Positions 1 through 64,000 of a DNA stretch of 64,000 bases are shown one piece after another. The notes below the pieces were generated by a model. The model was not told the origin of the DNA, ran no database searches, and was given only the letters and a program-made list of their open reading frames with translations. Positions within the stretch are counted from its first letter, which is position 1; each line of letters opens with the position of its first letter. Position numbers and translations under genes: made by a program. Source of the stretch: Bugula neritina (lineage: Eukaryota; Bryozoa; Gymnolaemata; Cheilostomatida; Bugulidae); contig OZ037769.1 of the NCBI GenBank assembly GCA_964035545.1, positions 13,973,133 through 14,037,132 on the forward strand. The letters run 5' to 3'.

Positions 1-1111
1 ATATTAGTTAAAAATATTGCAGCATATTTCAATGCATATAATATAAACATCATCTTGTGCTTTGCTTTAGTTGCCTGCAGCATTGAATCTCGCTTTCACA
101 CAAATAAATTCAATGGGGGTTTATAGTCACCAACCTAATGAAAAAGGTGTTTTTTAAGGGAGCTAAGGGTTTATCTTTATAACTGTGGCATGGGAGGAAA
201 ATTATAACTGAATATCCTTTCTAACATTACCAATGGCCTTCACTGGGTATCAAAACACTGGCTTACTATTTACTAAACTTTTTCGAAAAAAATTCTAATT
301 TTAGTTCATTTTATCACAAAATCTACTGTGTTGGTTGTAAGTAAAGATGCTATATGTTGAATAAAAAAAAATAGCCAGTAATTGTAAATAAAGCTATACC
401 CATTATCAGTTAGAACGTCATTGTCTCCATAAATTGATACTGGTTTTTAAAAGACTACTGCACCATGATAATTCACCCCCACAATTGATAGTTGTCATCC
501 CTGTGAGAAAAACACCAATGGAAGGGGCATTTTCAGATATATAGGGCACAGGAGCGATTATGATTGGATGCTCTTCCCAACATCACCGATAGCCTTTACT
601 GGGTTCGAACCCATGACTTTATGCTTACTAGGCAAACGCTCCAACCCCTAGACCACCACGGCTACTCCCTACTGAAATGTGATATATAGCGTCTGCATTA
701 TTTAAAGAAAATCTCATTTCAATTATAAGTATAAATAAACATTTTTTTGCTGGTTGTATGTCAATAATTAAAGCATCTGTAACTTATTATTATGTAGATT
801 AAGTTTCTTTATTTAAATAAAGCAAAAACTAGCTAATGTCACTGATACAAAAATTACCGACAATTGGCGTGATGCTTAAAACCTAAATGTAAAAATATTT
901 TTTTAGGAATTTAAGCTATACAGCAGTCTATATTAGCAGACAGGAGAATTTAGTGAGGTAGAGTTACAGGTTTTCATAGCCTTGGTCCTAGTAGAAATTT
1001 TGGCTGCTTGCACAGTCAGCAATAGCACTTCAATCCCAAACTCTAAACAAAGACTTTATACGCTTAGGCTAATAATTTACTAATTATCACTAATCATAAT
1101 TTGCAGGTAAA
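1..1111. other. Region upstream of esterase gene 1, no gene seen
   Basis: AT-rich non-coding DNA. It holds one tRNA-derived SINE (478-668) and a decayed fragment of the same family near 200-270 (the 'accaatggcc' block). The bases just before the first ATG read 'ttgcaggtaa' (1101-1110), which resembles a 3' splice acceptor, so a non-coding 5' exon may lie upstream. I see no convincing coding exon. Confidence 0.5.
478..668 (-). repeat. tRNA-derived SINE, family 1
   Basis: Read on the - strand, the element begins with a tRNA-like head: an A-box-like 'gtggtctaggggttggagc' block and a B box 'ggttcgaaccc'. It continues into a conserved body ('gatgttgggaagagcatcc') and a tail containing 'ctcacagggatgacaactat'. 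At least eight related copies occur elsewhere in this window on both strands, which identifies it as a dispersed SINE and not a tRNA gene. Confidence 0.8.
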
Positions 1112-1573
1112 ATGAAGTTTATGGGATATGCCTGCGATATTCTGACTATACTCTCCATAGTGGGTTGCATCTCAGCTAAAACACTGCAGACTAAGCTGGG
1201 AGAAATCGAAGGGCTTAGTGAAAACCTCAATGGAACTACGGTGTACAGTTATTTAGGTGAGTACTTCTATATAATACACCTTTCCTATCAAGGTAGCTGT
1301 ATACAGCATATCTGTACAACTAAAACCTCACTTTATTTATTGTATTAAATTTATTTACATATTTTTGTAAAAGGTTGATTAAAAAAGTAAGTTTTAAAAC
1401 TAGTGTTAAATTTAGGCAGCAGTAGAAAAGTTGGGCACTTCTCATGCTTACAGGGTTTTTTGAATTTAGGTCATAAACAAATTTAATTGGGGGTCGGTTC
1501 AAGGGCTAGGATATTTGTCAGTCACTAGAAAATATAAATAGTGTAGTTGAGCCTCGATAATATGAATATTTTA

Positions 1574-1614
<41 letters not shown>

Positions 1615-4600
1615 TATGTATATATATAATCTTCTAAGTTTTTTAGCACCTTTTTCATCTTGCGTGGTTGGCTGCCCTTTAAAAAAAAATTTAAAATTGT
1701 CTATTATTTTGTTGAAGGAATTCCTTTTGCCAAACCACCTACCGGGGAGAGAAGATTTAATAAGCCTGAGGCCTTCGGATCCTTTGAAGGAGGAAGTTTA
1801 AAGGCTACAGCTCCAGGCTTCGCATGTCCACAGATGATAGCAAATGTTTATAAGCTAGGAGATGAAGATTGTCTGTTTTTGAATATTTACACTCCTAACC
1901 CAACTGGAAATCTAGTGAGTGTCTATGTAAATATTTTATTGAAAAATGTTAGCAACGGTTGTCAGTAAAAAATCTAAAATGATAAAAACTTTATATAGTA
2001 TCAGCAATAATGAAAAAATTTCAGAACAATAATTGAAAATTAATAATTTTATTTCTGTAATTTATTTAAATTTAATTACCCTTAAACTGCACTATCTTTT
2101 GAGTTCTTTAGCACCTCTTTCACCTTGTGCAGTTGTTTGCTTTTTAGGAAAACATTTTAAATGTATTTTTTTCTTCTTTTCAGGCGGTTATGATTTTCAT
2201 CCATGGAGGAGGGTTTTATCAAGGCGCATCACATTTTTACGATCCAAGCGTGATGGTGGCGCAAGGAGAGGTTGTTGTTGTTACATTTAATTATAGAATA
2301 GGAGCTCTTGGCTTTATGTCAACCGGAGACGACAAACTTCCCGGAAACTATGGACTCTGGGATCAGAAGTTGGCCATAGAATGGGTAAAGGAGAACATAG
2401 AAGATTATGGTGGTGACACCAATAATATCACCCTCTTCGGCCAATCATCTGGGGCTATGTCAGCCATGTTTCAAATGCTGTCGCCAGCTAATAATAACTC
2501 TCTTTTTCAAAGAGCGCTACTTCAGAGTGGCTCTGCGTTGCTCTCCGCAAATATTGTCCAAGACCCTAAGCAGGTACACCAACAAGTAATTTTTTCCTTA
2601 GGCTGCGAAATCGATTCAGAGTTGAAAAAATGTCTTCAGAGTAAAAGTATGGAAGAGATTCAAGTTGCGTCGCAATTCAATTTTATACCCATGAACAGCC
2701 TTGTTGTAGTTGACAATGATTTTTTTTATCATGGCGTTTTAGCGATTCTTGATGCATTTACGCAGCATGGCAATTCTTCGCATACGAGAGATTTGGTTGG
2801 TAATTTTGGGACGTATGATTTGTTTAGCGGATGGAATGATCAAGAAGGAATATTTATACTTGGTGTTTTGCCATTAATTGATTCAAGCTTCAATAATGTT
2901 AGTGAAGGATTTTCCGAAGAAATGCTTTTTAAGGCTTTGCAATATTTTCCTTTTACAAATCAAGGATTTGTTTCCACATCCAAATCTGCCTCTTTCATAA
3001 ATGACCTGTTAATGCAGTACTATACCAACAAACAAGATAACCTAACTACAGCAAGTAAAGACCGACTAAGAAGATTCATTGAATTCATAGGTACTCTACC
3101 AGTCTTAAACATTTTAAATCATTGTATTGTTATTTTTGTTGGTCACCCATTGAGCTAAAGTCTTTGAATTTTTGAATATCTGAAAAAAGCTATCAGAGCT
3201 TTCTAATCTAAATTTTTAGTTAAAAAAATACAATTTTTTTATTCATTTATTTGTGGCATGCAGGTGAAGAACAATCTTTACTAGTCATTTTTTACGCTCT
3301 TGATTATGCATAACTTCTTAAAGATAATCATAATTCATAGTTGTATAGTAATTACGTGTTGAAGCAACATTATTTTTAATTGGCCAGATAGTGTAGCCAA
3401 TGAAAGCTCACGTTAAATATTTATAAGATTTTCAGTGCTATTAATGCTACTAACTGTATATTTTATTTTGTCCTAAAAATTTAGGTGTGTTTTTAGGTGA
3501 TGAGTTTTTTGTTATGCCTACAATTCAGCACTTAAAGTTACACAGCGCCATATCTGATAAGAACACGTTTGCATATGAATTCAAGCAACCTATAAGCAGA
3601 CCTGCTGACACTCTGGCATGGCTCAGAACTGGAGCAAATCACGCTGACGAAGGTTTATTCGTGTTTGGTTTCAGAAACAAAGGTAAACTCAAACAAAAAG
3701 CTGTCAACTGTTTAGTTCAGCTCGTTATTTAGAACGTGCTTTTCAACAGAGTCTGTAGCAAAAAGTAAAGAAACCTAGCTTTTGATAATTTTAGGATGTT
3801 TTTGTAAAACTTGCTAATTAACAACAATTTTTAATAGCTAAAAGGCCCAATTATATTTATTAAATTAGGCTAACATTTCTGCTGTTGAAATTTTAGTAAC
3901 TATAACTTTGTTAATGACACTAAAAACTTGAAAATAATATTATAGCATTACAACTTTTAACTTTTTAATCAAAAACTGCTCCAAATACTTTGTTTGACTA
4001 ATCATGTTTTTTTTTAAATTGACTGAAATTTGATGTATTTTTAAATTTTTTATATATAATCACCAGTTGCTAATTTTTTAATAATTTGATGTTATTTCAG
4101 CAAAAAATTTATTGGATATTTGGTGATACAGTAAATTCATAGCATCATGTAAATTATTTAATCAGAGTAGAAATGCCTACAATTAATAATCTTTCTGTAG
4201 TACCTGGGTTTTCCTATACCTATAATGAGGAAGAAAAAGAACTTTCCGATAAGATGATTCTTCACTGGACAAACTTTGCTAAGACAGGGTGAGCTATCTT
4301 CAATATTTGATTAGTAATCAATAAATTAATTAACTGCAGAAGATTGAAATTTACAGCATTTTATCCAAGCAGTTTAACAATTCAAGTCAAATATAATGAT
4401 AGTAATAATGGTGTCTATATAGCACATGGTATGGCTGCAGTTACAAGTGATCCTGTAGTGACATGTAGTGACATGTGGTATGGTTGTGCTTGAAAGTGGC
4501 AGAGTTAATTTGCTAATATTTGATGTGTATGTAGAGAAAATAGTGTGGTATTTATGGTAACATGTAGTTTGATCATGGCAACAAAACTTAATGTTATTTA

Positions 4601-5860
4601 TGAAAAAACTTTGTCGCCACTGGGATTCGAACCCGAGCCCTCCGGCTTGCAAGCTATAGTGGGCTAACCATTACACCACAGGAAACACTGGGTAAACTCA
4701 ACACAATGTTATTATTTTTCTAGTAACCCATCATCCACAGACTACATGAAATTTAGTCACCCTGAAAATCCATCATATACAGAACTCAAGGCTGGCTCGT
4801 TGGAAAAGCGTTCATGCCCATACTGTGAAAAAGAAAAAGCTTTGTCAGCTGTCACTTTTGCATTAGCTCATCACAGAGACCTAATTATTAATCTTACCTT
4901 TGCCACTTCGGACCAAATTGAAAGCGCATACAAAACCGAAGCACCCTGCCCTGGTAAGTTTGAGCAACTAATTTCATGCTAAATGAGAAACCTTTTTAAC
5001 TTGAACATATGGTAAACAATTTCACACCTTTAAATTACCCAACACTGTAAAGTGACTTCTTGTTAAGCCAATACTGGTCACTAGAATAACTAGATGTACT
5101 TTAGAGTGTACAGTATAATTACCAGAGTACAATATATTCGCTATAGTAGTTACACGAGTTACTAAACTCACTGAAGAATTATTAGATTTAGTACTGCACA
5201 CTTTACTCTGCCCAGTGACATAGTACAATATACACTCAAGCCCTGAGCAGACATTATTGAATACAAATATATAATGCTGATTTTTATCTATTTTTCAACA
5301 TAATTGCTTTTTAATATTCTACTCTTTCTCTTATTGTAATAGATTTCATAATATTCTACAACTAAATCTCATTGTTTTTTTTTAAATTGAGATGTTTTTG
5401 CCTTTTTTATTTCATTATATTGCAATAAGCTTACAGCTTTGATAAGCAAGCATTTAATATAAACAACTCTTTTTGAACCTTTATATATATAAAAATTAGG
5501 TTACATATATATTTTTCAAATTTTTTTTCTGTTAATGTTTATTTCCACAGTTATTATACATTTTCATTTCTATATGATACATTATTTGCTAATAGCACCT
5601 ATGATTTCCCACACAGTTAATGTAAAACTGATAAAATGAAAAATTTATTTGTTACAGACTCACTTGCTATTGGGAAACTAAAATTAAGTACGACTCAGGC
5701 AATAAGAACACTTCAAGTACTACTGGCTGTTAGTGTAGTAGTAACAATATTATGTCTGGTATTAATCATAATACTTATACACTCGAGGAGAACTGCAAAC
5801 AGGCCAACTAAACGGGTAGTTGGCGAGTTCCAGCTGGAAGAGAAAGAAAGACTTTCATAG
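1112..5860 (+). CDS. Membrane-anchored type-B carboxylesterase-like protein 1 (7 exons, about 651 aa)
   Basis: Exons: 1112-1256, 1718-1914, 2184-3090, 3497-3682, 4201-4288, 4724-4953, 5658-5860. The joined frame stays open, and intron phases match the three paralogues. The first ~22 residues form a signal peptide. The alpha/beta-hydrolase (COesterase) domain has the oxyanion segment HGGG (121-124), nucleophile Ser202 in GQSSG, acid Glu335 in GWNDQEG and His465 in GANHADE, at spacings typical of cholinesterases and carboxylesterases. Family Cys pairs are present (EDCLFLNIY; GCEIDSELKKC). No Trp sits at the choline-binding position, so a carboxylesterase is more likely than an acetylcholinesterase. 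A single transmembrane helix (about 604-626) with a basic cytoplasmic tail ends the protein, so the enzyme should face outward from the cell or into the secretory lumen. The stalk contains CPYC where paralogues have YPYS. Exon 4 has an alternative acceptor 12 bp upstream (start 3485); I chose 3497 because it gives the GD(E/V) start seen in paralogues. Substrate unknown. Confidence 0.88.
1574..1630. repeat. (TA)n microsatellite in intron 1 of esterase 1
   Basis: Uninterrupted TA dinucleotides with a small 'catatatatg' interruption, lying about 90 bp upstream of exon 2. Confidence 0.9.
4598..4690 (-). repeat. tRNA-like SINE head, family 2
   Basis: Read on the - strand: 'ggtgtaatggttagcccac' (A-box region), 'gcttgcaagccggagg', then B box 'ggttcgaatccc' and a short 'acaaagttttttc' tail. 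The same arrangement recurs near 22835, 22990, 25119 and (+) 51530. A single-copy tRNA gene is unlikely because the copies share the non-tRNA tail and have decayed stems. It sits in intron 5 of esterase 1. Confidence 0.7.
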
Positions 5861-6587
5861 GGTTTTGAATAAATTATTGTATTTATTGAGTTGAAATTTG
5901 GATCAAACCCTGTTTTTATTTGATAACTTATAACATTTTGAATAGTTAAGTTAAAGTTTTGAGTTGCGTGCTCAATGTTTTGCACATTTTTGGTGAGCCT
6001 CCAAGATGAATAAGCCAGTATACTGTATATTATTTATTTTTTTATTAAGAATTATTGAAGTATTGTATATCAGAAAAGTGTTACTTATCAGCAAGTGCAA
6101 TCATAAGCGAGCCCATCTTGTGTTTTTTTATACCACTATAATTGTAAATAATAATATTATATATGTATTTTACAAAAACAACTTGTTACAGTACAGAAGT
6201 TTGGGCAAATATTAAATTACATCAGGGAAAGTCTGTACTCACTTTATGCCAATTCTATTTCGACTTTTCTCTAATAACATAATTTTTAGAACAGATAACT
6301 CCTTGCATAAGTGAAACTACAGCTATATGCTATGCAATATTGCAAGTGCTGGCATGGCAGTTCTTTTTGTCATATAGTCAATTTGAATTCAGTCGAATGT
6401 AACAGGCTATAAGTTTATTCAATAGAAACTTACAATTATGAGCAAATAGTTTACAATACATTTTGTAGCAAAAACAAAAGCAAAGTTCACTATTCTAACC
6501 ACAAGAACCTAATTTGTTTAATTTTTTTTAATTATTATTATTTTAGGAGCCTATAGTCTAGAATCACCGATTTATGTAATTTAAGCA
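5861..6587. other. Convergent intergenic region between esterase genes 1 and 2
   Basis: The 3' ends of a + gene and a - gene face each other here. The region holds the 3' untranslated regions and AT-rich DNA. 'tttatt' at 6414-6419 is a possible poly(A) signal for gene 2 on the - strand. No coding exon seen. Confidence 0.5.
5868..5873 (+). promoter_or_regulatory. Possible polyadenylation signal of esterase 1
   Basis: AATAAA begins 8 bp after the stop codon. That is very close to the stop, so the real 3' end may use another site; the hexamer is all that supports it. Confidence 0.35.
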
Positions 6588-9500
6588 CTACTTGTTAATT
6601 TTCTTTCTGAAATGGATGATGACGCCAATTAGGATGATACAAATGACAGCAAGTAGTACTGATAACACAAGGGTTGTAGTGATCGCAACGTCAGCTTCCT
6701 GTGCTGTCAGCTGCAGCAGTCCATTCAAATACTCATCTGAAACAGAAAGATAATTGTTTGCTAATAAAAGATATAAAAACTTATTACTTAATTTGAGTTG
6801 TCTTCTCTTGGACTTTTCTCTCATGAAAAGTTTTTTGACCATATTCATTATTCAAATATTATTTAGTGTAAATTGAACTTAAATATTATCTATGGATATA
6901 CTGATAAAAAAATTGAGAGTTGCATTGCATGCATTATAATCTTATTAGCCTCAAAGATTGCAACAAGATGCCATTTAATATGTAAGAAATTGGCTACAAG
7001 AAATATTGATAGTTGTCTTCTCTTGAATTTCTACCTTATGAGAATTTTTTAAGCATGTTAATACTTCCAATATTAAAAAGACAATAATATTAAATATTAC
7101 ATATTACCAATAAATATAATATTAAATATAACAAGTTGATATTTAATATTTCACAAGCTAAAGAATTTCAAGGAATGATCAAAGTTAGCATTTGCAGTTT
7201 AAATGAAATTAATGAAAGCTAAAAGTAGTGCAGCAACAAGAGGTGGGAATTGTCTTACTTTTGGAATTGCCCTCTGTGCTCATAGAAATATCAACTGGAG
7301 TTGTTTCCTCTAAGTCAACTTTGTTCTCAACCTCTTCACTATTCATTGCTGCAGAGTTAATAGCCAAAAGAATTTGCGCCTGACTGCTGTATGGGTAAGA
7401 CAACTTCTCAAATTCCCCAGTTTTCAGTCTGGTGTAGGCCTGAGTGCTGGGATATTCAAACTCTGTGTAGTCAGTGTTTGATGGATCTCTAAAATGGAAG
7501 GTTATAATTTAAACAATACTAGTTATTTATAAAACAAGTAAAAGCAAAGAACTTATAATATATAGAAAGTTTGTAGAGTGAAATAATGAGAAAATTTATA
7601 GCTGTAGATGTCTTACCCAGTTTTAGCAAAACTTGTCCATTGTTGTATCATTCGCTGAGAAAGCTGTTTTTCTACTTCAGTAGCATTGTAATATTCAGCT
7701 CCCGCGACTACAAATATAGATAAGAATTATTAAATATAAAATTTTGCATTCAGCTTTAAATATTTCAGAAAATGATATATGCAGTTTCAAAAAACATTAT
7801 TTTTTCAACTTCAAAAGCCAATATTTACACTCACGCAAGTTTATAGTGGCTTTCCCTGTGAGAAACCCCTGATAGAAAGGGCTTTTGTTAAAGCGGGCTA
7901 AGGACTTATTTAGATGAAGCACAGGAGCAATTATGACTGAATGCTCTTCCTAACATCACTGATGGCCTTTGTCGGGGTTTGAACCCATGACCTTGTGTTT
8001 ACTAAGCAAACGCTTTAACCCCTACAGCAAGGCTGCTTCTCAAAAACAAATATTTAGGCTACAGTTAAATAAACCTCTTCTGTAAAGTTAAAATGAATTG
8101 AATAACATATCCCAACGCACGTGTTTCCTGGAACCCAAACACAAATTTAGCCTCTTCTGTGTGCGAGGCTCCAGTTTTCAGCCAGGTGGGGTACAAGCTG
8201 AACTGCCCGTTGCCTCTGACATTGTGACTAAACTCATAGGCAAAGGTGCTTTTATTTGAGAGGGCGCTGTGCAACTGCAGGTGATGGACTGTGGGAAGAA
8301 TAAACTTTACTTCTCCTGTAAAAGAAGTAAAAAGACAGATTCTTATATACGTTGTGCATGTTGCTACCAGTAGATTTCTTATGATAAAAGTTAAAATATT
8401 GTATTCTATTTTGTGTTTTTACTGTGTTGCAAGTAATGGTAATATAAGAGAAAACATAAAAAATATATTTGTAGAGCTTATAAAAGAAATTATATGCTTA
8501 TATTGTTTGCATAAGTTCTACAAATATCATTCTGTCATTTATGTACTGCCAAGTTTATTAGTTTTTGAATTTTTTATAGAAATAAAGCCAAGATTTTAGT
8601 GTTAATCTATATTACTAAATTTTTTTTCAGCAGCAAAGCTCTTTGATAGCAATAAAAACATGTGAAATTGAATTTATATTTCTATAAGAATGAGCTTTTA
8701 CCAAATATTTCATATATAACATAATTTGATTCACTAATTTGTCGGAATTACTTCATACTGTAAAAAATTCATAAAGTAAACTAGACAATAAAAGCAGCGT
8801 TTTAGTTATACTTCAAAAAATATTTTAAGCCCATATTAACTCACCAAATATTTTAGTGAAAATTTCCAATCTCTTTTCTTCAATCGTTCTATGCTTGCTG
8901 TTGAGCTTTTCATCGTCATTTAAATAAAATTCAGGTAAAATGTTTGCTATTAGTTCAACCAGTTCTTTATTGTTGCCTATTTTGCTAAAGTCTTGAAATA
9001 CAGGCACTTTCAACGCTTCACGTAGCGCCTTCGCAGAAAGACCCGTCTGAATGTTAGAAAAATTAACTTCCTCCACTAAGCGGAGTAAAACTAATAAACC
9101 AAATAGACCTTCTTGGTCCGTCCAACCACTGAACAAGTCAAAACTGCCGAAGTTTGCCAACATTGATTTCGTGGTCTCGGACAAGCCAGTACGAGCAAAG
9201 CTATCCATGATTTCATAGCCGTCATAGTGCAAAAAATCTTTATCAACCACTGGGTAAAATATTAAATTGAATCTTGGACTAGTCGCAGCCATAATTTCAT
9301 CACTAGTTTTACTTGATAAACACTCTTGAGGCTGTGCTGTTGAGGAGCAGTTTAGACGCTGAAGAACTGATTGGGAGAAGAAAGCTGGAGCTTGACTGAT
9401 TGAGGCAGCGGCAAGGGCTGACCCGCTTTGAGCTATGACTCGCTGAAATAGTGTGTTGTTGTTTAATGGAGACAGCATTTGAAATGTTGCTGATATCGAG

Positions 9501-11039
9501 CCAGCTGATTGGCCGAAAATGGTGATACTATCGGAATTTCCGCCGTAATCTTCTATGTTATCTTTTACCCATTCTATGGCCAACTTCTGATCCCAGAGTC
9601 CATAATTGCCGGGAAGTTTGTCGTCTCCGGTTGACATGAACCCCAGAGCTCCAACTCGGTAGTTGATGGTAACCACGACGACATCTCCAGATGCTACTAT
9701 TGCTGAAGGGTTGTCTTCCATACCAGAACCTCGGATAAAGCCTCCACCATGGATCCAAATCATTACAGTCTAAAGCAGAAATCAGTAAACAATATAATCT
9801 AATAGTCACCAAAAGTGTTTAAATTAGCTGTTGTAGTCTACTAAATAAAAAGGTGAAACCTATTATTTGTTGACCTTATGTATTAATCTAGTCTCCACCA
9901 ATATTCTGATTAGCAACTTTTTTGCCTAGCACATATACAATGATAAGAAGAAATTTTCAAAACCCAGTTTTCAATCTCAGTGTGACAATTAAATTTAATG
10001 CTTGGTAAGAACGCATTATTTTCATCAATATTGAAGCCACCACAATCTCCAAACAGACGTAGCATTTAGATGTCTGGTAGCTGGGTTTTACTTATAGCTA
10101 ACATGTCTCTAACCTGCAGCTTAAAAAAATATCCAAACTATTTCTCGTTTCAGTTACAGTTTAAAAAAAGTTATCTAATAAAACAAACTGCAAGATGATA
10201 AACCTATCACTTTTTATTTAAAATATTGAGTAAATATTTTCAGGATTTTTGTGTATTTTTGGTAATAATTACTTGCTGGAGTAGAGTTGCCTACCCTATT
10301 AGTGGAGCTGTTTGATGTGTAGATGTTTAGGAAGAGACAGTCTTCACTTCCAATAGTCGTGGAGCCGTCATGTTGAAGACACGAAGATCCACCAGTTGTA
10401 GCGTTTAACTTTCCTTTGAAACTGCCATACGGTTGTGGCTTAGCAAATCTAAGCGAGCCAGTTGGTGGTTTGGCAAAGGGAATTCCTGTAATTTTTTGTA
10501 TCTATTTGTTAGTTAGAGACAGCTTTTCTTAAAGTTTATTAAATTTCATTATTTTCTACATCTTCAGAGTAAATGATCTATAATTGCCGAGGTTACAAGT
10601 TTCACATTTATTTAAATTACATGCACAAGTAAAAGTCATATACAATGTTATGTATATGTATATCTGTATAATATATTATTGTAATAAAAACAACAGCTAC
10701 TATTATGATTTAATGGAAAATATCAATGAAATATAGCGTTTTAACAAACTTGTTTTAATATACCAAAAAAAATTCTAAATTTAAAACAATGTTGAAATTT
10801 GAAATATAGCCAAATGACTCTATGAAGTGCTTAAAGTATCAAAATTAGATGGTAGAAAAGACAATGCATTGTAGATATTACCGAATCTCACCCAAGTATT
10901 TGTAAACTAGTGTGCCGTTAAAGTCCTTGCTGATGCCTTCTACTTCGCCAAGTCTTGTTTGCAATAGTAAGTCAATGCACATGCAATATTGAACTAAAGA
11001 GACAATTGAAAAAAATACCAGCACTTTGAAATCATTCAT
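6588..11039 (-). CDS. Membrane-anchored type-B carboxylesterase-like protein 2 (7 exons, about 642 aa)
   Basis: Exons, in transcript order on the - strand: 11039-10892, 10485-10295, 9769-8845, 8315-8121, 7707-7617, 7488-7259, 6736-6588. I started at the ATG at 11039, not the in-frame upstream ATG at 11126, because it begins a clean signal peptide (MNDFKVLVFFSIVSLV...). The hydrolase domain has HGGG, nucleophile Ser201 (GQSAG), Glu333 (GWTDQEG) and His473 (GASHTEE). The family Cys pairs are retained, and the choline-site Trp is absent. The stalk carries an acidic Glu/Thr stretch, followed by a helix at about 614-635 and a short basic tail (HFRKKINK). It is the first of three head-to-tail - strand genes and converges with gene 1. 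Likely a surface or secretory-pathway esterase; substrate not predictable. Confidence 0.88.
7830..8040 (-). repeat. tRNA-derived SINE, family 1
   Basis: Lies in intron 4 of esterase 2, in the same orientation as the gene's transcription. It contains the conserved tail ('tttccctgtgagaaacccct' on the + strand), the middle block 'gaatgctcttcctaacatc' and the tRNA-like head ending 'ctacagcaaggctgcttct'. The B box is changed to 'gtttgaaccc'. Confidence 0.8.
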
Positions 11040-12089
11040 GATTCCGCAGCTGCTAATGTGAGCAGCCTTGGTCCCAGAAGTGATGATATGTAGGTGATGG
11101 TTATATACAAGCAGCGGATTATACAAGCAATGAGTTATGCAAGTAATGGGTCATGCTAGAAAGGATTATAGAAAGGCCTGTATCTTGTTTACATTACTTG
11201 AGTGAAATACGATCAGTCAACAATGATTAGCAAACTCGCTCCTGTTGATCTATCAAAGCTTTTTATTGACTTGGTGTGCATATCACTGTGCAAGCATGCT
11301 GTCTGGGTATGTAGATTGCTGTGACAGAGCTGAATGCGTTGCTAAATTGCACATATTGCAAAATTTTCAAATGGTAATTATATGCGGTGAAAATGATACT
11401 TGCCACTGCACACAACATGTACAAATTGACCCAGGAAGCTAAATCTCGGTGACCAATGGTATTCAATCCGTGCTTTGCTATCGAGTGTTATAAATTATCT
11501 CAGTTCGAAAATTCGACCTCCATATAATTCTCAATAAATGCATAACAGCACAATGTACAACTGAAATGCAAATAAGCAAAAATACAAAATATTTTTCAAC
11601 AAATTATAGACCTTTACCACAGGAACTTTGTCCACAGCAAAAGAAATTGCACATAACAGCCCTACTTTGCTTCCTATACAAAGTTTTTGCTAGCAGCTTG
11701 TACGGTTATGTACTTCATGTGGCACATAAGTAATGGCTATGCATTTGCTACTAAATAGCGGTCTGAGCTATACTTGAAAATGCTATAAAATTCTAAACAC
11801 ATACGTGTTGTCATAGCAACTGACTTTATTGTGTATAATCCTATATATTATAAGATTAACGTAATATTATAGTGGTATATGGAACATTTATTATCAGAAT
11901 CACTTTGTGAAATTTAAATGGCCAGTGTTGAAATATTTGTCATAATTTTACGTATTTATATATTAAGAGCTTATCTAAAATAAGTAAAATCAAATAACTA
12001 TTATATAAAGCATTATTTCATGTTTTACATACAGCAGTGGGTCTACAAAAAAAAAGACAAATCCTGTTTAACACGCAACAGTTAAAAGT
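11040..12089. other. Intergenic region between esterase genes 2 and 3
   Basis: About 1 kb holding the 5' flank of gene 2 and the 3' flank of gene 3. Short open frames near 11245-11466 overlap on opposite strands and show no family resemblance. 'tttatt' near 11888 could be a poly(A) signal of gene 3. No repeat or gene recognised. Confidence 0.4.
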
Positions 12090-13425
12090 TTAGTTGATCT
12101 TGCTTTGGGCAATCTTCCTTTTCAGTTGGATGATTGAAATGATGAAAACAACGCATATCATAGCCAGCAGAATGGATACGACTATGCCAATTGTTATCGC
12201 TTGGCTAGCTTCTCCAGTTGTCAACGTAAGCATTCCATTGAGAAACTCATCTACATAAAGAGAGCACAACTCTGAAATATTTGCTCAAAAATCAAATGAT
12301 AATTGCGACAGAAACTTGTGAAACAGTATTGCATTTATAATTCAGCAATAAAACCAAGGTTAAAAAACTTGATATAGGTGATTAAGCGAATTGCATCATT
12401 TATTTTAGAAATAAATGCATGATTTGCTTGCTTAAAATTTTGAGTAAATTATAAGCTTTCAACTCACATTTCATAGTGGCGTTGGCTAGCATGGTAGTCG
12501 TTGCTTTCCCTGATATGGTCATTTCATCTATGTCGTTACTGTGCACTATAGCCGAATTAATTGCTGCAAGTAGCCGTTCCTTGCTACTGTACGGGTAAGA
12601 CAACTTCTCAAACTCTCCTGTCTGCAACCTGGTGTAATTCTGAGTACGAGGGTACTCAAAGGTGGTGTAGTCAGACGTTGAAGGGTGTCTAGAATATTAT
12701 ACATACTACTTAAAAGTCAAATCATCAGCTTTTTTGGTGAATTGTATTATAGAAAGTTTAATTAATATATGTGGTATTCGCCAATTGCTGTGACTTGGAT
12801 GAAATTCTAACTGTATTGTACTATGTTGAATTGGATTCAATTGCAGTGAAAGTTATAAATCAGGTTTGTGGCAGTTAAGTAACTATTAGGATAGTTAAAC
12901 TAAGTACAAACGAGCATACAATTTTGTTTATGAAATGTAGGCAGCTTACTGAAATCGTTTGTGATTTTAAATAAGTATAATGGCAATATTGCAGTAAGGT
13001 TTATTTTTTGCCATCTTGTTATTGCTCTAATGTTAACTACTTTTTCATATTTAAATTTACATTTTTTATAATGACTGTCAGGTCTACTTAAGTAATGATT
13101 TCAATTAAAGTTGACTAAATTGTCAAAAAATATGTTTTGCAAAGAAGTGTTTAATTTAATAGCTCATCATACCCGGTTTTGGCAAAGCTTGTCCACTGGT
13201 GAATTATTCTATTAGAGAGCTCTCTCTCCTCATCTGTAGGAGTGTAAGGGGGCATTTCATCTGCAAGAAGACAACTCTAATATTCAATAATACGATTTAT
13301 CTATTCTTTAAATAAATGGTGATAATTGTTTAGAGTAAACATGTAAAAACAAAATTCAAGTGTTTTTTGCTAAGATTTTATTTTTAAATTACACCCACAC
13401 ACACACGCATGCACACACGCACGAA

Positions 13426-13497
<72 letters not shown>

Positions 13498-16381
13498 CAC
13501 ACACAAATGCAAAAGCAAATGCAAAAGCAAATGCATGAGCAAATGCATGAGCAAATGCATGAGCAAATGCATGAGCAAATGCATTAGCAAACGCACAAAA
13601 ACAGAAAATATAAGTTTCACTAAGGGCAATTTATTTGGGTGCAAACTGTTTATGATACATGTTTAATTTTTATATTATTAGCATCAATAATCATTTGACT
13701 TACAATTTACGTTGAATCCAAACACAAACAAAATCTCATCTGCATGGACAGCGCCAGTTCTTAGCCAATCAGGTCCTTCTTCAAACAATCCAGGGCTGTT
13801 ACGTTTGTGTGCAAACTCATAGGCAAATGTGTTTCTACTTGAAACAGCACTGTGCAACTGTAGCTGATGGATTGTGGGTAGGGTCAAAATCACATCACCT
13901 ACAAAAGACCAATAGGAATTATTTATTTGGCTGTAGAATCTGAATAAAATTGTTTCAAATAGAAAATCAACCAGTGTATCATTTTATAGCACTTTTTCAA
14001 AAATGACATAGACGATTGTCATACAGTTAATATGTAAACATAGAAACCTTACCAGCTATTTGAGTAAAAATCTCTAGTCGTTTCTCATCCATTGTGCGGT
14101 TAGAGCTCAAAAGCTGGGAGTGGCTGTTTAAGTAGAATATTGGTAGGATATCTGTGATTAGGTCAATGAATCTTTCGTCACCAAGAAGGCCAGTTGGTGG
14201 AAAAACAATCAATTTCAAAGCCTCATTGAATATATTTTCGGAGAGCCCGCTTTCAACTGCAGAACTATTGAGATTTCTGGCTATGGGGTCAAGGAGAAAC
14301 AAACCTTCTTGATTATTCCAGCCGCTAAGCAAATCATAGTCACCAAAGTTTGCTAGCATTGACTTGGTTTGTTCTGAGGGGCCTGTACGAGTAAAGCTAT
14401 CCAGAAGACGAGAGAAGTCATGGGGAAGCAAATCTCCATCTACCACTGGACCTAAGTACATATTATCGTTCGTAGCCATCAGTATTTCTCGGCTATCTGC
14501 ATTTTGAAGACATGTCTTTAAACTGTCATTTACTGAGCAGTTGACCTGTTGAACCACAGAGTTAGATACACTCAAGGGTTGAGGCATGTACAAAGTAGTC
14601 GCCAGACCTGAACCGCTTTCTGTTATGACTCGTTGAAACAGCGAGTTGTTGTTCAAGGGTGAAAGCATGTGGAAAGAAGCTGAAAAAGCTCCGGCAGATT
14701 CACCAAAGAGCGTGATGCTGTCGGGATTTCCACCATAATCTTCTATGTTATTCTTCACCCATTCTATGGCCAACTTCTGATCCCAGAGTCCATAATTGCC
14801 GGGAAGTTTGTCATCTCCGGTTGACAGGAACCCGAGAGCTCCTAAGCGATAGTTGATGGTAACCACGACAACATCTCCCTTGGCAACAATAACTGACGCA
14901 TCATACCCACTTCCTGCGCCGACAGTGAACCCTCCACCATGGATCCAAATCATTACGCTCTGAAAGTGCAAAAATGCTCTATGTAAACCTTAAAAGATGA
15001 AGTGTCTATTTAAAAGCATAAAGCCAAAAAAACCACAAATAATGCTGAAAAAGATGACTATGATATCTGGATTTGGCTTATATCAAGATGGTGAGTATTA
15101 CGTGCACAAGCCAGATAAGGCAGAAAGCTCAAGATATAAAAATGATTCAGTGAAAATTACAATGCAATAAATAGGAAAATGTAGAGCTTTTCATCATTCT
15201 ATAATTACTTCAATTAGTAATGCAGACAGCCAAACCATAATTTTGCTAGAAGGTATTAGCAAACAGTATAACACAACTCCAAAAGGAACAAAACACTGCA
15301 TGCCTCTAACATAAAACACTGTTTATATTTTCACTTTGCTATACGTCTACAGATTAAAGATTAGGAGTTGTCTTTTAAAGATAACATGGAATATTATTTA
15401 TGCATAGTTTTGGGTATGTCAAGTCAATAAATTAGCTTAGTCACAATATGTTGTATCATGCAGAAGTAGTTTAAATAAAAATTCAGTTTTATTAACATGA
15501 CTGCAATGTCAATGTCAATAATCAAAGATAAGTTGAGTAAATCAAAAATATATTATTATATATTATTATATGCATTTAGTTCTACTTTTTAACCTTTATA
15601 ATCAGTGTTAGTATGGGCAGCAGATATAAATGCTTTATAAAACTTTATGTGAGTCTAGTAAAACATAAAGTGTACTAGGTGTAAATAAACTTTAAACTCT
15701 GGATCACAAGGTAACAAATATGCTAACAGAGAAAGTAATACAGAAAGCTCAATTAGCTACCAAGAAACAGCTGCATGTTTAAAGAAACTTACTTTTTTGT
15801 ACTGAGAATTTGCTGTGTAGATATTTAAACTAAGACAGTCTTCGCTGCCAATTACAGCAACACTGGGTCTTTGCAGGCATGCTGAGCCATAGACTGTGGC
15901 GTTTCGCTTTTCTGCACCGAAATTACCAAATGGTTTCGGCTTGGCAAATCTAAGACTACCAATCGGAGGCTTGGCATATGGAATACCTGACCAATGAAGA
16001 CAAAAATGAATGAATGAAACAAATGATTAAAGTTGTAAATAAATGATTGACAATTGATTTTGTTTATAATTGTGTTTCAATGTTTATAGTCAATTCTTAA
16101 AATCTTGATGTTTTACAAAGCAGTGCTTACATGCATGTTTCTAAATTTGTTGACAAATAAGCAGGGAATGTAACTCCAAAGTCTGCCTCATTATTAAAAA
16201 AAATTTAATTAGAAGTTAGAATATTTTTGTTTAACTTACCTAAATATTTGTGCACTGCTGTACCCTCTACATTTTCACTAATTCCTTCTATTTTACCAAG
16301 TTTTGTCTGCAACGATGTTGACATTCCATATTGTAGTAGTAGAGAGAATAAAACCAACGAGAAAACTTTAGTGTAGGTCAT
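12090..16381 (-). CDS. Membrane-anchored type-B carboxylesterase-like protein 3 (7 exons, about 635 aa)
   Basis: Exons in transcript order: 16381-16240, 15986-15793, 14959-14053, 13898-13704, 13260-13173, 12688-12468, 12250-12090. Exon 1 is short: its ATG starts MTYTKVFSLVLFSLLLQYG, a signal peptide, followed by LQTKLGKIEGISENV as in the paralogues. The hydrolase domain has HGGGF, nucleophile Ser200 in the classical GESAG, Glu330 (GWNNQEG) and His466 (GAVHADE). Exon 3 is 907 bp, identical in length to exon 3 of gene 1. The C-terminal exon gives YEFLNGMLTL, a helix at about 603-623 and the tail QLKRKIAQSKIN. A large compound microsatellite lies in intron 4. A catalytically complete, membrane-tethered carboxylesterase of unknown substrate. 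Confidence 0.88.
13391..13600. repeat. Compound microsatellite: (CA/CACG)n plus 12-bp units
   Basis: About 115 bp of CA-, CACG- and ACGC-type repeats (13391-13504) pass directly into a 12-bp array 'aaatgcatgagc' / 'aaatgcaaaagc' up to about 13600. It lies in intron 4 of esterase 3. Open frames on both strands here are low-complexity artefacts. Confidence 0.9.
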
Positions 16382-17957
16382 ACTGAGCTAGTTGTGACTG
16401 ACCACTGCTACTCTACACTCACACGAATGGCTAAGATTTGGAATTAGTATTATGCCATCTTTAGCTGATGATAACGGCAATTTTGTGATAACTGCAGTGG
16501 CTGGATCTAGCTAGGAGTGGATTTAGCAAGGGGGCTTGACATCTCAGTATTGAATGTTCTCATAAAAAAGTTAACCAACCTGACATAATACTACTTTGGT
16601 TATTAAAGAAACCATAGTTGCTAAACACTATGTTTTGACTTTTTAACAACTCACTGTATACCTATGACAACAGCTAATTAAAAAGATAATATCATTTTCC
16701 TATAACCAGTAACAGTAATTTAATGATGCTGAAAAACATTTATTGCTTAATATTTTATACATATTCGTTTTGTTTAGTATTTATTGCTTTAACAGAAAAA
16801 TATATTTCATTCTAATTGTTTTTAGGAGTTAAACTAAAAGTTGATTTTTTCGGATTGATTAGGTTAACTTTTTTTTAAAAAAGATTTTAAAAATGGTTGC
16901 ACATGGTGTTGCCGCCATGTTTTAAATAAAACAAGTTTAACTGCTAGAATTTTAGTAAAAAAATGTATGTTATACTGGTATAATCAATCAAATACACACA
17001 GGAAAGGAAAGGAATAAAATTCCTATAAGAGTCAATCAAGATAACAATATTTAATTGCTCTGCGTAAGCTTTGATAACCTATCAGAAATATGCACCACTT
17101 TATCTTTGTTAGCATGAATGGAATGTCTTCAATATTATTAATGAAAAAAAAGCTTCTCCGAAAAAAATATTATTAATTGTTCTGTAACTCTGTATACTTT
17201 AACTATAGAATGAAAGAAAAACATTCAATTGCACATAAAGTATGATTAAACACAATGGTTTTAAGATTGCTATGGTACTCTTCAAATATTGAGGAGCTTG
17301 AATTGCATGATAATGTATTGCTATACCAAATTATTTGTGAGCTTTGAAGTCTCCTTTCTATAGAGAATGTAATTGCATAGTTTATTATATACATAAAACA
17401 TGAAATGATTATGTATACATTATAATTAAAATGTATATTGTATTATAGCTGCAGATGAAAACACAGTATTAGGGTATCACGCGAATGCCGTCATCAAATA
17501 GGTGTATCAAAGCATTGATATTTATTTAATTTAAATTTTGCGAAAATACATAAGTCTTAACTTTTTAGAGATAACTCAGATATGATTGTATTTTGCTGCA
17601 GAAATATTGGTGAATGACTAATTCATACAACTGCTGTGAAAATTTATTGTTTATCTACACACAAATCTATAAACACAGTGTATGCAGCAAGTTTACAACC
17701 ATAGTATGTGACAAATAGACAGTAAGCTTTCCGTATAACACGCTTAGTATATTTGCAGAAAGACATTGTACATTAATACAGTAAATATTAAATTACACAT
17801 GTCACAGGTTATATTCATGATTAAAAAACTGATTTAGCAGAAAAAAATTGTTTTCAAAAAGAATGTTATCTAGATAAAATTGATATCAAAATATTACTTC
17901 ATTTCTTAGGGTAGTACTTCGTTTATTAAAGTAGTATACTTGGAACAATAAATATTT
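16382..17957. other. Intergenic region between esterase genes 3 and 4
   Basis: AT-rich DNA without a recognisable gene. 'tttatt' at 17922-17927, about 30 bp past the gene 4 stop on the - strand, is a plausible poly(A) signal for gene 4. The part next to 16382 is the 5' flank of gene 3. Confidence 0.45.
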
Positions 17958-20900
17958 TCACAGTTTTGTGTTGTTGTTTTCCTGAAGCTCTTTCAGCTCT
18001 TCTTGTTTTTTCAGCTGCACAATCTTTGCCAGATGCACTTTCAGAGAGATGTAGGCAGTGAGCAAGATGATAGTAACTGCTGACAGAATGGCTCCTAAGA
18101 CTAGGAGAGCCGTCAGCGTAGAGTCAGCATCATTGTAGTTAAGATAAGCCACTCCATTCAGGTACCTTTCTAAAAAATCAAAACAGTACATTTTACACAT
18201 GTTGGAAATGCTGACATTATCGTTTATAATATTGTATTTTTTATAGTAGAACAAGATATTATATGATTTTAATCGAAGCTAAAATATATATATAATTAAC
18301 AATGATTAAAGCAATAGATATAACCATATTCATATCTTATTTGGCGATACAAAGGAATATGCTCTTGTACAATGATGCAACTATAAGGCCTATGATAATA
18401 TGAATGCATGATAGCATGATATATACAATAACAGAACTGAATGATAACCATAGGTTAAAAAGACTTGATAAATACATAAATATATGAATATAATATGATC
18501 ATATGGCTTTATATGTATTTATGGGTGTGTAAATAACTAAATCTAAGACTATATGAATACATGATTATATGGATGGATGATAAGATTATAGTAATATAAT
18601 TCTAAAGTTATACCTGCATATTAATATTATATTGAACTAAAAAAGTCAAGAGTGTACATTATTGCTTCCGTATTAACTGAATAAAATATGCCTTAAGTAC
18701 CCAGACAAAGTTTATATACATATGACTGCTGCCAGCTGCTGACCTTTGACACTGCTGGGGTCGACTGTAGAGGTGGAGGGTGTAGAAGTGCTGGTAGGGG
18801 GAGTAGTGGTGGTTGTTGTGGTAGTGGTGGTGTTCACAACCCCCACACCAGGTATCAAGAACGCAGACGTCATGGCTGACAGAAATGGCTGCCTCTCTTT
18901 AACAGGAAATGATGAAACTGTAAATGATTCAAGAGTGATCTCTGTGTAGGCTCGAGCTTCGGAATAATCATACACATCGTAGTCTACGGTTGAAGGATTA
19001 CTGCAAGAAAAATTTATATGATTTGTATTATAAGATATAACAAATTATAGAGAGTAGCTGTGATGTAGCCTACTGGTTAATTCACTGGCCTAGTAAGCAT
19101 GAGGTTATTGGTTCGGATCTAAACACTGGCAACGGTTTATTGATTATCACCTATAGTCATAAGTATATAATTGCTGTTTTGTCTTTGTTTAAAAAACCTT
19201 TTCTATTTCGGATTTTCACAAAGATAGCAGTGATCGTCTATAGCTGATGTAAATTTATTTTAGTAAAATATATAATTAGTCTGAAAAAAAGGAACCATAT
19301 AGTTGCATACGCTTGCTGGGATTTTATTTAATTAGTGTATGTAAGGTGAGAGCTGTTGGCATTGGTAGATTTATTCACTGCATCTAATCAAATAAATATT
19401 TGATAATTGAGCTTTTAAGGTGATAAGTAAAAGAAGAAAATCAGATATAAACTTTCTGGAATACTGTACAGTATGCATTTTAAAATTGTTAGCCACCTTA
19501 TAGCTACTAAAGCAAGCTTTAAAACATTTACAAATATCAAATCTATCTCGGGAAATTTGTCAATAAAACTGAAGAATTAGTGCTTTTTTATCAGAAACTA
19601 CAAGACTTTTAAAAGCAAAAACTTTAGCTCTAAACTAACAACTTTAATCAAACGATCAAACTAAATGGATATGACCATCTAAGATCATGGTTGATTAGCA
19701 TATTTTCTAGCTACAGAAAGTGAAATGCTGAAAAACCAACCCAGTTTTAGCAAAACTGCTCCATTGCTCCATCATCTTTTGTGAGAGTTTTTTTTCTGAA
19801 TCAGAATATTCTGTGCCTGCAAAAATTAAAAATTACAAAAAAATTGTATTTTTATAAAAGACGTTATGTTATGGCTATACTAAACCACCTTAGAACTGTG
19901 TTTAAAACTGAGGTGACAAGTTGAAACTATACTACTACCAACTGTTCTACTATATATGTAGTAAAAATATTTTTGAAAATGACCGAGATGAAAATTGCTT
20001 TGTATACGCTTATCATAGATGAAATATGTTAAGCTTTCTATAGATGAGAGCTGAAATTGATTATAAATTTCAAGTTTCAAAGCAGGACAGAACTATTACA
20101 ACACTTACAGGTAACTGAAGGCACGAGTTTCTTGCAGTCTGACAAAGTCAGCAACGGCAGCCCAAAGACATAGCGGATCTCCTCGCCATGATTAGCCCCG
20201 ACTTTTAACCATTCAATATCTTTGTAAAACTCAACTTGAGAAGGGTTTGGAGCTCCGTGGCTAAACTCATAGGCAAAGGTGTTGTTAGATGATGATGCAT
20301 CACTGTGCAGCTGTAGCACCTGGATTGTCGGCACAGTAACGGTGATGTCGCCTGTAAATTCATATTACATAACAGCAGCTGGTACACTCATATGTATCTT
20401 ATCCATCTAAGTAGTGCTATTTCTTTATGAGACGATACAATGTTTAGCATAAATGTATAGCTTTTGCGTCATTTAAGACTCCCAAAAGTTGCAGGAAAAA
20501 TCTTTTTGATTTCAACCAGTATAGTTACTTCACAATGACATAGCCGACATGGCCACAAAAGTTTAAACCTGACCATTTCACAGATTTAAATTTGATTTCT
20601 CGTTCAACATAATTTTTGGTGCGAATATAAAAAGCCTATCAATTATCTAAAGCTAAAATCTAGCAGTATTTTTTGTATAGATACTGCAGTGGCAAAAGCT
20701 ATCAGCAAAAATATCAACTATATGAAGTATGTTTGTAACAACTCCTTATAGAATTATGGAATATTTAATCTAATGACACCATATATAGCTATGGCAAACT
20801 TTAGCTATATATATCAACCTAATAGCCACACTGACTTTGTACTGGTGCATATGCTTTGGTCATCAAATCTTATATAAATATACCGGCTATCTGTGTGAAG

Positions 20901-23366
20901 ACTTCCAACAGCTTGTGGTTCTCACTTTTACCGTCACTCAAGAACTGTCTTGGAGAACTCAGGTAATATTGAATGATGACATCAGTAAGAAAGTCAAGTG
21001 TTGTCTTACTACCAGCAAAGTACGGAAATATGGTTTGTTGCAAGGTGGACGAAAGTGCCATTCGAGAGATGCCTTCGCTAATCGGTTGGCCTGTTAGTGT
21101 TTCCAGTAATTCTTTATTAACTAATGCAAACACTAGACCTTCTTGATTGTTCCAACCACCGAGTAAGTCATACTTTGCAAAGTTAGAAAACTTGTTCAGC
21201 TGTTGCGTATCTAAAGCAGCTACGTTTGTAAGAACTTCACTAAGTTCGTCAAGAAGAAACTCGCCATCAAGTACTGGAAGGAACATCATTTGAGAATCTT
21301 GGCTCTGGAGAAGTTTGTCAACACTTTTTCTTTTCAAACATTTAACTAAATCGGTATTATTATCACATCCTACATTGCTAGCTACTCGCTGCATGACCCA
21401 CGATGGGTTACGCTCTAGAAAGTTGATCCCAAACCCTGCTCCACTCTCCATTATTGCTCTCTGGAACAAGTCTGGGCTGTTTTGTGAGGTGAACATTTGG
21501 TAGGATATGGACATGCTTCCGGCCGACTCTCCAAACAATGTTATTGCATTTGGGTTACCACCGTAGTCTGCGATGTTGTCCTTGACCCATTGAATAGCCA
21601 GTTTCTGATCCCAAAGTCCATAATTTCCAGGAAGCCTTGAATCCCCCGTGGAGAGGAAGCCAAACAATCCAAGCCTGTAGTTAATTGTAACCACGACAAC
21701 GTCTGCCTGAGAAGACAGCAACTCTGAGTGGTAAGTGCTGCCTGCGCCAAACTGGAAACTTCCTCCATGGATCCAAATCATAACTGCCTGTAAATATAAA
21801 GCATTGTATACATTGTATTAGCATACATTGCATGCAAGTTATATTACTATGCATATTACATTCTATAATTACTATATATACACATTAAATTATATTACTA
21901 TACATATTATTACGTTAAATTGCTATACATGTACATTGCACTAATATTCATATATATACATTATAGTATTGCTACTTTACATATACATTATACTATACAC
22001 ATTACATTAAATTACTATTCATATTACACTATGTAACTATAAACATAAACTACATGTACGTACAATCTACATATTGAATACTTGCTGCCCAATAACTACA
22101 CTTGCTTACTCTAGTTATAAATTTACGAGTTGGCGCTTGACTTATCTTAAAAGGTTTAATTGGCAGCACTATGCAACACAGATTTTGTGATAAATATATA
22201 TAATATGCAAGTAAAATCAAATTCATATAAAACTAAATATTTGTTAGATAAATTAAACTTTATAAAACTACATATATATATACGCAGGTAACACAAACTT
22301 TATAAAACTACATACATGCAGGTAAAATGAGCTTTATAAAACTACATATATATGCAGGTAAAATAAGCTTTATAAAACTACATATATGCAGGTAAAATGA
22401 GCTTCATAAAACTACATATATGCAGGTAAAATAAGCTTTTTAAAACTACATATATATGCAGGTAAAATGAGCTTCATAAAACTACATATATGCAGGTAAA
22501 ATGAGCTTCATAAAACTACATATATGCAGGTAAAATGAGCTTCATAAAACTACATATATATGCAGGTAAAATGAGTACTCGGCAATCTTACCCTGCTAGA
22601 GTTCTGACCAGTTCTGTATGGAGTGTATATGTTGAGGTAGAGACAGTCTTCACTCTGATTTTGGCTTGTCTTTGGACTCTGCCTACAGTCTGGTCCAAAC
22701 CGAGTAGCATTGAGACTTGCACCAGAGAAGCCACCATATGGCTGTGGCTTAGCAAACCTGAGATTTTCTACTGGAGGTTTAGCATATGGGATCCCTGTCA
22801 ATATAGAATGTTTTTCATAATAATGCTATCTGAAAAAACTTTGCCCCCACTGAGATCCATTTAGGCCTCTACCTTGTAAGCAGGTGCGCTAACTATTACA
22901 CTATTACTACTCCTTCAGTTTTTAGGCTCCCTTGGCTTCTCAACTCCCTTGGAGTACTTCAACTGACCTGCACTAAAAGCCAAAATAGCTCGAAAAACTT
23001 GCCCTCGCTAGGATTTGAACTCGAGACCTTCGGCTTTGCAAGCAACTGCACTAACCATCACCCCACAGAGACCACTGCGTAATCACTGCACTAAACTATC
23101 TACTATTAGTTCTCACTAACAAGTATTGGAAAGTATTGAGAAAATATGCTCATTTAATTTCTAATGGTAATCTTGGATGGCAATAGTTATAGTGTGGAAA
23201 TAATTACATTACCTAAAAATTTTTGAACTTCTTTTCCGTTGACATAAGTACTCAGCCCTGCAACATTTCCGAGTAAAGTTTGTAGCGTGTATTCTTGTGC
23301 TGCAGAAGTTGTGAGAAGTGCTTTGAATAGCAAACCAAAAAGAAGAAACTTTACGGAGGCAGCCAT
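17958..23366 (-). CDS. Membrane-anchored type-B carboxylesterase-like protein 4 with poly-Thr stalk (7 exons, about 682 aa)
   Basis: Exons in transcript order: 23366-23213, 22794-22592, 21787-20884, 20351-20109, 19816-19741, 19000-18744, 18169-17958. I chose the second in-frame ATG, which opens a signal peptide (MAASVKFLLFGLLFKALL). The hydrolase domain has HGGS in place of HGGG, nucleophile Ser207 (GESAG), Glu335 (GWNNQEG) and His475 (GANHGEE), with Cys pairs EDCLYLNIY and GCDNNTDLVKC. The stalk (about 583-611) has ten consecutive Thr and then Thr/Ser/Pro, which suggests a mucin-like O-glycosylated spacer. The helix is at about 631-653. The 29-residue tail is rich in Lys, Glu, Leu and Asn and may be helical. 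It is the most divergent and longest paralogue. The exon 5 donor (gttggt) and exon 6 donor (gtcagc) are weak but keep the paralogue frame. Repeats fill intron 2. Confidence 0.87.
19050..19240 (+). repeat. Decayed tRNA-derived SINE
   Basis: 'tgtagcctactggttaattc' resembles an A box and 'attggttcggatct' a B box, followed by weak similarity to the family 1 body ('ctatagtcata'). Strongly diverged, in intron 5 of esterase 4. Confidence 0.45.
22257..22576. repeat. 33-36-bp minisatellite in intron 2 of esterase 4
   Basis: About nine tandem copies of a unit whose + strand core is 'ataaaactacatatatgcag' followed by 'gtaaaatgagctt'. The array ends about 15 bp from the exon 2 donor (22592/22591). The copies nearest the exon are the most alike. 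Confidence 0.9.
22835..22915 (-). repeat. tRNA-like SINE head, family 2 (decayed)
   Basis: 'cttgtaagcaggtgcgctaa' with 'aaaaaactttgcccccactg' on its 5' side (+ strand order) matches the family 2 layout. The B box is mutated ('agatccatttagg'). In intron 1 of esterase 4. Confidence 0.55.
22990..23075 (-). repeat. tRNA-like SINE head, family 2
   Basis: + strand order: 'cgaaaaacttgccctcgcta', B box complement 'ggatttgaactc', 'cggctttgcaagc', 'ctaaccatcacc'. It is a second copy of the same family about 90 bp from the first, in the same orientation. Confidence 0.65.
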
Positions 23367-25118
23367 GTTGCCGTATAATAATTCAATCAAAGCTCTGGTA
23401 TAAAACTATTCCACTAGTTATCTATAATCTTGTGAGCTAAACAAACAAAATGAAATCAGAAAAATTTCAATATTTTGATAAATCATTCCACACTAATCAG
23501 CACGGATTAATTTTAAATAAGGATCAGGCTGTTGCATAGTATGAAAATATCGATAAATGCGATAGTTGCTAGCCCTCAGAAGTGTATTCAATAAACAAGC
23601 CAATAGAGGAAAAAAGCCGTTGCTACACTAAGCATATATTAAAAGTTTTTCTGATTAAATATTTTATATGGTTAGAGCAATATAGCCCAATGGTATATTA
23701 TCAAATTATTCAAATTTAGTCAATGGTTTGTGCCCCCTTAAGTTATGCCCCTAATCAAACAATCCAGTCTACACTCCTTTATCTATTATAAAATCTGGAT
23801 AAAAATTCCAAGTGATATTAAATCATCAATAGATAAGTTATGCTTTAAGCAAACGCAAGAAGGTTAAATACATTTGATATAGCAAAGTCATACTCAGGTT
23901 TTTGGAGAGTTGAAATTTGGCAGTTAGTCATTTACAAAATACAAATCATGCTTCTCAAAATAACATAATGCAAGCGGTATTGAAATATGTTAATATTTAT
24001 ATAATAGATTTACAAAATGCTCCTTATTATAGCTGAAATGTACAATAAACATAAGCTTAATTATCCTTGTATAGGAACCTCTGCGCAGTGAAAAGAGGTT
24101 TTATAAAGACTTGTTTTCCTTTCTGGCAGTTGTTTTGTGTTTTATTATGAAAATAAACCCTTGCTCATTCTACTTCACATGATAGTCATCAAATTAGAAA
24201 TAAATGTATTTTTATAGCAGAGCCAAATTTTCATTTGCATCATTTAGTTAAATTATAATGACTTTTTTGGACCATCTTTTTGTTAAATAGCATTACAGCA
24301 CACAATGTTTTCAAGGAATAAAGTGGAACGGTTGGCAAGGATTCTTTGCACTTCCTGTAAGATGCAGATTTATACAATACTGCAAGCTATAGACAACTCC
24401 ATAACACTACTAGCTATATTGAACTTGTTGCATCATCATTGCCAATTACTTTAGTAGTTGTTCGCTCTTTTGTGCAAAGAGGGAACAACTTGCAATCAAA
24501 ATGACTCTTCAGTTGTAGCTGATTGAATATTTATCTTAATAACTATAATTGTTTTTTTTCTTGAAATGACTTTTCTATTTCTTTAAGCATAGTTTTAAAT
24601 GTATTGCAATATAATTATATATACACAGTTTCTAGCAAACTAAATTTTTGCAATAAATAAATGCTGTTGCAAGTTCTAAATAAAGCTGCCTATCACTTTG
24701 TATATATACTTTGCATATTCATCATGATTGATTGGTTTTAGAAGGATCTAGAATAGCAATCCTTGAGTAATTAGCTTTTAAGGCGTATTAAGTTAGTTGA
24801 TTACTAAAAGCTGAGTTGAGTCAAATATATTATACAGTGCATGCACTACAGTCTTCTCCATGAATCTGCTGGTATCCACCCCTGCATCCAGCCCTGTATC
24901 CACCCTTGTATATTCACCCACTACACATCTGCTGTGTTATCATTGCTTGAATAGGTCTACATACTGGCATGTATGAATTTGTGAGTATCGGTGATGCAAC
25001 TGTTCCCAAAAGTTGAATGAAAAATCCATTCGCATTATGCTAAGCGTTTATTGAAATGCAGTGATATAGAGTCACACAGAACGCTAAACTAATATATGCA
25101 TACTAATTAAGTCATTGT

Positions 25119-25200
25119 AAAATAATTGCCCCCACCAGGATTCGAACCACAAACCTCCGGCTTGCAAGCAGGGGCGCTAACCAATTACACTACAGGGGCT
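25119..25200 (-). repeat. tRNA-like SINE head, family 2 (best preserved copy)
   Basis: On the - strand it reads 'gcccctgtagtgtaattggt' ... 'cttgcaagccggagg' ... 'ggttcgaatcc' ... 'tgggggc'. The 5' GCCCCTG and 3' TGGGGGC can form a seven-pair acceptor-like stem, and the anticodon-loop-like CTTGCAA would read TGC. The T stem is mispaired, and the element shares its 3' tail with the other copies, so I call it a tRNA-derived repeat, not a functional tRNA. Confidence 0.65.
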
Positions 25201-25578
25201 TCGAGACTCCAAACAACATCATAAGTTACTGTAATATTTCATTTTTCCATAAATGCGCAATGATACCTTTCGTTATAGTATAGCATTATATAGACTAGCT
25301 ATAATACTATAAATAGTATATATTATAAATTATAATATGTGCTTGATAACTTAAAATGTGCAATGCTGTGCTATATTATTGTAATAAGTTACTTGAAGCA
25401 CTTTTTATATTGTTGTATTACACTATCCTACATGTGTTAAGAAAAATTGCTACTAATTGTATAAAAAAGAGCTGTAACTCGAACATTTTTCTTGCGAGAC
25501 CTTATTGGTTTGAAAGGTGATCTTAGCAGAATTAGATGATTCATTCTTGTTTGTTCAAAAAGTAACATTATATTATAT

Positions 25579-25802
25579 TAGCAAGAGCAGCCGTGGTCTT
25601 ATAGAGGTAAAACCATCTGCTTTGTGAACATAAATTCATGGGTTAGAACCTCAACAAAGGCCATAAGTGATATTAAGAAGAGTATCCATCCAGTCATAAT
25701 TGCTCCTGGGTATCATCTTAACAAGTCCCTAGTCCGTTCTAACAAAAACCCTTTCCATTAGGGTTTCTCACAGGGATAGTGACTATAAATTTGCGTGAGT
25801 TT
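25579..25802 (+). repeat. tRNA-derived SINE, family 1 (full length)
   Basis: Head 'gcagccgtggtcttatagag', B box altered to 'gggttagaacctc', middle 'agtcataattgctcctgg', tail 'ggtttctcacagggatagtg' and 'actataaatttgcgtgagtt'. Same order as the other copies. Confidence 0.8.
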
Positions 25803-25889
25803 TTCATATGTAACGTGTATTATAGATGTGTAATAGTGAACTGTAATGACTCCATTGAGCCGATTACTAGTAAACTGTAGCTGATGAGT

Positions 25890-27772
25890 TTAGTATTTTA
25901 TTGTGTATCTCCTCAATCCATCACTGCATGCTAGAAACACCTTCTCTCCATTATAAACAGAAATATCCCATATCCAGTAACTTACACCAAGACTTTCTTT
26001 AGGAATTGATACCATCAGTTTACCTGTTGATATAAACACCACTAGATTGTATCAGTTTGAGACAAGCAGACAGACTACAGTGACATAACAACAGCTGACC
26101 CAACTAAATTTGTGGTTTTTACTTTCTAGTATAATACAGTAACTTAAATATATATTCAACAATATACCTGCGTGCAATAATAAATATCAAACAAATTTTT
26201 CACTCAGAAAGACTTCCCTTACACAAGGAACTATGAAGCAGATTGCGTTGAAGACAAGAAAATTCTACCAGTCAGTATTGAATAATTCTCTGAACAGCCC
26301 TATACTGTTTATTTCATATAATAGATGATAACATGGAGAGGAGAAACTCAACATAGAAAACGTAGAAACTTAATACTGCAGTTAATAAAATCCTAAATAA
26401 CTTATACATAATATGAGATATATATAATAAAATCATCATATGCTTGAAGTAAATATTTGAACCTACTGCAGAATATTAACTGCAAAACACCCAACTTCGA
26501 TTACAATAGATTTTTTCCATCCTTCATTTACCTTCAAGTGAGAGAATGAAGAGAGGTCCATCTCCTGTGCAGATGTATATCAGTTGGGATGTTGGATCAA
26601 AGGAAATACCAGTTGGTTCAGAGATGTGAGAAAACTCCCACATTTGAGCGAGAGTTGTGTTCTCTACTTTATATCTGCTCACTCCACCATCTTCAGTTTT
26701 GTCCCCTACGAGTAGAGTTGAGTCTGGTAAGATGCATAAATTTCGAGGGTTTTTCATTTCAGGAACTGGGAGCTTCTGTATTTCATTGTCAACTAAATTA
26801 CAGACTACCAGCTGTTTTTCTTCACTGTTTAAAATATACACTGTCAAGAGGTGCTGAGCTATTTTATAGTAAGTAAATTTATCTACCGTTGTTTTATAGA
26901 TTGAGCGAGACTTCTGTGTGAATTTCGGATCAAGAAGCATAACTTCAGGTGATTTCTTTTCTCTGTTATAACAGCTGCCTACCGCCACCCCTTCAGCTTG
27001 AATTATTTGCAACCACATTGTGGTGTCGGTGTTATTCACTGAACTGATAATATTCAGGGGGTCTCTATTCATTACTTTCATAGCGTCTGATGTTCGACAC
27101 ATAAGATGTCCATCAGCTGTTATGTCTATTGCAAGGCACCCTCCATCTAAATGGAGTTCATCAAACTGTAGAGAAACTGGTGGCTGCAGCAGCTTCTGTC
27201 CCAAATTGTCTTTATTGTCTGCAACAACAGAATAACAGTTCTATAACTCGAGAATCCCATCACCTAAGGAGGTGGGGAACAGCTTTTTAAATGCAAATGA
27301 AAGAGCTTGTAGCAAAGCTGATATATGCACTCAGTCACTTAACATAAAATTTGCACCAGCTTAAGTCTAGCTACATGCCTCAGTTAATACTGACAGCAGG
27401 TATGTCAGCATAACACAGTTTATCAGCTCACAGATACATCATAAACGATCTGAAACACTGCAGAAATGTCTCGTAATGTGAGAGTGAAAATGACGAAACC
27501 CAATCCTCTAATAAAATGAAATTCATCTTCTTTTTTTTACATATTTCCAGCTTTAAATACTTTCAGCTAAACTTCTAGAAAGAAAATCTAATCTAAAGCA
27601 TAAAAACTTAATGTGCAAAGCTTCGAATAAAGTATTTTCAAATTCATTATATGTTATAGTTCTAAATTTGTGGTGATGACATTGTTAAATAATTTTGCAT
27701 ACCTGCAGGTGCCAAAGTTTTGTAGAGAGTAAAACTTTTCTCGGTCTTGCTAGTGCCTGAAGAAGTTTCCAT
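25890..27772 (-). CDS. NHL/TRIM-like beta-propeller protein (3 exons, 296 aa)
   Basis: Exons in transcript order: 27772-27703, 27218-26532, 26023-25890. The first exon gives METSSGTSKTEKSF. The second (229 codons) carries repeated blade-like segments, for example 'PRNLCILPDSTLLVGD' and 'PTGISFDPTSQLIYIC', a pattern familiar from the NHL-type propellers of TRIM-like proteins. In genomic DNA exon 2 would read into a stop a few codons after its end (26524). A donor at 26531 (GTAAAT) and an acceptor at 26024 instead join it in frame to a 44-residue ending containing 'NGEKVFLACSDGLRRYTI', which looks like the closing blade. No signal peptide, membrane helix, RING or B-box is visible, so a cytoplasmic interaction or scaffold role is an inference. 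It is unrelated in sequence to its neighbours. Confidence 0.72.
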
Positions 27773-29069
27773 TTCTCACTGATCACTTTTCAGTCTCTCC
27801 TCACAATAGTTTAGATCCAATACTGCTATAAAAAGAAGGTAATACTTGTGAGGTTCATAGAACTGTGGCCTATCCAGTCGATTAGTAATTAGGTCATGTG
27901 ACATTTTTTATAGCCAATTGTCAAGGTGATCAAAGGCTCAATACAAACATAGATAAAATCATTAATTGCAGACTACAAGACAATCACAATGGATATAACA
28001 ATATGAATCAATATTACCACTAGCATGAATGAATACTCACTTTGACATTTTGTGTTAATATAGCAGTATAGCTATTTTATTTATTAGCAATCAGTCTATA
28101 GAGCTCATTGCAATAACCACATTATTCAAAAGTAAAGTTGTAGCTCTTTAGATAATAGGGCAGACAATTCCCATTACTTTTTTGTTGACAAGTGACAGCT
28201 GCAGTGATAATACAAAATATTAACATTGAAGTATGATGTAAATCTTGTAGACATGAACTGTAGAAAAGATGCGTAGGTGAGAAAGAAAAGAAAATGACTA
28301 TATAACATAAAAAACTTAATTTACAAAATACTTTGGTAGGTACATAAAATGTTTTTACAATGTTATACTGGTAAAGGAGCATGTATTATGTTGAGTATGA
28401 ATTCTATAGCATGATTTGTAATTTTATATAATACTTTTGGTATTTGATTTTTAATTGCATAAGTTTTAAGCTTCAGTTTCCAGTATGTTGCTTTTTTTCA
28501 GAAAGCTTGAAATCTCTTATTCTCTACTCAATCATTTCCTTTTCCTTTGATTAAGGCAACAGATGAGACCAACCGTTGCCTTCAACTCAATTGAAATTTA
28601 TTTTGATTGGCAGATTAGGCTATACAGTATGGAAAGGTAGTGCTATAGAAGTCTCAACACAGTGAAGAAAGAAAGATTGCACAATGCTTATGGGATTGTC
28701 GATACGGCTACAACTAACAGTATATTTGATAAAATTAATTTGAAAATTGTAGTGTTTTAGTATAAATAGAAATATTTATTGTTGCAGACTAAAAGAAAAT
28801 AGTAACGTGAAAGAGTTATATCATAAGTTATCATTCGAAAGTTACAAGTGTAAGACGAAAGTGTGAAGATAAGTGAAAATGCTGGTTTTTATATACCAGT
28901 CGAAAAGGTTAGCTATGATGTAGTAGCCATAATGAGTGTGGAAAAAGCATAATATAGCTGGCATAGCTGTAATGATACATGAAAAGGTAAAATGTATTAA
29001 GGAAAAGTTTTCCCAACTTATATGTAAAGTCCCAACAAAAATAAAAAAAGAATAATATATATCAGCAAA

Positions 29070-29129
29070 TTACCTGCACCCTGTACTTCAGTAAGGAGAT
29101 CTACAAATACCATAAATAGAAGCTGCATG
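29070..29129 (+). other. Candidate 5' leader exon of ABCA copy A
   Basis: A short block better conserved than its surroundings between the two ABCA upstream regions (copy B: 51390-51447). It ends at a strong donor-like 'gtaagttta' (29130). The next conserved point is 'tacag' followed by 'gtagaaagctgcaaag' and the ATG (30766-30784), which looks like the matching acceptor. Together they suggest a non-coding first exon, by inference only. Confidence 0.3.
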
Positions 29130-29209
29130 GTAAGTTTAACTCACTACTGAAATGTTGGTACGAGTCACATTGTGTGTACCAGTTTCTTAACAATTAAACC
29201 TTCATAAAA

Positions 29210-29430
29210 ACTCAAATTCAAGTTTATAGTAGCTATCCCTGTGAGAAACCCCTGATGTAAAACGTTTTTGATAAAGTAGGCTAAGAACTTATTCAGATGG
29301 GGCACAGGAGCAATTATGACTGGATGCCCTTCTTAACATCACCAATGGCCTTTGTCCAGGCTTGAACTCATGTGACCTCGTGTTTGCTAAGCAAATATAC
29401 GCTCTAACCCCTAGACCACGGCTGCTCCTT
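29210..29430 (-). repeat. tRNA-derived SINE, family 1
   Basis: + strand order: tail 'agctatccctgtgagaaacc', middle 'gatgcccttcttaacatcac', head ending 'cctagaccacggctgctcc'. The B box is damaged ('ggcttgaactc'). Confidence 0.8.
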
Positions 29431-30781
29431 AAACCTTCATATTAGAATCTTATTATAGTTACTCTTGAGAAGTTTACTAGAATATGCTGCAGCTTGCTAA
29501 ACTAGAGGGTTCTCAACACATAAAAAGTGCATTGGCTAATAAATATAAAAATTCCACGTGTATAACAGCAGTTAAGATAAAAAAGCTAAAATGACTCCAT
29601 TATTTTAATTATGCTCCACAGCTTGGTTTTAGCACTTTTAAAGTTTATCACTTTGAATAGTACCTATTGCTAAAAATAAATTGTAATCTTGCACTTATTT
29701 AGTGAAAACTTGAAATGTTAAAAGTTTGTTAAATTGAATAAGCAAAATTGTATTTCTTCCAATTATTAATAAAAGTATTATAATTTAATATTATACTCAC
29801 AAAATAGCAAATTTTTAATTTATAGCAAACATTTCATAAAAATTCTACTCATTATAAACTATTTTAAAATCAGTTTTTGCGTAATAAAAAATTTAAAGAC
29901 ATATATTTTTTAATGTAGGTATACATGTTTACTATAAACAGCTATATGCTTGCATGTTGTATATAGAAGCTATTAAATTTTGTTTTAATGTTATTCATTC
30001 TAATAAAACTACAATCAAAAGACTAGTTGATTGAAAAATTTTGGTGAAAAATTGAAAATATTTGAAAAATTTCAAATTATTTTTTAAATCAAAAAAATCC
30101 CACTTTACATTATAATATTTTCATTTATTTTCTTCAAAAAATTATCATGTTTTATAGTAAATAAAACTATTGTGCCTCTGTAAATGCCTTATAATTTCAT
30201 GGAATATAATGATGTATATAATATAATGTCTGCGAAGCTGATAAGTTGGGCAAACTTCTAAACAAAATTATTATGATACTAACAGGGTGAGTGCAATAAT
30301 GATGGTAATGTAGTTCACTGGTGCCATTAATTTATGATATGGTTATGATATGTTGCACATACAGGTGTTCCTGGCCCAATTTATGCTAAGCAACACAAAC
30401 AACTATACGCGTGGCCCATAGGTAAATGCTTTGTTTATAGCTGAATAAACTCCATCATTTGCTGCCAGTCTCTTGAGGACATGTTATGTTAACTATTCGC
30501 AGATATTTTACACTTATTCTATTTACATAGTTATAATACAAATTAAAATAATGTTTAAATTATCCTTTACAGCAATTGGTAATGCTGTGCTGCATAAAAG
30601 TAACACATGAAGTCTTGTAGCATATAGTTGCTATATACAATTATAACGTAATTTATATTGTATGCTTTTATATTAGATTTCTCTCTTTTAGAAAGCAAAC
30701 AAGATGAGAAGTACCTATACACCGTTTTGCAAAAAAATTGATATGCACTGTAAATGATTGTACAGGTAGAAAGCTGCAAAG

Positions 30782-48325
<17,544 letters not shown>

Positions 48326-48339
48326 ATTAGATCAGTTGA

Positions 48340-48345
48340 AATAAA
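48340..48345 (+). promoter_or_regulatory. Possible polyadenylation signal of ABCA copy A
   Basis: AATAAA lies 15 bp after the stop codon. Another AATAAA overlaps the stop itself. Either could serve; no downstream element was assessed. Confidence 0.4.
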
Positions 48346-51300
48346 GTTACTTGAAAATTATTCAATGACTTGAATGTTGTTATAGCGGTAATTATAATGG
48401 CTTACTAACTACCAACAGTATATGGTAGTGAGTAACACTAACTATAGTGACTAGTAACCGTTGGTATTAGTGGTAGTTTGGTTGTATTGGTGAACACATG
48501 ATATTGGCTGTCTGCCTATTACCATCAGTATTGTGCTTAAGAGTAAGTCAGCATCCTACACTTAGTCTGTCTACATGTAGACAGACCTATTAATATGCAC
48601 AACAGCTAGACTTAATTACTATGCGTGTAATCAATAGACATTAATGATTAAAATTCTAATACTTTCAATTAAAAACTCTGTTGTCTAGACAGCAAACTTT
48701 GACGGCCTCATATATTTAATGTGCAATGGCAGAGATAAATTTACATTAGTGTGAGTGTGGTGTAGGTGTGGTTTGAATAAAGGTGGCAGGTATAAAAGGA
48801 TGCGTGTATGAGAGAGAATGGGGAAGTGAGAGACAGAGTGAATCTGAATATATTTGAATGTCAGAAATAGAATGTGTTAGGGTATTAGTAAGTACGAGTC
48901 CAGGATCTTAGACTGTAGAGCATCACCAGACGAATACTGAAGCTAAGAGTCCTAACTCTACCCCCCTAAAGACTGACAGGAGCTTTAGTTACTTTGCAAG
49001 CCAAGCTAAGCCACCCGTACCTATAAATACTGACCCCCTCACCCCCCTCGAGCTAACCCAAAGTTTACAACTAATACATTATTTGGTGGGTTTGCAGTAA
49101 CTGAAATTCTATCATATAACAATGTTATTTTTCAATTTTGATTTTATAATTTTGTGTACAATTTAGCCTAAGCATTTGATGTTGGAATAAAATAGGAGTT
49201 TTCTTACCCCTGTCTACAATCGTGCATCTTACCAAAAATATAGCTAACTTTCTAAGAACTTTCTGAGAATTATATTATTATGATTTATTAAAACTGCTTT
49301 GGTTCAGTCATTTTATGGCAGATTCCATAAGAACTCTACCTCTATTTTTATTTGAAAGTATTTTTATAGTTTTTGCAGGCTCCATAGGGATGAGAGTGTT
49401 TTGACGCTTCTATTTGCATTAGCCAATATTCTCTAAGTAGATTGTGTTATGATCAATTGTGTTTACCTAGTAAATAATTTTATAAGACCATGACGGAGTT
49501 TGAATTTCCTGTTACAAGTTTTACTTTTAACATTTAAACTACACATATTTAAATTATTATTTCTATTATAATTATTGTTGGCATGTTATTTTGTGTAAAT
49601 ATACCAATGATCACTGTGCAGTATCTGTTGTAGTAGCTTTTTGGAAGCTTTCCAAAAAACCACTGTGTAACGAAAGCTATTTGTGAAAGCTTTCGCGATA
49701 GCTATTTACTGACAGTTTTTGATCGATGGGTCAGTGTAGCTCAATTTTGCTCCTGCTAAAGATGCAGGCAATCTATACTTAATTGTCAAAATAATTGTAA
49801 GTATCAAGTATTATATTATCTTTTGTTTTGAACTTCATTAACTAAATATTTTGTCAGCTATGTAATTAATGTTAAGTTAACAATATGTTTGTAATTTTCA
49901 TGGTTATAGGTTATAGTATTAGTACAAGTACAAGTATGAGTATGAGTTTAAGTATGAATGAAGTCTAACATAGAAAATATACTGTTGGCAATAAACAAAA
50001 ATAGAGTTGTGGCCTGCATCTGTGTCCTCCATCCATTCACTCTTCATTAAGTGAATCACAATACATAGGCATCCGTGCCAAACAGCATCGTGCTGACGTA
50101 GCAACAATTATCAGCTGGCACAGTATCTACTCTGCAAAAGTACAAAATACTGCCTATTCCCTGATCTGATGAATCCAGTATCGTACTCTGGAAACACTAA
50201 CTGTATAACTGTAACTTGTAACTATTGGCTAAAACTAACATAAGCTAAACTGCAACTAATGTCTGCAAAGTTATAAATATATTATAACAATATCTAAATC
50301 TAACGAAAATATATGTATAAATATTATATACTCACTCACAAATCGATAAATTATCCTATTTGCTATATGCTAGTAAGAGTGCTTGTTATAGGGTGGAAAA
50401 AATATCCCATTATGTCGAGTATAAATTTTATAGTATGATTATTAATTATTAGACATTTATTTCTTGATTGCATTATAAGTTTTAAGCTACAGAGTCCAGT
50501 ATGTTGTTTTCCTTGAGAACACTTGAAATCTATTATTTTCTACTCCATTATTTCCCTTTCCTTTGATTAATAAGACAACAGTTTAGGCCAATCATTGCCT
50601 TCAACTCATTTGGAATTTATTTTAATTTGCCGATGAGACTATACAGTATAAAAAGGCATAAATTTTACAAAAGCGGAAGTGAAAAGATTGCATGATGCTC
50701 ATGTGACGGTGACTAAAACTAACAGCCTGTTTAATAAAATTAATTTAAAAATAAAAGATAATTTATATCAGCAAATCAGTGTTATAAAAATAGCTTGAAT
50801 TTTCCATCAAAACATAAAAACAAGTGCAGAACAACAAGTATTACTATATATAGGCTATTTTTCTTCTAATTATTGACCTCTATTGTATTGAAGTGACATA
50901 CATTGTCACCTCTAGACATCGGCTATTGACAAATGAACCTAATGTGAATGATTACTTGCTATAAATAGTATACGTGACTCTAGTATTATACATTTTATTG
51001 GGCCGGGGTACTTAGGGCTTTACTTGTTTTTAATATACTGTAGAGCCAGCAAAGTTACATTATACGCTTGAATAGCACAATATAATGATAGCTAACCAAT
51101 AGCTTTTTACCGTATTCATACATATTTAATGCTCACTGCACAGTTGAAAGCATAGCTGACAAAGCTCTTTTGTTACTCAATATAAGATTGTATAACCTGA
51201 TTTAAATAAAAGTAAAAAACGATTCACTGTTTTGATGTTACACAACTTAGAAGTTGCTGCTACAGCACTTGGGGCAGTCGTGCAAACCAGTTTGCATGTT

Positions 51301-51389
51301 GTGAGCTGCTAGCATTTAGTCTTAGTTTTCTCTAGGGTTTTGCTAAGCAAAGAGCTGATAGAATAGCAGAGAGTGTCCACAGTGAGTTG

Positions 51390-51447
51390 GTTTACCTGCA
51401 CCCGGTACTTCAGTAAGAGGAGTCACATATACCTTAAACAGAAGCTG
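51390..51447 (+). other. Candidate 5' leader exon of ABCA copy B
   Basis: Counterpart of 29070-29129. It shares 'tttacctgcaccc' and 'gtacttcagtaag' and ends at donor-like 'gtaagtttc' (51448). The acceptor would be 'tacag' just before 'gtagagagctgcagag' and the ATG at 53535. Confidence 0.3.
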
Positions 51448-51529
51448 GTAAGTTTCACTTACTACTGAAATGTCTTCAGAAGTTTTTTTATTCCAAAGTT
51501 TTTATACCCATCTTTAGTGTTGATTTAAC

Positions 51530-51602
51530 CCAACAGCCCTTGCAAGCCGAAGGTCTGTGATTCGAATCAGCGTGGGGACAATTATTTTTCAAGCTAGTTT
51601 GT
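51530..51602 (+). repeat. tRNA-like SINE fragment, family 2
   Basis: 'cccttgcaagccgaaggtct' followed by B box 'gattcgaatc' and 'gtggggacaattatttttca'. Only the 3' half of the tRNA-like head is preserved. Confidence 0.6.
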
Positions 51603-53043
51603 ACTCTGCACAATGGTTAGATAACTTTGGCGCAGGCAATTATTTTGCACAATCCTTTAACAACCAAACGCTCACAGACCCTGAGAGATAAAAATCTTGT
51701 TAGAATATATGCTGCAGCTTTCCACAGAGGTTTCTTTGCACATGAAAAGATGCATCTATTCTTACATATAAAGAATTCTACACAACAGCTGTAGATAAAG
51801 AATAGCTATAAGATGACTCCAATATTTGAGTTATATGCTATATACAAGTTGACTCGAGTATATCTTCAGAGTCTACCACTTTGAATTTTAATTAAAAAAC
51901 TTTAGGCTTGCACTTAATTATGTAGTAAAACTATAATCAATGTTTTTAATACATATTCTCCAACTAAATGGACAAAACCATATATTGCCTCTATTCATTA
52001 ATAAATGCATTATAATTTAAAGTAGGTTATAGTTTTAGAAAAAAGCAAATTATGCTGATTACAAGTTTAAATTAAGACCAGATGATAAAAAAAATAAAAA
52101 TCATAAAAAAGTTTCACTTGCATGTTATATGCAATATACTAAGTGTTTGTTTTGATGTTACCTATTTAAGTAAAACTATTAGCAAAGAAGCATATATAGT
52201 TGATTTAAAAATCTAAATAAAGAAATTAAAAATATTTCACAATATCATATTTTTTCAAATCAACAAAAGCCCATATTATATTATATCATCATTTTTTTCT
52301 TCAACACAATAACATGCTTGATGATAGCTAAAGCTATTGTGCCACTGTAAATGTCTTGCTGCATGGAAAACAATCATATATAACATAATGTATGTAAGGC
52401 CAATAAGTAGGGCAAATGTTTCAACAGAATTATTATAATACTCGTAGGTTGAGTGCAACAATAATAGTAATGTAGGTCACTGGTGCCAATAATATATGAT
52501 TATATGATTATAATTTATGTTGCGCAACTGTTCTGGGCTCTATTTATGCTAAGCAAAACATACAGCTATACATGTGGCCCATAGTTAAATGCTTTGTTTA
52601 AAGCTGAATAAGCTCTATTATTTGCTGCCAGTCTTTTGTTTCTTATACATGTGTCAGCGTCATGTTGTTCCATTTTGTCACCTGAGGGATCAGTCCTGTG
52701 AAGATGCAGTTATATTGTAAGGAAATATAAAATTACGTTCACACACATAAATGAATCTATTAGTGCACTCATCAAGCATCATAATATTTTAATAGTTATT
52801 GCATTTAAAATGTAGAAAATTAGATATTAGGTTGAGTTAGGAAAAAAGTATATAATGCAATTTGATCTACACACGCATATATCAATGCTTGGTTTCACTT
52901 TCTATGAACAATTTCTAGCTATATAAAATATTATATTAAAAGCATACGTTACCTACTTTGATATTTTCCATTTAATCTGTTTACATATAATACTAGTTAT
53001 ACAAATATAATATTTAAAGTTTCCATAGCACAAGAAGTCTTGT

Positions 53044-53310
53044 TATAACATATTTACTATGCAATAATAGTATACTTTATATTACCTATATATTACACTC
53101 ATCCCTTTTATAGCATAGTTACTATGCAACAATAGCATAATTTATATTACCTATGTATATTACAACCATCACTTTTATAGCATAGTTACTATGCAATAAT
53201 AGCATAATTTATATTACCTATATATTAAACTCATCTTTTTTATAGCATATTTACTATGCAATAATAGCATAATTTATAATACCTATATATAGTACAACCA
53301 CATTTTTTAT
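53044..53310. repeat. Four ~66-bp tandem repeats with an internal palindrome
   Basis: Each unit contains 'agcatagttactatgca' or a close variant, a near-perfect hairpin, then 'ataatagcataatttatatt' and 'acctatatatta'. The array ends about 225 bp upstream of the ATG of ABCA copy B, and copy A lacks it. Confidence 0.85.
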
Positions 53311-53534
53311 AAAGTAGGTAAACAAGATTCAGTATGACACGATTTTGTGAAAACATTGTTATGCGGTCTACATGATTGATTTTTTGACTAATCAATACAT
53401 GTGACTATATTTGCTGCATGTCTATATTTGCTGCGCATGCATTGAATATGAACATTATGCAACATAATCAATATTCTTCATTAAGATTCAAGCTGCTAAC
53501 ACATTAGTTGTGGTACAGGTAGAGAGCTGCAGAG

Positions 53535-56500
53535 ATGGCGATATTAACACAATTCTACCTCTTACAATACAAGAGCTGGAAGCTACAGTTTAGGAAGAAG
53601 CTCGTCACTGCAGTAGAGATACTTGTACCGATTTTGCTTTGCCTGGTGATGATGGCTATCCGGGTAGCGGTGAAAGAGGAAACAGTTGATACTGCTACAC
53701 ACTACACTCCATATTCTGTGGACGAATGGCCATCTGAGCTCTTGTTATCTTTGGACCCCAGTCTAAATGGAAACTATGGCTTGGGGTACACACCTAAGAC
53801 ACCCGTTACCAAGAGAATCATGGAGGAGATGAGTGGGAATCTAGATGTCCTTGGCCTTAAACTTTCTGAAAACTGTAAGTGATATGATTAAACGTGTAGT
53901 AAGAATAGATTGGTTATTTATAAAAACTGTCATCTGTAGTACAGTGGCTACAGTGCTGACCTAGTAAAATGTCATGGGGTCAATAGTTCAAGTGGTGTTA
54001 GGAAAAGCAATCAGTAATAATTGCTCCTGCATCACATCAGAAAACGTCTTTTCCAGCTAATAAAAAATTTTGCTATCAAGGTTTCTCACAGAGATAATAT
54101 AATGATTATCAGCTCTAGTGAGTGGTATAATTTAAACACAGGAGTATAAATACAAGTAAAATTTTAACTCACAAACTTTCTTAAGCAGCTTGAACTTTCG
54201 GCAAGCAAATTTGTCTAAATCACTAACCCTGAGAGAACCGCTGATGAGAAAGATTTTTTGTTGAATCGGAGTAAAAAATTATTCAGATAAAGCACAGGAG
54301 CAATTATGACTCAATGCTCTTCCTAAAATCACCATCGGCCATTGTCGCCATTTGAACCCATGATTTTGTGCTTACTAATCAAACGATCTAACACCTAAGC
54401 CACTGCTGTTCTCTTTGTTAGGCAGTGTAATAACACTATTTTACTTATTGCAGTGTATGGAGCAGACACAGAAGAGAAGATGGTGGAACATCTCATATTT
54501 CATAATGAGACTCTAGACAATGAAAAGATCTATTTAGCTGGAATTGTGTTTGACAATCCTGAAGACTATGTTACAGATATACCATTCAACATCTCTTATA
54601 CTATCAGGTGAATAATTTTATTAGCTTTATCCAATTTGTGTCATTAATCAATGGTAAAGTTTGAAATTAAAGGTGCAGCCAATATTATAGGCAGCATTTT
54701 ATACTTTTCATATTGTTTGCTGCTTTATTCAGTTTTAGCTGCTCGTTATTCCTCAAGTGTGTTTCAATGTTGAGATCATTAGCTAATAAATGTTCATATC
54801 TCCAGCCAACTCACTGTGTGTGGCAAGTCGTTCAAGCAACAGATTTGTACCCACATGCAGAAGATCTGCGTCATGTGGCCCCACACTAACTCAATCTTGT
54901 ATTGTTGCAGTAATGATGGATATTTTATTAGGACATTAGAAAAACTTCAACGTAATTATACAACTTTTTTTTACACGACGTTTATTTGATATTAGGCATA
55001 GTTTTAATACTTTCACTATTACCTTGTCTTTTCATCACTGCGAGTAAGTCAGCTAAGACAAAACAATATACATTTGTGCAAACCACCCAAATATAGCTGC
55101 CTTGGTTAACATTTAAATTAAACATTTTGACTTTGTAGAACGTTGGTTATAGCTGCCGAATTTATAAAACCAAGTATTAGTTTAGGTCTGTTGACTTTGA
55201 GAGCCACGTATTACTTGAGACTGTTGACTTTGAGAGCCACGTATTACTTGAAACTGTTGATTTTGAGACCCAGGTATTACTTGAAACTGTTGATTTTGAG
55301 ACCCAGGTATTACTTGAAACTTTTGATTTTGTAGAACCAAGTATAATTTGAGGTCTGCTGGCTACGCTTCAGCTGAATGGACCAATAGAAAAGTATTTCC
55401 AGATGAAGTCAACAATTTTCCAGCCTTTGCAAATTATTCAGGTGAGGAGACAACTTCCCAAAAAGGAATCGATAATATTTTGCATAGTTTTATGAGTGTA
55501 GACTCGCTCTAGTAACTTAGAAATTGTGATAATTTATAGCTATATACAATACCATTCACATGAAATAAAATGAAGCAAAATGTGTACTGTAAAAAGATAA
55601 TTTGATTGTACTGTTAACTTTATTATATATTTTATATATTGCAGTGTACAATGCTGAAGGTTTCTTACTTTTTCAACACGCCTTGCACAAAAGTATTTTG
55701 TCAATATTGAATCCTGATTGGTCGAAGTCCAATGTAAGTGTAAACCTGGAACAGATTCCATCCCCTCCCTACACCACCGACACCTTCATCACCGTCATCA
55801 AAGTGAACCTACCGTTCATCATAATCATTTGCTTCATCTTCCTAGCTCTGCAGATACCAAAGGAAGTAACTTATGAAAAACAAATGAAACTGAAGGTAAT
55901 TTATTGTTTTTTTATTAATTTAAATTTGATTTAATTTAATATGCAGTTTTATAGTTGAAGTTCAAAAAAGTAACGTTTTTACACAAATTTGGAGCATAGC
56001 AAACTTTTGCCATGTTTAAAAGTTATCTAAAATAGTAGTTATTGTCTCTTGATTATGATCGTAAGTAAACAAGTTTTGTTTTTGCTAATTTTAACTATGC
56101 ACACAAAGGAACCCACATATAATGTATAATAAAGCTCGGATAAAATTAGTAACACTTTGTTCTTAATTGTTACTAGCATGTTTTAACTTGTCAATTTACT
56201 TTAATTCTAAATATATTTTTGTTTATTTTTTGTTTGCTTCTGTTTGCTTGCAAGTAGGCAAGAGTCCTGGTTTTAGCATCTATGCATTATAAATTTAGTG
56301 TAGAGGTTATATAAGTTGTCAATAGAGTTGCTCGCTTGCTTTAGCAACTATAGTAATATAAACTCTGGTTTCGAACAGACACTCTAAAAGGACTATACAA
56401 AAGTGAATGAATTGCTTTGTTACTTACCAAACACTACTGGGGAAAATATTGATATTTAATGCAAAATTAATTGCCATGGAAGTTGAACAAACTTCAGTCA

Positions 56501-59500
56501 ATAATATGAAAACAGTTAAGAAAATTTGAACTTAAAGACATACTTACTTCAATTTATATTAAAAACTTGTTGTGACAGTTAGCAGCTAGAAGATTTTTAA
56601 TTATTTTGAATCAAAATAACAATTGCTAAAAAATGAAGTGCATCAACTGTTGATTTGGTATACATCTTTTTTAAAGGCTGTAAAAGTATGAGTTATGTTT
56701 TGATGATAATTATTAGGTTTACGCAGCATCTGCTAAAATTTTTCTACTTTTCATTGTACAGTTCACTGTATTAATATTCTTGCTTGTAAAATGTTTTACA
56801 AATTAATTTTATTTAAGCTATAATACATAGATCTGGTTATAAACAACATAACTACCTATTCTACCGCTTATACTCGTTTACAAAAATGACGCAATGTCAG
56901 AGGAAAATTACTGTAATTGCTCGAATAATTGCGCCCCTACGCGTGATGGTTACTGAATGGTCATCGCGTAGGGCCTACAGTTACCCCTACGCGTAGGGAA
57001 TCCGAAGAGAATACAAGAGAATACGATTTCAAGTGTTGTCAATTTTTTTCAGGAGTCAATGCGTATGATGGGAATGTCAAACTGGCTGCAGTGGTTCTCC
57101 TGGTACTTCAAGTACTTTGTGTTTTTCTTCTTCATAACTTTATTTATGTCACTCATTCTTACTTCACCTGCTAAAGTAAGTATAAACAATTGGATGTTTA
57201 TTTGAAAACATAAATACTGCATAGAGTATTTGAACTCACAATATAATTTTAAAAATTGCCAGAGGAATCTAGAAAGGATTGTCCTTGCCTACTCTAACTT
57301 CACTCTGATCTGGTTCTTCTTCCTTCTCTATGGAATGGCCTTGACCTCATTCTGTTTTGTCATCAGCGCCATCTTTAATAAAGGTAACTTTTAAAAAAAA
57401 TTATTTTACTACTTTTCATATATTCACTGCACTTCCATTGCTTCACATTATAAATGCTGTAAAAATAAATTTGCGGTTGCTGTTAGAATAAGCTTGTATA
57501 GTTGTGGTTTTATTGATGCAGCTGTGTCTAAACATCAAATGAAAAATCTATAATAGAAAGCTTGGAAAGGCAGTGATTTAATATTCCATAACTGCTACTA
57601 GCAAACATTTAAATTTTATCTAATGAGAAGTAAGCGCTATAACTTACTATACATACCTTGTCATTCACTATTATTTAGTTTAATTAATTTTGTTATCAAA
57701 AAAGTTGGCTCCCAATAGATGTTTCTTTTATACTTATTGTAAGATTCATATATCAAGATATTACATAAAGTGTTTTGCCATGAATATAAAACTACGTAGG
57801 GCCTATGTATAATTTCGCAAATTATGCGTTTAGCTGAATCTTCCTATATTTAAATATTTTATTTTCTACTTTGTATACCAGAAAATAACAAACTAAAAAT
57901 AACCAACTAGAACACAAATTAAGCATACTTTTACAATATATTCTAAAACAGTGTAGTTTGGCTTAGTATAGAGTTCTTAGGGATTAGAATGATACATGGC
58001 CGTGTGTTCAAATATTATTAATGAAAGAGCATTTTGGTTACCTTAGGCAACGGCAGATATATATTGCCAGCATAGTGAGGGGCTCAATATTAATCCCAAT
58101 CTATAATAATCAAAAAATTTCTCACAGAGACATATAGTTTAAGATAATGTTGCAGTTTGATGACGTTATGTCTTGTAGCCAACGTGGCAGCAGCTGCCGG
58201 AGGAATAATTTACTTCCTGTCATACGTCCCGTTCTTCTTCATCGTCACGCCGTATGAAAACATGTCTGCCGGAGCTAAAACAGCGTGCTGTCTGGACTTC
58301 AACCTGGCCATGTCTATTGGTATGATAATCATAGGAGATGCTGAGAAAACAGGTTTGACTTCACTCTGTTTTAACTTGAGTAGCCTGTTCTGTTGGTTTT
58401 CTACTAAACTGGAATATATTATAATATTGTTTCAACAATTAAGCTCTTGAATTAAATTAGTTAAATAACTTGGAGTAGACAGTAAATGATTTTAAGTAGT
58501 TTTCTTTGTTATAGTGAGCCCAATAATAATTGTAGGCAGTTGCACAAATTTAAAAAGTTGAATGTTTAGTAGTAAGTTTCTTTGAGTTTCTAATTTTAAT
58601 TATAACAAAGCGTATCAAAATACACAGGAAATTTAAGTCCTATAATCTACAAAATAATTACATTTCCTAAACTTTGCATACAATAGATACAAACTTGATA
58701 TAGTTAATTGCTAGATGCATATGTTGTTAGTTGATTTTATTCATGATTTGTTTTAAAAACTATACTCAGTATTTAATTTTTTTTTCTCAGATGCTGGAGT
58801 ACAGTGGGGGACGCTGAATCAGCCACCCACTGTTGATGATAACTTTGCATTTGGACAAGTACTTTATATGCTGTTTGTTGATTGCATCTTGCACTCACTT
58901 CTCCTTTGGTATATTGATGCAGTTTTCCCAGGTGACTATGGAGTTGCCCAACCTCCTTATTTCTTTGTATTGGTGAGTAGTAGTCTAACGATAACATAAT
59001 TTGTAGATTGAGGAACAAAAAAGTTTAGTATAATAACATTTAAAAAAAATACTATTTTTTAAGTTATTTTGTATAAAATTAGCAAAAAATAAAATACAGT
59101 ATTTGACTTATAAATAGATGTGGGTAAAAAACATTTTGGTGCTAAAATCCTGTCCTACTATCATCCACTAGAATAAAAATTCAGTTGGCAACTGGATGAT
59201 TCAAACACATGCAACGATTGGTCTTGTGAATACTAGAAATGAAATATTCTAGAATAAGCTAAATATAATATTGTTAAATCATGCAAATATATGAACGTCC
59301 AAACCACCAGGCAGTTTGTTCACAGTATTTTGTCGCCGCTCTAATTGTTGCATTACGAAATCCTACTCAATACTGAATCACACTTTGTTTAACAACTTGT
59401 TTACTTCTGTAGCCATCATACTGGTGCGGAACTAAACCTGAGACAGTTCTGATAGGCACTGGTTCTAAAGTGGATGTGGAAGATGTAGCAGTTGAGAAAG

Positions 59501-62500
59501 TTCAACAGTTTGAACCTGACCCAGTAAACCTGACTGCAGGAATTCAGATCAAAAGCCTGAGGAAAAAGTTTAAAAGTAATGGAGTCACCAAGGTAGGCAG
59601 TTTGTATCGAAACATAATTCATGTTTTCATGAAAAGTTAGAAACAATTTATTTTGAGGTGAAGTCAGATTATTTAAATATACATGCATAAGTACTCTGCC
59701 TGTATCTCAGAAAAGCACTTTGGACTCTCATTGTCTCAATACATAATCACTATGCGTGGGTAAAACATGTCATAATAACACAACTGTAGTGCTGCATTAC
59801 TCAATCATATTTAATGGTGTAGAAATTTGCGGATAGAAATAATATGAAAGATTTGTTCATTAAACTTTATTAAGCTCAGCCTTGAAACAAAGCTGTTTGT
59901 TCAGATTGCAGTAAATGACGTCAGCTTGAATATGTATGAAGGGCAAATCACAGCACTTCTTGGTCATAACGGAGCTGGAAAAACCACAACAATGTTTATG
60001 CTGACTGGTGAGAAGTTTACAAGTATTTTCTGGTTTCACACATTTTGCCTAATTTTGTTTACTTATTGTTGAAATTGCAAAAAATTTTGGCTATAAATAT
60101 AATTTTTCTAATAATTATAATATATATGCTATAAGTTAAAGCATTGCATTAGTCAGTGTTAAAAATTTGATGGTTTAAAAATGAAGCTTTTGAATCTGTT
60201 TTTAAACATCAATTAGTAACTTGAAATGTTGTTTCTAAATAATAGACTTAAAACAAGAAACTAATTATTTTTGATCTTATCAACAGGTTTTTTCCCACCA
60301 ACCAGCGGCACAGCTATTATAAATGGCTATGACATCAGGAAAGACTTGGCAAGTGTTAGATCCAGCCTAGGACTGTGTCCTCAGCATGACATCCTGTTTG
60401 ACAACCTCACTGTTGAAGAGCATCTCTACTTCTTTGCCAAGGTAAGTTTTTTAAAGTGACTAAACTAATGCGTGCATGTTGTGTAAAGCTGCTTGACTCA
60501 AAAATTGTGCAATCATAAAAAAGTTCCTATAAAATAAATATAAAATGAAACTCCGATATACTGGATTTGCAAAAATTTATTTTTTATAACAGCCAACTCA
60601 ATCGAATGATATTTGTTCTGTAAGAGATAAAACATTCAATGATCCATTTTTGCTTATCCAAAATATCTAACATCGTAAATTATTCTTATGACTTGTTAAT
60701 CATTTTGGATGAATTTTTTGACTTAAATATGAAAAACCAATAATTCATTTTTTTAAAAAATTATAACAAATTTCTATTTTTTTATATATCGAGATAATTT
60801 TATTCTTTAGCTGAAGCACTGCCCAGCATCTGACATTGAGAAACAAATAGACTATTATGTCAATAGCCTAGGACTAGGGGAGAAGAGGAAAGAGTTTGCT
60901 CACACCTTGTCTGGAGGTCAGAAGAGGAAGTTATCTGTGGGAATCGCTCTGATTGGAGACAGCAAGGTGAGACAATTCACACATGCTGTTGGAAAAAAAT
61001 TGTCTTTTTTCATTATTGCTGTTAAAGTTTTACCACTTTCATGATACATACCGTCAAATTTAAATTTTAATCAACACAATAATACATTAATCGGTTCCTA
61101 TATATATTTAATTGGCAAATAAAAATGTTCTTTAAAGTATATTTGTAAATAATCGTTTACACAACGCAGTAATGCTAGTGAGCTAAAAGATGACTTTTAT
61201 AACTTATTGAAATAAGAGCTATTATGCCTGATATGTTTTCAAGTCATATTTTTATATAAATTCAAGACACTGTGAAAAACAAGAGAAAACCTTAAAAAAG
61301 CCATTAGACGCCAAACTATTTCTGATGTGCATGTATTATACACACCGTTTGCACTACTAAACTAATACTTGTATTGCGTGAGAATTTTTTACTTGAAAGC
61401 TTAAACTAAAAAAAGCAAAGCAACTTATTTGGATGTAAATTATTTGGTTTTCAGGTAGTAATACTAGATGAACCAACATCTGGCATGGATCCATCAGCTA
61501 GGAGACACATGTGGGATCTGTTACAATCCCAAAGAGCTGGAAGGACAATTCTACTGACTACACATTTCATGGATGAGGCAGACCATCTTGGTGATAGGAT
61601 TGCTATACTTGCTGACGGAGTAGTGCAGTGCTGTGGCAGCTCCATCTTCCTCAAGAAGAGATACGGTATGAGAGTGTATTGCTATATATTATGGTGACGT
61701 GGTATGAGAGTGTGTTGCTATGGTGACGTGGTATGAGAGTGTTGCTATGGTGAAGTGGTACTTTGTCATAAAACTTGGCTCTTTAAAATACTGAGCTGCG
61801 TTTTTTCAATGAATATTGAAAAATATTTATCACTAAAAAATCTATCAAATAACTATTTGCAGCATGTTTTGTGAGGCGATTCCATCGTAACTATTTAACC
61901 TTGTATACTTTTAATTATCCAATAGCAAAACATTTAGCCTATAAACTAATAACTATCAGTATGAAAAATGTGTTTTATTATATATAACACTGTTGCTTTT
62001 AAGTTTCAAAGCTGTGCATGCCTGTATTTATATAAGCATGCTTAACAAAACGAGTATTTAGACATAATTTCTTTTAGCTTTATTGTTTAATTAGGGAACC
62101 AAGTGTAGAAAATCTAAATAAGCCATATAAACCTCATACATTCTACAACCACGTACTGTAATGAATAATTTAAACAAGTAATTTTTAACATGTGATAGTT
62201 GAGGTTGTAAACAATACATTTCAGGGGCAGGGTATCATATGGTGATGACTAAAGATGAAAACTGTGATGTGAGTAAAGTAACTGAACTTCTCCAGAGACA
62301 CGTACCAGAAAGTAAACTGGAAGGTGAGACTCTAGCTTGCATTCATTTCTGCTTCTTCTGCATTTGCCGCTGCAATATTTGCAGCATCACTATAATACAA
62401 TAACAATAACCTTATAATATTGAAAAATAAACTTATCAGTGGCTACTGAAAAATGAAAAAAGTTAGTAATTTGTTGATAGGCTAAGTAGCTATATATATG

Positions 62501-63633
62501 GAAAGAAATTCAAAACAAAAGTCACGTCTAAACCTCTGGCTGCTTCTTACAACTACCTTGTGATGCTAACTACATATTGCTTTAAGTATTTTTAATTTTA
62601 TATTACTTGCTTGGAAAACTATGCAATTAGTGTTATAAACATACTAATGAAACTTTATATATGCATTGCGTTACATATTACTTATAAATAGCATTTTGTT
62701 AGGCATTATGTAACCATTAATTGGCTGTTTTAATTTTATTTCTTTTCGTATTCTATTTTAACCAGTATTCTATTTTAACCAGTATTCTATTTTAACCAGT
62801 ATTCTATTTTAACCAGTATTCTATTTTAACCAGTATTCTATTTTGACCAGTATTCTATTTTAACCAGTATTCTATTTTAACCAGCGGACATCGGGGCAGA
62901 ACTTTCATACATATTGCCTGAAAACTACGTCTCTGCTTTCCCTCAGATGTTTGCTGAAATTGAGAAAGAAAAAGAATCTCTTGGAATTCTGGGATATGGA
63001 GCATCTGTAACCACCATGGAAGAAGTTTTTATGAAGTTAGTCAAACTTCTAAAACACATGTTTTAAAATCCTAAAGTTTTAAAAACTTACAGTTTCAAAT
63101 CCTCAATTTATGTCAAGATAACTCAAAATAACGCTACTTGTGCTAACAAAACTTTTGTCCAACTATATTATATGTGATTTTCTTAATTAGCTTTTAAAAC
63201 ATTGGGGTATTTTCGATGATCGATAATGGCTGTTTTAGAGTTGGAGAAGATTCTATAAACTCTGAAGAAGAAGGGGTTGATGATATGGCGGTAGAAGCAA
63301 GTAAGCTAAAAACACAGTATTTAGAGATTGAAAAATGCATGGCTTTTACACTTTAAGCCTTCACGAAAGTTTATATTTCAAAGTAAAGGATATATGAAGT
63401 ATTGTTGGAACGAGTTTGCTAAGATAATTAGATCTGTTACCCACTTCCCCCCCCCCCCCAAGAATCTTGTGATTTTCCAGCCATGAAAATAATATATTGC
63501 AGCAAGTATTTGGCTGGTTCTTTGCTTAACAGTTCTCACTTTTCAGTAATATTAGAGTTTGATAAGATAGTAAAGTGTTGGCTTTTATTTGTCACTAAAA
63601 TATTTTATAAATTTGCAGATGAAGAAGCTACAG
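53535..63633 (+). CDS. ABCA3-like: ABCA3-like ABC transporter, copy B (partial, first 17 exons, 855 residues in window)
   Basis: Exons: 53535-53874, 54454-54607, 55353-55441, 55645-55895, 57053-57175, 57263-57383, 58179-58352, 58791-58972, 59413-59592, 59905-60007, 60287-60441, 60811-60966, 61455-61665, 62225-62323, 62885-63035, 63239-63300, 63619-63633. The first 16 have exactly the lengths of copy A's exons 1-16, and the frame is open throughout. TMD1 and NBD1 are complete ([28 protein letters not shown]). In the 211-bp exon 13 I count five differences from copy A, all synonymous. The last visible exon is a predicted 15-bp microexon (NEEAT), where copy A goes directly to ETKEIVK. TMD2 and NBD2 lie beyond the window. 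Likely a functional tandem paralogue and lipid transporter. No frameshift or stop was found. Confidence 0.88.
53935..54110 (+). repeat. Decayed SINE in intron 1, shared with copy A
   Basis: Same position and text as the relic at 31200-31400 ('gtgctgacctagtaaaatg', 'aggtttctcacagagataat'). Confidence 0.6.
54200..54418 (-). repeat. tRNA-derived SINE, family 1, in intron 1 of copy B only
   Basis: + strand order: 'aaccctgagagaaccgctga', 'caatgctcttcctaaaatc', 'catttgaacccatgattttg', 'aacacctaagccactgctg'. Copy A has no counterpart, so it inserted after the duplication. Confidence 0.75.
55140..55352. repeat. 33-bp minisatellite abutting exon 3 acceptor, copy B
   Basis: Tandem units such as 'acttgaaactgttgattttg' plus 'agacccaggtatt', the middle two identical over 33 bp. 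The final, diverged unit supplies the exon 3 acceptor ('aatttgag', exon from 55353). An earlier unit reads 'tttaggtctgttgac', which resembles acceptor plus exon start ('tttgaggtctgctggc'). Confidence 0.85.
56934..56999. repeat. GC-rich palindromic cluster in intron 4 of copy B
   Basis: Three copies of 'cctacgcg' or its complement within 66 bp, including the perfect palindrome 'ccctacgcgtaggg' (56985-56998), in otherwise AT-rich intron DNA about 55 bp upstream of exon 5. Copy A lacks it. Confidence 0.7.
61663..61757. repeat. Tandem copies of the exon 13 donor region, copy B
   Basis: Three units of 'acg(tg)gtatgagagtg' + 'ttgctatggtg', the first overlapping the real exon 13 donor (61665/61666). 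Copy A has two units. Confidence 0.8.
62749..62884. repeat. 8 x 17-bp repeat of a 3' splice acceptor in intron 14 of copy B
   Basis: Eight consecutive units of 'tattctattttaaccag' with one substitution (unit 6 has 'ttttgaccag'). The array ends exactly at the exon 15 acceptor AG (62884). Copy A has a single such motif, 'tattctgttttaaccag' (39930-39946). Confidence 0.97.
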
Positions 63634-64000
63634 GTAAGAAAACATAGCATAGCTGAATGAAGATAATATTAGGCATTGCACATATGGGTCTTTGCAAGTG
63701 CACTAGATATAAATAGAGCGGATTGAATCACATAGCAAATGTACACGATAAATATGATGCACGTGTTTAAAGTTTGTTAAGGCATAAATGGTGTTGCTGA
63801 TATTTTTTATTAAGTAATATTATTGAAATTTTGCAAGTGCAAATACATACTAAATTGATTTTTCCATGCCAACTGTGTCCAGAGAATCATATGTGTAGTG
63901 GGTGTCATAAACTTTATAAGGTGTAATGTGTCCAAGTGTCTCTAAGATGTCAGATGTCTCAGGGCACGTCTAGGGTATCATATGTGTCAGTGTGTCTCTA
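63634..64000. other. Start of the next intron of ABCA copy B
   Basis: No further exon is recognised before the window ends. The last 120 bp repeat short 'gtgtc', 'tgtctc' and 'atcatatgtgt' motifs, the possible start of another tandem repeat. Confidence 0.4.

Follow-up and report, generated by a model that had tools for sequence, protein, structure and literature searches.

The analysed window, a 64,000-nt stretch of the Bugula neritina genome, carries two tandem ABCA3-like genes on the plus strand, referred to as copies A and B. Models of 28 exons were built for both from A/B alignments and the flanking sequence, and in these models an AG acceptor precedes exons 2–28 and a GT donor follows exons 1–27. 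Copy A lies at 30782..48324; its last modelled exon ends before the stop codon with two bases over, which leaves exon 15 unaffected. For copy B, exons 1–16 and part of intron 16 lie within the window (53535..64000), and the model runs beyond the window end to 71823 (window numbering). Copy B has an open frame of 1,728 residues over 28 exons, closed by a stop codon, and contains no internal stop, frameshift or lost splice site. Two NGAGKTTT and two SGGxKRKL motifs occur in its translation, which we take to mark the two nucleotide-binding domains; with the full-length frame and both of these domains, the model is that of an ABCA-type ABC transporter. The closest proteins among the best 120 of 7,664 matches were ABCA3-like proteins of the bryozoan Watersipora subatra (60%–64% identity), and the best match of the peptide encoded by exons 15–16 was a solved ABCA3 (E = 1.3e-16). 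Copies A and B differ by a dS of 0.190 and a dN of 0.033 (dN/dS 0.175), a low ratio that was mostly built up before the repeat array described below arose and says little about the present state of copy B.

Some further features were recorded along the window. Several related genes in both orientations occupy positions 1–23500 and have in common a long exon (about 930 bp; 2151–3083 on the plus strand; 8837–9766, 14051–14974, and 20903–21814 on the minus strand). A 34-bp array (22198–22575, with 8.6 copies at 22278–22575) closely follows, on the downstream side, an exon on the minus strand (about 22607–22801), which, judged from its peptide, presumably belongs to a carboxylesterase-type gene, and the array seems to stop short of the donor. 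Within its 1,859 nt, intron 16 of copy B includes a possible 15-bp micro-exon at 63619–63633 (ATGAAGAAGCTACAG, bordered by AG and GTAAG) that would keep the phase and for which inspection of copy A by eye gave no counterpart, as well as a large, degenerate, GTGTC-rich array at 63917–64476, that is, extending beyond the window end.

The feature under study is found at the 3′-end of intron 14 of copy B. Exon 14 (62225..62323, plus strand) ends in phase 1 before GTGAGACT, and exon 15 (62885..63035, plus strand, phase 1) is immediately preceded by eight head-to-tail units of 17 bp (TATTCTATTTTAACCAG; 62749..62884, plus strand). Each unit ends with AG, and the AG of the last one (62883–62884) is the acceptor of exon 15, so that the edge of the unit coincides with the canonical 3′ splice site of a coding exon. 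Seven of the eight units are identical, and the only variant one, unit 6 (TTTTGACCAG; 62834..62850, plus strand), deviates by a single substitution. Tandem Repeats Finder reported the array at 62748–62884 with a period of 17, 8.1 copies, 98% matches, and a score of 267; the edge is ambiguous by one base because a G flanks the array on either side. With these values it falls among minisatellites, taken here as three or more tandem copies of units of about 10–60 bp. None of 100 dinucleotide shuffles reached nine or more unit matches at up to three mismatches (the shuffle maximum was four), and when the two-unit word was searched as a pattern across the 215.8-Mb genome, its five matches all overlapped within this same array. 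Direct reading, Tandem Repeats Finder and the shuffles thus agree with the earlier note, which had described eight tandem 17-bp units at 62749–62884. The note had also assigned a single unit to copy A, and this is what was found: the homologous unit TATTCTGTTTTAACCAG at 39930..39946 (plus strand), about 23 kb from the array, forms the acceptor of copy A exon 15 (39947..40097, plus strand, phase 1). The 31 nt directly 5′ of unit 1 (62718..62748, plus strand) are identical in the two copies and represent a candidate ancestral branch-point region.

Since everything that follows depends on the position of the acceptor and on the number of units, both were examined. The exon 14/15 junction was crossed without a gap within six residues in all of the best 120 of 7,664 homologous proteins, which makes the start of exon 15 firm. 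Two more distant paralogues on C1, compared by eye and only for intron position and phase, show an AG at the corresponding site with the phase unchanged, and no array is visible there. The last AG of the array had been named as the acceptor of exon 15, and both this assignment and the exon numbering agree with the 28-exon model. It is therefore hardly credible that exon 15 has another start and that the array is mere intron sequence, all the more as each of the seven other AGs of the array would lead to a stop codon (see below). Tandem repeats are prone to mis-assembly, and the eight units might in principle be an assembly error. However, an array of 136 bp is far shorter than HiFi long reads, and unit 6 bears a variant of its own. 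The assembly concerned, tzBugNeri2.1, has been described as built from about 132-fold HiFi reads with a QV of 53.7 (PMC11480708), and we regard an error of this kind as very improbable.

The mean pairwise difference between the units is approximately 1.5% (7 of the 28 pairs differ, over 17 sites), whereas copies A and B differ by about 22% in the adjoining intron stretch, with gaps counted. This disparity indicates that growth or homogenisation of the array was recent. As to the direction of change, the simplest reading of the sequences is that the array expanded in copy B after the gene duplication, as had been proposed in the earlier note; contraction in copy A instead is a less simple alternative, so this part of the proposal stands as the preferred reading rather than as the sole one.

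Splicing to the AGs of units 7 to 1 would add 17, 34, 51, 68, 85, 102, and 119 nt, respectively, to the message. All seven additions lead to a premature stop at codons 801–833, at least 2,447 nt upstream of the last exon–exon junction, so that each alternative choice would introduce a premature stop, as in splicing coupled to nonsense-mediated decay. The suggestion that the upstream AGs are potential decoys was therefore borne out, since the use of any of them would wreck the message. It had also been stated that only additions in multiples of 51 bp keep the frame, which is correct and yet incomplete: the frame-keeping additions of 51 and 102 nt contain a TAA as well, consequently no upstream AG would be productive.

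Whether the units can act as acceptors was considered from their inner structure. Each of them contains a branch-point-like YTNAY motif (TTAAC, or TTGAC in unit 6), located 4 nt from the AG of its own unit and 21 nt from that of the next one, thus the array appears as a row of overlapping complete acceptors. Similar motifs are present in the 31 identical nucleotides upstream, where two motifs have their A at 27 and 32 nt from the first AG; a third one, at the left edge, has it at 45 nt. The two nearer ones, the candidate old branch-point region, are about 150 nt away from the last AG. According to the scanning rule (PMC1431707, Genome Biol. 2006), the first AG after the branch point is taken and AGs within about 12–15 nt are bypassed. 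If the old branch point were still used, this rule would predict splicing to unit 1, while a branch point inside unit 7, aided by the exon, would predict splicing to unit 8; the two rules disagree on the AG to be chosen. The eight AGs were also scored with an acceptor matrix, for which the 52 acceptors outside exon 15 in copies A and B served as the training set. Unit 8 scored 6.26, unit 6 5.74, units 2–5 and 7 4.37, and unit 1 2.49, the top score of unit 8 being owed to its exon bases. The exon 15 acceptor of copy A scored 3.95, the fourth weakest of 54. All eight units are weak compared with the median of 9.6 for the 54 acceptors, a value inflated by the fact that 52 of them were scored within their own training set. 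Upstream AGs are in themselves not unusual for these genes: the median acceptor has six AGs in its last 150 nt, and the AG-free stretch before exon 15 of copy B measures 17 nt against a median of 28 nt, with four other acceptors having equal or shorter ones. In the predicted RNA fold, the array stretch was less structured than all of 200 shuffles (z = +4.57) and contained no strong hairpin, so no AG is obviously hidden, and concealment of the decoy AGs by RNA structure was rejected as an explanation.

That the array at exon 15 is a singular case was not supported, because other splice sites of the two genes also lie in or at arrays. In copy B, a 33-bp array of 4.9 copies (55188..55351, plus strand) extends over the acceptor of exon 3, which starts at 55335, and the last of its five copies consists of the acceptor and the first 17 nt of the exon. 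An older, more diverged array (31829..32051, plus strand) covers the acceptor of exon 3 in copy A, where the exon starts at 32040. The region of the exon 13 donor in copy B includes three degenerate copies (61666..61760, plus strand), of which Tandem Repeats Finder reports only 61690–61760; the true donor lies outside the reported array, which begins 24 nt behind it. In copy A, a 27-bp array of 2.2 copies starts at the exon 13 donor (38599..38657, plus strand; Tandem Repeats Finder). Alternative sites would be unproductive here, too: all 26 tested AGs located 12–179 nt 5′ of exon 3 (12 in copy B and 14 in copy A) and all six tested GTAT/GTAC donors within 109 nt 3′ of exon 13 (four in B, two in A) lead to early stops.

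To put these cases in proportion, arrays were counted over both genes with Tandem Repeats Finder (score of at least 50, period of at least 10), leaving out the ten intron bases next to each exon. Arrays cover 1,468 of the 24,325 intron bases (6.0%) and 77 of the 10,427 exon bases (0.7%). Three of the 54 acceptors and one of the 54 donors are within arrays; as the copies are not independent, the acceptors amount to 2 of 27 by position. Acceptors are thus neither enriched in arrays nor depleted of them relative to intron bases, and random hits suffice to account for the observed number. Enrichment of local duplication at acceptors was likewise rejected, as it was found at 2 of the 54 acceptors and at 41 of 740 random intron positions at 72% identity, and the corresponding numbers were 2 and 35 at 76%, 1 and 30 at 80%, and 0 and 26 at 90%. 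In a genome sample of twenty 10-kb pieces taken at 1-Mb steps on C1 (200 kb), arrays made up 6.7% of the sequence, and one of the ten good arrays (at least 2.8 copies and 85% matches) had an acceptor-like unit. Three splice sites of one gene are in or at arrays, with acceptors struck at about the rate of intron bases, which suggests that minisatellites are not kept clear of splice sites in this genome.

An older annotation of the species is also of relevance to the exon 14/15 junction. No protein named Bugula neritina was among the best 120 of 7,664 matches listed or among 18 matches obtained elsewhere, but a third protein search with 19 matches included two older Bugula neritina models, P0150 (691 aa) and P0139 (922 aa), both broken at this junction. 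P0150 runs on from exon 14 into intron 14 and ends there, P0139 begins at a Met inside exon 15, and their source contigs are listed with equal length. At 57 sites where copies A and B differ, P0139 is B-like at 46, A-like at 7, and neither at 4, and it is identical to copy B at 894 of 922 residues (97%), making it the likely copy B orthologue. Of 24 such sites within residues 116–664 of P0150, 15 are B-like, 8 A-like, and 1 like neither, but by eye the intron 14 tail of this model resembles copy B. The precise coincidence of this break in the likely orthologue with the exon 14/15 junction is suggestive only, and exons 2, 3, and 6 are missing from the two models as well. The Virginia draft, from which the two models come, was annotated by Augustus with transcriptome hints after repeats had been masked (PMC7576161), thus a masked array could itself cause the break. 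The array may therefore be present in the Virginia draft, too; alternatively, the break of the older models could mean mis-splicing, which would speak against tolerance of the array.

Considering these results, we think that the array is probably a young intronic minisatellite that is mostly tolerated, the exon-adjacent acceptor being used and leakage to the upstream AGs degraded. The observed array, with its edges and homogeneity, probably arose in copy B when a 17-bp segment that ended at the last base of the intron was duplicated in tandem. The motif 21 nt before the next AG may provide each unit with a branch point, and unit 8, which touches exon 15, would be dominant in most transcripts, favoured by exon definition and by the first bases of the exon. 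Leakage to units 1–7 would give the computed premature stops and presumably nonsense-mediated decay, by which the array perhaps lowers the output of copy B slightly; no special function needs to be assumed. The open frame of copy B, the ungapped exon 14/15 junction of the 120 proteins, the top score of unit 8, the sufficiency of random hits and the persistence of the exon 3 acceptor array in both copies were counted in favour of tolerance, as was the behaviour of the human ABCA7 repeat (PMC5954066), where the first of at least 12 repeated donors is canonical and one unit is retained at a level of about 2%. Against it stand the old branch-point region, which lies near the first AG, so scanning would pick unit 1 if that region were still in use, the break in the older annotation, and the weakness of all eight units as acceptors.

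In a different reading, which we consider rather unlikely, the array would be a hypomorphic lesion. Splicing would then be directed by the old branch point to unit 1 or to several AGs, most copy B transcripts would carry a premature stop, and copy A would cover the function while copy B is on its way out. The 31 identical nucleotides keep the putative branch-point region 27–32 nt from the first AG, where the first-AG rule (PMC1431707) would apply, the seven upstream AGs each yield a stop, and the older annotation breaks the likely orthologue just here. Nevertheless, the 28-exon model of copy B is intact, the likely orthologue from the Virginia draft shares 97% of its 922 residues with copy B, an acceptor array has been kept at exon 3 in both copies, and unit 8 outscores the other seven locally. 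Less probable still, and in our opinion doubtful, is a rheostat in which unit number determines what share of copy B transcripts is productive and what share decays, this ratio being used or selected. The earlier note had raised a switch that tunes output as one of two possibilities, and no direct evidence for such a switch was found. The unproductive nature of all seven decoys and the lack of structure that would obviously hide an AG are in line with it, and length of the human ABCA7 VNTR goes with exon 19 skipping and lower expression (PMC5954066). On the other side, arrays are not enriched at acceptors, this one is young and without known conservation, and retention of one unit in ABCA7 is constant with length (PMC5954066). 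In its heritable form, to which we likewise give little credence, each added unit would be a further complete but unproductive acceptor, so the output of copy B would fall with unit number while that of copy A stayed constant; if this were true, ABCA genes of two distant phyla would be tuned by a minisatellite over a splice site, with the ABCA7 repeat as the mirror case. The tolerated minisatellite thus remains our preferred reading. Whichever AG is used, eight nearly identical acceptors beside a one-unit paralogue provide a natural test between the first AG after the branch point and the AG touching the exon.

Several known systems resemble the array in part. Among titles and abstract beginnings of the open-licence literature, there was no case of a coding-exon acceptor multiplied in tandem. 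NAGNAG and other subtle tandem acceptors also involve competition between adjacent AGs, but these lie 2–12 nt apart (PMC2878309), while in copy B eight AGs are spaced by 17 nt, outside that range, and all seven alternatives would be unproductive. Tandem duplication over splice-site sequence has been described as a route of intron gain, in which coding sequence with a proto-splice site is duplicated (Lehmann et al., 2010, PMC2891723); there, exonic sequence was duplicated and a new intron arose, whereas here the duplicated sequence is intronic and no intron was gained. The AG exclusion zone and branch-point scanning (PMC1431707) supply the rule that the array would either break or satisfy: no AG is expected between branch point and acceptor save close ones, and copy B offers an AG every 17 nt. 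The closest counterpart comes from human ABCA7 (De Roeck et al., 2018, PMC5954066), whose intron 18 carries a VNTR of about 12 to 427 units; the unit is 25 bp long and opens with the two bases of the exon 18 donor. Retention of one unit, at about 2%, causes a frameshift and is independent of length there, while skipping of exon 19 rises with length. Both cases concern the ABCA family, in both a canonical splice site forms the edge of the unit, and in both the use of an extra unit leads to a premature stop, by frameshift in ABCA7. They differ in that a donor is amplified in ABCA7 and an acceptor, in eight units and at another exon and intron, in copy B, and in that variation in unit number and a link between length and exon 19 skipping are on record for ABCA7. 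We infer that the two arrays originated independently. The copy B array is, accordingly, the acceptor-side mirror of the donor-side ABCA7 VNTR that is already in print, and together they indicate that a splice site itself can become part of a repeat unit.
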